Assembly: GCA_944375905.1 (NCBI GenBank)
Contig: CALWAS010000012.1
Span: 1-56,230 of the forward strand
Reading direction: 5' to 3'
Length of the DNA stretch: 56,230 nt
From: an uncultured Bacilli bacterium
GTDB taxonomy: Bacteria; Bacillota_I; Bacilli_A; RFN20; CAG-826
Shown in pieces: positions 1 through 56,230 of the stretch. How positions within the stretch are numbered: the stretch's first letter is position 1; the number at the start of each line of letters is the position of its first letter. A model generated the notes under the pieces. The model was not told the DNA's origin. It searched no databases and saw only the letters and a list, made by a program, of their open reading frames with translations. A program made the translations under genes and the position numbers.

Positions 1-121
1 AAAAAAGCCCACGCGCTTGCCCCCGCCGCGCGCCATGCCTGGCCACGCGGCTCGGGCGATGCCCTAGACGCATAAATCGTAAGTCGAATCGGCGGCCTAA
101 GGAACGCCCTGGCCAAATAGT

Positions 122-152
122 AGAAAAGAAAGCCCCGCCTCGAAGGCGGGGC
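122..152 (-). terminator. Rho-independent terminator
   Basis: On the minus strand an 8-bp perfect stem GCCCCGCC/GGCGGGGC with a 5-nt loop is followed by TTTCTTTTCT. It closes whatever is transcribed leftward from about 226 downward; no intact gene is visible there. Confidence 0.85.
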
Positions 153-307
153 GGTCTCTATTTTAGGCCAGATTGTCGATCGTTAGAGTAAAGGTTCCTT
201 CCTCGGCCGACTTTGAATAGATTTTTCAATACTTAATTTTGCATTTACTATCGATGGCATCGGTTATTTTAAGAAATCTAAAACTTCTTTTACTTTACAT
301 TGCAACA

Positions 308-340
308 TAAAAACCGCCCGGCGCCTAAACGAACGGGCGG
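308..340 (-). terminator. Terminator of the oligopeptidase gene
   Basis: Minus-strand stem CCGCCCG/CGGGCGG with a 13-nt loop and then TTTTTA, starting 21 nt after the stop codon of the M3 peptidase gene. Confidence 0.85.
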
Positions 341-361
341 CTTTGATTCTTGGCCGGCAAA

Positions 362-2077
362 TCAGATGCCGTAGGCTTTTTCCTCTTCCTCCTTCAGGAT
401 GCGCTTGACCGGAGCGACGATCTTCCTCAAGGCTCCGGGGTCGAGCGGCGAAACGAGGCCGGCCTTCCGGACAAGGTGCTGGAACGGAAGCTTGCCACCG
501 AGCTTGCAAAGCTTGATGTACTTCTTCCAGGCGCGTTCATGGTTTTTGTGGTCGAGGGCGAGGAATTCGAAAGCCACGACTTGGGCGAGCGTGTAATCGA
601 TGTAATAGAAAGGCGAGGAGAAAATGTGGCCCTGCATGATCCAGCGCAGGCCGTCGCCAAGATAGCCGGCGCCTTCGTACGCCTTGCTCTTATAGGGAGT
701 GAACTTCGCCTCGATTTCCTTCCAAGCCCTTCTTCTTTCTTCCTTGCTGGCTTCCGGGTGGTCATAGACCCAGTGCTGGAACTCGTCGACGGTAACCCCG
801 TAAGGGAGGAAGACGAGAGCCGAGGCAAGGTGCTGGTAGCGGTATTTGTCGGGCTCTTCGAAGAACATGCCCATGTAAGGCCAAGCGAAGAATTCCATCG
901 ACATGGAATCGATTTCCGCCCCGTCCATCGTCGGGCAGCGGTACTCCGGAATCGTGATGTTCTTGGCTAGGTAGCTCTGGAAGGCATGCCCGAACTCGTG
1001 GGTCAGCACATCCACGTCGCCGGAAGTTCCGTTGAAGTTGGAGAAGATGATCGGGCACTTCTTGACCGGGAAGTAGTTCATGTATCCCCCAAGGGCCTTG
1101 CCGGGCTTGGCATCGAGGAAAAGGAGATGCTTTTCTACCATGAAGCGGAAGAAACGGCCGGTTTCCTCGCTCATAGCGTCGTACATTTCCTTGGCGTGCT
1201 CGACTTTCTCGTCGGTCGTTCCGCTCGGCACCGGGTTTCCTTCCGGGTAATAGACTTCAAGGTCTTGGTAGGAAAGGGCCTTGAGCCCAAGCGATTTGGC
1301 CTCGCCGCGGGCAATCTTCTCGACGATCGGGGTCACGAACTCGTGGATTTCATTCCGGTAGCCGGCAACGTCTTCCTTCGTGTAGTCGTACCTTCCCATT
1401 ATGAAATAGGAAAGGTCGGTATAGCTTTCAAAGCCGAGGCGGTGTGCCTTCTCGGTCCTGATCTTCACCAACTGGTCGTAGATATCCTCTAGTTCCGGCG
1501 CGATTTTGTCCACGGCCTCGATGGCGGCGTCATGAGCCGCCTTTCTCCGGCTGCGGTCTTTGTCGCCATAGAAAGCGCCGATTTCCCCAAGGCCGTAGTC
1601 CTTGCCCTCGAAATGGGCCATTGCCTGGCTCTTGAGAGCATCGTAACGGGTAGTAAGGTCGTTTTCCTTTTGGCTCAGCTCGACGATCTCGGGCGAAAAG
1701 CTCCGTTTCTGGAACTCGAGCATCGTTAGATAGAGACTGCCGAACTTCTTCTCGATTTCGTCCCGGAAAGGCGAAGAAAGGACGGCATCGGCGTAAGGAA
1801 GGGAGGCTGCCTGGATCTCCGGCATGGCCTTATCGATGGCTTTCTCGTTTTTGATGTTCGTCTTGTCCCTGGTGTCGAGGGTGTATTTGAGAGAGATGGT
1901 CGCGAAATTGTCCCCTATCTTGTCGCAATACTTTCCATAGGCCTTCATCGCCTTGATGCAGGAAGGGGCGTCCTTGGCTTGCTTGACTTCTTCGATAAGT
2001 CCGGCAAGCCGGGCGACGATCTTCTTCGAGTTGACGGAATGGACCTTCCATTCCTCGTAAACGGGCGTTTCTTTCAT
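362..2077 (-). CDS. pepF: M3 family oligoendopeptidase (PepF-like)
   Basis: 571 residues, the usual size for M3B oligoendopeptidases, which are cytosolic zinc metallopeptidases that trim short peptides. The zinc motif HEFGH lies near residues 360-364, and the third ligand is expected in the GAEIDSMSMEFF stretch about 25 residues on. No signal peptide. The ATG at 2077 is preceded by AAGGAG at good spacing. A TATAAT box (minus strand, 2104-2109) sits upstream, and a terminator follows the stop, so this is a single-gene transcript divergent from the NifU-domain gene. The assignment to the family is firm. Substrate preference, and whether it is orthologous to PepF, is inferred. Confidence 0.93.
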   Translation of the reverse strand: MKETPVYEEWKVHSVNSKKIVARLAGLIEEVKQAKDAPSCIKAMKAYGKYCDKIGDNFATISLKYTLDTRDKTNIKNEKAIDKAMPEIQAASLPYADAVLSSPFRDEIEKKFGSLYLTMLEFQKRSFSPEIVELSQKENDLTTRYDALKSQAMAHFEGKDYGLGEIGAFYGDKDRSRRKAAHDAAIEAVDKIAPELEDIYDQLVKIRTEKAHRLGFESYTDLSYFIMGRYDYTKEDVAGYRNEIHEFVTPIVEKIARGEAKSLGLKALSYQDLEVYYPEGNPVPSGTTDEKVEHAKEMYDAMSEETGRFFRFMVEKHLLFLDAKPGKALGGYMNYFPVKKCPIIFSNFNGTSGDVDVLTHEFGHAFQSYLAKNITIPEYRCPTMDGAEIDSMSMEFFAWPYMGMFFEEPDKYRYQHLASALVFLPYGVTVDEFQHWVYDHPEASKEERRRAWKEIEAKFTPYKSKAYEGAGYLGDGLRWIMQGHIFSSPFYYIDYTLAQVVAFEFLALDHKNHERAWKKYIKLCKLGGKLPFQHLVRKAGLVSPLDPGALRKIVAPVKRILKEEEEKAYGI

Positions 2078-2103
2078 GGGTGCTCCTTTTATCTATCCTC
2101 CGG

Positions 2104-2109
2104 ATTATA
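2104..2109 (-). promoter_or_regulatory. -10 box of the oligopeptidase gene
   Basis: Minus-strand TATAAT inside a short inverted repeat (CGGATT/AATCCG, 2101-2115), followed by a leader containing AAGGAG. No good -35 hexamer at 17 nt. It is one half of a divergent promoter region with the NifU-domain gene. Confidence 0.55.
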
Positions 2110-2131
2110 AATCCGAAGCCGGGCGCTTTTC

Positions 2132-2160
2132 TTGTCTAGTGCCCTTCCCATAACTAAAAT
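2132..2160 (+). promoter_or_regulatory. Promoter of NifU-domain gene, leaderless type
   Basis: TTGTCT (2132-2137), 17-nt spacer, TAAAAT (2155-2160), then only 8 nt to the ATG at 2169. Transcription should start within about two bases of the ATG, and there is no Shine-Dalgarno, so the mRNA is probably leaderless. Confidence 0.7.
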
Positions 2161-2168
2161 ACGCCCGT

Positions 2169-2474
2169 ATGAGCGAAGAAATGGATCGCCAAATCGAGGC
2201 CGTCCTCGACAAGATCCGCCCCTTCATGCAAAGGGAAGGCGGCGACATTACCTACATCGGGGAGAAAGACGGAACCGTATACGTCGAGATGAACGGCGCG
2301 TGCGCCGGTTGCCTATACGCGGATGCGGACATCTCGGCCGGCGTCGAGATCATCCTCATGGAGGAAGTCCCCGGGGTCATGAGGGTCGTGAACGATCCCA
2401 ACGTCCCCCAAGACGTCATGGATCAGTACCTAGCCCGCAAGGAGAAGGCGGCAAAGGAAAAGGCCAACGGCTGA
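2169..2474 (+). CDS. NifU C-terminal domain protein (Fe-S scaffold/carrier)
   Basis: 101 residues forming a stand-alone NifU C-terminal (Nfu) domain, with the cluster-binding CxxC in GACAGCLYAD around residues 39-42 and the typical REGGD stretch near 22-26. Such proteins hold a [4Fe-4S] cluster between two subunits and pass it to apo-enzymes. It probably works downstream of the SufCDSUB system encoded at 37.5-42 kb. The C-terminal tail is Lys/Ala-rich. It stands alone on the plus strand with its own promoter and terminator, and the start has no Shine-Dalgarno. Confidence 0.9.
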   Translation: MSEEMDRQIEAVLDKIRPFMQREGGDITYIGEKDGTVYVEMNGACAGCLYADADISAGVEIILMEEVPGVMRVVNDPNVPQDVMDQYLARKEKAAKEKANG

Positions 2475-2487
2475 AAGGACAAACTGA

Positions 2488-2513
2488 AAAAGCCGCCGGA
2501 CGCGGCTTTTTCT
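2488..2513. terminator. Bidirectional terminator between convergent genes
   Basis: AAAAAGCCGC and GCGGCTTTTT around a 5-nt loop. It terminates the NifU-domain gene on the plus strand and, with its A-tract, can also serve the converging membrane-protein pair on the minus strand. Confidence 0.85.
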
Positions 2514-2523
2514 TCGCTTTCGA

Positions 2524-2841
2524 TTACTTCCCTTCCTTTTCGTGGACCTCGACGTCGATCGCCTCGTCCTTCTTTTCCTCATCGTCCCCCGCCATCCCGA
2601 TGAGCGAGAGGACGGAGATCCATCTCCCCGTCATGAGAATGACCAGGAGATCGCAGATCAGATTGACCGGGTAGACGAATAGCCAAACGACGGAGACAAC
2701 CAGCGCGACGGTATTCTTGGCTTTGTAGCACTCGATGATTCGCTCGATCGAATAAACGAAATCAACGAGGCAAAGCAGAAGCTTGGCCCAAAGCGGGAGG
2801 GCGGCTAACGCCTTCCCCAAGGGGTTGGTTTCCTTTTTCAC
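2524..2841 (-). CDS. Small two-helix membrane protein, acidic C-terminal tail
   Basis: 105 residues, no family recognised by name. Two hydrophobic stretches (about residues 15-32 and 42-72) suggest two or three membrane segments; the last 20 residues are highly charged and probably cytoplasmic. Its N-terminal helix-turn-helix hydrophobicity pattern resembles that of the neighbouring 74-residue protein, so the two may be tandem paralogues. It begins 9 nt after the stop of that gene, so they are co-transcribed, and the run ends at the bidirectional terminator. Function unknown. Confidence 0.75.
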   Translation of the reverse strand: MKKETNPLGKALAALPLWAKLLLCLVDFVYSIERIIECYKAKNTVALVVSVVWLFVYPVNLICDLLVILMTGRWISVLSLIGMAGDDEEKKDEAIDVEVHEKEGK

Positions 2842-2850
2842 CTAAGATCC

Positions 2851-3075
2851 TTACTTGCAGAGAATGAGGTGGTTGAAGAGGAGGACCCAGACGAGGTCGA
2901 CCCAGCCGAGGACGAAGCCGGTGAAGATGCCGAGGATGAGGCCGAGAAGATTGCGGAGCGTCGGCTTCTCAATGGCGCCGGTCAGGCGGACGATGATCTC
3001 GGTAATCCAGTTGATGCCCGGGATGAGGAGGAGGATGATCTGAAGCAGTCTCGACTGGCGGTTAAACCATTTCAT
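2851..3075 (-). CDS. Small hydrophobic membrane protein
   Basis: 74 residues with two membrane segments (about 9-28 and 40-70) separated by a short basic/polar stretch around VRLTGAIEKPT. It lacks the acidic tail of its downstream partner. The ATG at 3075 has GAGGTAACC upstream, a usable ribosome site. A weak TATAGT lies about 30 nt further up. First gene of a two-gene transcript. Function not recognised. Confidence 0.75.
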   Translation of the reverse strand: MKWFNRQSRLLQIILLLIPGINWITEIIVRLTGAIEKPTLRNLLGLILGIFTGFVLGWVDLVWVLLFNHLILCK

Positions 3076-3192
3076 TGGTGGTTACCTCTCTTTCTTTAAG
3101 AAAACTATACAATGCACGACGAAGAAAGCGTTAGGCTTTGTTTCCATTCAAATGTAAATAAAGGGCAACAATCTGACTTTCCAGCGGAAAAT

Positions 3193-3229
3193 GAATAAAA
3201 GAAAGGCGATTTGCTGATGCAATCGCCTT
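3193..3229 (-). terminator. Terminator of the CysQ-like gene
   Basis: Minus-strand 9-bp perfect stem AAGGCGATT/AATCGCCTT with a 9-nt loop, followed by TCTTTTATT, 24 nt after the stop codon. Confidence 0.88.
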
Positions 3230-3253
3230 ATTGAGATAGACGGGGCAGGGAAA

Positions 3254-4036
3254 CTAAAGATCAAAATTCCCGCGCGAGTTGGCAAGGATGTAACCATCGC
3301 GGTTGCATACGTCCTCGCGGTTGTAGCGGTAAGCCGTGCCGTCGGGCTTCAGCATGAGGCCGCCGGCTTCGTTCAAAATGAGATTGCCTGGGGCAACGTC
3401 CCATTCCTTCGTTCCGGGCGAAAGGCGATAAGAAACCTCAGCGTTCCCTTCGGCAATTCGAGCGAACTTAAGGGCGGCACCCATGGGCAAGATCTCGCTG
3501 AAGTGCTCCCTTCGTTCATCGATGTAGGCTTTTTCGGCATCGTTGAAGTGGCTTCTTGAAACGAGGCAGCGAAGATCGTGGCCTTCTCTTTGCGAAACGT
3601 GGAGCCGAACGGCCTTCTCGCCTTCAAGCCGATAGGCCCCCTCCCCTTTGATCGCGTAGTAGAAGAGCTTTTGATTGGGCGCATAGATGATTCCGACGAC
3701 TGGCTCGTGATAGTGGACAAGGGCGATGAGGACGGCGAATTCACCGTCGCGCTTCACGAAATCGCTCGTCCCGTCGAGGGGATCGACGATGAAAACCCAT
3801 TCCTTATCGAGGCGCGAAAGATCGTCGGTGCTTTCCTCGGTGAGGAACGCGGCCTCGGGGAAGGCGGAGGAAAGCTCCTTTCTAATTAGGGCATCGCTTC
3901 CTTTGTCGGCCGCGGTGACCGGGCTCTCGTCGCTTTTCGTCTCGACTTCGAAATTGGTCTTGTAGATCTCCATGATGAGCCTGCCGGCATCAAGGGCAGC
4001 CTGCTTCATGGAACGGAAGGCTTCGTGCAAATCCAT
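3254..4036 (-). CDS. Inositol monophosphatase-family phosphatase (CysQ/IMPase-like)
   Basis: 260 residues. Metal-binding motifs of the IMPase superfamily are all present: EES near residue 66, DPLDGTSDF near 84-92, and WDVAPGNLIL near 207-216. Best matches by eye are 3'(2'),5'-bisphosphate nucleotidases (CysQ), which recycle pAp, but IMPase-type activity on inositol phosphates or FBPase activity cannot be excluded. The reading frame is open for another 72 codons upstream, but the ATG at 4036 has AAGGAGAGAAGAAG before it and starts family homology. It follows the fba terminator, so expression probably depends on readthrough. Confidence 0.88.
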   Translation of the reverse strand: MDLHEAFRSMKQAALDAGRLIMEIYKTNFEVETKSDESPVTAADKGSDALIRKELSSAFPEAAFLTEESTDDLSRLDKEWVFIVDPLDGTSDFVKRDGEFAVLIALVHYHEPVVGIIYAPNQKLFYYAIKGEGAYRLEGEKAVRLHVSQREGHDLRCLVSRSHFNDAEKAYIDERREHFSEILPMGAALKFARIAEGNAEVSYRLSPGTKEWDVAPGNLILNEAGGLMLKPDGTAYRYNREDVCNRDGYILANSRGNFDL

Positions 4037-4056
4037 CTTCTTCTCTCCTTGGGCTA

Positions 4057-4081
4057 GAAAAGGCCCGGCCGAAGCCGGGCC
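4057..4081 (-). terminator. Terminator after fba
   Basis: Minus-strand 8-bp GC stem GGCCCGGC/GCCGGGCC with TTCG tetraloop, then TTTTC. It lies between fba and the CysQ-like gene; the Shine-Dalgarno of the latter begins only a few bases after it. Confidence 0.85.
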
Positions 4082-4095
4082 TCGTGCTGTCCTAC

Positions 4096-4974
4096 TTACT
4101 CGGCCTTGCCGATGCAGCCGAACACTTCGCAATGCTCGCGGACGGTCTCGGCAATGCCTTTCTTCCCCGGGCCGATGATGTGGCGCGGATCGTAGACTTC
4201 CTTGTCTTTGTCGAGGACGTCGCGCACGACGCGGGTCCAGTACTGCTGGCATTCGGTGTTGACGTTGATTTTGCAGGTTCCGCGGTCGATGGCCTTGCGA
4301 AGCTGATCGTTCGGGATGCCGCTGCCGCCATGGAGGACGAGCGGGATCTTGACGAGGTTATGGATTTCCTCCATCTCGTTGAAGCCGAGCTTCGGTTCAC
4401 CATGGTAGGGGCCGTGGACAGAGCCGAGGGCCGGGGCGAGGCAATCGATATGGGTTTCCTTCACGAGTTCGACGCACTCAGAGGGAACGGCATACATGCT
4501 TTCGGCCACGACTTCGTCTTCCTGGCCGCCGACCTTGCCGAGTTCCGCCTCGACGCTGACGCCGCGCGGATGGGCATATTCGACGACTTTCTTGACGAGG
4601 GCGATGTTCTCCTCGAGCGGAAGCTTGCTTCCGTCGATCATGACAGAGCTATAGCCGGCATCGATGGCGGCCTTGCACCACTCGAAGCTGGGGCCGTGGT
4701 CGACGTGGATCGCGACCGGGATCGTGATGTGATTGTCGTACATGTAGGCAAGAACCATGTCGACGACGACGTGGTGTCCTCCCATGTAGGTGGCAGCGCC
4801 TTTGCTGACGCCGAGGATGACCGGGCACTTGAGTTCCTGGCAGGTGTCGAGGATCGCGCTCACCCACTCGAGGTTGTTGATGTTGAACTGGCCGACGGCA
4901 TAGTGGCCCGCCTGAGCCTTCTTGAGCATTTCGGCCATGCTCACGTAATTCGTGAGATTGTACTTGTTTTCCAT
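4096..4974 (-). CDS. fba: Class II fructose-1,6-bisphosphate aldolase
   Basis: 292 residues, normal length. Zinc-binding and active-site segments visible: HVDHGPSFE near 90, [13 protein letters not shown] near 190, VLHGGSGIP near 217 and the phosphate loop KINVNTECQ near 238. Cytosolic enzyme of glycolysis and gluconeogenesis, cleaving fructose-1,6-bisphosphate to DHAP and GAP. The ATG at 4974 has AGGAGGAGTGAA upstream. It follows rpoE by 33 nt and is the last gene of the ychF-ispF-argS-rpoE-fba run; rpoE and fba are neighbours in many Bacilli too. Confidence 0.96.
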
Positions 4975-5007
4975 TTCACTCCTCCTATCAAAACAATGGA
5001 AAGCCGA

Positions 5008-5421
5008 TCATTGGTTCTGGCCGACGAAAGAAGCGATGTCTTCGTCGAGCGGAACGTTCTTGCTCCCCTCTTCCTCTCCTTCTTCCTCGTCCACTTCCTT
5101 TTCGGATTCCTCGTCTTCGGACTCTTCTTCCTTGTCCTTGTCGTCGGAATCCTCTTCCTCGCTATAGACTTCGTTGTAGTCGATGTGAACCTTGTCGTAG
5201 GTGTGGTTCTTCCTCAGATCCCAATTGTTGTCGGTGAGGGCCACGAAGCGACCATCGAGGGTGAGGTCAGTGTAGAAGGCCCCGAGGCGGGCGTTTTTCT
5301 CCTCCTCGCTCATTTCAAGGATCTCGGCCACTTGATTCATCAAGTCGACGAAGGGGATGGCCCCGTTCTTCTTCTCGAGGATCTCGTAGGCGACCTCGAG
5401 CATGCTCTTGTCGTTTCTCAT
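5008..5421 (-). CDS. rpoE: DNA-directed RNA polymerase delta subunit
   Basis: 137 residues. The N-terminal HARE-HTH-like domain (about 1-75, with NNWDLR near 65) is followed by a very acidic, disordered tail of Glu/Asp repeats (about 85-125), the hallmark of the Bacillota delta subunit, which displaces RNA from polymerase and tunes initiation. The tail ends in an unusual less acidic segment, NVPLDEDIASFVGQ. AAAGGAG precedes the ATG. It sits between argS and fba with short gaps. Confidence 0.93.
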   Translation of the reverse strand: MRNDKSMLEVAYEILEKKNGAIPFVDLMNQVAEILEMSEEEKNARLGAFYTDLTLDGRFVALTDNNWDLRKNHTYDKVHIDYNEVYSEEEDSDDKDKEEESEDEESEKEVDEEEGEEEGSKNVPLDEDIASFVGQNQ

Positions 5422-5439
5422 TTTTTCTCCTTTGCGATT

Positions 5440-7068
5440 TTACATCTTTTCCGGCGCGCTTACCCCTAGTAGGCGGAGCGCCTCCTTGATGACGATGGAG
5501 GCGGCCTTGAGAAGGGCGAGGCGGGATTCGGTAAGTTCCTTCTTCTCCCGATCGATGATCCTCGTCGACGCGTAGTACTCGTGGACGAGGGAAGCCAGGC
5601 GATAGACGTAGCCAGCCACCTTGTGGGGGGCCCGCTGCTCGCTAGCGGCCTCTATCATAGCAGGGAAGGACGCGAGTTGCTTCAGGATTTCCCCTTCAAG
5701 GGGAAGGACGAGCGTTCCCTTGCTTAGGCGCGGCTCGAGAGGCTCGGCGAGCGTCAAAAGCGAATGGCACCTCGCATAGGCATACTGGGAATAGTAGACC
5801 GGGTTTTCCTTGCTCTTGGAAAGGGCCAAATCGAGATTGAAGTCGAGATGGGTATCGCCAGAGCGCTCGGTGAAGAAATACCTCACGGCATCCTTTCCGA
5901 CCTCGGCGACGAGATCGCGGTGCGCCACCGCCTTTCCCGTCCTCTTGCTCATCTTGACCTCGACTCCGTTGCGGTAGACGCGAACGATTTGATAGAGTCC
6001 GAACTCGAGGATGCTTTCCGGGTAGCCCTTCATCATGAGGGCGCTCTTCATCCGGGCAAGGTAGCCATGGTGGTCGGCCCCTAGCATGTCGATCAATAGG
6101 TCATAGCCGCGACTCAGCTTGTCGTAATGATAGGCGATGTCGGGCATGAAATAGGTGTAGCTTCCGTCGCTTTTGACGATCGGGCGGTCCTTGTCGTCAA
6201 GATAGGAAGTCGTCTTGAGGTAGACGGCCCCGTCCTTTTCGTAGGCAAGCCCCTTCTCCTTGAAATAGGCGAGGGCTTCCTCGATCTTGCCGGATTTGCG
6301 GATGTCGCTTTCGTAGGTGAACACGTCGAAATGGACGCCGAAATCGGCGAGGTCCTTCTTGATCTTGGCAAGTTCGCGGTCGACGCCATAGCGAGAGAAG
6401 AAGGCAAGGTCTTCGTCCGTCCCAGCCAGGAGGCTGTCGCCCTTCTTCTCCTTGATTTCCTTGGCGATGGCGATGAGATCCTCGCCATGGTAGTCGTCGT
6501 CCCCAAGCTCGAGGGGAAGGCCGAACTGCTCCTTGTAGCGGGCATAAAGGGAAAGCCCGAGATGCCGGACTTGGTTTCCGCAATCGTTAACGTAGTACTC
6601 GCGAGTCACGTCGTAGCCGGCCTTTTGAAGAAGGGCGGCAAGGGCGTCTCCGATGGCCGCGCCGCGCGTATGGCCGAGATGGAGGTCGCCCGTCGGATTG
6701 GCCGAAACGAACTCGACGTCGATTTTCTTTCCCTTTTTCTCCCCGTTTCCGAACGCCTGGCCTTCCGCCAGGACTTTTCCGACGACGGCTTCGAGATCCT
6801 CTTTCTTGAGGAAGAAGTTGATGAAGCCCGGGCCCGCCACTTCGGCATGCTCGACTAGGTCTTCCGGGAGCAGGGCTATGACTTCCCTTGCTAGTTCGAC
6901 CGGATTCTTCTTGGCTTCCTTGGCTTTCTTCATGGCGATGGGGCTCGCGTAATCGCCATGGGCCTTTTCCTTGCTTTCGACGAGGGGAATGTCCTCTTCC
7001 CGCACTTCGATGCCAAGCTTTTCGAAAGCCTCGGAGAGGGCTTTCCTAAGACGCGAATAGTTGTCCAT
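5440..7068 (-). CDS. argS: Arginyl-tRNA synthetase
   Basis: 542 residues, class I synthetase charging tRNA-Arg. HIGH motif as HLGHTRGAAIGD near 125, KMSKS-like motif as KMSKRTGKAV near 360, and the C-terminal DALR anticodon-binding domain from about 440. AAGGAATAGGAC precedes the ATG, which lies 3 nt after the ispF stop. I see no T-box leader for it; it is translated from the ychF-led transcript. Confidence 0.96.
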   Translation of the reverse strand: MDNYSRLRKALSEAFEKLGIEVREEDIPLVESKEKAHGDYASPIAMKKAKEAKKNPVELAREVIALLPEDLVEHAEVAGPGFINFFLKKEDLEAVVGKVLAEGQAFGNGEKKGKKIDVEFVSANPTGDLHLGHTRGAAIGDALAALLQKAGYDVTREYYVNDCGNQVRHLGLSLYARYKEQFGLPLELGDDDYHGEDLIAIAKEIKEKKGDSLLAGTDEDLAFFSRYGVDRELAKIKKDLADFGVHFDVFTYESDIRKSGKIEEALAYFKEKGLAYEKDGAVYLKTTSYLDDKDRPIVKSDGSYTYFMPDIAYHYDKLSRGYDLLIDMLGADHHGYLARMKSALMMKGYPESILEFGLYQIVRVYRNGVEVKMSKRTGKAVAHRDLVAEVGKDAVRYFFTERSGDTHLDFNLDLALSKSKENPVYYSQYAYARCHSLLTLAEPLEPRLSKGTLVLPLEGEILKQLASFPAMIEAASEQRAPHKVAGYVYRLASLVHEYYASTRIIDREKKELTESRLALLKAASIVIKEALRLLGVSAPEKM

Positions 7069-7071
7069 GTC

Positions 7072-7554
7072 CTATTCCTTCCTTTCCATGAGGCAGACGG
7101 CTACCGCCTTGACGGCCCTGCCTTCGCCGAGGGCATCGAGCCCTTCGTTCGTGCCGCATTTGATCGATATGTCGCCCTTCTCGATCCCAAGGAGCGACGC
7201 GGTCTTTTCCTTCATGGCCTCGATATGCGGCTTGAGCTTCGGCCTTTCGAGGACGACGAAGCAGTCGACATTAACGGGCGTGAACCCCTTGTCCTTGGCC
7301 TTTAGGAGGGCCGCCCTGACGATTAGGGAGGAATCGATTCCCTCGCAGTTTGGATCGTCGGGCGGGAAAAGGTGCCCGATGTCCTCCTCCCCGACCGCTC
7401 CGAGTATGGCATCGGCCAGCGCGTGGTAGAGACAGTCGCCGTCGCTGTGGGCGACGGGCGAGACGTCGTTTGAGATCAAGACGCCGCCGAGAACGAACCT
7501 CCCGCCTTTTCTGAGGCGATGGATGTCCTCGCCATATCCGATGCGGAAGCTCAT
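7072..7554 (-). CDS. ispF: 2-C-methyl-D-erythritol 2,4-cyclodiphosphate synthase
   Basis: 160 residues, standard size. Metal ligands D and H in GEDIHRL (about 8-14) and H in GDCLYHAL (about 39-46); the family signature HSDGDCLYHALADAILGA is nearly intact. It acts in the non-mevalonate (MEP) isoprenoid pathway, showing that this organism uses MEP rather than mevalonate. Its ATG overlaps the stop of ychF by 4 nt, so translation is coupled. Confidence 0.95.
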   Translation of the reverse strand: MSFRIGYGEDIHRLRKGGRFVLGGVLISNDVSPVAHSDGDCLYHALADAILGAVGEEDIGHLFPPDDPNCEGIDSSLIVRAALLKAKDKGFTPVNVDCFVVLERPKLKPHIEAMKEKTASLLGIEKGDISIKCGTNEGLDALGEGRAVKAVAVCLMERKE

Positions 7555-8660
7555 GCGTTGAAGCGGAAGTAGCAGATGTCTCCGTCCTGCATGACGTAGT
7601 CCTTGCCTTCGAGGCGAAGCTTCCCTTTCTCCTTCACCGCCTCTTCGCTCCCGAGGGCCTTGAGGTCGTCAAACGAGGTAACCTCGGCCTTGATGAAGCC
7701 CTTTTCGAAATCGCTATGGATGATTCCGGCGCATTCGGGCGCCTTCATTCCGCGCTTGAAGGTCCAAGCCCGGCATTCGTCGGGTCCAGACGTGAAGAAG
7801 GTGGCCAAATTGAGAAGCGAGTATGACGCCTTGACCAAGCGGTCGAGTCCGCTTTCCTTGGCGCCGAGGCTCTCGAGGAAGTCCTTCCTCTCCTCCTTTG
7901 GAAGCTCGCTGATTTCGCGCTCTATCTCGCAAGAGACCGGAATGGCAATCGTTCCTTCTTCCTTGGCGATCTCCTCGACCGTCTTGAAATAGGGGTTTTT
8001 CTCAATGCCGGCATAGCCTTCGTCGGAAACGTTGGCGACGTAAAGAATCGGCTTGAGGGTCAAAAGGAAGAAGTTCTTCCTTGCGTAGGCGATCTGCTCC
8101 TCGTTCAATCCCTTGGCGCGGCGTCCGGGAATGCCCTGCTCGAGGACTTCCTTGAGCGCGGTCAGGATAGGCATTTCGTAAATGGCTTGCTTGTCTTTGG
8201 CGACCCGGGCTTTGATATCCTGCTTCCCGATGCGGTTCTGGACCGTTTCGAGATCGGCCATCGCAAGCTCGAGGTCAATCGTCTCGATGTCCCTTCTCGG
8301 ATCCACTTTTCCCTCGACGTGGACGATGTTCTCGTTGTCGAAGCAACGCACGACCTCGACGATCGCGTCGCACTCGCGGATAGCCCCTAGGAAACGATTG
8401 CCAAGGCCCTCGCCCTTGCTTGCCCCTTTCACGAGCCCGGCGATGTCGTAGAAAGTGAAAGTAGCATAAGTGGTCTTCTTGGGCTTGTAGAGAGAGGAGA
8501 GAAAATCGAGCCGTTCGTCTGGGACGGTTACGATCCCCTCGTTCGGATCGATGGTCGCGAAAGGATAGTTCTCCGCGAGGACGTGGGAATTGGTTATGGC
8601 GTTGAATAATGTCGACTTCCCCACGTTAGGAAGGCCGACGATGCCAGTTTTCATGCTCAT
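7551..8660 (-). CDS. ychF: Ribosome-binding ATPase YchF (Obg family)
   Basis: 369 residues. G1 loop GLPNVGKST (about 8-16), switch region [20 protein letters not shown] (about 70-90), a coiled-coil insertion, and a C-terminal TGS domain ending in [12 protein letters not shown]. YchF prefers ATP over GTP and binds ribosomes. Start is ATG at 8660 or ATG two codons on. Neither has a Shine-Dalgarno, and a TATAAT lies 16 nt upstream, giving a leader of about 9 nt. It heads the ychF-ispF-argS-rpoE-fba operon. Confidence 0.95.
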
Positions 8661-8676
8661 CTATGTACCCCGGCGC

Positions 8677-8682
8677 ATTATA
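8677..8682 (-). promoter_or_regulatory. -10 box of the ychF operon
   Basis: Minus-strand TATAAT, 16 nt before the ychF ATG, with no Shine-Dalgarno in the short predicted leader. The -35 is not clear. Confidence 0.5.
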
Positions 8683-8720
8683 AACCGCGCGCCCGAAGGC
8701 TAAAAGCCTTCCGCGCGTAA

Positions 8721-8746
8721 TAAAAATCCCCCGCTTTCGAGGGGGA
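8721..8746 (-). terminator. Terminator of the cold shock gene
   Basis: Minus-strand stem ATCCCCC/GGGGGAT followed by TTTTTATTA, 20 nt after the csp stop. Confidence 0.85.
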
Positions 8747-8765
8747 TGTCCAACTCTGCGGTAGA

Positions 8766-8969
8766 CTATTCGTCGATGCGGACGACGTGCTCAGCCCTGG
8801 GGCCGCGCTCGCCATTGGTCGCCTCGAACTCGACATGCTCGCCCTTTTCGGCAGTGTGGTAACCTTCCATCACCAAAGCCGAGAAGTGGAAGAAATAGTC
8901 GATGTTGTCCTCGCCGTGGATGAAGCCGAAGCCCTTCTCCGCGTTGAACATCTTGACGGTTCCCTTCAT
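8766..8969 (-). CDS. Cold shock protein (CspA family)
   Basis: 67 residues, a single cold-shock OB-fold. RNP1 is KGFGFI (about 12-17), RNP2 is DYFFHFSAL (about 24-32, with Y-F in place of the usual V-F). Binds single-stranded RNA/DNA as an RNA chaperone. It has its own promoter and terminator. Predicted leader is about 30 nt, with a purine-rich AGCGAGGATTTCC before the ATG. Constitutive or cold-induced expression cannot be told from sequence. Confidence 0.95.
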   Translation of the reverse strand: MKGTVKMFNAEKGFGFIHGEDNIDYFFHFSALVMEGYHTAEKGEHVEFEATNGERGPRAEHVVRIDE

Positions 8970-9005
8970 GGAAATCCTCGCTTTCTTGGCCCGAAGGCCG
9001 GCAAT

Positions 9006-9035
9006 AATATAGCACCGCCGTTTTACACATGGTAA
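9006..9035 (-). promoter_or_regulatory. Promoter of the cold shock gene
   Basis: Minus strand: TTACCA (9030-9035), 18-nt spacer ending in TGC, TATATT (9006-9011). The TGn before the -10 makes it an extended -10 promoter. Confidence 0.6.
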
Positions 9036-9172
9036 CGCAAAGTAATTCTTTTGGAATCGGCATCGCGACTTACCAGCTCTCCCTTAAGGGAGCGACATGA
9101 GGCGCGATGGCCGCGAATTCAAATTTACGGTATTGAAAAATCCACTACAAAACCCGCTTATCCCGATGGTTT

Positions 9173-11926
9173 TCATCTTCTGGAACGGCGGGAGAAATCC
9201 CTTCTCCGCCCTTTTATGGAGAAGGCCAACGCCATCGCGAAAAGGGAAAGGGCCGAGAAAAGGGCCACCTCGAGAAGGGGGCGGGTTTCTATTCTGATGG
9301 AAAGCGGGAAAGCAAACGCCGATGAGAGGACAACGCTCATCACAATCTCGAGAAGAAAAATCGTTGCGAGCGAAAGGCAAGAGGAGAGGAAAAGAGGAAG
9401 GGCAAGCGAAAGGAAATCCCGGAGCGAAACCTCGTCTTTTTGAAATCCGGAGAGATAGAGCCCCTCGCCTTCCTTCCTGCTTCTTTCCGCGCCAGACACG
9501 GCTACGGCAACCACGGCCAAGAGGGCGACGAGCGAAGAAAAGACGACTAGAAGCGAAAAAAGGGCTTCCATGTAGGAAAGGGCTTCGGAAATTCCTCCCT
9601 CGACCGCCTCGCTTACGTCGATGAAGTCCAAAAGGGGGTATTTCGCCCGTAGGTAAGGAAGAAAAGAGCCGTCGGTTCCTTCCTCGAGGAAAAGGACGGC
9701 CGAGGAAATCAAAAGCGAGAAGGCATCGCGCCCGATTCGATCGCGGAAGAAGTCGACGCTCCAATACGGAACCGTGACCATTTCGCGACCCTCCCCGCCA
9801 TAAACGCCGGTAACGGAAAGGGGAACGACGGAATAGACGTCCTTAACGCGGCCTTCCCCGAGGCCTTCGCTCTCGCGGTAACCGGCCGCATAGACCGTGT
9901 CGGGGCAGCCAAGCGCCTGATACAAAGATTTGCTTAGCCCGATTTCATCGATCGTTTCCGGGGCTCTCCCTTCAATCGGGACGCCTCCGCTTTTTAGCAC
10001 GATGCCATCGCTTCTAGGCAATAGGACGTATCCGGTTTCGATGCCTTCAAGAGAGGACGGGAATGGCCTTCCTCCTTCCAAGTCGTAGCTAGGAAGTCCC
10101 TCTACGGCCTCGATGAGAAGGCTTTCGCTGGGCGAAAGGAAAAACGGCTCTGCAAAGCCAGAGGCCATTGCCTCGGGCAATGCCAGGTAAGATCCGCCTA
10201 AATATGAGACTCCGGCGATTTCCTCGCGCCTTGCGATTGTCGAAAGATCCCGCGGCTCCAGATAGGAGGCGCTTAAGGCATACACGTAGACTCTCTTCAA
10301 GTCCGTTGGTCCGTCACGTCGGGAAAACGTCCGGTTAAGTTCATCGTTCGACCGCGCGAAAAGATATCCGTCAAGCCTCGGGTCGTCCCTTAGGCGCGAG
10401 ATGAGCGCGGTTGGATCCGCTTTCGGAAGAAGATAGGGAACCTTGTAAAGGGCCCATGGCTCGCTCGATACGCCTTCCTCTTGGTAGGATGGCAGCCTCA
10501 TCCTCTCCTCGAGAATCGTTTCGCTCCAAGAATTCGAGCAATGGATAAGACAAACTTTCTCGGTTTTTGCCACGGCCACGATTTCTAGCAGCTGCTCGTC
10601 TTCGTATCCCCAGCCGTTATTCTCGAATGAAAAAAGAAGCTCAATCGGCTCGTTGCTTAGGAAATTGCCTACCGCCCCGTAGCTTCGCGAGAGATTGTAG
10701 GCAAGGGCCATCTCGTTCATTTCGCGCTCGGGAAGCCCGAGGACGACTTGGTCGTCTTCCATCACTTCGGGCTTGGAAGGAAAGAAGGCAGTCGATTCTG
10801 CCTCTTCCGCAAGAAGGTAATCATTGATGCCGCGCGCCCCTAGGCCCGGGACGATCCACTCGCGGTTTTTGAAGGAAACCGCGGCCTCGTTCCGCTCCGG
10901 GAAAAGGCTTTCCCAAGGAGCGACGTAGCTAACCCCGATCGAGGAAAGATCGTCATCGAGGAAGCTGACGAGGCCCGCCAATGAATCGCGCGATGGAAGA
11001 TAGGTTGAGACGGAGTCTGGGACCTCGCGCGGGCGGACTACGATTTCATCCCGGCCGGTAAGCGAGGAAAACGAAGAGGAAAGGGCTTCTGGCAATGCAT
11101 CGGAAACGTAAGAGGAAATGCCGATGGATGTTAACGAGAAGACAAGAACGAAGAGAAAGAAGGCCGTTTCGAATTTGCGGGATTCCATCCGCCGCTTGGC
11201 AAGCGAAAGCAAAATCTTGGCAGTGACTTTCCTATTACCGCGCGGGAGCCTATGGCTTGTTTCGCCCCGCCTTTCGAGAAAGAAGAGCATTTCGGCCTTG
11301 CCGTCTGCCAATCGATAGGCGCCATCGAGATATGGGGTGGCCCTTTCCTCGTCATGGCTAACCATGAATACCAGCCTGGAAGACGAAATTTTCCTCAAAA
11401 GTGAGTAGATTCCACGGGCGTTTTTCTCATCGAGGGCGCCGGTCGGCTCGTCCGCCAGGACAACCGGCGGATCGTTAACGAGGGCGCGGGCTAAAGCAAC
11501 CCTCGCCTTCTCTCCGCCCGAAAGGTCGCGGCATTTCCTTCTTTCCTTTCCCCTTAGGCCTAGGGCCCGGAGAAGGGAGATGGCCCTTCTTTTCCCCTCC
11601 CGGCGCTTATGACCTGAGGCCTCGAAAAACACCGAAACGTTGTTTAGGGCGCTTTCTTCCTCGATGAGATCGTAGCTCTGGCGCAAATAGCCGACGTCGA
11701 GAAGGCGGTCTGGATATCCGGCCCCGACTTCCCTACCCATGAGTAGCACTCTTCCGCCGTCTTTTTGCTCAAGGCCGGAGACAATGTCCAAAAGGGTGGA
11801 CTTTCCGCTTCCCGATGACCCGTGAAGGGCAAAGAAGCCGCGCCGAGGCAAGCGCAGGGAAAGCGATGAAAAAAGCACTCGATCGGGGAATTCCTTCCGA
11901 AGCGAGGAAATCTCGATTCCGTTCAT
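9173..11926 (-). CDS. Fused ABC transporter ATPase/FtsX-type permease (917 aa)
   Basis: N-terminal ABC ATPase (about 1-215) with Walker A GSSGSGKST (36-44), signature LSGGEKARVALARAL and Walker B VVLADEP. The permease half has one membrane segment near 250-275, a large predicted extracytoplasmic domain (about 280-800), and three closing segments (about 805-910): the MacB/FtsX topology. Such single-chain exporters or mechanotransmission pumps often act on peptides, lipoproteins or antibiotics. The substrate is unknown. The first four bases overlap the stop of the neighbouring 673-residue homologue, so the two probably form one heterodimeric transporter. Confidence 0.88.
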   Translation of the reverse strand: MNGIEISSLRKEFPDRVLFSSLSLRLPRRGFFALHGSSGSGKSTLLDIVSGLEQKDGGRVLLMGREVGAGYPDRLLDVGYLRQSYDLIEEESALNNVSVFFEASGHKRREGKRRAISLLRALGLRGKERRKCRDLSGGEKARVALARALVNDPPVVLADEPTGALDEKNARGIYSLLRKISSSRLVFMVSHDEERATPYLDGAYRLADGKAEMLFFLERRGETSHRLPRGNRKVTAKILLSLAKRRMESRKFETAFFLFVLVFSLTSIGISSYVSDALPEALSSSFSSLTGRDEIVVRPREVPDSVSTYLPSRDSLAGLVSFLDDDLSSIGVSYVAPWESLFPERNEAAVSFKNREWIVPGLGARGINDYLLAEEAESTAFFPSKPEVMEDDQVVLGLPEREMNEMALAYNLSRSYGAVGNFLSNEPIELLFSFENNGWGYEDEQLLEIVAVAKTEKVCLIHCSNSWSETILEERMRLPSYQEEGVSSEPWALYKVPYLLPKADPTALISRLRDDPRLDGYLFARSNDELNRTFSRRDGPTDLKRVYVYALSASYLEPRDLSTIARREEIAGVSYLGGSYLALPEAMASGFAEPFFLSPSESLLIEAVEGLPSYDLEGGRPFPSSLEGIETGYVLLPRSDGIVLKSGGVPIEGRAPETIDEIGLSKSLYQALGCPDTVYAAGYRESEGLGEGRVKDVYSVVPLSVTGVYGGEGREMVTVPYWSVDFFRDRIGRDAFSLLISSAVLFLEEGTDGSFLPYLRAKYPLLDFIDVSEAVEGGISEALSYMEALFSLLVVFSSLVALLAVVAVAVSGAERSRKEGEGLYLSGFQKDEVSLRDFLSLALPLFLSSCLSLATIFLLEIVMSVVLSSAFAFPLSIRIETRPLLEVALFSALSLFAMALAFSIKGRRRDFSRRSRR

Positions 11927-13944
11927 TGCTCGGAAAGCTCCTTTCTAAGCGATCGCAGGGAGCCGAACGCCAAGGGAACAATCCCGGAAAGGAGGGGGAG
12001 GAAGAAATGGATTATGATGGCGAGGGGAAACGCCGGGAGCGGCAAGCGAGGCGCCAGCATCCCCATGCCGGCCTTCGAGAGAAAATACGCTCGCCCTAGC
12101 GAGAGGACGATAGGGGAAAGGGCAAGCGAGGCACCAGCCCCAAAAAGAGAAAAGACGGCCGATGGTAGCGCGCTTGCCAGCATGATGTCGCCGCGTCTCG
12201 CCCCGAGGGAAGAAAAGATGGCAAACTCCCGCTTTCTCGCAAGGAAGGATGAATAGGACAGGAGACCGATGAGAAAGCATCCGGCTAGGATCACGCTGAG
12301 CAAAAACGGTTCCAGCACGAGGATGAAGGCTCCCGAAAGACTCGAAAAGGCTTCGGCGGACAGCGCGGCTTCCGAGGAAAGGGAAAAGCCCGGCGTATCG
12401 CGCTTTCGCTCGTAGAAGGAAGCGGCGATTTCCGAAGAAGGGAAGAAAAGGAGCCGCCGATACGAGGAAAGCGGACTTCCGTCGTCGGCTTCGGCCACGA
12501 GCGAATACGGGTTGCCGGCCATCGTCGCGAATTCGACGTTGCTTAGCATTCCTGCCAAGGCATCGTAGCAATAGTAGATCCTAGGCACGGATAAAAAGGA
12601 GAATTCGTCGACGACGGCCGAAACGACGAAAGAGAGTCTTATCGCGAAATCCTCGGTAAGGTCGTCCTGTTCCAAATGGATGTCCCGTTCTATCAAAACC
12701 GTCTTTCCTAGCGCCGCTTCGCCGATGAAAGAGGAAAATTCGCGGTTCACGACGCAGTATGAAAGCGGGTTTCCGCTCGGAATCTCCCCATCGACCCTGT
12801 CTTTCCAAAGCGCGGAGGAAAGCGAAGCGAACGACGGCACCGGGCAAAGGGATACCTCGTCGACCGGAAAGCCGTTTACCCGCACCGGAAGCGAGGACGG
12901 AAGATAGTAAGAAAGATCGATTTCGGCTGTCGCTCCCTTTTCGCCATCAAGAACGCTCTCGGTCTCTTCCTCGCTCGGCCGGCGCGACTTCGTGAGGGTT
13001 ATGAGCCCGTTTCCTTCCACCGTCTCTTCTTTCGATAACCCCATCGAGAGATAGGAAAGCGAAAGGAGGCTCTCCCTTTCGACGGAAGCGGCCGCCCCGC
13101 CATCGAAGGCGACGACGAAGGAAAAAAGGGCAGTCGAAAGCAAGGACGAGGCGAAAGTAAGGGCCATCTTCCCGATGTTTTTGCCAACCCCGCGGAGAAG
13201 AGGGGAAATCAAGAAGGCAGACGACCTGCTGGCGCGCTTGCCTTTTTTCCCGGCCACTTCCCCGCCTTGGCAGGCCGGCAGGCGGTTTTCGACGACTTTC
13301 CCGTCGCTAAGGCGAATGTAGCCGTCGACATATCGCCGCGAAAGGCTTTCGTCATGGCTTACGATGATAACCAGCCTCTTCTTCCCTTCCTCTTTTAGAA
13401 CGGACATCGTCATCGCGGCATTTGCTTCGTCGAGGTTACCGGTCGGCTCGTCGCCGAGAAGAACGGAAGGGCCTTTGGCCAGGGCACGGGCAAGGGCGAC
13501 CCTCGCCTTTTCCCCGCCGGAAAGAAGCGATACCCGCTTTCCCGCCGATGACGATAGCCCGAGCCTTCCCAAGGCCGAACGGGCCATGGCCGCTGCCTTC
13601 CTTTTCCTATTCCCGGCCATCATAAGGGGGAGAGCCACATTGAAAGCGGCGCTCTCTTCTTCAAGGAGGTCGAAATGCTGCGGCAAGAATCCTACTTCTC
13701 TAAGAAGGTAGTCTTCCTTCTTCCTTCGCCCCATCCTCAGAAGGTCGATGCCGCGACGGTCGATGAGGCTGCCCTCGGCCTTTTCGAAAAGGGAAAGGAC
13801 CGAGAGCAGCGTCGACTTTCCGGACCCCGAGGCGCCATAGACAGCGAAAAAACCTTTCGAGGGGAAGGCGACATCGATTCCGTCGAGGGCGACGCAACTG
13901 CCTTCCCCTTTTCCATAAACGACCCTTATTCCGCGAAGTTCCAA
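11923..13944 (-). CDS. Fused ABC transporter ATPase/FtsX-type permease (673 aa)
   Basis: Same architecture as the gene after it but shorter: ABC ATPase (about 1-220) with Walker A GASGSGKST (37-45), signature LLSGGEKARVALARAL and Walker B VLLGDEP, then a membrane segment near 255-275, a smaller outer domain, and three segments from about 535 to the end. Start chosen is TTG at 13944, with GAGGG about 9 nt upstream; a non-ATG start is unusual here. It follows the DUF951 gene by 47 nt with no terminator between. Probable partner of the 917-residue protein. Confidence 0.86.
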   Translation of the reverse strand: MELRGIRVVYGKGEGSCVALDGIDVAFPSKGFFAVYGASGSGKSTLLSVLSLFEKAEGSLIDRRGIDLLRMGRRKKEDYLLREVGFLPQHFDLLEEESAAFNVALPLMMAGNRKRKAAAMARSALGRLGLSSSAGKRVSLLSGGEKARVALARALAKGPSVLLGDEPTGNLDEANAAMTMSVLKEEGKKRLVIIVSHDESLSRRYVDGYIRLSDGKVVENRLPACQGGEVAGKKGKRASRSSAFLISPLLRGVGKNIGKMALTFASSLLSTALFSFVVAFDGGAAASVERESLLSLSYLSMGLSKEETVEGNGLITLTKSRRPSEEETESVLDGEKGATAEIDLSYYLPSSLPVRVNGFPVDEVSLCPVPSFASLSSALWKDRVDGEIPSGNPLSYCVVNREFSSFIGEAALGKTVLIERDIHLEQDDLTEDFAIRLSFVVSAVVDEFSFLSVPRIYYCYDALAGMLSNVEFATMAGNPYSLVAEADDGSPLSSYRRLLFFPSSEIAASFYERKRDTPGFSLSSEAALSAEAFSSLSGAFILVLEPFLLSVILAGCFLIGLLSYSSFLARKREFAIFSSLGARRGDIMLASALPSAVFSLFGAGASLALSPIVLSLGRAYFLSKAGMGMLAPRLPLPAFPLAIIIHFFLPLLSGIVPLAFGSLRSLRKELSEQ

Positions 13945-13991
13945 AAGAAAGTCCCTCTCTTCGATATAGGGAGGGACCGGGAGAAAACGAC

Positions 13992-14210
13992 TTAGATTTT
14001 GATTATTCCTTCATTCGGGCCGACGCGGCGCTTGACCGTCTGATCGAAATGGTCGCGATCCATCATTATCGTCCGCCCGCAGGCAAGGCAGGTGAGCTTG
14101 ACGTCGGCCCCAAGGCGAACGATTTGAAACAGCTTGTTCCTTTTTCCGCAAGGATGAGGCTTTTTCATTTCGACGGTATCGTAAAGAAGGAACGTTTTCC
14201 CCTTCACCAT
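13992..14210 (-). CDS. DUF951 family small protein
   Basis: 72 residues matching the DUF951 pattern: a basic HPCGKRNKLFQIVRLGADVK stretch and a CLACGRTI knuckle, giving three to four cysteines arranged like a small zinc ribbon. Such proteins are conserved in Bacillota and often neighbour ychF or parB genes; their function is unknown. The ATG overlaps the fhs stop by 7 nt, so it is translationally coupled to fhs. Confidence 0.85.
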   Translation of the reverse strand: MVKGKTFLLYDTVEMKKPHPCGKRNKLFQIVRLGADVKLTCLACGRTIMMDRDHFDQTVKRRVGPNEGIIKI

Positions 14211-15820
14211 GGCTCATCCTCCATCTTGATCGCCGCCGGGACTTTCGGAAGGCCCGGCATCCGAAGAATCGAGCCGGCAAGCGGAATGACGAAGCGGGCC
14301 CCCTTCGCGAGCTCGACGTCGCGAATGTGGAGCACGTTGCCCTCGGGAACGCCTAGTAGCTTCGGGTCGTCGGAAAGGGAATTGGGGGTTTTGGCCATGC
14401 AGACATAGAAGTCGCCGTATCCCCGCTTCTCGCATTCCTCGATCTTCTTCTCGGCCGTCTCGCTGTATTCGACTTTTCCCGATCGGTAGATCTCCTTCGC
14501 TATCTTCTCGATTTTCGCCTTAAGCGGCATCTTGAGCTCGTAAAGGGGATGGTAGTCGCTGCGGGCTTCGCCTAGGGCCTCGATGACCTTGTGGGCAAGC
14601 CCGACGCCGCCCTTTCCCCCGCGCTCAAAGGCGTCAACGAAAGCGAAGCGAATGCCGCGCTTGCGAAGGAAATCCTCCAAATAGGCGGTTTCCTCCGGAT
14701 CGTCGCTCGCAAAATGATTGATCGCTATCACACTGTCCATGCCGAATTTGCGGAGATTTTCGTAATGGGCAACAAGATTCGGCATTCCTTTTGCCAAGGC
14801 ATCGACATTCGGGGTGGAAAGATCCTCGAATTTCATTCCGCCATGGAGTTTGAGGGCCCTGATCGTGGCCACCAAAACGGTAAGCGATGGCTTGATCCCG
14901 CCCTCGCGGCAAGCGATGTCGAGGAATTTTTCGGCTCCGAGGTCGCTAGCGAAGCCGGCTTCGGTGATGACGAGAGGCGAAAGCTTGAGGGCAAGCTTCG
15001 TCGCGATGAGGCTGTTGCAGCCGTGGGCGATGTTCGCGAAGGGGCCGCCGTGGACGAAAACCGGGTCCCCTTCGAGGGTCTGGACGAGATTAGGCCGGAG
15101 CGCCTTCTTCATGAGGCGCATCACGGCGTGGGAACAACGAAGGTCGGCAACGGTTATTTCCTTTCCCGACTTGGAATAGGCGACGATGATGGAACGCAGC
15201 CTTTCATAGAAGTCGTTCTCGTCGCTTGCAAGGCACATGATGGCCATTAGCTCGCTTGCGACCGTAATGACGAACCCGTCGTCCCGCACGACGCCGTTTT
15301 TGTTGCCGCGTGCGATTTCTATTTCCCGGAGCGCCCGATCGTTCATGTCGATGGCGCGCTTCCAGACGACGCGTTCCGGATCGATGTCGAGGCCGAGCGT
15401 CCCGTGGAAAAGCTCGTTGTCGATCATGGCCGCTATCAGGTTGATCGATGAAGTGAGGGCGTGCATGTCGCCGGTGAAATGCAGGTTGATGTCCTCAGCG
15501 GGATAGACGGATGATTTTCCTCCGCCGGTCGCTCCTCCCTTGATGCCGAACACCGGGCCGAGGGCCGGCTCCCTAAGGCAGAGGATGGCGTTCTGCCTCA
15601 TTTCCCCGAAGCCTTCGGCCAGGGCGATGGAAGTCGTCGTCTTTCCCTCGCCGGCCTTCGTCGGGGTTATGGCCGTTACGAGTATGAGCTTCCCGTCGTG
15701 GCGGGAAGCGGCCTTTTCCTCGATTCCCGGAAGAATTTTGGCCTTGTCCCTCCCATAGAGCTCCAAGTCCTTTTCGGGGATTCCGGCTTTCCTTGCTACT
15801 TCGACAATATCCAAAATCAT
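14204..15820 (-). CDS. fhs: Formate-tetrahydrofolate ligase
   Basis: 538 residues, slightly short of the usual 550-560. ATP loop TPTKAGEGKTTTSIAL near 53-68, followed by the conserved LREPALGPVFGIKGGATGGG stretch near 83-102. Makes 10-formyl-THF from formate, ATP and THF, feeding purine and fMet synthesis. AGGAGG stands before the ATG. It lies 57 nt after tcdA with no terminator, so it may be read from the rny-ymdB-miaB-miaA-tcdA transcript. Confidence 0.95.
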   Translation of the reverse strand: MILDIVEVARKAGIPEKDLELYGRDKAKILPGIEEKAASRHDGKLILVTAITPTKAGEGKTTTSIALAEGFGEMRQNAILCLREPALGPVFGIKGGATGGGKSSVYPAEDINLHFTGDMHALTSSINLIAAMIDNELFHGTLGLDIDPERVVWKRAIDMNDRALREIEIARGNKNGVVRDDGFVITVASELMAIMCLASDENDFYERLRSIIVAYSKSGKEITVADLRCSHAVMRLMKKALRPNLVQTLEGDPVFVHGGPFANIAHGCNSLIATKLALKLSPLVITEAGFASDLGAEKFLDIACREGGIKPSLTVLVATIRALKLHGGMKFEDLSTPNVDALAKGMPNLVAHYENLRKFGMDSVIAINHFASDDPEETAYLEDFLRKRGIRFAFVDAFERGGKGGVGLAHKVIEALGEARSDYHPLYELKMPLKAKIEKIAKEIYRSGKVEYSETAEKKIEECEKRGYGDFYVCMAKTPNSLSDDPKLLGVPEGNVLHIRDVELAKGARFVIPLAGSILRMPGLPKVPAAIKMEDEPW

Positions 15821-15877
15821 TATGTGGCCTCCTTGCGATGCAAAAACGTCTAGGAAAAATGATAGGAGTTGCCGCGG

Positions 15878-16585
15878 CTATTTTCCACCACTCTCCCGGG
15901 AAAGAAGATAATCGACCGCCGCATAGGCAAGGGCCAGTCCGGAAGCCGACGGAACCATCATCATGGAAGCGACCTTCGCGCCCCTCGAAGCCGGAAGTTC
16001 CTCACTATGGGCGAAAAGAACCCCGCGAAGGGAAATTCCCTGCTCCTTGGCCTTTTGACGAAGGGCCTTCGCAAGGCGGTCGCCCTTGATGTCTTCCATC
16101 CGATCGATCTTCACTTTGGTCGGATCCCTCCTGAAACCCATCCCAAGGGAAGAAAGAAGGAGGGCACCGCTTTTTTCGGCCTTCTTGATGAGGAAGGCCT
16201 TCGCATTGACGTCGTCGATGCAATCGAGGATGACATCGTAATCGGCGAAGGGGAACGAATCCCAGGTTCCGTCGATTCTTTTCTCACTTATCTCTATTTG
16301 ACAGTCGGGGTTTATCGATAGGGCCCGTTCGCGCGCGGCCTCCGCCTTTGGGCGGCCGATGTCTTTCTGCGTGAATAGAATCTGGCGATTCAGATTTGTG
16401 ATGTCGACGCTATCGCCGTCGACAAGGAAAAATGAGGAGACGCCGCTTCTCAAAAGCGACTCGAAAGCCGTGCCTCCCACTCCTCCTAGGCCCGCGATGA
16501 AAACCTTGGCCCTCGCGAGGCGCTCGGCTCCCTCTTCACCGATTAGAAGAGCCGTTCTGGAGCGAAAGGAAGGAAGAGATGGCAT
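15878..16585 (-). CDS. tcdA: tRNA threonylcarbamoyladenosine dehydratase (TcdA/CsdL, ThiF-like)
   Basis: 235 residues of the E1-like/ThiF fold: nucleotide loop GLGGVGGTAFESLLRSGV near 33-50, then the NLNRQILF and DCIDDVNAK motifs. TcdA dehydrates t6A37 in tRNA to the cyclic ct6A form in an ATP-dependent reaction. It lies next to the A37 isopentenylation genes miaA and miaB, which supports a tRNA-A37 role over ThiF or MoeB. GGAGG precedes the ATG. The first 50 nt overlap the end of miaA, a long overlap but supported by the ribosome site. Confidence 0.88.
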   Translation of the reverse strand: MPSLPSFRSRTALLIGEEGAERLARAKVFIAGLGGVGGTAFESLLRSGVSSFFLVDGDSVDITNLNRQILFTQKDIGRPKAEAARERALSINPDCQIEISEKRIDGTWDSFPFADYDVILDCIDDVNAKAFLIKKAEKSGALLLSSLGMGFRRDPTKVKIDRMEDIKGDRLAKALRQKAKEQGISLRGVLFAHSEELPASRGAKVASMMMVPSASGLALAYAAVDYLLSRESGGK

Positions 16586-17438
16586 CGATAGAATCCTCCA
16601 ACCCAGTTATCTTAACCGCGTTGAACTGGTGAGCGAAGAACGTTTCCTGCCTTTTTGCGTATCTTCGCGTGGCTTTCTTTATTTCCTCCAAGGACTCCTC
16701 GAGGCTTCTTTCCCCCTTAAGGTAAGGGAAAAGCTCCTTCGCGCCTATCGCTTTGAGTCCTGGGGCATCATAGCCGTACCTATCGACCAGCGCCCTTACT
16801 TCCTCGACCAGGCCGGCCCTTTTCATTTGCTCGACCCGACGATCGATCCGCGAGTAGATTTCTTCCCGCGGCAACTTGAGCCAAAGGAAAAGGGTTGGCT
16901 CGATGGGTTTTCTAACGCCGGAGAGAAGGTCGCTCTTCCTTTTTCCCGTTCGAAGGCAAATCTCGATCGCCCTAAGCACCCGTACGCGGTTGTTCTCGTG
17001 GATCTTGCTTGCCTCGTAGGGATCGAGTTCCTCGAGTTTCGCATGCAAATCCCGGTTGGACAGTGCGTTATACGGGGCAAGGTCGACGGACGCGCCCTCT
17101 TTCGGAAACTCGTAGTCGAATAGGGCGGAGCGAAGGTAGAGACCCGAGCCGGAGACGAAAAGGGGAATCCTGCCTTCGGCTTTTACCTTGCCGATCGCTT
17201 CCCTCGCTTCCTTTTGATATGAGGGGGCATCGAACGGTTCGGAGACCTCGCGGCATGAATAGAGGAGGCACTCGTGGCGGGCCATCTCATCGGCCGTCGG
17301 GGAAGCGGAAAGGATCTCCATCCCCCGGTAAGCCTGGAAAGGGTCGCCGTTTACTATGACAAAGGGGAAGCGGTCGGCAAGCTGCTCGGCAAGCGAGCTC
17401 TTCCCGGAGGCGGTTGCCCCCAAAAGGGCGACGATCAT
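16536..17438 (-). CDS. miaA: tRNA dimethylallyltransferase
   Basis: 300 residues. P-loop GATASGKSSLAEQLA near 7-21 and downstream conserved segments (NGDPFQAYRGMEI, RVLRAIEICLRTG, AIGAKELFPYLKG). Transfers a dimethylallyl group to A37 of tRNAs reading UNN codons; the donor comes from the MEP pathway that ispF serves. AAGGAGATCG before the ATG. Overlaps miaB by 4 nt and tcdA by 50 nt. Confidence 0.95.
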   Translation of the reverse strand: MIVALLGATASGKSSLAEQLADRFPFVIVNGDPFQAYRGMEILSASPTADEMARHECLLYSCREVSEPFDAPSYQKEAREAIGKVKAEGRIPLFVSGSGLYLRSALFDYEFPKEGASVDLAPYNALSNRDLHAKLEELDPYEASKIHENNRVRVLRAIEICLRTGKRKSDLLSGVRKPIEPTLFLWLKLPREEIYSRIDRRVEQMKRAGLVEEVRALVDRYGYDAPGLKAIGAKELFPYLKGERSLEESLEEIKKATRRYAKRQETFFAHQFNAVKITGLEDSIDAISSFLSLQNGSSNR

Positions 17439-19162
17439 CCCTTGACGATCTCCTTGAGCGTCGCGATCTCTTCGCCAAGCCGCGAGTGCTCGCGGGCGTA
17501 GTTGACGGCCAAAGGATCGCTTTCGATGGCCGATACGAGGGATAGGTATTCCTCTTTGGCTGCCTCGTGGGCTTCCCTATCGGACATGGCTAGGGCCATC
17601 TTCTTCTGGCTTGCCCTCAGCTTCTCGTCGATTTCCCTTAGGCGGGAAACGAGTTTGGGGTTATTCGCCGTCTTCGAAAGGAAGGAAAAGGACGGGTCGA
17701 GCGAAAACAGATAGGCGACGTCCTTGGCCTTTGCCTCGACGGGGTCGATGGCAAGCTCGCCCCGGAGATGGAACGTCTTGCTTTCGAGGATCTTGACCGG
17801 GAGGATGCAGCCGCGGAGATAGGCCGGACCGGGGAAATTGACGAGCTTTCCCTCACGCGTATACCCCGAAAGGACCGCCCCGTCTTTCTTCGACGGACCG
17901 TCGACAAGCACTTCGACCGTCTTCCCGACGAAGGTCGAGGCGTATTCCGAAGTGGAAGCCTCCACCGCGTCTTTGAGACGCAGGAAGCGCTCATGGCTTA
18001 TTTCCGATGGAACTTGTTCCATCTTGGCAGCCGGGGTTCCCGGGCGCGGCGAGTAGATGAAGGTGAAGGCCGAGGCATAGCGAGCTTCCTTGACGAGGGA
18101 TAGGGTATCTTCGAATTCCTCTTCGCTCTCGCCCGGGAAGCCGACGATGATATCGGTTGAAACCGCGATGTCCGGAACGATGGAACGGATTTCGCTTAGC
18201 CTTTCGAGATACTCTTCCCGGCTATAGCGGCGGCCCATCCTCCTCAGGCAGGAAGTCGATCCGCTCTGAACCGGGAAATGAAGGGCATGGCAGATATTGG
18301 GATTGTCCCGCATGGCTTCGGCCATTTCCCTGTTGAATACCGTCGGATAGGAAGTGAGGAAGCGCAGGCGCGGGATGCCCGTCTTCGCTACGTCGCGAAG
18401 GAGGTCGCTGAAAAGATAGCCGTCCCCCCGGTCGAGCCCATAGGAATTCACGTTTTGGCCTAGCAGGGTTATTTCCTTGTATCCGTCTTTGACGAGTTGC
18501 CGGCATTCGAAAAGGATATCATCCTTGTCCCGGCTCCTTTCCCTTCCCCTGGCATAGGGAACGATGCAATAGGTGCAGAATTTGTCGCACCCATAGGAAA
18601 TGTTGACATAGGCCTTGTAGGGATCAAGACGCCTGACCGGCGTCCCTTCCACCACCTCTCCGCGGAAGCTATGTATGGCGATGAGGCGGCGGTCTAGCGC
18701 CTTATCGAGATAGACGAGAAGCTCGCCTACTTCGTGGGTCGATATCACGAGTCTTACCCACGGATAGCGTTCCATGAGCTCTTGCGCAAAGCCATCGATG
18801 GCCATGGCGCAGCCGGCGATCACGAGCATGAACGAATCGTCTTTCTCAGCGTTTTCCTTATAAAGCCCAATCTCGCCGAAGATCTTCTCCTCGGCATTTT
18901 CCCGGACCGCGCAGGTATTTATGACGGCAATCGAGGCTTCCTTTTCGCTTTTCGCCTCTTCCATGCCGAGCGAGGAAAGAAGGCCCGCCATCGTTTCCCC
19001 GTCCCGGACATTTCCCTGGCAGCCGTAAGTTCTGACGAAGTATTTCCTGCCGCGGTAAAGCGAAACGAGCCGTTCCGGCGGTTCCTTGGCAAGCACTATC
19101 CTTTCCCTCGGAGCCCGTTTGGCCGCTTCTTGTTGGCAAGCAACTGAAAGTTTTTCGATCAT
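17435..19162 (-). CDS. miaB: MiaB methylthiotransferase with fused C-terminal YmcA-like domain
   Basis: 575 residues, against about 440-510 for MiaB. Order: N-terminal extension (1-40), MTTase domain with three cluster cysteines in YGCQG, NTCAVR and AGCAM, radical SAM core with CDKFCTYC near 192, TRAM domain (about 385-465), then an additional region (about 470-575). MiaB adds the 2-methylthio group to i6A37 in tRNA. The extra region is helical and charged, lines up by eye with YmcA of B. subtilis (shared pattern NNPKL, QKK, then IESDPLAVNYAREHSRLGEE), and ymcA directly follows miaB in that species. It overlaps ymdB and miaA by 4 nt each. Confidence 0.93.
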   Translation of the reverse strand: MIEKLSVACQQEAAKRAPRERIVLAKEPPERLVSLYRGRKYFVRTYGCQGNVRDGETMAGLLSSLGMEEAKSEKEASIAVINTCAVRENAEEKIFGEIGLYKENAEKDDSFMLVIAGCAMAIDGFAQELMERYPWVRLVISTHEVGELLVYLDKALDRRLIAIHSFRGEVVEGTPVRRLDPYKAYVNISYGCDKFCTYCIVPYARGRERSRDKDDILFECRQLVKDGYKEITLLGQNVNSYGLDRGDGYLFSDLLRDVAKTGIPRLRFLTSYPTVFNREMAEAMRDNPNICHALHFPVQSGSTSCLRRMGRRYSREEYLERLSEIRSIVPDIAVSTDIIVGFPGESEEEFEDTLSLVKEARYASAFTFIYSPRPGTPAAKMEQVPSEISHERFLRLKDAVEASTSEYASTFVGKTVEVLVDGPSKKDGAVLSGYTREGKLVNFPGPAYLRGCILPVKILESKTFHLRGELAIDPVEAKAKDVAYLFSLDPSFSFLSKTANNPKLVSRLREIDEKLRASQKKMALAMSDREAHEAAKEEYLSLVSAIESDPLAVNYAREHSRLGEEIATLKEIVKG

Positions 19163-19947
19163 CGCTTTTTCCTTTCGTTTATCCGCTTGATGGAGATGGC
19201 CTCCCCGCTCGCCTCGTCGATGGCAATAAGACAGGCGTTGGCCATAAGCACGCCCTTCTCGAGAGGGCGGATCGTCGCTTCCTCATGGTAGACGAACCTG
19301 GAGATGGCCTGTCTCGGGTCGAACCCGATAATGCCTTCCCCGGCACCGGTCATCCCGACGTCGCTAATGAAGGCCTCGCGGCCGTTGACGATGCGCTCGT
19401 CGGCCGTCTGGACGTGGGTATGGGTCCCGACGACCGCGCTGAGGGAGGAAGAATAACGATGGGCGAAAATCGCCTTCTCGCTCGTCGATTCCCCATGGAG
19501 ATCGACGATATGGACCTTCTCTTGGCTCTTTTCGAGAATCCTATCCATCGAGACGAAGGGGGAGGCATAATCGCGGTCCATGAGACCCGAGCCCATGACG
19601 TTCGAAACACGGATGGGCACGCCTTTGGTCATGAAGACCCTCGAGGACGAGCCCTGATAGACCGCATCGTATCCCTCGGGACGGATGAGGCGGCTTTCCT
19701 CGTCGAGATGGGGAATGATGTCCCCTTTCCGGTCGAAGTGGTTTCCAAGCGTTATGGCATCGGCCCCGAACGAAGAGATCCTGAGATAGTCTTCGTAGGT
19801 GATGCCCCGTCCGTCCTTGGCCGCGTTTTCCCCGTTTACGATGACGAAGTCGGCTTTCTCTTTTTCCCTCAATAGAGGCAAAAAGAAGGAGAGGGCCTCA
19901 AGCCCGCTCCTTCCGACGACATCTCCGAAGAAGAGAACGCGGATCAT
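19159..19947 (-). CDS. ymdB: YmdB-type 2',3'-cyclic-nucleotide phosphodiesterase/metallophosphoesterase
   Basis: 262 residues of the YmdB family: metal motifs FFGDVVGRSG near 7-16, NGENAA near 39, GNHFD near 68, and GTHTHVQTAD near 174-183. In B. subtilis YmdB is a cAMP/2',3'-cNMP phosphodiesterase affecting biofilm and sporulation decisions. It begins 3 nt after rny and overlaps miaB by 4 nt, keeping the conserved rny-ymdB order. Confidence 0.93.
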   Translation of the reverse strand: MIRVLFFGDVVGRSGLEALSFFLPLLREKEKADFVIVNGENAAKDGRGITYEDYLRISSFGADAITLGNHFDRKGDIIPHLDEESRLIRPEGYDAVYQGSSSRVFMTKGVPIRVSNVMGSGLMDRDYASPFVSMDRILEKSQEKVHIVDLHGESTSEKAIFAHRYSSSLSAVVGTHTHVQTADERIVNGREAFISDVGMTGAGEGIIGFDPRQAISRFVYHEEATIRPLEKGVLMANACLIAIDEASGEAISIKRINERKKR

Positions 19948-19950
19948 CCT

Positions 19951-21531
19951 CTACTTGGCCGTTTCGACGGCGCGATATTCGCGGATGACGTTGACCTTGA
20001 TCTGTCCTGGATATGTCATCGTCGATTCGATCTTGTCCTTCATCTCGACGGCAAGTTTCACGGCATCGCTATCCGAGACTTTCTCCGGGATGACCATGAC
20101 CCTGATCTCGCGTCCGGCCTGGACGGCGTAAGCCTGCTGCACGCCTTCGAAACCCTTGGCGATTTCCTCAAGCTGGCTAATGCGCTTGACGTAGGTTTCC
20201 ATCGTCTCGCTCCGAGCTCCGGGGCGGGCGGCCGAAAGGGTATCGGCGGCGGCAACGAGATGGGAGATGACGTATTTTGCCTCGACGTCGCCATGGTGGG
20301 ACTCGATTGCGTTGACGACGACGTCGGGCTCGCCGTACTTGCGGGCCAGATCGGCGCCCAAAGCGACGTGGCTGCCTTCCACCTCGAAGTCGACGGCCTT
20401 GCCGATATCGTGGAGGAGGCCGGCGCGCTTGGCGAGGTTCTGGTCGAGGCCAAGCTCGGCGGCCATGATGCCGGCCAAGTGGGCAACCTCAACCGAATGC
20501 TGAAGGGCATTCTGCCCATAGGAAGTGCGGTATTTGAGCTTCCCGAGTTGGGCAAGCAGCTCGCGGCGAATCCGCGGAAGCCCGAGCTTGTTGGCCGCTT
20601 CCTCGCCAGCCTTGGCCGTCTCGGTCTCGACTTCCTTTTTCATCTTGGCCGCGACGTCTTCGATCCGGCCGGGCTGGATGCGCCCGTCTTTGACGAGGGT
20701 TTCCAAAGTCCGACGCGCGATTTCCCTCCTTATCGGGTTGAAGCACGATACGGTGATGACCTCGGGCGTGTCGTCGATCACGAGGTCGACGCCGAGCGTC
20801 TGTTCGAGGACGCGGATGTTCCTTCCTTCCCGCCCGATGATCCTTCCCTTGAGCTCGTCGCTGGGAAGGGCGATGACGGCCACCGTCCGCTCCGTCGTGA
20901 CCTCCTGGGCGTATTTGTCGCAAGCGAGGGCAAGCAGGTCGCGGGCCTTTTCCTCAGCCGTGTCATGGGCCTCGTCTTCGGCGTTCTTGATGTAGGCGGC
21001 GATTTCGCTCGCCATCCGGCTTTCGACCCGGGCCATGATCTCGTCATGGGCTTCCTTGGTCGACATGCCAGACACCTTTTCGAGTTCGGCGATTATCTCC
21101 TGGATCTTCTTGTCGAGTTCTTCGCTCTTCTTGGCATTGGCCTCGATGCGCTGGCTTAGGAGGTTGTTCTTCTCCTCGAGCGATTTCTCGCGGTCGAGAA
21201 GGGCGCGGTCGCGCTGATCAATTGTCTTCTCGCGCATGGAGAGGTTGTTTTGTTGGGCCACGATCTCGCTTTTCATTTCGCGAATCTCGTTCTGGGTCTC
21301 CTGCTTCTTCTCGAAGGCGGCCTGCTTGGCATCGAGCTCGGCGCTCTTCTTGATACGCTCGGCCTTGATCTCCGCGTCCTTCAGTATCTGCTTGGCTTCC
21401 TTGCTCGCGCTCTTCTTGGCGAGCTTCGGCCCGAGGACGAGGAAAAGGACGGCGATGATGCCGGCTCCCACGATGAAGGCCGCGGCAATCGAAATGCCGA
21501 ACACCGCTTCGCTAATGTCTAGGTAAAACAT
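19951..21531 (-). CDS. rny: Ribonuclease Y
   Basis: 526 residues. One N-terminal membrane anchor (about 9-33), a long Lys/Glu/Gln coiled coil (about 38-190), KH domain with GRIIGREGRNIR near 233-244, and HD domain with LLHDIGKA near 370-377. RNase Y is the membrane-attached endoribonuclease that initiates mRNA decay in many Bacillota. AAGGAGAAGAAACA before the ATG. A 325-bp gap separates it from recA and includes the recA terminator, so it starts its own transcript: rny-ymdB-miaB-miaA-tcdA. Confidence 0.96.
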   Translation of the reverse strand: MFYLDISEAVFGISIAAAFIVGAGIIAVLFLVLGPKLAKKSASKEAKQILKDAEIKAERIKKSAELDAKQAAFEKKQETQNEIREMKSEIVAQQNNLSMREKTIDQRDRALLDREKSLEEKNNLLSQRIEANAKKSEELDKKIQEIIAELEKVSGMSTKEAHDEIMARVESRMASEIAAYIKNAEDEAHDTAEEKARDLLALACDKYAQEVTTERTVAVIALPSDELKGRIIGREGRNIRVLEQTLGVDLVIDDTPEVITVSCFNPIRREIARRTLETLVKDGRIQPGRIEDVAAKMKKEVETETAKAGEEAANKLGLPRIRRELLAQLGKLKYRTSYGQNALQHSVEVAHLAGIMAAELGLDQNLAKRAGLLHDIGKAVDFEVEGSHVALGADLARKYGEPDVVVNAIESHHGDVEAKYVISHLVAAADTLSAARPGARSETMETYVKRISQLEEIAKGFEGVQQAYAVQAGREIRVMVIPEKVSDSDAVKLAVEMKDKIESTMTYPGQIKVNVIREYRAVETAK

Positions 21532-21856
21532 TGTTTCTTCTCCTTAACGTAGCCTCCCTCCGGGGCGCTCTTCCGCCATGCGGAGAGGATTCGGTTGCTA
21601 TCTAAAGGGGCACGCCCGAGATCGTTCGAGATTCCAGGATGGAAGGCTCGACGAAATTGTAATCCGCTTAGGCAGAAACCGCCATAGCAACAAGAGAAGC
21701 CGGCCCACGTTCGATCTTTGACCCCTAAATGAAGTGGATCGAGGGGGAAGGAAAACGGCGTCAAAGAAGCGTTATCCCCGCAAAAGCCGCCTTTGTATTG
21801 CGAGTTTGGCAAAAAAGAGCACGAAAAAGGGGCCCGCTAGGCCCCAATGCGCAAAT
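21532..21856. other. recA-rny intergenic region, long leader of rny
   Basis: The recA terminator occupies 21824-21845. The remaining ~280 bp upstream of rny contains no reading frame I believe; the longest one is cysteine- and proline-rich noise. I recognise no riboswitch or T-box signature. A weak TACAAT (minus strand, near 21658-21663) is the only -10-like box. The stretch probably holds the rny promoter and a long 5' leader. Confidence 0.45.
21824..21845 (-). terminator. Terminator of recA
   Basis: Minus-strand stem GGGGCC/GGCCCC with 5-nt loop followed by TTTTT, 12 nt after the recA stop. Confidence 0.8.
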
Positions 21857-22879
21857 CTATTCGGAGATGACTCCGCCCTTGAGCGAGGCCACGACTTTCC
21901 TTTCGAGATCGTCCATGACTTCCGGGTGGGACTCGAGGTAGCCCTTGGCGGCTTCCTTCCCGTTCCCGATCTTGTCTTCCCCAAGCTGATACCAGTTGCC
22001 GCTCTTCTTCAAGAAGCCGTACTCAACGCCGAGATCGACGAGTTCCCCGGATTTGGATATTCCCTTGCCGTAGACGATTTCCACGGTGCAGGACTTGAAG
22101 GGCGGAGCGACCTTGTTCTTGACCACCTTGATGCGGACGGTGTTGCCGACGATGTCGGATCCGTTCTTGATGGCCTCGGCCCTCCTGATGTCGAGCCTGA
22201 TCGAGGCATAGAACTTGAGGGCCCGGCCGCCGGTCGTCGTTTCCGGGTTGCCATAGACGACGCCGACCTTCTCGCGAAGCTGGTTGATGAAGATGACAAG
22301 GCAGTTGCTCTTGGCAAGGATGCCGGCGAGCTTGCGCATGGCCTTCGACATGAGACGGGCTTGGAGACCGACTTGGTTATCGGACATCACCCCATCCAGT
22401 TCCGCTTGGGGAACGAGGGCGGCCACCGAGTCCACGATGATGATGTCGATGGCTTTCGAAGAAGCCAGCATGTCGACGATCTCAAGCGCCTGCTCACCGC
22501 TATCGGGCTGCGAGAGAATGAGCTCGTTGATGTCGACGCCGAGGGCGCTCGCGTATTCAGGATCGATCGCGTGCTCGGCATCGATGTAGGCGGCCCGGCC
22601 GCCGGTCTTCTGGCACTCGGCCACCGCTTCGAGGGCAAGCGTCGTCTTGCCCGAGGATTCGGGGCCGTAGATTTCGACGATCCTGCCGCGCGGATATCCG
22701 CCGACGCCTATGGCTTGGTTAAGAAGGAGCGATCCGCTCGAGATCGCATTCACATCGACGTGCGGCTGCTCGCCCATCTTCATGACCGAGCCCTTGCCGT
22801 ATGTCTTCACGATGTTCTTAAGCGTTTCCTCGAGCAAGTCGTCCTTGCTTTTGATTTGCGTCTGTTCTTTATCTGCCAT
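21857..22879 (-). CDS. recA: Recombinase RecA
   Basis: 340 residues. Walker [17 protein letters not shown] near 66-81, Walker [13 protein letters not shown]-type stretch near 140, and L2-region [15 protein letters not shown] near 212. Strand exchange and LexA-type regulation in homologous recombination. A GTG at 22891 is in frame, but GGAGGG falls between it and the ATG at 22879, so the ATG is the start. Preceded closely by cinA and pgsA, the conserved Bacilli order. recX lies elsewhere (47.6 kb). Confidence 0.97.
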
Positions 22880-22924
22880 AATTCCCTCCACTCACATATA
22901 CGAAGCAAAAAGCGAAAGCGACCA

Positions 22925-23401
22925 TCATTCGTAAATCGAAAGAAGGGCGTCGAGCATCATCTCGACCGCTTTTTCGCGTATTTCGTTCCGGGTCCCGGAA
23001 AAGTCCTGTCCCATGGATACGTGGCCGCGTTTCGTCGCGATGCACATCTCGACGCGCCCGACCGGGGCTTCGCCCGGCTCGGCGGTCGGCCCCGCGTTGC
23101 CGGTAAACGACACGCACACATCGACATTGAGAGCCCTCAAGCCGCCAATGGCCATTTCCGTTGCCACCTTCTCGCTTACGACCCCGAAATAGTCAATGTC
23201 TCGAAGCGAAACGCCAGCCAGGCGGTTCTTTATCTCGGGAACGTAAGTAACCAAGGCGCCTTTGAAGCTTTTCGAGGCGCCGGGAATCGAGCAAAGGGAA
23301 GAGGCGAACAATCCGCCGGTCAACGACTCGACCGAGCCAATCGTCAGATTCCTCTTTTTCAAGGCATCGAGAAGCTTATAGCATTTTTCCGCCGAAACCA
23401 T
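22925..23401 (-). CDS. pncC: Nicotinamide-nucleotide amidohydrolase (CinA C-terminal domain only)
   Basis: 158 residues, equal to the CinA C-terminal (PncC) domain: SVESLTGGLFASSLCSIPGASKSF near 23-46 and SFTGNAGPTAEPGEAPVG near 97-114. Deamidates NMN. The N-terminal MocF/COG1058 domain found in full-length CinA is absent, so this is the single-domain type. AAGGAGG lies upstream of the ATG. Placed between pgsA and recA exactly as cinA is in B. subtilis. Confidence 0.92.
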   Translation of the reverse strand: MVSAEKCYKLLDALKKRNLTIGSVESLTGGLFASSLCSIPGASKSFKGALVTYVPEIKNRLAGVSLRDIDYFGVVSEKVATEMAIGGLRALNVDVCVSFTGNAGPTAEPGEAPVGRVEMCIATKRGHVSMGQDFSGTRNEIREKAVEMMLDALLSIYE

Positions 23402-23407
23402 TCCCGA

Positions 23408-24019
23408 TCATTCCTCCTTTAGAACCGAGCGGTTCTTGTAGAGATAGTCGACCATCGAAAGAAGCGAGGCGGCCGTCGATAGATAGACAACCCACGAAAC
23501 GATTCTCAGAGCCGGATCCCAACCGCCGTCGAAGTAGACGAAGGGCCAGCCGTTCAAAAAGACCAAGACGATCGCCGCCATTTGGGTGACGGTCTTGACC
23601 TTGCCAAAATAGGAGGCCGCTAGCACCTTTCCCCTCGAAGCCGCGACTTGGCGGAAAGCATCGACGACGAGATCGCGGGCAATCATCAAAATGGTGCAAA
23701 CCAGGTTGATCGAGATGTTGTCGAACCTGGAGAAGGCCAGATAGATGAGCATCGAGTCGACGAGGAGCTTATCGGCGATCGGGTCGAGGAATTTGCCAAG
23801 GGTGGTCACTTCGTTCCTCTTCCTCGCGAGATATCCGTCGACGAAGTCGGTAAGGCTTGCCACGAGGAAGACGAGCATGGCGATGAGATAGGTCAAGTTG
23901 ATGCCGCTCTCCCCGAAGACGATGGGATTCGGCATGAGAGCCTCCGCAAGGAAAAGGTAGACCCATAGGGCCACGACCAGAGCGATTCTTGAACAGGTGA
24001 TTTTGGTTGGAAGGTTCAT
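23408..24019 (-). CDS. pgsA: CDP-diacylglycerol-glycerol-3-phosphate 3-phosphatidyltransferase
   Basis: 203 residues. CDP-alcohol phosphotransferase signature LTDFVDGYLARKRNEVTTLG with the following FLDPIADKL (about 60-90), surrounded by membrane helices. It makes phosphatidylglycerophosphate at the membrane. The frame is open 18 codons further up, but that would run into RNase P RNA. The ATG at 24019 gives the normal N-terminus. It has no clear Shine-Dalgarno and lies only about 17 nt from the RNase P RNA 3' end, so translation must start from a transcript shared with or processed from that RNA. Confidence 0.94.
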   Translation of the reverse strand: MNLPTKITCSRIALVVALWVYLFLAEALMPNPIVFGESGINLTYLIAMLVFLVASLTDFVDGYLARKRNEVTTLGKFLDPIADKLLVDSMLIYLAFSRFDNISINLVCTILMIARDLVVDAFRQVAASRGKVLAASYFGKVKTVTQMAAIVLVFLNGWPFVYFDGGWDPALRIVSWVVYLSTAASLLSMVDYLYKNRSVLKEE

Positions 24020-24036
24020 ATGATTTAGTTTGAGTT

Positions 24037-24363
24037 CCCGGCCCGGTAAGCCATGTTCTGTCGAGGACGGCAATTAATCTCGGCTTTCGCCGAAGCTAGG
24101 CGCTTCGTTTCGCGCTTCGCCTTTCCCCTACCAAATTTGGGTTTCTCGCTTGCGGGGTTTGCCTCGTTTCATCCGCCCCTCGCGGGGACGGCTCGTCTCT
24201 GTGGCACCTTAGGGAATCCTGTCTCGGGGAGACATTCATCCGCCGTTACGCGCTCCCGCGTACCTAAGCTTATCGGTTCGCTTAGCACAAACGTTACGGC
24301 CATCGCAGGCCGTGCGAGCATGGACTTTCCTCTGCCCGGGGGCAGCTGCCGTCTGGGCCGGGA
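24037..24363 (-). ncRNA. rnpB: RNase P RNA
   Basis: Minus-strand RNA of about 327 nt. The 5' conserved element is CAGAGGAAAGTCCATGCTC (RC of 24316-24334), the 3' element ACAGAACATGGCTTACCGGG (24042-24061). The helix P1 pairs CCCGGCCC at the 5' end (24355-24362) with GGGCCGGG at the 3' end (24037-24044). An internal GGCAAACCCC stretch also fits the family. It is the catalytic subunit that matures tRNA 5' ends. It sits 5 nt after the gpsB stop and about 17 nt before pgsA. I see no terminator at its 3' end. The gpsB-rnpB neighbourhood is conserved in Bacilli. Confidence 0.96.
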
Positions 24364-24368
24364 TTATT

Positions 24369-24782
24369 TCATTTCCTCTTTGCGAGGGTGGTTGGGTCGT
24401 AACCGAGCTGGTAGAGGAACTGCGACAGCCGGTTGACTTGGTTGATGAGCCCGATGTTCTCCGCGGTCGGGGAATCCCCGGGACGGATGTTGTCGAGCTT
24501 GTTATGGAGGGAAGCGTTCTCGGCTTCGAGCGACCTTATCCTTTCGGAGAGGCGCTTTTCGTTGTCGCGCGCACCGGCGGAGGAGCCGCTTGCCTTTTGA
24601 AGTTCCGCCCGCAGCGACGCGATGTACTGCTCGTTCTCCTTTTGGTAGGAAAGGAACGATTGGTAGTCGAGAATCACCTTGTCGAGAAAGGCATCGACCT
24701 CATCGGGGTCATACCCCTTCACGTTCTTGGTGAATTTCTCGTCGAGTATCTTCTTCGGGGAGAGCTCAAGCTTGTGTTCCAT
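24369..24782 (-). CDS. gpsB: DivIVA/GpsB family cell division protein
   Basis: 137 residues. N-terminal lipid-binding/coiled-coil DivIVA motif (KNVKGYDPDEVDAFLDKVI near 19-37), a coiled coil to about 105, and a C-terminal tail ending in LYQLGYDPTTLAKRK. GpsB/DivIVA proteins organise peptidoglycan synthesis between septum and side wall. Its size is between GpsB (~98) and DivIVA (~165). The adjacency to rnpB favours GpsB. The ATG has no Shine-Dalgarno and lies 11 nt from a perfect TATAAT. Confidence 0.88.
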   Translation of the reverse strand: MEHKLELSPKKILDEKFTKNVKGYDPDEVDAFLDKVILDYQSFLSYQKENEQYIASLRAELQKASGSSAGARDNEKRLSERIRSLEAENASLHNKLDNIRPGDSPTAENIGLINQVNRLSQFLYQLGYDPTTLAKRK

Positions 24783-24793
24783 AACGCGAGTCG

Positions 24794-24822
24794 ATTATAT
24801 CCGCTGGCAATCTCCCCTTCAA
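24794..24822 (-). promoter_or_regulatory. Promoter of gpsB-rnpB-pgsA-cinA-recA
   Basis: Minus strand: TTGAAG (24817-24822), 17-nt spacer, TATAAT (24794-24799), then 11 nt to the gpsB ATG. Expected leader is only 3-5 nt. It is the only obvious promoter for the whole run down to recA. Confidence 0.75.
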
Positions 24823-24830
24823 CGAAGGGG

Positions 24831-24856
24831 AAGAAAAGAGGGGAATCGCTTCCCCT
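24831..24856 (-). terminator. Terminator of the flavin reductase-like gene
   Basis: Minus-strand stem AGGGGAA/TTCCCCT with GCGA loop, then CTTTTCTT, directly after the stop of the gene at 24864. It is immediately followed by the gpsB promoter. Confidence 0.75.
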
Positions 24857-24863
24857 CCAATCG

Positions 24864-25790
24864 CTAGCGTTTCTTTTTCTCGCCCCGGCGCTTGTCGTTT
24901 ATCTCGGCCATGACCTTCTCGTCGATTACCGTTATGCCGTTTTCCTTGGCGTATTTGACGCAACCGTTGAGAACCGTCTTGAGGAAGACGCGCGGGACTT
25001 TGACGAGCATCGCGCAAGCCTCGTCGGTGAAGTGGACATTGGGATCGGTCCGATCGGCCGCGAAGCGAACCGAACCGACGCTATTCGACTGGACGTTCGG
25101 TATCGGGCACTTGAGGCCGCGGCGGAACTTCGTGTACCAGAAATAGGTGCTGTCGCGATAGCCGAAGTCGATCGGCACCTTCGGGAAAGAAGAAGCCTTC
25201 ACCCCGTTCACGATGGCATCGTAGAACTTTTCCTTCATGAGGATCTTGTCGACTTTGAGGATGAAATGGCATCCGAATTTGCTCGTGATTCCGTTGAAGC
25301 TCCGATAAGGCGGCTCGACGCCGTCGAGCTGCCCGACCCGCTTCCTGTCCTCGTAGGCATCCTCGAGGCTGTCGTCCCAGGTGCATTCGAATACCTGATA
25401 GGCCTTCTTGATGACGAGGGGCCGGTCTTCGCCTCCGGCAAGTCCCTTTTCAAGCTCGAAGGGGCAATTCTTCATCTTTTCCTCTGGGGTCTGGCCCGGG
25501 AAGCCGAGTTTTACGGTCTCCGCGAAATCCCGGTAGGAATCCTCGAGGAAGTTAAGGGCACATTTCCCGCGCTTGAGGATGTTCTGAGCGGTATTGGATG
25601 AATTCCGTGCCTCAAGGATCATCGCGTAATAGCTCTTGCCGGCGATGTAATAGGGGAAGACGAGGGAGTAGGCTCCAAGCGTCGTCTTGCCGCTATCGTC
25701 GAGCGTCGAGATGAGGACGGTCGGCATCGGGAAGAAGGCGCTCGATTGATAAAAGTTATCGACGATTCGCAAATCTTTGAAACTGGACAT
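24864..25790 (-). CDS. Flavin reductase-like (FMN-binding split barrel) protein
   Basis: 308 residues. The N-terminal half (about 20-170) has the flavin reductase-like split-barrel pattern (FPMPTVLISTLDDSGKTTLGAY, then NTAQNILKRGKCALNFL), used by FMN-dependent reductases. The C-terminal part is longer than in typical flavin reductases (about 170 residues) and contains FPKVPIDFGYRDSTYFWYTK. Soluble, no signal peptide. GGAGGTCAATGA precedes the ATG. Substrate unknown. Single-gene transcript. Confidence 0.75.
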   Translation of the reverse strand: MSSFKDLRIVDNFYQSSAFFPMPTVLISTLDDSGKTTLGAYSLVFPYYIAGKSYYAMILEARNSSNTAQNILKRGKCALNFLEDSYRDFAETVKLGFPGQTPEEKMKNCPFELEKGLAGGEDRPLVIKKAYQVFECTWDDSLEDAYEDRKRVGQLDGVEPPYRSFNGITSKFGCHFILKVDKILMKEKFYDAIVNGVKASSFPKVPIDFGYRDSTYFWYTKFRRGLKCPIPNVQSNSVGSVRFAADRTDPNVHFTDEACAMLVKVPRVFLKTVLNGCVKYAKENGITVIDEKVMAEINDKRRGEKKKR

Positions 25791-25865
25791 TCATTGACCT
25801 CCACCGCTAATTTAGTTTCGATGTCCCCTCTTTTCAATGGCACCGAAGGCAAGCTTCGACTATGG

Positions 25866-25871
25866 TAGGAT
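25866..25871 (+). promoter_or_regulatory. Extended -10 box, leaderless type
   Basis: TGGTAGGAT (TGn-TAGGAT), 6 nt before the GTG at 25878, which would place transcription start at the G of GTG. No Shine-Dalgarno and no clear -35. Confidence 0.5.
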
Positions 25872-25877
25872 AGACCC

Positions 25878-26603
25878 GTGAAAATAATCGAAAGAGCCCT
25901 GAGGGGAGCCTCGACCTTGGTATTCCTGGACCTCGAGGCAACGCAAATCTCGCACGAAACCATCGAAATAGGGGCCGTCATGGCCGACGTCGATGGCGAA
26001 GGAAAAGTCCGCAAAACCTACCCTTCTTTCAAAAAATACTGTCGGGCCAAGCGCCCGATCGGGCGACTTGTCTCCTCGATGACGGGAATCGACGAGCGGC
26101 TCCTTCAGAAAGAGGGCGTGACCTTTGCCGAGGCGCTGGAATCCCTCCGCAAGTACACCGGCTACCACCGCGAAAATGCCCTTTTTCTAACCTGGGGACC
26201 AGGCGACATCTCGATCCTCGAATGCACATTGAAGTATTCGCCCCTCGAAGATCTATCCTTCATTCGCTTCATCAAACGCAGGCATCTCGATTTCCAGTCG
26301 TTTCTCCGCACCTACGTGCAGGACGGGCACGGAAACCCCCTCTCCCTCCATAACGCCCTGGCGGCCTTCCGCGTGAGCCCGTCTTTGCACGAGCACGACG
26401 CGACTAGCGACGCCGAATCGCTTTTCCATCTCTATGAGGCCGTCATCTCTTCCCCTTCGATCCTCGAACGGGAATACATGAAGACCCTTTCCCATTTCGG
26501 GAAGGCCCCGGCCCCGCTCCTCAAAGTCGTTTCCGATCTTCGCGATGGAAAGACCGTGACGCCCGAAGACTACGAAAATTACGTGAGGGAGACATTCAAA
26601 TGA
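25878..26603 (+). CDS. DEDDh 3'-5' exonuclease (DnaQ/KapD-like)
   Basis: 241 residues. Exonuclease motifs: DLEA near 17-20 (Exo I), TWGPGDISIL near 103-112 (Exo II) and EHDATSDAESL near 172-182 (Exo III, DEDDh histidine). Closest by eye to KapD/ERI1-like exonucleases. The nucleic acid substrate is unknown. Start is GTG at 25878 with no ribosome site. Its stop overlaps recU by 4 nt (ATGA), so the two are coupled, which suggests a repair/recombination role. The last 70 residues lie outside the exonuclease fold. Confidence 0.85.
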   Translation: MKIIERALRGASTLVFLDLEATQISHETIEIGAVMADVDGEGKVRKTYPSFKKYCRAKRPIGRLVSSMTGIDERLLQKEGVTFAEALESLRKYTGYHRENALFLTWGPGDISILECTLKYSPLEDLSFIRFIKRRHLDFQSFLRTYVQDGHGNPLSLHNALAAFRVSPSLHEHDATSDAESLFHLYEAVISSPSILEREYMKTLSHFGKAPAPLLKVVSDLRDGKTVTPEDYENYVRETFK

Positions 26604-27202
26604 GCGGGGTTTTCCTCTATCCGAAGGGCGTTAAGCCGCCAAAGAAGGAAGAAAGCATAAAGGAAGCCCTTCCGAGAAAGAAGGATCCAAGGGCCGCCAA
26701 CCGCGGGATGGATTTCGAATCCGAGATAAACGAGACGAACGCGTACTATCTTCAAAAGGATCTCTGCGTCGTCTACAAAAGGCCGACTCCGATCAAGATC
26801 GTCAAGGTTGATTACACCCACGGGGCCAAAATAAAGGAGGCCTATTTCGAGACTCAGTCCACTACCGATTACAATGGCGTTTACAAAGGACGCTACCTCG
26901 ACTTCGAAGCCAAGGAATGCCGATCGAAAACCTCGTTCCCGCTCCATAACGTCCCCGCCCAGCAAATCGAGCATCTCAAACGCGTGATCGCCCACGGCGG
27001 CATCGCCTTTTTCCTCATTCGCTTCACAAGCGTCGACGAAACCTATTTCCTGCCGGCATCCTATCTGATTTCGTTCCTTCAAAGCGGAGGGAGGAAATCG
27101 ATTCCAATCGACGAAGTAAGGAAAAACGGAGCCCGGGTCAAGGAAGGGTTCCGTCCTCGCTACGACTATCTATCCCTCGTCGACGATTTCTTCCTGAAGT
27201 AA
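26600..27202 (+). CDS. recU: Holliday junction resolvase RecU
   Basis: 200 residues. RecU pattern: NRGMDFESEINETNAYYL near 34-51, then TDYNGVYKGRYLDFEAKE near 88-105 with the catalytic D-x-E/K site and stalk, and PLHNVPAQQIEHL near 114. Cleaves Holliday junctions in Bacillota (RuvC absent in these). In many Bacilli it precedes a penicillin-binding protein gene; here it instead follows an exonuclease. Its 3' end overlaps nth tail to tail by 37 nt. Confidence 0.94.
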   Translation: MSGVFLYPKGVKPPKKEESIKEALPRKKDPRAANRGMDFESEINETNAYYLQKDLCVVYKRPTPIKIVKVDYTHGAKIKEAYFETQSTTDYNGVYKGRYLDFEAKECRSKTSFPLHNVPAQQIEHLKRVIAHGGIAFFLIRFTSVDETYFLPASYLISFLQSGGRKSIPIDEVRKNGARVKEGFRPRYDYLSLVDDFFLK

Positions 27203-27819
27203 GGGCAAACCGCCGCCAACTCGCAATCCTTGCAACGCGGGGAAAGCGACAAGCAGCGCGCCCTCCCATGCGAAATGAGGGCCAAATGGACGAAGTGCCA
27301 ATCTTCCCTCGGGAAAAGCCTTTCGAGCTTTCCCTGGATGGCGATGACGCCATCTTCTTCCTTTGCAAAGCCAAGGCGCTTCGAAAGGCGCCCGACGTGG
27401 GTGTCGACCGGGATGGCAGGAACATCTTTCCGCTCGAGGAGGAAAACCGAAGCCGTCTTGTGACCGATGCCCGGAAGCGATGTCAACTCGTTCATTTCGA
27501 CCGGGATTTGCGAGTGGAAACGCGAAACGATTTCCCCTGAAGCCCTGACGAGGTTATGAGCTTTCGTCTTGGCAAGGCCAATACTCGATATGATGCGTCG
27601 GACTTCTTCCTCATCGGCCTTGGCCAGACTATCGACGTCTGGATAGAGGGAAAAGAGCCTCGGCGTTACCTTGTTGACCGATTCGTCGCTCGTCTGGGCG
27701 GAGAGGGCTATCGCGAAAAGACATTCGTAGTCATTGCGGAAGTTAAGGGCGCATTTCGCGTCGGGATAGGTTTTCCTGAGATAGGACAGGACGATCGCGG
27801 CCCTTTCCTCTTTCCTCAT
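27166..27819 (-). CDS. nth: Endonuclease III
   Basis: 217 residues. Helix-hairpin-helix LPGIGHKTA near 114-122, catalytic D in VDTHVGRLSKRLG near 138-150, and C-terminal [4Fe-4S] loop C-x6-C-x2-C-x5-C (CLSLSPRCKDCELAAVC near 187-203). Removes oxidised pyrimidines. It overlaps dnaD by 4 nt; dnaD-nth is the standard Bacilli pair. Confidence 0.96.
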   Translation of the reverse strand: MRKEERAAIVLSYLRKTYPDAKCALNFRNDYECLFAIALSAQTSDESVNKVTPRLFSLYPDVDSLAKADEEEVRRIISSIGLAKTKAHNLVRASGEIVSRFHSQIPVEMNELTSLPGIGHKTASVFLLERKDVPAIPVDTHVGRLSKRLGFAKEEDGVIAIQGKLERLFPREDWHFVHLALISHGRARCLSLSPRCKDCELAAVCPYFRKKSSTRDR

Positions 27820-28460
27820 TTTTCGAACTTCGCCTCGTCTTTTCTAAGGCGGTCGCCGATCGGCTCGGCGGAAAGGTGGGAAACGGCGCTGGCCCCTTCG
27901 CTAAGGCGGTCGTCGCTTTGACGCTGGGCAATCAGCCGGCGTTCCACTGCCTTGAGAGACGATTTGCCATCCCTTATGCAATCAAGAAGGGCGTTTTTGA
28001 CCTCGTCGTCGCGGAAGCCCATCTCGAGGAAACGGGAAATCGACGAACGTTCGAGCGGGGAGAGGGTCCGTTCGAGCCTGTCCTCGAAAAAGGAATTGAG
28101 TTCCTCGGCCCGTCGCTCGTTTTTCGAAGTTCCGTCCTGTTCGGCGACGGCGGCGCGTAGCCTCGCATACGCCCGCTCCTTAGCCGGCTCGACAGAAAGG
28201 GTCGATTGGCCCCCTTCTTTCCCGTAAGCAATGAACTTACGCGAGAAAAGCGAGGCAAGGATCGCGTCGATCTCGTCGCTTTTAAGACTCATCTTCAAGG
28301 CAAGCGAGTCGCTATTCAAAACCGGGTTCCGGAGTTTGACTAGATGGTCGAGCATCAAAAGGACGGCCAATTCGTTTTCGCTGAGCCCCAGATCTCGATA
28401 GGTCTCGAGCAGGGCGTATTCGAAGGGGATGAAATCCCGAAGTGAGTTCATTTTCGCCAT
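27816..28460 (-). CDS. dnaD: Replication initiation protein DnaD
   Basis: 214 residues from the chosen start. N-terminal winged-helix DnaD domain (FIPFEYALLETYRDLGLSENE near 9-29) and a C-terminal DnaB_2/DnaD domain with SPLERSSISRFLEMGFRDDE near 126-145. It loads the helicase with DnaB and DnaI. Three in-frame ATGs compete: 28466, 28460 (AAGGA five bases upstream) and 28451 (ATGA overlap with the cca stop). I chose 28460. Coupled to the cca and nth genes. Confidence 0.88.
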   Translation of the reverse strand: MAKMNSLRDFIPFEYALLETYRDLGLSENELAVLLMLDHLVKLRNPVLNSDSLALKMSLKSDEIDAILASLFSRKFIAYGKEGGQSTLSVEPAKERAYARLRAAVAEQDGTSKNERRAEELNSFFEDRLERTLSPLERSSISRFLEMGFRDDEVKNALLDCIRDGKSSLKAVERRLIAQRQSDDRLSEGASAVSHLSAEPIGDRLRKDEAKFEK

Positions 28461-29071
28461 ATCCATCCTTTCCTTTCCTCTTCCTCGAGCTTGGCCGGGT
28501 TTATTTCGCCAAGGAGAGGATAGCACGCCTTAAGCGCCTCCAAAGTCCTTTCCTCGATTTCGAAGCCAAGGCGAAATGAGAAGCGCTCGGCCCGACAAAT
28601 GCGGAGGGGATCCTCGCGAAAGCGAATATAGGGGTCGCCAATCGTCCTTATCGTCTTCGAGCGAAGGTCGTCTAGGCCTCCATGGAAATCGTGAATCGAC
28701 ATGGCAGAGTCGATGTAAATGGCATTGATCGTGAAGTCGCGCCTCCTTGAATCGGTCGCGAGATCCTTAACGAATTTGATGAAAGAAGGATGGCGATGAT
28801 CTAGGTATTCCCCTTCTTCCCTCAAGGTCGTTATCTCGGCCCGCCCTTGCGATTTTCCGAGCTTGACGCGGCCATAGCGGGCAAAGGAGTAGTCGCTTCC
28901 TTCCGGCAGGAAGGCCATCTCCTCTTCCACCGTCGCATCCGTGCAGAAATCGAGGTCTTCGAGCGGCAAAGAAAGCAAGAGATCCCGGCTGGTTCCCCCT
29001 ACCATGTAAAGATTGAATCCGTTTTTCGCGTACAAAGCGGCCAATTCGTCGAAAATGGGCAGGCGTTTCAT
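28448..29071 (-). CDS. cca: Short CCA-adding enzyme (tRNA nucleotidyltransferase head and neck)
   Basis: 207 residues, about half the usual 390-450. The catalytic head is complete: GGTSRDLLLSLPLEDLDF with the DxD pair near 26-43, and RRRDFTINAIYID near 108-120. The RFREDPLRICRAERFSFRLGF neck starts near 146, but the chain ends after NPAKLEEEERKGWIWRK, where the body and tail domains should follow. Either a naturally minimal enzyme or a truncated gene. The only tRNA gene seen here (tRNA-Leu) encodes its own CCA, which might relax selection. Leaderless-type start, overlapping dnaD. Confidence 0.85.
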   Translation of the reverse strand: MKRLPIFDELAALYAKNGFNLYMVGGTSRDLLLSLPLEDLDFCTDATVEEEMAFLPEGSDYSFARYGRVKLGKSQGRAEITTLREEGEYLDHRHPSFIKFVKDLATDSRRRDFTINAIYIDSAMSIHDFHGGLDDLRSKTIRTIGDPYIRFREDPLRICRAERFSFRLGFEIEERTLEALKACYPLLGEINPAKLEEEERKGWIWRK

Positions 29072-29079
29072 CGAGAGTG

Positions 29080-29085
29080 ATTATA
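29080..29085 (-). promoter_or_regulatory. -10 box of cca-dnaD-nth, leaderless type
   Basis: Minus-strand TATAAT 8 nt before the cca ATG, immediately after the hup terminator. No Shine-Dalgarno. Confidence 0.6.
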
Positions 29086-29111
29086 AATAAAAAGCCCGCC
29101 GAGGCGGGCTT
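29086..29111 (-). terminator. Terminator of hup
   Basis: Minus-strand stem AAGCCCGCC/GGCGGGCTT with a 2-3 nt turn and TTTATTTA tail, 18 nt after the hup stop; it directly abuts the cca -10 box. Confidence 0.85.
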
Positions 29112-29128
29112 CTCATCCAAAGAAGAAG

Positions 29129-29401
29129 TTAGTTAAGCTTTTCTTTGAGGGCCTTGGAGATCTTGAAGGTCGCGGTCGCGGAGGCCGGGATCGTGATCTT
29201 CTCCTGATTGGCCGGGTTGGTGCCCTCTCTCTCGGCGCGCATCTTCTTGGCAAAGATGCCAAAGCCGGAAAGCTTGACTTCCTGGCCGGCGACGAGAGCA
29301 TCGGTGATGACATCGATGACGGCATCGACCGCTGCTTCGGCGTCCTTCTTGGTGAGGTTGCCCTTGAGCGCCACTTCTTCGATGAGTTCAGCTTTGTTCA
29401 T
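29129..29401 (-). CDS. hup: DNA-binding protein HU
   Basis: 90 residues, standard HU. MNKAELIEEVA start, GFGIF turn near 47-51, DNA-arm around EGTNPANQEKITIPASAT (63-80). Nucleoid architecture. The frame is open 13 codons further up, but the ATG at 29401 has AAAGGAGTGAAACC and matches the family start. In B. subtilis cmk, der and hbs lie in the same order; here der-cmk are the upstream neighbours. Confidence 0.97.
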   Translation of the reverse strand: MNKAELIEEVALKGNLTKKDAEAAVDAVIDVITDALVAGQEVKLSGFGIFAKKMRAEREGTNPANQEKITIPASATATFKISKALKEKLN

Positions 29402-29425
29402 GGTTTCACTCCTTTCAAAACTGTG

Positions 29426-29453
29426 CTCATACGGTAACAAACGCCTTTGTCAA
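29426..29453 (-). promoter_or_regulatory. Promoter of hup
   Basis: Minus strand: TTGACA (29448-29453), 16-nt spacer, TATGAG (29426-29431), leader with AAAGGAGTG. The -35 is perfect, the -10 is weak. Confidence 0.5.
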
Positions 29454-29618
29454 TATCAAGTACATTAAAGTCCAAAATCACTCGATATTACCGAATGTAT
29501 ATGGTTAATTAACCCGGTTAGGAAATAAAAATTTTCACTTGTTTTCATAAATCAACTTATTCCAAATGGTAAAAATATGCCGATTTTGCGTTGGTTTTTC
29601 GCTGTTTGAAAATAATTT

Positions 29619-29634
29619 ATGAAAACGCTTTCAT
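29619..29634. promoter_or_regulatory. Catabolite-responsive element (CcpA site)
   Basis: ATGAAAACGCTTTCAT matches the cre consensus WTGNAANCGNWNNCW. It lies about 165 bp upstream of the hup -35 and about 60 bp after the der stop, so the regulated unit is not obvious. Confidence 0.5.
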
Positions 29635-29692
29635 GGAATGAATTACCGATTTGCTAAAGTTCACGAAAAGTGAGAATTTACCGATTAAAAAT

Positions 29693-30997
29693 CTATTTTC
29701 GTTCCCGATAGACGATCTTGATGGGGCTTCCGTCGAAGGCAAACGATTCCCTAAAGCGGTTTTCGAGATAGCGCGTGTAGGAGAAATGCGCGTGCTTGGG
29801 ATCGTTGCAGAACATGATGAGGGTCGGAGGGGCGGTCCTTGCCTGGCTTGCATAGTAGATCTTCAGCCGCCCGTGATGGAAATCCGGCGTGGGGTTGAGG
29901 TCTTGGGCATCTCTTACGATATCGTTCAAAATGGCCGTGGATACGCGCCGGTTATATGCCTCGTGGGCTGTTCTGGCGGCGTCGAGGACCTTTTGGCATC
30001 CTTCCCCGGTAAGAGCCGATACGAAGACAATCGGGGCAAAATCGAGGAACTTGAATGCCGTCCTGATTTCCTTCGTGAAGGATTCCTTCGTTTTTCCCTT
30101 GGCCTTGGCGAGATCCCACTTGTTGACGACGATGCCCATTGCCTTGTCGGCTTCGTAGGCGTAGCCGGCAACGTGCTTGTCCTGTTCCCTTATCCCCTCG
30201 CTGCCGTCGATCAATATGAAGCTGACTTCCGAGCGGTCGATGGCGCTGAGCGCCCTCAGGGCAGCGTATTTGTCTATCGATTCGTAGATCTTCCCCCGCT
30301 TGATCAATCCAGCGGTATCGATGGCGACATAGGAAACGCCGTCTTTGATGAAAGGGGTATCGGTCGAATCGCGGGTCGTTCCCTCGATCGGCGCAACGAT
30401 CGAGCGTTCTTTGCCTATGAGGCGGTTGACGAGGGAGCTCTTTCCGACATTCGGCCGCCCAATGAGGGAAAAGGGTATCGCCCCTTCGTAGGTCGTGGCT
30501 TCCTTTTCCGGCAGTTCTCTGACGATGCGGTCGAGCAAATCGCCAATGCCAATGCCATGGGCTCCGGAAACCGCCATCGGCTCGCCGAAGCCGAGGCTGT
30601 AATACTGGCTCGTGTCGCCGATGGATTCGATGTTGTCGAGTTTATTGGCGACAAGGATCGTCGTCTTTTTCTTCTGGTGGAGCATCCTTGCTATCAATCG
30701 GTCGTCATCGGTAAGCAAGGTGTGGGCATCGGTGACGAAAACCACAAGGTCGCTTTCCTCGATGGCGATTTCGACCTGGGCCCTTATCTCGGCTTGAAAA
30801 GGGGCGTTTTTCAATTGAATCCCGCCCGTGTCGATTATCGTGAATTTCTTAGTAAGCCATTCGGCGTGGGCATAAAGCCGGTCTCTCGTAACGCCCGGGG
30901 TCTCTTCGACAATCGAGCGGCGTTCGCCGACGATTCGGTTGAAGATGGTGCTTTTGCCAGACGATGGGCGGCCGACTAGCGCAACGGTTCCTAGCAC
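29693..30997 (-). CDS. der: Ribosome assembly GTPase Der (EngA)
   Basis: 434 residues with two tandem GTPase domains: first P-loop GRPSSGKSTIFNR near 9-21, second GRPNVGKSSLVNR near 180-192, each with DTAG/DTAGL switch II, then a C-terminal KH-like domain. The first loop has SS where NV is usual. Needed for 50S assembly. Starts with GTG at 30997, preceded by GGAGGGAATTTCCA, and overlaps the end of cmk by 7 nt. Confidence 0.96.
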   Translation of the reverse strand: MLGTVALVGRPSSGKSTIFNRIVGERRSIVEETPGVTRDRLYAHAEWLTKKFTIIDTGGIQLKNAPFQAEIRAQVEIAIEESDLVVFVTDAHTLLTDDDRLIARMLHQKKKTTILVANKLDNIESIGDTSQYYSLGFGEPMAVSGAHGIGIGDLLDRIVRELPEKEATTYEGAIPFSLIGRPNVGKSSLVNRLIGKERSIVAPIEGTTRDSTDTPFIKDGVSYVAIDTAGLIKRGKIYESIDKYAALRALSAIDRSEVSFILIDGSEGIREQDKHVAGYAYEADKAMGIVVNKWDLAKAKGKTKESFTKEIRTAFKFLDFAPIVFVSALTGEGCQKVLDAARTAHEAYNRRVSTAILNDIVRDAQDLNPTPDFHHGRLKIYYASQARTAPPTLIMFCNDPKHAHFSYTRYLENRFRESFAFDGSPIKIVYRERK

Positions 30998-31674
30998 TGG
31001 AAATTCCCTCCGAGCTTTTTCCTGATGGAACGCAGGACGGCCTCGACCGCTTGGTCGATCGAAAGATAGGACGTGTCGATCATTATCGAATCGGAAGCCG
31101 GGCGAAGCGGCGCAAAGTCGCGGTGACTATCGATGTAATCTCTCATCCGGAGGTCGTTTTTTACGTCCTCGAGCGAAGTCTTTATCCCCTTCGAGAGGTT
31201 TTCTTCATAGCGACGGATGGCCCGCGTGTCGACCGAAGCCGTCTGGAAAATCTTCACGTCGGCATCGGGAAGAACGTAGGTGCCGATGTCCCGGCCATCC
31301 ATCACGACGGAGTGCTTTTTCGCGATTGCGCGTTGCATGTCGACGAGGGCGAGACGAATCGGCTTCATGGCAGCAATATAGCTGACGTTGCCGGATATGA
31401 GCGGCTCCCGGATGACCTTGGTCACGTCCTCGCCATTGCAGATGACCCTCCCGTCTTCGAGAAGGTCGATGTCCATCCCGGGAATGAGAGTCACGGCCTG
31501 GGCTTCGCTTTTCGGGTCGAGGCCCCTTTTTATGACAGCATTGGTAAAGGCCCGGTACATCGCCCCGGTATCGACATAGGTAAAGCCGAGCTTGGCCGCC
31601 ACCCTTTTCGCTATCGTGCTCTTTCCGGCCGCAGCCGGGCCGTCGATGGCAATCTGAAAATGCTTTTCTTCCAT
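30991..31674 (-). CDS. cmk: Cytidylate kinase
   Basis: 227 residues. P-loop DGPAAAGKSTIAKR near 11-24, YVDTGAMYRA near 34-43, and VMDGRDIGTYVLPDADVK near 119-136. Phosphorylates CMP and dCMP. Start set at ATG 31674, preceded by GAGGAGGGGGAAC, rather than eight codons further up. Overlaps der by 7 nt; the 94-residue membrane protein gene precedes it. Confidence 0.96.
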   Translation of the reverse strand: MEEKHFQIAIDGPAAAGKSTIAKRVAAKLGFTYVDTGAMYRAFTNAVIKRGLDPKSEAQAVTLIPGMDIDLLEDGRVICNGEDVTKVIREPLISGNVSYIAAMKPIRLALVDMQRAIAKKHSVVMDGRDIGTYVLPDADVKIFQTASVDTRAIRRYEENLSKGIKTSLEDVKNDLRMRDYIDSHRDFAPLRPASDSIMIDTSYLSIDQAVEAVLRSIRKKLGGNFQC

Positions 31675-31685
31675 GTTCCCCCTCC

Positions 31686-31970
31686 TCAAATGACCCAAAG
31701 GAAATATACGAGCACGAACGCTAGGACGGTAACCAAAAGGGCGGCCGTCTTCATGATAAGGTTCCGCCGCTTCTTCTCGACATAGGAGCGATACGGCGTG
31801 AGCTGAAGCTTCGGCTCGTAGCTTGGCGAAAGCGAACCTTCAAGCTTGGCACGGTCGGCCTTCGAGAACGAGATGGCGTTCCCTTCCTTCGGCTTGAACG
31901 ATCTTTCCGGAAGCGACTTGATCTTGGCGCGGTATTTTCGCCACTTCTGTTGGCGGGTTTCGGCTTTCAT
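31686..31970 (-). CDS. Small single-pass membrane protein, basic N-terminus
   Basis: 94 residues. First 70 are basic and hydrophilic (many Lys/Arg, coiled or disordered), followed by one membrane helix at the C-terminus (about 73-93), a tail-anchored layout with the bulk in the cytoplasm. No family recognised. The first gene of the transcript that continues to cmk-der (11 nt gap). Starts at an ATG lying 7 nt after a TAGAAT box, without Shine-Dalgarno. Confidence 0.7.
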   Translation of the reverse strand: MKAETRQQKWRKYRAKIKSLPERSFKPKEGNAISFSKADRAKLEGSLSPSYEPKLQLTPYRSYVEKKRRNLIMKTAALLVTVLAFVLVYFLWVI

Positions 31971-31977
31971 GTGATTA

Positions 31978-31983
31978 ATTCTA
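31978..31983 (-). promoter_or_regulatory. -10 box, leaderless type
   Basis: Minus-strand TAGAAT, 7 nt before the ATG of the 94-residue membrane protein. A GTGAAG at 17-nt spacing is a possible -35. Confidence 0.55.
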
Positions 31984-32121
31984 CCTTGATATAACTAAAC
32001 CTTCACTCTCTAAGAGAGCGAAGAAATCGATTTCATTCCTAGAGACCTTGCGATGGTACTGAGAAAGGCCCTGATAAAGATAACTGGAGGCCGGCCTAGG
32101 GAGAGGCGAACGGCCTTCAAG

Positions 32122-32150
32122 TTGATACCGGGGATTTTCACTTCTATAAT
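32122..32150 (+). promoter_or_regulatory. Promoter of ferredoxin gene
   Basis: TTGATA (32122-32127), 17-nt spacer, TATAAT (32145-32150); a near-consensus housekeeping promoter, with leader containing AGGAGG (32162-32167). Confidence 0.85.
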
Positions 32151-32177
32151 CCATTCGAACCAGGAGGAATGAAAACC

Positions 32178-32363
32178 ATGGCCAAGAAAGTCAAAGTCAA
32201 CGCCGATGCCTGCATCGGATGCGGTCTCTGCGTCTCGACCGCCCCGGATGTGTTCGCTTTCACCGACGACGGGAAGAGCGAAGTGATCGGGGATGTCGCG
32301 GACGAAAGCCAGGTCGACGAGATCGTCGCCTCGTGCCCGGTCGGCGCGATCGAGGAAGACTAA
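32178..32363 (+). CDS. Ferredoxin, single [4Fe-4S]
   Basis: 61 residues. Cluster ligands CIGCGLC near 12-18 and the fourth Cys in ASCPVGA near 51-57; no second cluster motif. Small electron carrier. The ATG at 32169 lies one base from AGGAGG and is too close, while ATG 32178 is 10 nt from it, so I take the latter. Single-gene transcript with strong promoter and terminator, so likely well expressed. Confidence 0.93.
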   Translation: MAKKVKVNADACIGCGLCVSTAPDVFAFTDDGKSEVIGDVADESQVDEIVASCPVGAIEED

Positions 32364-32380
32364 CTCCTCTAACGATCATG

Positions 32381-32407
32381 AAAAGCCCCTGCAAAAGGGG
32401 CTTTTTT
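32381..32407. terminator. Terminator between ferredoxin and ribU
   Basis: AAAAGCCCC/GGGGCTTTT stem followed by TTT on the plus strand; A-tract on the other side makes it usable for ribU on the minus strand. Confidence 0.88.
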
Positions 32408-32421
32408 AATTGAAAACCGCT

Positions 32422-33114
32422 CTAGTTCCTTTGATATCTAAGGAAGACGTGAAGGCTACGGTAAATGAGGAATGTCGCCGCAATGACGATGGCGTCCTTG
32501 ATGAGATTGAGGGGGAGCACCGCAAAGAACGCATACGGCCATCCGAGGTCGGTGATATTCGGGTTGGCGGCCTGACACATGGCAAGGAGCGATTCTTCGC
32601 TGAACCCCATGACGAACATGTAGAAAGGGAGCATCAAGTAGACGTTCATCGTCATGGCAACGAGGACTTGAAGGACGGTTGAAACGGCAAAGCCGATTGC
32701 CACCCCCTTTAGATTCCGATGCTTCTTGTAAATGATTGCCGCCGGTATGACGAAAACCGTCGAGAAAATCAAATCGCTCAGTTCGCCGACGCACAAGGTA
32801 GAGGTAAAAGGAAGTTTGATTACGGTCTTGACGAGAATGACCATGAAGGCCGAAAGCGGCCCGTAGGCGAACCCGGCCACGAAGATCGGGATCTCGTCGA
32901 AGTGAAGGGCCAAAAATCCCGGAATGAAAGGCAGGTTTATCGAAAAGACGGGAACGACGTAAAGTACGGCCGCAATCGCCGAGAAAACCCCGATGCGTGC
33001 CACGAAGCGAGGCCAGTCGAAACTGCCGCTGCGATGCTCGCGCCCGTAGAAACGAATGAGGAGCACGGCGAAGACGGCGATGAGGACGATGACGAGAACC
33101 GAATGCCAATCCAT
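32422..33114 (-). CDS. ribU: Riboflavin ECF transporter S component
   Basis: 230 residues, six hydrophobic segments, with the RibU-like stretch ALHFDEIPIFVAGFAYGPLSA near 68-88. RibU binds riboflavin and works with the EcfA/EcfT module, which is not in this window. An FMN riboswitch directly upstream supports the substrate. The N-terminus has a somewhat long first helix. The ATG at 33114 is preceded by GGAGGG, 7 nt away, which is also the 3' arm of the riboswitch terminator. No rib biosynthesis genes nearby, so the cell may rely on uptake. Confidence 0.92.
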   Translation of the reverse strand: MDWHSVLVIVLIAVFAVLLIRFYGREHRSGSFDWPRFVARIGVFSAIAAVLYVVPVFSINLPFIPGFLALHFDEIPIFVAGFAYGPLSAFMVILVKTVIKLPFTSTLCVGELSDLIFSTVFVIPAAIIYKKHRNLKGVAIGFAVSTVLQVLVAMTMNVYLMLPFYMFVMGFSEESLLAMCQAANPNITDLGWPYAFFAVLPLNLIKDAIVIAATFLIYRSLHVFLRYQRN

Positions 33115-33144
33115 GAAAAAACCCTCCGTTCTTCGCTAGAGGGT
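33115..33144 (-). terminator. Riboswitch-controlled terminator, overlaps the ribU ribosome site
   Basis: Minus-strand stem ACCCTC/GAGGGT with 12-nt loop, followed by TTTTTTC and directly by the ATG. The 3' arm is the Shine-Dalgarno sequence of ribU. Confidence 0.8.
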
Positions 33145-33157
33145 GAATGGATTCGCT

Positions 33158-33276
33158 TTCGCTTCTTCCAATCCGGACTTTACCGTTGGCGCCGGAATCC
33201 CACCGGCTCATGCCCATCAATCGACGGGCTCGCGGGCTTTACCGCCAGTCGACGTAACTATCGTCGCCCTGAAGCA
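33158..33276 (-). promoter_or_regulatory. FMN riboswitch (RFN element)
   Basis: Minus-strand RNA with the conserved RFN parts in order: CAGGGCGACG, CTGGCGGTAAAGCCCGCGAG, GAGCCGGTGGGATTCCGGCG, CCAACGGTAAAGTCCGGATG-like ending CGGATTGGAAGAAGCG. It senses FMN and should switch the downstream terminator, lowering ribU expression when FMN is plentiful. Confidence 0.95.
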
Positions 33277-33330
33277 CCTAAATTCTACGTAAGGGGGAAA
33301 TGGTTTCAAGCCCAAGTCGAATGCACGGAA

Positions 33331-34176
33331 TCACCGCTCGTCCAAGACAAGCAATTTCAGGCGTTCGAGAAACGCTTCCTTCTCCTTTTCGCCATCGAAG
33401 ACGAAAGTCAGGCTCCTTTCCTTGCTCACGATGTCGCGTGCGCCAACGGAAACGGCCAGCGGGTCTTCCTTCTTTGCTCCTTCTCCGCGATAGGAGGCGG
33501 CCAGGGCCTCGGTTTCCCTTACCGACAGATTTCGTTTTTTAATCTCGCGCACGGCCCGGTGCACTAGCGAGGAGGATAGGGGGCAGATGGCTCTTGCGTG
33601 CCCATAGCTGAGCTCGCCTTGCGAAACCATCTTGATGACGTCCTCGGGCAAGGAAAGGATGCGCATCGAGTTCACGACCTGGCTGCGCGATTCGTGCGAC
33701 AAGGTGGCAAGCGTCTTCTTGCTGTAGCCGTATCGCGTGCTCAAAGCATCGTAGAGAACCGCCATCTCCACCACATTGGCTTCCCTTTCGTCGCGAGTAT
33801 CGGCAAGAAGCATGAGGAGCGTTTCCTCGTCGTCGAAATCGGCGACGATGGCCGGTATCGAGTCGAGGCCGGCTTCCTTGGCGGCAAAGTAGCGCTTTCT
33901 CCCGAGAATTAGTTCGTAATGAGACGAAACCTTCCTGACGACGATTGGCAGGAATAGTCCCTTGGACCGGACCGAAGGAACCATCCGGTGGATGATCTTC
34001 GAGTTCGGCTCGACAAGCTTAAGGAAAGGCGAATCGTCAATTTCCCGCAAAGGAAGCGACGTCGGGGATAGGGACTGGTATTCCTTTTCCATCTCGGCGA
34101 TGACATCGCTTTGAGAAAATTTCTTAACGAGTTCGGCAAGGCCGGGATTGAGATTAGCTTCGCTTTTCTTGCTCAT
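33331..34176 (-). CDS. parB: ParB/Spo0J-like partition protein
   Basis: 281 residues: N-terminal ParB CTPase domain (about 35-135), HTH ([22 protein letters not shown] near 151-172) and C-terminal segment. ParB spreads from parS sites and loads SMC. The box II normally reading GERRYRA is [13 protein letters not shown] here, and the ENLQRE-like motif is ADTRDERE, so nucleotide-contact residues differ from Spo0J. Last gene of the suf-led operon; overlaps parA by 23 nt. I did not notice a canonical parS site in the window. Confidence 0.88.
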
Positions 34177-34936
34177 GGTCGATCACCTCTCGGGCCAGGG
34201 AAAAATAGGCAATCGATCCTTGGGCCGAGGGCCGGAAACTCGTTACCGGCAGGCCACGGGCCGATGCCTCGGGAATCGATGCGTTGCGCGGAACGACCGT
34301 GGAGAATGTGTTCTCCCTGAATAAAGTCCTGACTTGGCGGGCCACCTCGGTAGCCAAGACGGTTCTGGGATCGTACATGGTAAGCAGAAAGCCCTCTACC
34401 CGAAGCGGCGGGTTGTATTCGTTTTTGATTTTCGTAATCGAGGAAAGGATCGCGGCAATCGCTTCCATCGCGAAGTATTCGCACTGAACTGGAATGAGGA
34501 CCGAATCGGAAGCCACGAGCCCATTGATGTTGAGCAAGCCGAGGCTCGGCGGGCAGTCGATGACGACGTAATCATAGCCTCCGTCGATCTTTGCAAGGCA
34601 ACGCCTCAAAAGGAAGAAAGGATCCCTTATTCCGCGTTCGGCCACCTTGGCGTCGAGCGAGGCCAGGCGAAGATTGCTGGGAAGTATGTCGACGCCCTCG
34701 ACTCGCGTCTTTAGGCAAAGAGATCCCGGATCGGGCGCGAAAAGGGCGTCAAGGCTCGTAGCCAGAAGCGAGTTGACATCGATTCCCAGTCCGCGGCCGG
34801 CATTTCCCTGCGGGTCGAAATCGACCAAGAGCACCTTCTTATGGTGCCCAGCGAGGGCAGCCGAAAGATTGATGGCCGTCGTCGTTTTACCGACGCCGCC
34901 CTTTTGATTGGCAATGGAAATTATGCGAGGCTTCAT
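34154..34936 (-). CDS. parA: ParA/Soj partition ATPase
   Basis: 260 residues. Deviant Walker [20 protein letters not shown] near 10-28, [13 protein letters not shown] near 40, and [10 protein letters not shown] near 121. Nucleoid-bound ATPase that pairs with ParB. Start set at ATG 34936, which overlaps the rsmG stop as ATGA; the frame is open 70 codons more but those lie inside rsmG. Confidence 0.94.
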
Positions 34937-35619
34937 AGTGGGTTTCTTTTGATATCCGCATAATCGCGGGGGAATTTGCGGGCGGTTTTCCTTGTCTTGA
35001 GGAAGTAAAGATTCGTTCTGGTCCCCTTTTCCTCGGGCAAGGAGGAGACATCTTCCTTGGTTAAGGAAAGGGAAAGGGATTTCATGGCATGGGCGGATCT
35101 TTCCAGTTCCTCGTGCCCGCTTCGCCCTTTCATCGCTATCAAGCAACCGCCCACCTTAAGAAGCGGCGCGGAAAGTTCCATCACGATCGGGAGGTCCGCG
35201 ACGGCGCGGGCCGTAACGAGGTCGAAGTATTCCCTTTCTCTCATGCTCTCGGCCCTCACTGCGGCAATTCTCACGTTTTCAAGGCCGAGTGCCTTGCTGG
35301 CCTCGTGCAAAAAGGAGGCTTTCTTCCCATTGCTTTCGACAAGCGTCACCTGAAGATGGGGATAAGCAATGGCAAAGACGATTCCGGGGAAACCGGCCCC
35401 GCTTCCAAGATCGGCAAGGTGTCCTTTCATCTCCACGAGAGCCGAAGGATAAAGCGAGTCATAGAAATGCTTTACCACGGCATCGTCTTCGTCTTCGATC
35501 CTCGTGAGGTTGGTTACCGAGTTGGCATTGGAGACAAGAACGTAGAAGCGATGGAAAAGCTCGATTTTGCCTTCGTCTAGGCATTGAGGGAAGAATTTTA
35601 GCAAGTCGGTGAAAGTCAT
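34933..35619 (-). CDS. rsmG: 16S rRNA (guanine527-N7)-methyltransferase
   Basis: 228 residues. SAM motif [17 protein letters not shown] near 67-83, [10 protein letters not shown] near 97. The start is the ATG at 35619, overlapping the mnmG stop as ATGA; an earlier in-frame ATG would lie inside mnmG. mnmG-rsmG-parA-parB is the classical near-origin order in Bacillota, though dnaA is not in the window. Confidence 0.94.
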
Positions 35620-37481
35620 TTGTTTGCGACCTTCCGTAAATATAGCAGAAGAACCGTCACATCGGCCGGGTTGACACCGGGAATTCGCCCCGCTTCGCCA
35701 ATCGTGAGGGGATCCCGCTCCGCTAGTTTCTGCCTTGCCTCGAGCCTTAGCCCATCGAGACATGCGTAATCGATTCCCCGGGGGATCGGCATTTTTTCGT
35801 AGGCTTTCGTCTCACGGATTTCCTTTTCCTCCCGAGCGATGTAGCCTTCGAACTTGACCTCGGTCTCGACGGTAAGCTTTGAGTCGGGCGAGAGGGAAGC
35901 CAATTCGGGAACGAAGAGGGAAGCCCCCTCGATGCTAACCTTGGGCCTTTTTAGAAAATCTTTGGCATTTATGCCAGTATTGCTATCTTCATATCCAAGT
36001 GATGCAAGATATTCAGCCCGTTCGATCGATGGCCTTATTTTCGTTTTAGAAAGGAGATCGATGGCCGCTTCGACTTCTTTTTTCCGCTTAAGGAACGAAG
36101 CGTAGCGCACGTCGTCGACCAAGCCAAACCGGCGCCCTTTCTCACTGAGGCGCAAATCGGCATTGTCGTGTCTTAATAGAAGGCGATGCTCGGCCCTAGA
36201 GGATAGCAGGCGATAAGGCTCATCCGCCCCTTTGGTCACCAAATCGTCGATCATCACGCCGATGTATGCCTCGTCCCGTCCTAGCGATAAAAGCTCTTTC
36301 CCGGCCGCGCTAAGGGCTGCGTTCGCCCCGGCAACCAGTCCGAGTCCGGCCGCCTCTTCGTACCCGGAAGTCCCAACGATCTGGCCAGCGCCGAAGAGAC
36401 CTGCCACTTTCTTGACGCGAAGATAGTGATCGAATTCCAGCGACGAAATCGCATCGTATTCGATTTGGTAGGCATACTTTAGGATTTTCGCGTGCTCGAG
36501 CCCGGCGATCGTATGAACCATTTTTTCCTGCATCGATTCGTCGAAACCGGTGGAGAATCCTTGAAGGTAAACCGACGAATAATCGGCTTCCTCTGGTTCA
36601 AGGAAAAGCTGATGCCTCGTACGGTCCGGGAAGCGAACCAGCTTGCTTTCAATCGACGGGCAATAACGAGGCCCGATGCCGGAAATGAGTCCGCTATAAA
36701 CGGCCGATTCCTTCAAATGCTCCCTTATTAGGCTATGGGTCTTCTCGTTGGTGTAGACAAGATAGCACGGGAGTTGATTTTCGAGGGGCGTGTATTCGCG
36801 CGTCAAATAGGAAAAAGCCAATGGCCCGCCTTCGCCCGGCTCGACTTCGGCTTTCGAGAAATCGATCGAATCGTAGGCGAGGCGCGGAGGGGTCCCGGTC
36901 TTGAAGCGAACGATCTTAAGCCCCATCTTTCTAAGAAAGGCGGCCAACGATATCGAAGCCGGCAGTCCGTCCGGCCCCTCCTTCTTCGCGTTGCTTCCGC
37001 GAATGACCGAGCTGTCAAGAAAAGTCCCAGTCGTAAGCACGACACTGTTCGAAGTTATTTCTTCCCCGCTCTTTAGCTGGACGCCGGTTACTTTAGCGCC
37101 GTCGAAAAGCAGTCCGGACACTTCGGCCTCCCTTATTTCGAGATTCGCTATTTCTTCCAAAAGAGCGAGGATATGCTTTGGATATTCGTGTTTGGCTACT
37201 TGGGCCCTAAGACAGCGGACGCCCGGGCCCTTGCTCCGGTTCAGCATCTTTATCTGAAGGGGATGGGAATCGGCGGCGAGCCCCATCAGCCCTCCTAGCG
37301 CATCGACTTCCCGCACGACTATGCCCTTGGCGCTCCCCCCGATGTGCGGGTTGCATGGGGTATTGCCTATCATCGCTTTCGAGAGGGTAAGCAAAAGAAC
37401 CCGCCTTGAAAGCGAAGAGGCCGCGCGTGCGGCCTCGATTCCGGCGTGACCGCCGCCAACGACGATTACATCGAAATCCAT
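35616..37481 (-). CDS. mnmG: tRNA uridine-5-carboxymethylaminomethyl modification enzyme MnmG
   Basis: 621 residues. FAD loop VGGGHAGIEAARAAS near 7-21, GIGPRYCPSIESK near 266, AGQIVGTSGYEEAAGLGLVAG near 360, C-terminal MnmE-binding domain. With MnmE it makes cmnm5U34 in tRNA. Its ATG overlaps the sufB stop by one base (TAATG), coupling Fe-S/sulfur genes to a wobble-U enzyme. Confidence 0.96.
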   Translation of the reverse strand: MDFDVIVVGGGHAGIEAARAASSLSRRVLLLTLSKAMIGNTPCNPHIGGSAKGIVVREVDALGGLMGLAADSHPLQIKMLNRSKGPGVRCLRAQVAKHEYPKHILALLEEIANLEIREAEVSGLLFDGAKVTGVQLKSGEEITSNSVVLTTGTFLDSSVIRGSNAKKEGPDGLPASISLAAFLRKMGLKIVRFKTGTPPRLAYDSIDFSKAEVEPGEGGPLAFSYLTREYTPLENQLPCYLVYTNEKTHSLIREHLKESAVYSGLISGIGPRYCPSIESKLVRFPDRTRHQLFLEPEEADYSSVYLQGFSTGFDESMQEKMVHTIAGLEHAKILKYAYQIEYDAISSLEFDHYLRVKKVAGLFGAGQIVGTSGYEEAAGLGLVAGANAALSAAGKELLSLGRDEAYIGVMIDDLVTKGADEPYRLLSSRAEHRLLLRHDNADLRLSEKGRRFGLVDDVRYASFLKRKKEVEAAIDLLSKTKIRPSIERAEYLASLGYEDSNTGINAKDFLKRPKVSIEGASLFVPELASLSPDSKLTVETEVKFEGYIAREEKEIRETKAYEKMPIPRGIDYACLDGLRLEARQKLAERDPLTIGEAGRIPGVNPADVTVLLLYLRKVANK

Positions 37482-38875
37482 TATCCGACCGATCCAGACA
37501 TGTCGAGTTTGATGAGTTGGTTGAGCTCGACTGCATACTCCATCGGAAGCTCTTTGCTGAAAGGCTCGATGAAGCCCATGACGATCATCTGGGTCGCCTC
37601 TTCCTCGCTTAGGCCGCGAGACATCAAATAGAAGAGCTGGTCCTCATTGATCTTGCTGACCGTGGCCTCGTGCTCGATATAGCTGGTCCCGTTCTTGATT
37701 TCGTTTTTCGGATAGGTGTCGCTTTGGCTCTCCTCATCGAGGATCAATGTGTCGCATTCGACGTGGGCATGGGCGTTTTCCGCGCCGTTGAGCATCCGAA
37801 CGGTACCGCGGTAATTGGCCGTTCCCCCACCCCGGACGATCGACTTGGAAATGATCGTCGAGGAAGTATCCTTTCCAACATGAATCATGCGGGCGCCGTT
37901 ATCTTGGAATTGATCGGAGCCGGCGACGGCAATCGAGATGGCCGATCCACGGGCCCTATCTCCCTTCAAAATGCAGGCCGGATACTTCATGTTCCGATAG
38001 CTTCCGATATTGCCATCAACCCATTCCATGAGGCCGTCTTCTTCCACGAGGGCCCTTTGAGTAACGAGATTGACGATGTTCCGCGACCAGTTCTGAACGG
38101 TCGTATAGCGGCAACGCGCTCCCTTGAGAACGACGATTTCAACAACGGCCGCATGGAGCGATTCCTGGCTGTAGACCGGAGCCGTGCAACCCTCGACATA
38201 GTTGATGTCGGCCCCTTCGTCGACAACTATAAGCGTCCGTTCGAATTGACCGGTCTTTTCGTTATTTATGCGAAAATAGCTTTGAAGCGGTTTTTCAAGA
38301 TGCACTCCTTTTGGAACATAGATGAAACTCCCGCCGCTCCATACTGCTCCGTTAAGGGCAGCGAATTTGTTGTCTAGATAGGGAACGACGGTGCCGAAAT
38401 ACTTTTTGAATATTTCCGGGCACGTCTTGAGCCCTTGGTCCGTCGAAAGGAAAATGACCCCTTTCTTCTCCACTTCCTCGAGCATGTTGTGATAGACGAC
38501 TTCGCTTTCGTACTGCGTGGATACGCCAGCTAGGTACTTCTGCTCGGCTTCCGGAATTCCAAGGCGGTCGAAAGTGTCCTTGACGGCCTTTGGAACCTCG
38601 TTCCAACTCGATTCGTCGCCGCGGGCAACCCTTGTGTAGTATGTGTAACTCTCAAAATCCAAAAACGAAAGATCGGGCCCGTAGGAAGGCATCGGCAGCT
38701 TCTCAAACGCCTTGAGGCTCTTGAGCCGATAATCGAGCATCCATTCTGGCTCGCCCTTAATTTTCGATATGGCTCTGACTACGTCTTCGTTGAGACCCTT
38801 GCCGGTAGTGAAAATGGCCTTGGCATCGGTCTTGAAATCGTACTTGGACTCGTCGAGGAACGGAGCGTCAGCCAT
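37481..38875 (-). CDS. sufB: Fe-S cluster assembly protein SufB
   Basis: 464 residues, full length. Conserved [19 protein letters not shown] near 193-211, EGCTAP near 238, and C-terminal [12 protein letters not shown]-like segment [25 protein letters not shown] near 428-451. Scaffold subunit of SufBCD. GGAGG before the ATG; overlaps sufU and mnmG. Confidence 0.96.
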
Positions 38876-39317
38876 TGTTCTTGTTTCCTCCGATCAATTC
38901 GTCGAGAGCGGTCCAGCCCATCGTCGCGCAGTGAATGCGTGCCGCCTGTTTCCCGGTATTCACGAAGGCAAGCGCCTCGTCGAGGACGCTTTCATCGTAT
39001 GGCTTTTCCGCGATCATGTTCATGAACTGCTCGACTAGATAATGGGCGCCTTTGGCATCCATCCCAATTGCCCTCTCGCAAAGGATGTCCGTCGAGGCTG
39101 TCGAGATGGTGCAGGCGATTCCATCCCACATCGCGTCGACGATACGGCCATTCTCTTCCTTCAGGTAGAGGTCGAAGTCGTCAATGCAGTTCTCCGAATC
39201 GGCATGCGTCTTCAAATAGCCGTGAGCGTCGGCGGGAACTCCCTTATGACGCGGATTTGAATAATGGTCCATTATGATTTCCCGCATCAACTGCGGGGTA
39301 AGCTCAAAAGTAGGCAT
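38868..39317 (-). CDS. sufU: SufU Fe-S/sulfur-transfer protein
   Basis: 149 residues. Three zinc-type cysteines in place: [11 protein letters not shown] near 42-53, [10 protein letters not shown] near 66-75, RIHCATMGW near 128-136, and the D of the SufU motif before the first. It accepts persulfide from SufS. AGGAG 7 nt before the ATG. Overlaps sufS and sufB. Confidence 0.95.
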
Positions 39318-40533
39318 CGAGGAACTCCTTTCCGTGTTTTACGGCATCGGCGAGGGCGTCGATGTCCTCCTTGCTCGTATAAATGTAGAAGCTTGCTCTC
39401 ACCGTGGCATAAACCTTCAAATAGTCGATGAGGATCTTTGCGCAGTGGTTTCCGCTGCGGCAGGCTATCCCGCGGCTATTTAGGAAGGTCGCGGCATCCT
39501 GGGAGAAAACTCCCTTGACATTGAAGGCTACGACCGGCCCTTCGCTATGGGGGTTGTAGATGTCTGCCATCCCCGTTTCCTCAAGCTTCTCAACGCAGTA
39601 TTTCTTAAGCATCCTCCCATACGATTCGATTTCATCCATGCCGATTTTGCCAAGATAATCGATGGCAGCGCCAAGCCCGATGATTCCCTCGAGGTTTTGG
39701 GTACCGGCCTCGAATTTGAGCGGCGGCTGAAGGTAGCCAACGTCGCCGCACATATCGAATTTGGCATTCATTCCCCCTCCCGTCATGAAGGGATCGGTCT
39801 TACATAGAAGGTCAAATTTCCCATAGAGGACGCCGATGCCGGTAGGACCGAGCATCTTATGCCCAGAGAAGGCAAGGAAGTCGCAATCGAGGTCGCGGAC
39901 GTCCGTTTTCATATGGGGCGTCGACTGGGCGCCGTCAACGACTAGAATCGTTCCGTTCTCGTGGCACGCCTTGGCGATTTCCTTAATCGGCGCAATATAC
40001 GCCAACACGTTCGTGACATAGGCGACTGCGACGATTTTCGTCTTTGGGGTGAGGGCCTTTTTCAGGTTTTCGACAGTTAGTCTCCCTTCTTCGTCGAGGG
40101 GAATGTAGCCGATCTTCGCGCCAGTCATCTCGGCAACCTTGAACCAAGGCAGGACATTGCTCGCATGCTCGGCCTGGGTGAGAAGTATCTCGTCCCCTTC
40201 CTTCAGGTATTTCGCTCCATATCCGAAGGCAACCAAATTTAGCGAGGCGGTAGTTCCCGAAGTGAAAACGACTTCGGTCGGATCGCAATTGATGAAGTTC
40301 GCAACCTTCTTGCGGGTATTGAGCACTTCCTCGTCCATTTTGAAGCAAAGGTCGTAATCGCCTCTGTGGGAATTGCTCGTCTCGGTTTCGTAGTACCGCT
40401 CAACGGCCTTTTCGACTGAATAAGGCTTGAAGGTGGTCGAGGCATTGTCGAGCCAAACCAACGGATGGCCCTGCATTTTTACCCCGTTTACGAACATCGG
40501 GAAGTCTTTGCGGATCAAATAGGGATCAATCAT
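39304..40533 (-). CDS. sufS: Cysteine desulfurase SufS
   Basis: 409 residues. PLP lysine in FSGHKMLGPTGIG near 223-235, catalytic Cys in ACRSGNHCA near 362-370, and HEANxxPW-like TQAEHASNVLPW near 119-130. Supplies sulfur to SufU. GGAGG 9 nt upstream. Overlaps sufD by 8 and sufU by 14 nt. Confidence 0.96.
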   Translation of the reverse strand: MIDPYLIRKDFPMFVNGVKMQGHPLVWLDNASTTFKPYSVEKAVERYYETETSNSHRGDYDLCFKMDEEVLNTRKKVANFINCDPTEVVFTSGTTASLNLVAFGYGAKYLKEGDEILLTQAEHASNVLPWFKVAEMTGAKIGYIPLDEEGRLTVENLKKALTPKTKIVAVAYVTNVLAYIAPIKEIAKACHENGTILVVDGAQSTPHMKTDVRDLDCDFLAFSGHKMLGPTGIGVLYGKFDLLCKTDPFMTGGGMNAKFDMCGDVGYLQPPLKFEAGTQNLEGIIGLGAAIDYLGKIGMDEIESYGRMLKKYCVEKLEETGMADIYNPHSEGPVVAFNVKGVFSQDAATFLNSRGIACRSGNHCAKILIDYLKVYATVRASFYIYTSKEDIDALADAVKHGKEFLDAYF

Positions 40534-41227
40534 GGAACAGCCCTCCCATTATCGTTTCTTCGACGAATTTCCTCTCGCGCTCCTCAAAGCGGGAAGCAAC
40601 GGGAAGCAAATAGCCAAGTGCAATGAGGCGCCTTGCCTCGTCGCGAGGAATTCCGCGGCTTTCCAGGTAATAAAGATGGTCCTCGTTTAGGCGCCCGACG
40701 ACAGCAGCGTGGGAAGCCTCGACGTCGTTATCCCCGATTTTAAGCATCGGAGCGGAGCGCCCGTCGCTTTTGGGATCGAAGACGATGACTTTCGCGGTCT
40801 GCCTTGTCTTCGACTTCCGGGCATACTTTCGTATTTCGGAAACGCCTGAGAAATCAAGGCGGCTCTCGCCGGTTGCCACGCCATAGCTTTCCACTTTCGC
40901 GGTCGTGTTAGGAGCGAGATGGATGACGCTCGGCGCGAATGATTTTTTGTCCCCGCTAGAGGCGAATGAAGAAAGAAACCATTGGGCGCTCGAACCTTCT
41001 CCCTCGAGCAGGATTTCTGATTCAAAATGCCCTGAATGGCCAATAACATCAGCAAAAACCACTTCAATCGACGCGTTTTCACCCACTTGGAAGCGATAGC
41101 GAACATCGGAAAAGGCAACCTTGGGAAGAAAGCGGACGAGCAGCCTCTCTCCGGCCCCGACCGTTAAATCGAGAGTATTTGGGATGGCGCCGAAGTAATC
41201 GATTCGACGCACGGAACTATTTTCCAT
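40526..41227 (-). CDS. sufD: SufD-like protein, short form
   Basis: 233 residues, versus roughly 400-440 for typical SufD. Only the beta-helix core and C-terminus remain, with VEASHAAVVGRLNEDHLYYLESRGIPRDEARRLIALGYLL-type SufB/SufD ending (about 180-218). Placed by position between sufC and sufS as in other Bacillota. ATG 41227 overlaps the sufC stop by 11 nt. Probably still forms the SufB2-free SufBCD core, but this is inferred. Confidence 0.85.
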   Translation of the reverse strand: MENSSVRRIDYFGAIPNTLDLTVGAGERLLVRFLPKVAFSDVRYRFQVGENASIEVVFADVIGHSGHFESEILLEGEGSSAQWFLSSFASSGDKKSFAPSVIHLAPNTTAKVESYGVATGESRLDFSGVSEIRKYARKSKTRQTAKVIVFDPKSDGRSAPMLKIGDNDVEASHAAVVGRLNEDHLYYLESRGIPRDEARRLIALGYLLPVASRFEERERKFVEETIMGGLFHD

Positions 41228-42047
41228 TGTCGATTGCTTCCTTCGTCGCACACACCCCAATCGAGACCTGGTTCATCGACGGGGCGATTTCCTTCTCGAT
41301 TTCGATTCCCAGTTCGCGCTTGATCCATTCGTAGCCTTCGCGGTCGACCCGTTCGATGAGCGACGGATCGCCATCGACGGCAATCCTGCCGTTTACCATG
41401 ATGGCCGCCCTCGTCGGCTTGAGCATCCGGTAGAGCCTTGCGTAGTGGCTCACGACGAGAAACGAAGTTCCCTTTGCCGCGGCTTCGTTGATGGCCTTCG
41501 CAACGACGTTTATGGCATCGACATCGAGGCCGGAATCGATTTCGTCCAGCATCGCAAGCGACGGGTCGAGCAGCAGCATCTGAAGAATTTCGTTCCGCTT
41601 TTTCTCTCCTCCCGAGAAGCCCTCGTTCAGATTCCGCTTGCTCATCTCGAGGGGAATGCCCATCTCTTTGTAGGCAGCTTCCATTTTCCGGTAAAACTCG
41701 AAAAGGGTCAGCGGTTTTCCCCGGTGGGCATTCATCGCCGCCTTGAGGAAATCAGCTGAATTTAGTCCAGGGATCTCCGAAGGATTCTGCATCGCGAGGA
41801 AGAGCCCGCGCTTGCTTCTCTCGTCGGGTCCGAGGTTAGTTATGTCCTCTCCATCGAGGATTATCTTGCCACCGTCCAAATGAAATCTCGGATTCCCCAT
41901 GATTAGGCCCAAAAGCGTGCTTTTGCCATGGCCATTCGGGCCGAGGAGGGCGAGGCTTTCCCCTTTTTTGATCGACAAATTGACGCCGCGGAGGATGCTT
42001 ATCCCGTCAACCGAGGCGTGAAGGTCAATGATTTCCAGTCTTTCCAT
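41217..42047 (-). CDS. sufC: SufC ATPase of the Fe-S assembly complex
   Basis: 276 residues. Walker A LGPNGHGKSTLLG near 35-47, signature FSGGEKKRNEILQML near 145-159, Walker B LAMLDEIDSGLDVD near 165-178. The usual SufC is about 250-260; the last 15 residues are extra. First gene of the nine-gene suf-mnmG-rsmG-parA-parB operon. GGAG about 9 nt before the ATG. Confidence 0.96.
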   Translation of the reverse strand: MERLEIIDLHASVDGISILRGVNLSIKKGESLALLGPNGHGKSTLLGLIMGNPRFHLDGGKIILDGEDITNLGPDERSKRGLFLAMQNPSEIPGLNSADFLKAAMNAHRGKPLTLFEFYRKMEAAYKEMGIPLEMSKRNLNEGFSGGEKKRNEILQMLLLDPSLAMLDEIDSGLDVDAINVVAKAINEAAAKGTSFLVVSHYARLYRMLKPTRAAIMVNGRIAVDGDPSLIERVDREGYEWIKRELGIEIEKEIAPSMNQVSIGVCATKEAIDNGK

Positions 42048-42063
42048 AGAGCGCGCTCCAACC

Positions 42064-42087
42064 GGGGGCTATTCTAGGTCAGCCCCC
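42064..42087. repeat. Inverted repeat over the suf -10 box
   Basis: Arms GGGGGCT and AGCCCCC, 10 bases apart, straddle the TAGAAT box of the suf promoter. It has no U-tract, so it does not look like a terminator; an operator is more likely. Confidence 0.6.
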
Positions 42088-42099
42088 ATGACCCTTCAA
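42071..42099 (-). promoter_or_regulatory. Promoter of the suf operon
   Basis: Minus strand: TTGAAG (42094-42099), 17-nt spacer, TAGAAT (42071-42076), leader about 17-20 nt. The -10 lies between the arms of an inverted repeat (see next entry). Confidence 0.7.
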
Positions 42100-42262
42100 A
42101 CGATATGGTAAGGCTTGCGGCTTCCAAGGTCGAATGGAAGGTCCTTGCCGGGTCGTAAAATGGGCACGGCGACGGCTGTTTAAATATTTCTTGCGCCCAT
42201 TCTCTTTAGAGAATATCCTTAGAAGCGCAATGTTTGGAAAAGGAGGATTCGAGTCCACACTT

Positions 42263-44386
42263 ATGAACAAAAAAAGAAGTGCTCTCGGCCTAGCTCTCTT
42301 GCTTGGCGTCACCATTGGGCTTGCGTCGTGCGACATGCCGACGGAAGTAGACAATGGCAGCGTTCTTACCTATACGGATGCCCAAGGCAATCGCGTGAGC
42401 TACACCGCCGAGGAGCTTCTGGACGACTATCTGGATGACGGCAGCTCGCTCAGCACGGAGTTCGACCGCGTTTACGAAGTTTTGGTCCGGAATTACTACA
42501 ATGATCCCTCGCAGGCTTCGGTTTTGAGGGAACTACAGGAAAGGGCCAGGGCGGACGTCATTACCGACAAGCAGACGGCGACTTCCAACGCCTCTAGCAA
42601 CGGAACGACTTTCGAGGAAGAGTTCGAGATCATTCTCAATTCCCACAACTGCGATAATGCCGACGAACTCTACCAGTACCACCTCTACCAAGAGGAACAG
42701 TCGCGTTTCCTCGACGATTTCTACGCGACCTTCGGCACCGGCGACTCCAAGATCAACGGCACTGAGGTCATGCGCGATGGCGAGCTTACCATCGACGGAA
42801 AGACGACGGCTGCCTTCCCCGCTAGCGAAGAATGGGGACGCGGCGATGCCGGTTACCTCAAGGAGCAGATGCCTTATCACATCCGCCATATCCTCGTTAA
42901 GCTTGCGAGCGCCACGACCGGCAATTTCACGCAGGACACCATCGGCGAAGCCGACGGCGGAGGCGAAACGACGAAACTCGCGACCGTCATATTCCGTCTC
43001 GCCGGGGTCGACAACAATCTGCAACCCGCGACCAACCGCTGGAACTTCTCGGAAATCGCCAGCCGTTTCTCCGACGACACCGGAAGCGCGGCCAATGGCG
43101 GCGAGCTTGCGACGAGCGATTCCACCGGCCTCATGACCAAGAGCATGGACAGCGATCTCGTCAACGAGTTCAAGCTTGGCATCTATGCCTATGAGTCCTT
43201 ATATAATCAACGCGAGAAGAGCACTGCCTACGGGCAGGCAAACGTCTATCGGATCACTCCGGGGCTGACCGAGTTTGCCGAAGACACGAGCGACATAGAC
43301 AACGAGCAGGTCCTCTCCGACGGAACGACCGTCAATGCCTTCTTCACCGAACAGGGCATCGGCACCATCCCCTTCGGCGCGGCTCTCGCCCTTTGGGACT
43401 ACCGCGATACCGATACGGATGACAACGGCAACACCGTAAACGACAACAATGCCGCCTTCTATCCCCGCAATATCGTTTTCAACAAGTACTTCAACAAGCA
43501 CAACGTCTGCGTGATCACGCCGAATGCCATCCAGCTAAATGCCGAAAAGCATGCTGGAACCAAAATTGCCGAAGCGGCTCGCAATGCCACCAATGTCGTC
43601 GGCGGCGACGGCGACAAGTTCGTTACCGGCGAAGACTACGACGGCGCCTATTGCGAAACCTTCGCTGCCCTCCCGGGCTTCCAGACCGATACGACCGACA
43701 TCCTCCCCGACATCGGCAGCAACGTGCTCACCGATAGCGAAGGACAGGTCGTCCTCGCGGTCCGTGCCGGAACCGACAGCTACCAAGGCGTTCACTTCAT
43801 CGTCATCAATCGGAGCGCCCTTTCGCAGTTCGGTCTCGCCTATGACGCGGAAACCAATAGTTACGTCGAGAACGCCGAGAAAGTCGCTAGCACGGCCGAC
43901 CTCAGCCAGTACTACACGACCTACACCACTTCTTCGAGCAACTACCCGACTGATCCCGAGACCAAGCAGCCGCTCAACACCTTCGTTAACTACAACGCCC
44001 CGCGCGTGACCGACCAGAATACGCGTTCGGGAAACCTCGTTAGCGAAATCCGCGGCTACAATGACAACCTGACTACCTTCCAGTTCCAGTCCTTGGTGGA
44101 TGGCACCTCGACTGGCCAGAAGATCACCTTCGCGGACGACGGCGTCAAAGAGAACATGCAAACCTATGTTCAGACTTCGCGTCAATCCACGATGGACGAC
44201 AAGTTCAAGACTTGGAGTGACAACTGGCTAGCCTATGCCGAACTCATCCAAGCCCAGGACGAGGAACGTGCCCGCGGAGCCTCGACGATGACCGGCTCGC
44301 TCATCAGCGAAGCCTGCGCCGTCGGCTACGGGACCCACAGCGGTGCCCTTTGGACGGAGAATGGAGCTTGCTACTATGCTGACTAA
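42263..44386 (+). CDS. Lipoprotein with parvulin-type (PrsA-like) foldase domain
   Basis: 707 residues. Signal peptide with lipobox LASC, lipidated Cys at 23. Parvulin pieces are in order but spread out: RHILVKLAS (about 207-215), FSEIASRFSDDTGSAANGGE (about 261-280), and VHFIVINRSALSQFG (about 509-523), with about 230 extra residues between. Likely a membrane-anchored extracytoplasmic peptidyl-prolyl isomerase/chaperone. AGGAGG is 16 nt from the ATG, a long spacing. Composition is rich in Asp, Thr, Asn and Tyr, poor in Lys, with C-ending codons, unlike the neighbouring minus-strand genes. Overlaps the next lipoprotein by 11 nt. The hit/yhaM neighbourhood matches prsA in B. subtilis. Confidence 0.82.
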   Translation: MNKKRSALGLALLLGVTIGLASCDMPTEVDNGSVLTYTDAQGNRVSYTAEELLDDYLDDGSSLSTEFDRVYEVLVRNYYNDPSQASVLRELQERARADVITDKQTATSNASSNGTTFEEEFEIILNSHNCDNADELYQYHLYQEEQSRFLDDFYATFGTGDSKINGTEVMRDGELTIDGKTTAAFPASEEWGRGDAGYLKEQMPYHIRHILVKLASATTGNFTQDTIGEADGGGETTKLATVIFRLAGVDNNLQPATNRWNFSEIASRFSDDTGSAANGGELATSDSTGLMTKSMDSDLVNEFKLGIYAYESLYNQREKSTAYGQANVYRITPGLTEFAEDTSDIDNEQVLSDGTTVNAFFTEQGIGTIPFGAALALWDYRDTDTDDNGNTVNDNNAAFYPRNIVFNKYFNKHNVCVITPNAIQLNAEKHAGTKIAEAARNATNVVGGDGDKFVTGEDYDGAYCETFAALPGFQTDTTDILPDIGSNVLTDSEGQVVLAVRAGTDSYQGVHFIVINRSALSQFGLAYDAETNSYVENAEKVASTADLSQYYTTYTTSSSNYPTDPETKQPLNTFVNYNAPRVTDQNTRSGNLVSEIRGYNDNLTTFQFQSLVDGTSTGQKITFADDGVKENMQTYVQTSRQSTMDDKFKTWSDNWLAYAELIQAQDEERARGASTMTGSLISEACAVGYGTHSGALWTENGACYYAD

Positions 44387-46133
44387 AAAGAAACCGATTA
44401 TTCTTACGGTCCTCGCGGCCTCGGCCCTCCTTCTCGCCGGATGCGACGATTTCGAGGCCAAACCGACGAGCCAAGTCTACGATGCCCCGATTCTCAATCT
44501 CGAGAACGACATCCCGCAGAATGCCATTTCGCTCATCTACGATGCCCTCGTCACGGCGGGCGATACCAATAGCGAAAGGGTCCTCAACAATATCCTTTAT
44601 ATCTACGCGGAATCCCAATACGGCTCCTTCTTCGACAAGACTTCGGAGAATGGCACCGTAATCGAAGGGCTCCGCAGCGTCGTCGAAAGCGGCGACGCGG
44701 CCAAGATCAAGGCGTTTGCCGAGACCTATCCGGCCTATGAAGGCGACAGCACTCGCGTCACGAACTTCTACAAGGACGTCCTCTACCGCATCCGCTCGGT
44801 CTTCTATGGCTACGCGCTCGATGCCAATTACCAGGATCGTTCGCGCTTCGTCGAGAAGAAGTTCTACGATGCCCAGATCGCTTCCTATTACGACATTGCC
44901 ATGGTCGACGGGGACATCTACCCCTACAATCGCGGATCGATGCAGGTCGAAGGCACCTTTGTTCTCTCCGAGGACATCGTCGAGCCGGGACCGATCAAAA
45001 TCGATGGTGGCAATCGCATGGCGGCCGGCGACATCGAAAATGCCTATTTCAAAGACATCTTCGGCACTTATCAAAACTACATTGAATCGGCGGTCCTCCC
45101 CGATATCTACCGGAACGAACTGACGGTTCAATACCTTTACACGGTCAACCGCACGACCCTTGAGCTCTCGAGCGCCCGCAAGGTCCATTACATTGCCCTC
45201 CCGGACAACGCCGACTATATCGGCGCCACCCGCGACCTAATGGTCTCCTATGCCCATAACATCGTCGAAGGCAGCACCTACGACGACAGCGTCTACGATC
45301 TCAACTTCCTCGATTCCCTATATGGCGGATACGATTACGTCTATGGGAACTGGAAGGAAAGCGATCCGGAGCGCTATGCCCTGGCTACCAAAATCTACCA
45401 AGACGCCAACTGGACGACCGACACGGTGACCATCGGCGACGAGCAGATCACCTACTATGTACAGTCGAGTTACGGCAAGATCATGAGCGACTACAAGAAG
45501 CTCTCCGATTCCCGTTTCCTCGATGACACGACGGTGCGCAGCGAATTCACCTCGAACGGCACCTATACCGTCCAGACCGGCCTCATGATCAAGACCAACG
45601 CCCTCCGGGCCGAGGATCACACGACCGACGGTTGGTTCGCCAATGCCTCGGCGATGGACGACAGCTACCCCTTCTCGAGCGATCTCTTCGATACCCGCGT
45701 TGCCAACGAGGTCGATTCGGTCAAGTTCGAAAACGGTGCCTACCAAAACAGCACCGCTAGCGACGGACTCGAATACGGCGTCTATCGCAATGGCCAGTAT
45801 TACATGACCACCAATAACGAAAACGGCAGCGATATCTCTTACATCGCCCTCAACGACGGCACCTACTACATGACGATCGTCGACGAGGCAGTGAAGCGGG
45901 CCAAGGTCAATAGCTCCTACGAAGACCAGTACTACGACGGCCTCGAAGCCCACAAAGGCGAGGAAGGCTCCTTCGCTGAGATGGTCCTTCGCAAGATCGG
46001 CTACTCGCTCTCTTCTTCCGAGACCTGGACTTCCAGCGCCCACAACTACTATGTCGAGAAGATGGCAACCATCTTCCACGACACCTACGTCTACGACTAC
46101 TTCGTGAAGACGTTCCCCGACATCTTCGACTGA
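44376..46133 (+). CDS. Lipoprotein of unknown function, partner of the foldase lipoprotein
   Basis: 585 residues. Lipobox LAGC with Cys at 23. The N-terminal region (NAISLIYDALVTAGDTNSER, about 38-57) is helical like a SurA/PrsA chaperone domain, and several Tyr- and Asp-rich beta segments follow, but I find no parvulin catalytic pattern. Start ATG 44376 overlaps the stop of the previous gene, with GGAGC about 10 nt upstream. Same biased composition as its partner. It ends in VYDYFVKTFPDIFD. I infer a foldase/chaperone partner; it could also be a substrate-binding lipoprotein. Confidence 0.72.
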   Translation: MLTKKKPIILTVLAASALLLAGCDDFEAKPTSQVYDAPILNLENDIPQNAISLIYDALVTAGDTNSERVLNNILYIYAESQYGSFFDKTSENGTVIEGLRSVVESGDAAKIKAFAETYPAYEGDSTRVTNFYKDVLYRIRSVFYGYALDANYQDRSRFVEKKFYDAQIASYYDIAMVDGDIYPYNRGSMQVEGTFVLSEDIVEPGPIKIDGGNRMAAGDIENAYFKDIFGTYQNYIESAVLPDIYRNELTVQYLYTVNRTTLELSSARKVHYIALPDNADYIGATRDLMVSYAHNIVEGSTYDDSVYDLNFLDSLYGGYDYVYGNWKESDPERYALATKIYQDANWTTDTVTIGDEQITYYVQSSYGKIMSDYKKLSDSRFLDDTTVRSEFTSNGTYTVQTGLMIKTNALRAEDHTTDGWFANASAMDDSYPFSSDLFDTRVANEVDSVKFENGAYQNSTASDGLEYGVYRNGQYYMTTNNENGSDISYIALNDGTYYMTIVDEAVKRAKVNSSYEDQYYDGLEAHKGEEGSFAEMVLRKIGYSLSSSETWTSSAHNYYVEKMATIFHDTYVYDYFVKTFPDIFD

Positions 46134-46146
46134 GCTGCTTACGGCT

Positions 46147-46152
46147 TATAAT
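46147..46152 (+). promoter_or_regulatory. -10 box in front of hit
   Basis: TATAAT 4 nt before the lipoprotein terminator; a start ~7 nt on would lie in the stem and disable it for hit transcripts. TTCGAC is a weak -35 at 16 nt. Confidence 0.45.
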
Positions 46153-46155
46153 CTA

Positions 46156-46181
46156 GGGGCAGGGCAACCTGTCCCTTTTTT
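46156..46181 (+). terminator. Terminator of the lipoprotein pair
   Basis: GGGGCAGG/CCTGTCCC stem with GCAA loop (one G-U pair) followed by six T, 22 nt after the second lipoprotein stop. Confidence 0.85.
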
Positions 46182-46196
46182 CCTAGGAGAAACAAA

Positions 46197-46613
46197 ATGA
46201 AAGATGTCTTCTGCCGCATCATCGAAGGCGAGCTTCCGTCGACGAAAGTCTATGAGGATAGCGACGTCCTCGCCATCCTCGACGTAAACCCAGTGGCCAA
46301 AGGACACTGCCTCGTAATGCCGAAAGCCCATTTCCAGGACTTCCTATCAACGCCCAAGGATATTGTCCACAAGGTGTTCGACGTGGCCCAGCGCATCGGC
46401 CAGGCCGAGATTTCGGTCCTCGGTGCCAAGGGCATCAACATTCTGACCAACGTCGGAGAGAAAGCCGGTCAAAGCGTCCCCCACTTCCACGTCCACGTGA
46501 TACCGCGGTATGTCGCCGGCGAAGGCGGCTTCCAGCTTACGATGAACGCAATCGATTCCTCAACCCTCGACCTCCCGGTTCTTGCCAGCACCATTTCCAA
46601 AGGGCTCAAGTAA
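46197..46613 (+). CDS. HIT family nucleotide hydrolase
   Basis: 138 residues. Histidine triad SVPHFHVHVIPRY near 96-108, typical HINT/HIT phosphoramidase fold. AGGAGAAACAAA before the ATG. Located beside yhaM-like and foldase genes as hit is near prsA and yhaM in B. subtilis. Probably hydrolyses adenosine phosphoramidates; substrate inferred from family only. Confidence 0.93.
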   Translation: MKDVFCRIIEGELPSTKVYEDSDVLAILDVNPVAKGHCLVMPKAHFQDFLSTPKDIVHKVFDVAQRIGQAEISVLGAKGINILTNVGEKAGQSVPHFHVHVIPRYVAGEGGFQLTMNAIDSSTLDLPVLASTISKGLK

Positions 46614-46620
46614 GCATTTG

Positions 46621-46658
46621 AAAAAGCCCGGATCGAAGCTTGTCGGTCCGGGCTTTTC
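46621..46658. terminator. Bidirectional terminator between hit and yhaM
   Basis: AAAAGCCCGGA/TCCGGGCTTTT, 11-bp arms with T-tract on both strands; serves hit (+) and the yhaM operon (-). Confidence 0.88.
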
Positions 46659-46667
46659 CTTTTCTCC

Positions 46668-47603
46668 CTACTTGCCTTTCGGTCGATAGAAGGAGCGGCC
46701 GTCGAAGGCAAAAAGCCGCTCGGTCCAGCCACCGGGCTTCGTCGCATCCAGCGCCCGGTCGATCATATTCATTTTGGCATCGAAATCGTCGATCATCGAT
46801 AGAGCCAAGGCTTCCCTGGTCATCGGCTCGACCGCGGAACCGAATTCGGGCTTCCCATGGTGGGAAAGGATCATGTGCCCGAGAAGGTCGGGCACTTCCC
46901 CGCTGATGTTAAGGCGGTCCGCTTCTTCCTTGATGATTGCCGCCATGATGGAGATATGCCCGAGAAGCTTTCCTTCGAGGGTGTACTCGGTCGCGACCGG
47001 ACCGGAAAGCTCGATGCACTTGCCTAAATCGTGGAGAAGGCAACCGGAAATGAGAAGATCGCGGTCGATGCTTGGATAAAGAGCGGCCACCTTTTCAGCC
47101 AAATCGGCCATGCAAAGACTATGGTAGAGGACGCCCGAGCGGAAAGCATGGTGGTTCTTGACCGCGGCCGGCCAGTCCACGTAGCGAGAGCGGTACTTCT
47201 CGATGATGGCGCTTACGAGGGTCTTCAGCTGTCCTTCCTTGAGCGAAGATAGATAACCATCGAGTTTCTTTTCGAGAATGTCTTTCGCGACCGGGGCCGG
47301 GGCAACGAAATTGTCCATGTTCACATGTTCCTTCGGGACGACGGTTCCCGAAAGGAGCTTGAGTTGGAGATTGTTCTTGAATAGATTCGCCTCGCCTTCC
47401 ACATAGACGACGTTTCGCGGGGCGAATGTTTCATAGTCCTCGGGATCGACGTCCCATTTGCGGGCATCGATGGTACCGGATTTGTCTTGAAGGACAATCG
47501 TCAAATATTTCTTCCCGGCATTGGAAACGCCTTGGGCGAGGCTCATGACGAGGTATTCGCCCCGTACATGCATTCCGTCTTCAATATCCTTGATGAGCAG
47601 CAT
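46668..47603 (-). CDS. yhaM: YhaM-type 3'-5' exoribonuclease
   Basis: 311 residues. N-terminal OB-fold (DKSGTIDARKWDV near 41-53) and HD domain with LYHSLCMADLAEKVA near 157-171, GCLLHDLGKCIEL near 186-198 and HHGKPEFG near 249-256. YhaM degrades short RNA/ssDNA from the 3' end. Overlaps recX by 23 nt. Last gene of the flippase-glycosyltransferase-recX-yhaM operon. Confidence 0.94.
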   Translation of the reverse strand: MLLIKDIEDGMHVRGEYLVMSLAQGVSNAGKKYLTIVLQDKSGTIDARKWDVDPEDYETFAPRNVVYVEGEANLFKNNLQLKLLSGTVVPKEHVNMDNFVAPAPVAKDILEKKLDGYLSSLKEGQLKTLVSAIIEKYRSRYVDWPAAVKNHHAFRSGVLYHSLCMADLAEKVAALYPSIDRDLLISGCLLHDLGKCIELSGPVATEYTLEGKLLGHISIMAAIIKEEADRLNISGEVPDLLGHMILSHHGKPEFGSAVEPMTREALALSMIDDFDAKMNMIDRALDATKPGGWTERLFAFDGRSFYRPKGK

Positions 47604-48390
47604 TGGCTAATTGATTGATTTCCTTTCTGGCTTCGTCGGCCCGATATCCCTTTCTTATCAAGGCCTGATAGACCGCGTATAGAAGCTCCCGCCCATTATA
47701 CTTCCTCGCCATCCTTTGATAGACGAGCAAGGCATCCCGGCGGAGGGAGGCGGCCACCTTTTCCGTGTCTTCGCCTAGATCCTCCAGCGAAGAAAGAATG
47801 CAATGTTCCTCGAAACCGCGTCGGAGAAGGGCTTCATAGGCCTTTTCCCTTTTCTTCTTCAGGGGAAGGGAAGAAAGCCGCGGCTCAATGGCCCTTAGGG
47901 CTTCGCGGCACGTCTCATCCTCCCTTTCGGTGTCCAATCCGGTCAACAAGGAAGGATCGACGGCGGCATCTTTCAGCTCTTGTGCCACCTTGCGACGTCC
48001 AACGAGGCGAAGGGAAGCGTTCTCGAAGGCTTCCTCGGCATATTTTCGATCGTCTAAGAGCGAGGCTTCCTTAAGTCGCTTAACCGCTTCGCGGGCGTCT
48101 TTGGGACGGATGCCCTTCCCATTCATGAGTTTTTCGAGAAGCGCGTGCTCGCTGTAAGACCCGCGGGCAAGGCATGAGAGCGCCTTTTCGTAGGCCTTCT
48201 CGCTGGCAGCTAGGCCCTTTAGCTTTCTAAGTTCCGCCTCGCTAAGGACTTTGCCTGCATAAAGCGGAATTTCGGTCGCCGCTTCTTCTCCGAGCGCCAT
48301 CGTGCCGCCTTCGTAAATTAGACGATAGGTTCCCTTTCTCTTTCCCGGCACGAAGGCAATGACGCGGCTACCACCCTTTTTTGACGGCAC
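47581..48390 (-). CDS. recX: Regulatory protein RecX
   Basis: 269 residues, RecX helical repeats: YEKALSCLARGSYSEHALLEKL near 66-87, AREAVKRLKEASLLDDRKYAEEAF near 99-122, and a third near 190 (LRRGFEEHCILSSLEDL). Inhibits RecA filaments. Start GTG at 48390 has GGAGG nine bases upstream and keeps the N-terminal strand region; the ATG 30 codons on would cut it. Overlaps glycosyltransferase by 23 nt. Confidence 0.87.
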   Translation of the reverse strand: MPSKKGGSRVIAFVPGKRKGTYRLIYEGGTMALGEEAATEIPLYAGKVLSEAELRKLKGLAASEKAYEKALSCLARGSYSEHALLEKLMNGKGIRPKDAREAVKRLKEASLLDDRKYAEEAFENASLRLVGRRKVAQELKDAAVDPSLLTGLDTEREDETCREALRAIEPRLSSLPLKKKREKAYEALLRRGFEEHCILSSLEDLGEDTEKVAASLRRDALLVYQRMARKYNGRELLYAVYQALIRKGYRADEARKEINQLANAAHQGY

Positions 48391-49543
48391 GTCCGTAAAC
48401 CTCCATGACGTTGGTATAGAACCTTTCAAGCGAGTAAGGCTCGATAGATGCCAGGGCATTGTCTTTTATGGCTTGGAGACGGCCGCCTGAAAGCGAAACG
48501 ATGGAAGGGAGTTTGCGGGCGAAATCGTCTTCGTCAATGAAGAAAAAGCCGTTTGACCCGTCTTTTATCGTCCCGAGAAGCGTATCGTCGTAACGGGCAA
48601 AAAGGACGAGGCTGGAAGCCATGGCCTCCATGAAGGTAAGCCCCTGCGTTTCAGTAATGGAAGCCGATACGAAGCAATTTCCAAGTTGATAGTATTTCGG
48701 GACTTCGTCGGGATTTACGGGCCCGACGAAATAGACGCGTTTGTCGATTCCAAGCTTCGCTGCCAAGCGCTTGAGCTCGGAAAGGGCCGGTCCTCCGCCG
48801 ACAACCACGAACGCAGTTTCGCGGGACGGCTTTCCTTCTAGATACTTCGCATAGCCGCGTAGGCAGATGTCGATTGACTTTTCCTTAGCCACCCTTCCGA
48901 GAGAAAGAATCACGTAGGCATTCGTAGGAATGCCGAATTTCTTCTTGAGGTCGAGTACGGTTTTGCGGCTCGTCTTCTTCTTGTCGAAGGCGGCAAAATC
49001 GATGCCGGTAGGAATGACGGAAACATAGGAATCGATCCCAATCGAGCGCATGTATTCCTTGATTTTGTTTGACGGGCAGATGAATTCGTCGGCCGTCTTC
49101 GATTTATGATGGATATATTGGCGGACGATTCCCTTGGCCGCCCGGTCGAGGAATCCCTTGGTCGCATAGTAGGTGTAATCCTCGTACATCGTGTGGAAGG
49201 TATAAACGACCGGGACGTTGAGCCGGCCGGCCGCGATGAAACCGAATTGCCCGATTCCGGCATCATGTTGGGAATGGATGACGTCCGGGTGGAAATCGTG
49301 AATGAGATTCATGGCATGGCGATTGAAGAAAGGAGCCGCCCGATAGCCATATAGTTTCTTCAGTTTTATGCCGGGGATCCTTATGATGTCCCCGTCTTCG
49401 AACAATTCCTCGTTCCACGGATTGGTGGTAACGACGCGAACCTCCTGCCCATGGGCAGTCAGCGTCCGGTAAAGGTTGCGGCAAGAGGTGGCAACACCGT
49501 TTATCTCGGGGGGATAGGTATCCGAAAAAATGGCTATCTTCAT
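48368..49543 (-). CDS. GT4-family glycosyltransferase (diacylglycerol glucosyltransferase-like)
   Basis: 391 residues. N-terminal SDTYPPEINGVATSCRNL near 7-24 and the E-x7-E pair in ITETQGLTFMEAMAS near 306-320. Similar to processive/monoglucosyl diacylglycerol synthases that build membrane glycolipids. Overlaps the flippase-like gene by 4 nt and recX by 23 nt. The overlap with a flippase-like protein supports a glycolipid role. Acceptor lipid not proven. Confidence 0.87.
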   Translation of the reverse strand: MKIAIFSDTYPPEINGVATSCRNLYRTLTAHGQEVRVVTTNPWNEELFEDGDIIRIPGIKLKKLYGYRAAPFFNRHAMNLIHDFHPDVIHSQHDAGIGQFGFIAAGRLNVPVVYTFHTMYEDYTYYATKGFLDRAAKGIVRQYIHHKSKTADEFICPSNKIKEYMRSIGIDSYVSVIPTGIDFAAFDKKKTSRKTVLDLKKKFGIPTNAYVILSLGRVAKEKSIDICLRGYAKYLEGKPSRETAFVVVGGGPALSELKRLAAKLGIDKRVYFVGPVNPDEVPKYYQLGNCFVSASITETQGLTFMEAMASSLVLFARYDDTLLGTIKDGSNGFFFIDEDDFARKLPSIVSLSGGRLQAIKDNALASIEPYSLERFYTNVMEVYGRAVKKGW

Positions 49544-51009
49544 CTTTTGCCTCCTTTCTTTTCCTTGTTCGAAGTCCGGGCTACGATTCTACTACCCTCT
49601 GGCAAGCGGTGGATTACCTCGCCCGACAGGGCATCGTCCCCCGTATCGAAGCCTTCCGGAAGGTATCGTTCTCCTTTTAGGCGCGAACGAATTGCCTTTT
49701 TTGATAGCTGCCTCGTCTCGTAAAGGGTATCGACCGACCGTCTTCTTTCTTCGTAAGTCATCATCTGGAGATCGACGAAGGTCTGGCGGGATGGATAGAC
49801 GGCCCTATTCCTTTCTTCGCCCCTGCTCCGGTACAAGGCAGCGACGAAACCGGAAATTATGAACACGAGATAGAAGGTGGCGATTCGCCAAAGCAGCTGG
49901 GCAGCCATCATGTTCTCGTTGACCGAACGGATTTGTACCCCGCCTTGAACCGTCGCATGGAAGAAGCCGCCGAAGATCGTATTGAAGAATAGTTCCGAGA
50001 CGCCAGCCGATCCCGGTATCGGCAAGAGACCTGTGACCATCTGGTGGAAAGCGCTCCGGAAGACCGAATCGAACATCGTCGATATGTCGAATCCGGCTCC
50101 TTCCCCATAGGCATCGAGAGCCAAGCCGGCGAAATACGGAACCGTAAAGCGAAGCATGAGCATGGCGGTCAAAAGCACGAATATGAGGATCGTGACCGGG
50201 ATGTTGCCAAGAAGGCGCCTAAGTTCGATTTTGAAATTCTCAACCTGTATTCGCAGGTTTTCGCGAGAACGATCGGGATTCTTCAAGACCTTTATCTTCC
50301 CTAGGAATCCAACGCAATAATGGAGGATGAAATTATGGAAGCGATGGCTATAGCTCATGAGGAAAAGCAGGAGTACTACGCCGACGTTCAAAACGAACCC
50401 GACGATGATGAGCGGGACGATGGATACCTCGCCGTTCCAGCCCATGAAATCGCCAGTTGGTATGATGTCGATGCCATTCAAGCTGAGAAGGCTTGGCCCC
50501 ATGACAATGAGCGAAACGATGTCGACGAAGATGAGGGCCGCTTGGTAGATGATAAACCACATGACCATGATGGAAGCGGCATTTGAAACGGCGATTCCCT
50601 GCTTCTTGAAGGTATAGGCTTGCATGAACTGGCCGCCGGAAGCCCCGGGCGTGACGTTGTTATAGAAAGCGCCGACAAGCGTGTTGGCAAGCCCTTGGTG
50701 AAAATGGTAATGACGGGTATAAAGACGGGCAAAGACCATCAGAACCAAAGCATCGATCAAATAGGAAACGACCATTACCGCGGCAATTACCGCGAGCCAA
50801 AGCATCTCGCATTGCGCGATGGCGTCGTATATCGTCGTGGCCCCAACCTCAATCGCCTCAAAGACCGGGAGCTCGGGATTCACGGCCGTGCCGGCCGTGT
50901 GGAAGTTGACGAGAAGGGCAATGCCGGTAAGCAAAAAAACAAGGCTAAGCGAAATTACATAGCCGCGTTTGCGGCTCTTTTTGCGTTTGCCGTTCGTAAT
51001 GTCTTCCAT
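49540..51009 (-). CDS. Lysylphosphatidylglycerol synthase/flippase-like membrane protein
   Basis: 489 residues, about eight membrane helices of the LPG_synthase_TM (UPF0104) type, with NNVTPGASGGQFMQAY near 120-135 and the LPIPGSAGVSELFFN signature near 339-353. No catalytic aminoacyltransferase domain follows, so it may be a lipid or glycolipid flippase/transporter rather than MprF. C-terminal 90 residues are cytoplasmic and charged. The start is the ATG at 51009, 9 nt after TACAAT, with no Shine-Dalgarno; the frame is open 9 codons further up across the promoter. Confidence 0.84.
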   Translation of the reverse strand: MEDITNGKRKKSRKRGYVISLSLVFLLTGIALLVNFHTAGTAVNPELPVFEAIEVGATTIYDAIAQCEMLWLAVIAAVMVVSYLIDALVLMVFARLYTRHYHFHQGLANTLVGAFYNNVTPGASGGQFMQAYTFKKQGIAVSNAASIMVMWFIIYQAALIFVDIVSLIVMGPSLLSLNGIDIIPTGDFMGWNGEVSIVPLIIVGFVLNVGVVLLLFLMSYSHRFHNFILHYCVGFLGKIKVLKNPDRSRENLRIQVENFKIELRRLLGNIPVTILIFVLLTAMLMLRFTVPYFAGLALDAYGEGAGFDISTMFDSVFRSAFHQMVTGLLPIPGSAGVSELFFNTIFGGFFHATVQGGVQIRSVNENMMAAQLLWRIATFYLVFIISGFVAALYRSRGEERNRAVYPSRQTFVDLQMMTYEERRRSVDTLYETRQLSKKAIRSRLKGERYLPEGFDTGDDALSGEVIHRLPEGSRIVARTSNKEKKGGKR

Positions 51010-51018
51010 GCTTCGGTG

Positions 51019-51024
51019 ATTGTA
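51019..51024 (-). promoter_or_regulatory. -10 box of the flippase operon, leaderless type
   Basis: Minus-strand TGCTACAAT (TGn-TACAAT), 9 nt before the ATG at 51009. Confidence 0.6.
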
Positions 51025-51102
51025 GCACGCGCCCACGCGCGATACTTACGACTAGTTAATCCCCTAATATGTACGCATAAGCGGAAAAAAGGACCAAGAT
51101 GA

Positions 51103-51126
51103 AAAAAAGGCTCAGCAGAGCCTTTT
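51103..51126 (-). terminator. Terminator of ferritin gene
   Basis: Minus-strand AAAAGGCTC/GAGCCTTTT around a 4-nt loop followed by TTT, 20 nt after the ferritin stop. Confidence 0.85.
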
Positions 51127-51145
51127 GGAGCATTTGGTCGCCGGC

Positions 51146-51631
51146 TTACCTCTTGCCAAGCTCTTCGTCGAGCATCGCAAGGCCCTTGCTATCGATGGCC
51201 AGGCGGTCATAACGGTCGATGAGCGCAAAAGCAGTAGCCTCTTCCTCGCTTTGCTCGTCGATGAACCAGTCGAGGAAATGCGCAACCCGGCGATCTTTGA
51301 ATTCATCGGCCAGGTCATAGATTTTCTCAATGAGGGAGGTGACTTTCTGCTCGTGCGCGAGCTGAATGGTCAGCGGCTCGCGGAGGTCTTTGTAAGCACG
51401 GGTTTCGCCATTGACCGGCTTAAGCTCGACATGAGCGGCATTCTTCACGAGGAAATCGATGAACTTCTCGGCATGTTCGGCTTCTTCGCTGGCCTGTTTC
51501 ATAAACCAATGTTGGAAGCCATAGAGGTGTTTTTCTCCATAGAAATTGGCCATGTCGACATAAAGATAGGATGAGAAGAGCTCACTGTTGATCTGCTCGT
51601 TCATTGCGGCAATTATTTTTTGGTTCAGCAT
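51146..51631 (-). CDS. ftnA: Ferritin (bacterial FtnA type)
   Basis: 161 residues, four-helix ferritin. Ferroxidase ligands in MNEQINSELFSSYLYVDMA near 10-28 (E17), EEAEHAEKF near 49-57 (E50, H53) and EQSEEEATAF near 127-136. Stores iron. ATG 51631 has AAGGAGATCCAAT; an upstream M in the frame is ignored. Single gene with terminator. No Fur or PerR box noticed. Confidence 0.95.
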   Translation of the reverse strand: MLNQKIIAAMNEQINSELFSSYLYVDMANFYGEKHLYGFQHWFMKQASEEAEHAEKFIDFLVKNAAHVELKPVNGETRAYKDLREPLTIQLAHEQKVTSLIEKIYDLADEFKDRRVAHFLDWFIDEQSEEEATAFALIDRYDRLAIDSKGLAMLDEELGKR

Positions 51632-51694
51632 ATTGGATCTCCTTTTTTTCAACAATAGGTTAACCTCGGCTGGCGCGAAGGGCAAAGCATATGC

Positions 51695-53632
51695 TCATGC
51701 CTTGTTGTCGGGGCGAAGAAGATCGTTAACCTCGCTTTTTACGGAAGCGGCAAAAGAAGCCGCGTCGGTATCGATTCCCCTTGTATCGACCAAATGGCGG
51801 AACAGCGGATCCAGGCGTCTTTTGACTTCTTCCAGCGCGCTTTCGGAGGCGGTCTCGAGTGTAATCACGAGCTTCCAGGGTTCAACCATGTAGAGGCAAT
51901 GCATCGGACGGGTGTCTTTGCGAATGTAATAGAAATCGGCACTGCCGTAACGAAGGGTTAGGTTTTCGTAAATGAGGCGATAGGGCGATTCCATCATCTC
52001 GCCAAGAAGCGGATCCTCAACGAAAGATATAAGATCGCTTTTTGCTTCGTCGTTTGGTTTGGCTCCCCTTAGGGAGGGAAGCGGGTGCTCGGGAAGGCTT
52101 TTGGGTATCTCCCAGCAACCATTGTCCGCGGAAAAAGCCACGAGAACCAAACTGCCAACCTCGTAGGCGTCCGAGCAAAGGGCAATTCGAATCGAGTTTC
52201 CATTCAATAGGAGTTTGCCGCCGGCTCTTCGGAAATCCTTGTTCAAAGGACGATTGAGCTCGGCAACGAACATTGACCTGTCGGTAAAAAGAAGCTCATT
52301 GGCTCCCGGGAGGGGGAGAAAACGCTTTTTGCCATCAGGAAAGCCAATGTCGAAGACGACCGACGAATGTGATTTCAACCCAAAGAAATTAACGGAAGGC
52401 CTAGCTCCGACAAATTCGCTGCCGCTCATGATCCCGAACATTCCAAGATGACCAAAAAGGCCAACCATTTCTTCATAGGAAAGACGATAAGGCAATTTAA
52501 ATTCCCGGTCGCAGCGGAAATAAACGCCTTCGGGAAGCAGCGCCATTGCCTCTTGGAGGTCTTCGTGCGTTGCTTTCGCTTCCGGGTTCTCGGGATCGCG
52601 TTCAAGGATCAATGAAACGACCCGGTCGGCGAGAAAAAAGTTGGAGGCAAACGACGGGCCCCTAACGCCTTCGATTTTCGAAAGGCGAACGCAGATTTTT
52701 TGAAGAAGATTCAAAGACGATAGCGATTCGGCATCAAATCCCGGTCCAAGCAACCGTTCATAGGCCTTTTTTGCAATAGAAAGGGCGGTTTTACGGTCTC
52801 TTTTCACAAAAATGCCATCGTTATAGCAGTCAAAGAGAAGATAGGAACCGCGGATCGATCCTCTTATATGGGCCGTGGCCAGATGCCGATAGGCCAAAGC
52901 CTTGCCATCCTTCCTTTTGCTATCGAGCAGCAGCCTTCCGGCATCGGCTTCGGCTTCGGCAAGCCCGTGCAACGAAGCCTTCTCGAAAAAGCGCAACGCC
53001 TTTGCCTCGTCACGAGCGAGTGCAAGGCGCCTGGAATTTCCGGCATATCCTCTCCCGAGCTCTAAATAGGAAGAAGGGTCGCCAAGGAAAGCGAGCTTCT
53101 CAAGGACGATTTCATACCGTCTCTTGTCTTCGCCGCTCATTATTTTCAAAGAGCGCCGTTCATAACATTCCCTCAGCGCCAGCAGTTCGTCTTTTGAAAG
53201 CGAGATATTCTCGAATCTTAGCTTCCTCTGCGTCTCAATGGCGCTGATTTCTCGAAGCGCCGACGTAGCCCATTTAGCCAATGCCTCTTCCGATGGATCT
53301 CCATCCGGGAAGCCGGCAGCCGAACGGAGGACTATCAAGTATCCGGCAGCATCGAAGTCACCCGGTTCGTCGATATCCGGGAGGAGAAACGAGATGACTT
53401 TCGCAAAAAGAGCCGCTTCTTTTTTCGACATCTTCCCGCTTTTTATTTCTTCGAGCCATCGTCTTAAGTCTTCGTAAGTCGGGAGTGCCCTCGCCCCTTC
53501 TTTCATGGCGACTGGCAAAAGGGACTCCGGAAAGGGACCCTTGTCGAGAAGCAAGGACAGATAGCCATGTGTCTTTCTCTTAGCAACGATGCGCTCTATG
53601 TCATCACGGGAAAGGTTGTTGAATCTCTTCAT
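51695..53632 (-). CDS. Large protein with Sel1-like repeats, function unknown
   Basis: 645 residues from the chosen start. N-terminal helical region, then a run of Sel1/TPR-like helix pairs (about 190-285, e.g. LALARDEAKALRFFEKASLHG and DGKALAYRHLATAHIRGS), and a C-terminal beta-rich half with no family I can name (Cys/Trp sparse). Start: ATG 53638 is only 2 nt from TATAAT, ATG 53632 is 8 nt away and fits the leaderless pattern. Follows the tRNA-Leu gene. No homologue recognised; may be lineage-specific. Confidence 0.72.
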   Translation of the reverse strand: MKRFNNLSRDDIERIVAKRKTHGYLSLLLDKGPFPESLLPVAMKEGARALPTYEDLRRWLEEIKSGKMSKKEAALFAKVISFLLPDIDEPGDFDAAGYLIVLRSAAGFPDGDPSEEALAKWATSALREISAIETQRKLRFENISLSKDELLALRECYERRSLKIMSGEDKRRYEIVLEKLAFLGDPSSYLELGRGYAGNSRRLALARDEAKALRFFEKASLHGLAEAEADAGRLLLDSKRKDGKALAYRHLATAHIRGSIRGSYLLFDCYNDGIFVKRDRKTALSIAKKAYERLLGPGFDAESLSSLNLLQKICVRLSKIEGVRGPSFASNFFLADRVVSLILERDPENPEAKATHEDLQEAMALLPEGVYFRCDREFKLPYRLSYEEMVGLFGHLGMFGIMSGSEFVGARPSVNFFGLKSHSSVVFDIGFPDGKKRFLPLPGANELLFTDRSMFVAELNRPLNKDFRRAGGKLLLNGNSIRIALCSDAYEVGSLVLVAFSADNGCWEIPKSLPEHPLPSLRGAKPNDEAKSDLISFVEDPLLGEMMESPYRLIYENLTLRYGSADFYYIRKDTRPMHCLYMVEPWKLVITLETASESALEEVKRRLDPLFRHLVDTRGIDTDAASFAASVKSEVNDLLRPDNKA

Positions 53633-53640
53633 TGCCATGG

Positions 53641-53646
53641 ATTATA
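53641..53646 (-). promoter_or_regulatory. -10 box of the Sel1-repeat gene, leaderless type
   Basis: Minus-strand TATAAT, 8 nt before ATG 53632 and 2 nt before ATG 53638. Confidence 0.55.
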
Positions 53647-53681
53647 GAGCCCATCGGCGATCATATGCACCGCCGCTCCCA

Positions 53682-53716
53682 TTCAAAAAAGAAAACGCGC
53701 CGCAAAGCGGCACGCC
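53682..53716 (-). terminator. Terminator after tRNA-Leu
   Basis: Minus-strand hairpin centred on GTGCCGC/GCGGCGC with TTTTCTTTTTT tail, 36 nt after the tRNA. Confidence 0.8.
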
Positions 53717-53751
53717 AATGGCCTCACTGGCCAAAAGTAGTTTTTGCAAAT

Positions 53752-53836
53752 TGGTGGGCCCTACAAGAATCGAACTTGCACGGGTTGCCCCATTAGATCC
53801 TAAGTCTAACGCGTCTGCCTATTCCGCCAAGGGCCC
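53752..53836 (-). tRNA. tRNA-Leu (anticodon UAG)
   Basis: 85 nt including the encoded CCA. Acceptor stem GGGCCCT/AGGGCCC, anticodon loop CTTAGGA with anticodon TAG for CUA, long class II variable arm (TGGGGCAACCCGT) and T-arm GCAAGTTCGATTCTTGT. The only tRNA gene seen in this window. Confidence 0.96.
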
Positions 53837-53888
53837 AGCGTCGGTAATTATCGTCTTTGCCGTAGCAATAAACAATAGTTGCCTCTCA

Positions 53889-53915
53889 TAAAGAAAAGGC
53901 AGCCCGAAGGCTGCT
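53889..53915 (-). terminator. Terminator of the 51-residue small protein gene
   Basis: Minus-strand stem GCAGCC/GGCTGC with TTCG loop and TTTTCTTT tail, 12 nt after the small gene stop. Confidence 0.85.
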
Positions 53916-53926
53916 TCCCCGCTTGC

Positions 53927-54082
53927 TCAGATGCTTGCGTAGCCGCTCAGGATGCTGTCGACAAACGTGTCGGCACAACCGTCAGCGAAGCGTTCGACAT
54001 TACTCTTGTTTTCATTCCCGTTACCAAGGTCGAAGCTGGTATCGGTCATGGCTTTTTCACGGATAATATCAAAATATTTCAT
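53927..54082 (-). CDS. Small protein, 51 residues, strong signals
   Basis: 51 residues starting MKYFDIIREKAM and ending SILSGYASI; acidic, with one Cys, no membrane segment. Not recognised. The gene is well supported: AAAGGAGGT ribosome site seven to eight bases before the ATG, promoter TTGACC-16-TATACT, and its own terminator. A CcpA-type site lies upstream of the -35. It is too short for ordinary ORF calling. It might be a regulatory peptide or a small metabolic protein. Confidence 0.75.
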   Translation of the reverse strand: MKYFDIIREKAMTDTSFDLGNGNENKSNVERFADGCADTFVDSILSGYASI

Positions 54083-54128
54083 CGCGATCGACCTCCTTTC
54101 GTTGTTTCCTTCTCATCGAAGGTCAGTC

Positions 54129-54156
54129 AGTATAGTCCGAAAGTTAGTTTGGTCAA
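54129..54156 (-). promoter_or_regulatory. Promoter of the small protein gene
   Basis: Minus strand: TTGACC (54151-54156), 16-nt spacer, TATACT (54129-54134), followed by a leader with AAAGGAGGT. Confidence 0.8.
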
Positions 54157-54168
54157 CAAAGAATTTTT

Positions 54169-54184
54169 ATGAAAGCGTTTTCAA
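54169..54184. promoter_or_regulatory. Catabolite-responsive element (CcpA site)
   Basis: ATGAAAGCGTTTTCAA, TGAAAGCGTTTTCA core at 54170-54183, matches the cre consensus and lies 13 nt upstream of the -35 of the small protein gene, a position used for activation in B. subtilis. Confidence 0.6.
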
Positions 54185-54187
54185 ACG

Positions 54188-55468
54188 TCAATGATTAATC
54201 TGTTTCGCTTTGAGCGAAGCTATATCTGAAGTTCTTTTGATCTTCTTTAATCGCCTGTAGTTCTCGTTCAACGCCCGCTCAATCGAAGAGATGCTTGAAT
54301 CATTGGGAACGTAAAAGGAAAGATTGCGGTAGCTCTCCGGCATGTACTCTATTTGCTCCCAAAGATCGGGCCAATCATATGGGTATTTTTCTTCCTCTTT
54401 TAGATTAACCGGGGTGTATTTGATGTAATCCGGGACCAGAAAAGGGGCTTTCTTCGCCAGCTCCATGGCCTTTTCGACCGCTAGGCAAGATGACTTGCTT
54501 TTCGGAGAAAGGGCCAGCTCGCAGACGGTAAAGCCAAGCGGTATGACGGCTTCCGGCAAACCCACCTTCTCAGCCGCCTCAATGGCTAGCTGGCAACGCA
54601 TCACCGCGGCCGGATTGGCTAGCCCGACATCTTCGTAGGCAGTGACCAGAAGGCGACGCTTTACGCTATCGAGGTCGCCGCTCGAAAGCAGGCGGGCCAA
54701 ATAGTAAAGGGAGGCGTCGACGTCGCTCCCCCGTATTGATTTCTGAAGGCCGGAGACGGAATCGTAATGTTCTCCCTCATCCTTGTCGATCATGTAATTA
54801 GGAACTCTCTCGATGTCCTCGACCATGGACTTGCTGACCTTCGAGCCGTCTCCATATTGAAGCAAGCACTGCTCGAGGGTATTGAGCGCAAAGCGCAAAT
54901 CGCCTCCGGAAAGCCTCGCTATGAATCGGTAGGCGTCCTCCTCGAGCTCGATTTTTCCCTGCAGGCCCCGTTCGGAACCAGCCGCCCTTTTCAATCCGAA
55001 AACCACTTCATCTTCGCAAAGGGGTCTAACCTCCAAAAGCCGGGTCCTCGACCTGATGGCCTTGCTTATGGAAACATAGGGGTTGGCCGTCGTGCAGCCG
55101 ATAAGGTAAAAGTCGCCGGCCTCAACGTAAGGGAGCAGGTAATCTTGCTTTCCCTTGTCGAGTCTATGGACCTCATCGACGATGACAATGCTCGTTTTGT
55201 AGAGTTTGGAGGTTTCGATTGCGGCCTCGATTTCCTTCTTGTCGCAAGTTACGGCATTGAGGAAAGAGCAATGAACTCCAAGGTCGTGGGCATAGGCCCG
55301 GGCAATCGTCGTCTTGCCAGTGCCGGGAGGCCCGAACAATATCATCGAAAAAGGCATCTTTTGAGCGGCCGATCTAGTCAAGATGCCGTCTTTCCCTACC
55401 AACGTGGATTGGCCAATCACTTCCGATAAGGAAGTCGGCCGGACTCTAAAAGCCAATGGTTCGTTCAC
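54188..55468 (-). CDS. rarA: Replication-associated recombination protein A (RarA/MgsA)
   Basis: 426 residues, AAA+ ATPase. Walker A FGPPGTGKTTIARAYA near 45-60, Walker B IVIVDEVHRLDKGKQDYLLPYVE near 95-117, sensor 1 GCTTANPY near 124, MgsA C-terminal tetramerisation region. Acts at stalled replication forks. Starts with GTG at 55468, 8 nt after TATACT, no Shine-Dalgarno. Divergent from the thioesterase with 50 bp between starts. Confidence 0.95.
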   Translation of the reverse strand: MNEPLAFRVRPTSLSEVIGQSTLVGKDGILTRSAAQKMPFSMILFGPPGTGKTTIARAYAHDLGVHCSFLNAVTCDKKEIEAAIETSKLYKTSIVIVDEVHRLDKGKQDYLLPYVEAGDFYLIGCTTANPYVSISKAIRSRTRLLEVRPLCEDEVVFGLKRAAGSERGLQGKIELEEDAYRFIARLSGGDLRFALNTLEQCLLQYGDGSKVSKSMVEDIERVPNYMIDKDEGEHYDSVSGLQKSIRGSDVDASLYYLARLLSSGDLDSVKRRLLVTAYEDVGLANPAAVMRCQLAIEAAEKVGLPEAVIPLGFTVCELALSPKSKSSCLAVEKAMELAKKAPFLVPDYIKYTPVNLKEEEKYPYDWPDLWEQIEYMPESYRNLSFYVPNDSSISSIERALNENYRRLKKIKRTSDIASLKAKQINH

Positions 55469-55476
55469 GATGAAAA

Positions 55477-55482
55477 AGTATA
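55477..55482 (-). promoter_or_regulatory. -10 box of rarA, leaderless type
   Basis: Minus-strand TATACT (55477-55482), 8 nt before the GTG; no -35 hexamer and no ribosome site. Confidence 0.55.
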
Positions 55483-55504
55483 TAGGAATGAGGATTGGGG
55501 TGTA

Positions 55505-55510
55505 TATTTT
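55505..55510 (+). promoter_or_regulatory. -10 box of the thioesterase gene, leaderless type
   Basis: TATTTT (or TATATT two bases earlier), 8 nt before the ATG at 55519; no Shine-Dalgarno. Confidence 0.5.
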
Positions 55511-55518
55511 GAAGCGCT

Positions 55519-56022
55519 ATGAAAGTAATCAAAAAGCAAACTCTTTCCCACGACTGCATCGTCTGCGGACTCGATAATCCAAATGGAATCAAGGCTCGTT
55601 TCTATGAAATGGAAAACGGAAGCCTAGTTGCCCTTTTTTCCTTCAAAAGCACCCATCAATCCTACCCTGAGCGCACGCACGGCGGACTCATCTCGGCCAT
55701 GATCGACGAAACGATCGGCCGGGCCATCTGGATCAAGAAGCCAGGCGCTTGGGCCTGTACCATAAAGCTCAACATCGAGTTCCATAAAGGCGTTCCATAC
55801 GACGTTCCGCTAAAATGCATCGGCACGATCGACACAATGTCAAAGATGACCTTCAAGGGACATGCCGAAATCAAGACGATGGATAACGTGCTACTGGCCA
55901 AAGGGGAAGCCCTTTACATGTTCTTGCCTCTTTCGACCATAGCCCCGCATAGCCATCTCAGCCCCGACGACGTGAACGTCCCCTGCCCCGAAGATGACCC
56001 CATAACCGAAATCGATATTTGA
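55519..56022 (+). CDS. Hotdog-fold thioesterase (PaaI-like)
   Basis: 167 residues. Hotdog pattern with THGGLISAMIDETIGRAIW near 53-71 (active-site region) and a second strand-rich half. N-terminal HDCIVCGLDNPNGI (11-24) holds a C-x2-C pair. Likely an acyl-CoA thioesterase with unknown substrate. The C-terminal 35 residues, rich in Pro/Asp, extend past the fold. Leaderless start. Its terminator seems split by the IS element that follows. Confidence 0.86.
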   Translation: MKVIKKQTLSHDCIVCGLDNPNGIKARFYEMENGSLVALFSFKSTHQSYPERTHGGLISAMIDETIGRAIWIKKPGAWACTIKLNIEFHKGVPYDVPLKCIGTIDTMSKMTFKGHAEIKTMDNVLLAKGEALYMFLPLSTIAPHSHLSPDDVNVPCPEDDPITEIDI

Positions 56023-56043
56023 TCAAAGGTTGAAGGAAAATCA

Positions 56044-56056
56044 AAAAGGCCCGCAA
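56044..56056 (+). other. Half of a terminator stem next to the IS end
   Basis: AAAAAGGCCCGC is a typical 5' arm with no 3' arm in the remaining sequence; the IS inverted repeat starts at 56064. Confidence 0.4.
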
Positions 56057-56063
56057 AATGATA

Positions 56064-56089
56064 TGTACCCAGTTTCCTGGACAAGTTGA
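56064..56089. repeat. Terminal inverted repeat of the IS element
   Basis: TGTACCCAGTTTCCTGGACA then AGTTGAT; only one end is in the window, so the partner repeat cannot be shown. Confidence 0.6.
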
Positions 56090-56099
56090 TCGGATTATA

Positions 56100-56230
56100 T
56101 CATAAGGCCCTCATGGATGCCTCCCGGTATTTCGCCGGGGGCATCCATTTTGTTTTGCCCTTGATCCTCCTGTTGTTGTAGTAATCGATGTATTCCGCGA
56201 TGGCAGCCTTCAGCTGCTCGAAGGTCCTGA
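56100..56230 (-). CDS. IS3-family transposase (OrfB), C-terminal end, partial
   Basis: 43 codons remain, running off the window edge. The sequence FEQLKAAIAEYIDYYNNRRI followed by KGKTKWMPPAKYRE is the end of the DDE integrase domain of IS3-family OrfB proteins (usually ...YIxYYNxxRxxxxLxxMSPxxYR). Stop TGA at 56100-56102. Confidence 0.9.
   Translation of the reverse strand, partial: RTFEQLKAAIAEYIDYYNNRRIKGKTKWMPPAKYREASMRAL

Follow-up and report, generated by a model that had tools for sequence, protein, structure and literature searches.

The gene pair and its surroundings

The DNA analysed here, referred to as the window, is a stretch of 56,230 nucleotides from the genome of an uncultured Bacilli bacterium. 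Two overlapping genes lie on its forward strand, i.e., gene A (42263..44386, +), which encodes a PrsA-type parvulin lipoprotein of 707 amino acids, and gene B (44376..46133, +), which encodes a lipoprotein of 585 amino acids and is very likely an inactive PrsA paralogue or pseudo-parvulin (see below). An earlier note on this DNA, made from the sequence alone, had reported both open reading frames, and their coordinates and the overlap of 11 nt between the stop of A and the start of B (44376..44386, +) are confirmed. B is followed by an intrinsic terminator (46155..46176, +; AGGGGCAGGGCAACCTGTCCCT-TTTTT), beyond which, 64 nt downstream of B, lies the HIT-family gene hit (46197..46613, +) and then, convergently oriented, a gene for a yhaM-like exonuclease (46668..47603, -). 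The divergent neighbour upstream is sufC of the sufBUSDC operon (41217..42047, -). Both hit and yhaM thus stand beside the pair as the note had described, on its downstream side; its remark that the pair runs opposite to its neighbours holds for suf and yhaM but not for hit, which is on the same strand.

This order (suf, A, B, hit, yhaM) recurs among the loci of relatives. A adjoins B in 27 of 27 loci, and in 53 out of 53 long pairs measured both genes are co-directional with a gap of -50 to +18 nt, a count that does not include locus L063, which was dropped by gene calling, yet the pair is adjacent there too. The shorter pairs of sister families are likewise co-directional (16/16). A hairpin and T-tract equivalent to the terminator of the window is located directly 3' of B in 46 of 47 loci. 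A and B form one bicistron, and this terminator places hit outside their transcription unit, which rules out an operon of A, B, and hit.

Gene A encodes a PrsA-type parvulin with a large insertion

Both proteins were rightly described as lipoproteins, each having a signal peptide with a lipobox and the lipobox cysteine at position 23: LASC in A (42263..42331, +; C23 invariant in 26 relatives) and LAGC in B (44376..44444, +; C23 invariant in 27 relatives). In A, an N-terminal helical, SurA/PrsA-like domain follows (residues about 49-203; 42407..42871, +), delimited by helices of the AF2 model and by an hhalign match to short PrsA. The first part of the parvulin domain, from beta1 to the last parvulin helix (residues 204-316; 42872..43210, +), was assigned from the match to Rotamase_3, the match to 2jzv, and conservation, and its last hairpin with the catalytic His511 (residues 498-517; 43754..43813, +) from conservation and the AF2 strands 498-502 and 509-517. 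C-terminal helices predicted by AF2 (residues 582-670; 44006..44272, +) match the C-terminus of short PrsA weakly and colinearly (hhalign, 31%).

The Pfam model PF13616 (Rotamase_3) is matched by A with 23.9 bits, against a cut-off of 22.5, over the first half of the parvulin domain, and by 23 of 26 relatives of A. In a search of the genome A also exceeded the cut-off of PF00639 and was the sole parvulin match detected; Pfam SurA_N_3 has no match in this genome. The profile of the A family matches the S. aureus PrsA structure 2jzv (E=2.2e-6), and with signal peptides removed hhalign aligns 210 columns of A and short PrsA, the N-domain among them, at 99.8%. In B. subtilis PrsA the active-site positions are His123, Asp155, Phe177, and His200 (PMC12524980, Table 3). 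In our own alignment the corresponding His/Asp/Phe/His positions of A are H209, D272, F303, and H511, which are kept in 54, 54, 53, and 51 of 55 A sequences, respectively. The AF2 model of A (pLDDT 84.5, pTM 0.83) has its elements in the expected order: N-terminal helices, beta1 (205-213), helices at 235-247, 262-269, 273-277, and 301-314, and then an extra region, the hairpin, and the C-terminal helices. Foldseek retrieved nothing significant with this model (top matches Pin1/Ess1 at E>1), probably as a result of the insertion. Matches of A to ACE2 in the PDB (E=0.3) were taken as chance. Sister families carry PrsA at the genomic place of A. A is almost certainly the PrsA orthologue of the order to which the window belongs, i.e., a lipid-anchored extracytoplasmic foldase, and to judge from the conserved residues its parvulin domain should be catalytically competent. 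The earlier note had named a predicted fold lacking a parvulin domain as evidence against its proposal; A has such a domain, with conserved catalytic residues.

The note had also described the parvulin domain of A as interrupted by a long insertion. The break is indeed there, after the last parvulin helix and ahead of the closing hairpin, adjoining the active site. In the protein of the window the insertion is 181 residues long (317-497; 43211..43753, +), rather than the 230 suggested, and across 55 sequences its length ranges over 106-233. It is specific to the order and absent from short PrsA. Its most characteristic part is the signature PRNxxFNKYFNKH (residues 401-413; 43463..43501, +) with near-invariant residues (N403 in 55/55, R402 in 54/55, and N411 in 54/55 sequences), and this conservation suggests that the insertion has a real function and is not filler. 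Across the class as sampled, insertion-bearing A is confined to this order, and matches elsewhere are mostly PrsA proteins of about 310-370 aa. A weak match to the insertion region in genome G240 involves a protein of 402 aa that we take to be arginine deiminase-like, and it was judged a false positive. In a direct comparison of A with B, hhalign aligned a short region at 81%, but its score of 21.4 is only modestly higher than the column-shuffle maximum of 17.2, and we do not propose an insertion module common to both.

Gene B and the short pairs of sister families

B has no family above the cut-off in Pfam or NCBIfam, and it shows neither a TPR-like domain nor any other domain known from adaptors. 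Its residues from about 267 to 505 (45174..45890, +) probably represent a degenerate parvulin-like region with insertions of its own; the core was assigned from element order only, which in the AF2 model is compatible with a parvulin, and the last strand resembles that of the short B proteins described below. C-terminal helices (residues about 533-585; 45972..46130, +), also predicted by AF2, match the C-terminus of short B. The columns that are invariant in long B do not contain the catalytic His/Asp/His pattern. Foldseek gave nothing significant for the B model, PrsA being among the weak matches with a probability of at most 0.25. The N-terminal layout that the earlier note had seen as common to A and B did not survive closer comparison: hhalign matched the N-termini at 94.7%, a signal-peptide effect that disappears once signal peptides are removed, after which the direct A-B comparison gives nothing significant.

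As the direct match between A and B is mostly signal peptide, their kinship must be traced via shorter relatives. Such relatives are encoded in families f20 and f25 of the same class, where sufC is followed by genes for PrsA (309-371 aa, typically ca. 330 aa) and for a lipoprotein (283-357 aa, typically ca. 290 aa), then by hit and, at some distance, by yhaM. Family f17 has PrsA with no B beside it. The profiles of short A and short B recognise each other, and without signal peptides hhalign aligns them at 99.7% over 255 columns, as full-length homologues. The catalytic positions of short A are occupied by H in 13/17, D in 17/17, and H in 13/17 sequences; short B has none of these residues in any of 17 sequences and carries Tyr at the last position in 13 of them, and its matches to Rotamase_2 and Rotamase are sub-threshold. 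Long B in turn matches short B, again without signal peptides, at 97.7% (E=1.9e-12) over 75 columns, and this confident match is restricted to the last strand and the C-terminus. A divergent long B aligns colinearly with short B in both the N-domain (93.8%) and the C-terminus (93.4%), and matches Pfam SurA_N_3 at 1.3e-5, just below the cut-off.

This chain, from long B to short B and from short B to short A, which is PrsA, makes it very likely that B is a pseudo-parvulin paralogue of PrsA. The inactive-looking partner of the earlier note is, therefore, most likely an ancient tandem duplicate of PrsA. The simplest history would be an old tandem duplication of prsA, after which the parvulin domain of the second copy lost its catalytic residues, followed by growth of both copies in the order of the window, with B gaining its own insertions at this later stage.

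Distribution, co-evolution, and composition

Of 196 genomes of the order, profile searches detected A in 187, B in 186, and neither gene in six (G106, G123, G132, G145, G206, and G097). Two genomes with A and apparently no B (G043 and G048) actually have a divergent B adjoining A (loci L106 and L105, respectively). The search for the pair in other genomes that the earlier note had proposed revealed no separate occurrence within the order: A and B are adjacent and co-directional wherever the DNA was read. The sample covers 52 genera of the order, of which 49-50 have the pair, located as in the window among suf, hit, and yhaM. The host itself belongs to an uncultured lineage, and the records of several relatives are named for gut samples.

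Over 20 loci, the correlation between the tree distances of A and those of B is 0.93. With four neighbouring genes accounted for, the partial correlation is 0.82, compared to at most 0.60 for the other pairs (15 gene pairs, 20 loci); when the controls are neighbouring genes that are longer and evolve faster it is 0.69, the highest of 21 gene pairs (15 loci). Such covariation supports joint action of A and B and does not prove it: the distances depend on one another, and rapid evolution, which both genes show, can also give such a correlation. The length of the insertion in A and the length of B are correlated as well (Spearman 0.70, without phylogenetic correction). In amino acid make-up, both proteins are enriched in D, N, T, and Y and depleted in K/R relative to the genome average. 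Measured against the ribosomal cluster, the CAI of A falls in the 88th and that of B in the 96th percentile, with 19 genome stretches and the window as background and a small ribosomal reference set chosen by position. Codon usage that leans to the ribosomal cluster in this way is consistent with abundant, highly expressed proteins.

Comparison with known folding systems

The ordinary part of our results is that A is a PrsA. It shares the lipobox, the N-terminal helical domain, the His/Asp/His parvulin domain, and the C-terminal helices with PrsA of B. subtilis and S. aureus and with PrsA1/2 of Listeria, and its locus, adjoining hit and yhaM, is a prsA-like place. It is less ordinary that the parvulin domain harbours a large conserved insertion and that an apparently dedicated inactive paralogue is maintained in the same bicistron, across the order and, in a shorter version, in sister families. 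A thus differs from PrsA in being twice as long, in carrying 106-233 additional residues with the PRNxxFNKYFNKH signature before the last hairpin, and in having an inactive paralogue downstream.

Other systems offer partial parallels. SurA combines an inactive (P1) and an active (P2) parvulin domain in one soluble polypeptide; by analogy, A and B would also represent one active and one inactive parvulin unit, split over two lipoproteins. PpiD and YfgM of E. coli are a membrane-anchored parvulin chaperone and its stable partner, an analogy of role only, since YfgM is no parvulin paralogue and the system is proteobacterial, with transmembrane anchors instead of lipid anchors. Short B resembles the inactive PrsA of S. 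pneumoniae and related streptococcal, enterococcal, and lactococcal proteins, whose parvulin domain is without the catalytic His; the replacements in short B, of His by a hydrophobic residue and of His by Tyr, are of the kind described for S. pneumoniae PrsA (PMC11853100). In that case, however, the inactive protein is PrsA itself, whereas here the inactive copy adjoins, in the same operon, a copy that looks active. In the open-licence literature we found no description of such an A-B pair and no report on PrsA in Erysipelotrichia-type bacteria.

A possible two-part foldase

The common bicistron, the co-evolution of the two genes, and their correlated growth in size make a two-part folding system plausible. 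Our preferred reading, to which we assign a probability of roughly 0.6, is that A, as the catalytic PrsA, and B, as its pseudo-parvulin partner, act as one foldase. Translated from one two-gene message, the two proteins would join via their PrsA-type N/C domains to form a cradle-like heteromer, a chaperone on the external side of the membrane. A would carry out proline isomerisation; B could bind and hold clients and perhaps contribute to the stability of A, and the inserted modules may provide extra contacts with clients or partners. PrsA homologues dimerise via the N/C domain (PMC12524980; PMC11853100), so that A and B could plausibly form a heterodimer, and S. pneumoniae PrsA, lacking the catalytic His, has no PPIase activity but retains the folding of clients (PMC12524980; PMC11853100). 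Even so, we rate a physical heteromer slightly below even odds. More tentative still is the idea that an obligate heteromer of active PrsA and pseudo-parvulin exists in several families of uncultured Bacilli, with matched insertions in both subunits forming a composite client cage in the order of the window; this would be the first two-gene PrsA machine.

A and B could, alternatively, be independent paralogous foldases that are co-expressed and form separate homodimers with different clients. To date, characterised PrsA homologues have proved to be homodimers (PMC12524980; PMC11853100), Listeria has two PrsA chaperones, PrsA1 and PrsA2, in one cell (PMC12826049), and co-transcription by itself needs no complex. 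We nevertheless consider separate homodimers unlikely, given that B is without catalytic residues, that adjacency, overlap, and a common terminator are strictly maintained across the order, and that the covariation of A and B exceeds that of neighbouring genes. It is distinctly improbable that B is a non-chaperone adaptor between A and either the Sec translocon or cell-wall synthesis, in a role like that of YfgM with PpiD: a stable partnership of this kind is known at SecYEG (PMC9643414) and the core of long B has diverged beyond family recognition, but the descent of B from a PrsA-type protein argues against it, as does the lack of any TPR-like domain or further adaptor domain of a known type.

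Two further explanations concern the origin of the pair. That B is unrelated to PrsA, a lipoprotein that came to neighbour A by chance, the short B of sister families being a different gene in the same place, would agree with the non-significant profile match between long A and long B and with the Foldseek result for B. We regard this as very improbable in view of the match between long and short B, which persists without signal peptides, the divergent B, whose N-domain and C-terminus are colinear with those of short B and which has the SurA_N_3 match, and the identical genomic slot and gene order in sister families. The earlier note had offered high expression or transfer as the reason for the biased amino acid and codon make-up of the pair. 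The bias is real, the amino acid composition departing from the genome average as a recently transferred island might, yet the codon usage leans to the ribosomal set and points to high expression, and the presence of the pair at the same suf/hit/yhaM place in nearly all genera sampled, a vertical synteny across the order, contradicts horizontal transfer, which we hold to be practically negligible as an explanation. A joint foldase of active PrsA and pseudo-parvulin remains the reading that we favour.

In Gram-positive bacteria PrsA is a limiting factor for protein secretion, and studies have treated it as a homodimer. The order-wide conservation of the adjacency of A and B suggests that exported proteins are folded jointly by the two. 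A conserved pairing of active and inactive PrsA within an operon would show that a division of labour between enzyme and pseudoenzyme has evolved in extracytoplasmic folding. The module inserted in A, with the near-invariant signature PRNxxFNKYFNKH, is a defined target for structural work. For an uncultured gut lineage, our results provide a likely function for two large lipoproteins, one of which, B, has no family assignment.

Lipoprotein genes A and B

Part of the insertion in the PrsA-type parvulin lipoprotein A (insertion, residues 317-497), comprising residues about 353-427, could be aligned by hhalign with residues about 385-450 of the adjoining lipoprotein B (81%), and these alignments scored above shuffles, by a modest margin only. 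It is possible that A and B have an inserted module in common.

In family f8, the B genes adjoining A are divergent and encode 610-635 aa (loci L104:10987-12864, L105, L106, and L107). The profile for B either missed them or barely matched them; SurA_N_3 similarity was present in the one divergent sequence scanned.

Gene surroundings and related proteins

Two related genomes (L076 and L078) are an exception to the usual sufC-A layout, since an extra gene of 708 aa separates sufC from A. In the window itself, a full-length Rfam match to class B RNase P RNA (24042-24360, minus strand) and an FMN riboswitch aptamer (33156-33280, minus strand) occur.

Another family of the class encodes a 764-aa protein (L172:3402-5696, plus strand) that matches the profile of the short, insertion-free PrsA (E=9e-13). 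It is another oversized PrsA-like lipoprotein, possibly representing an independent expansion of such a protein.
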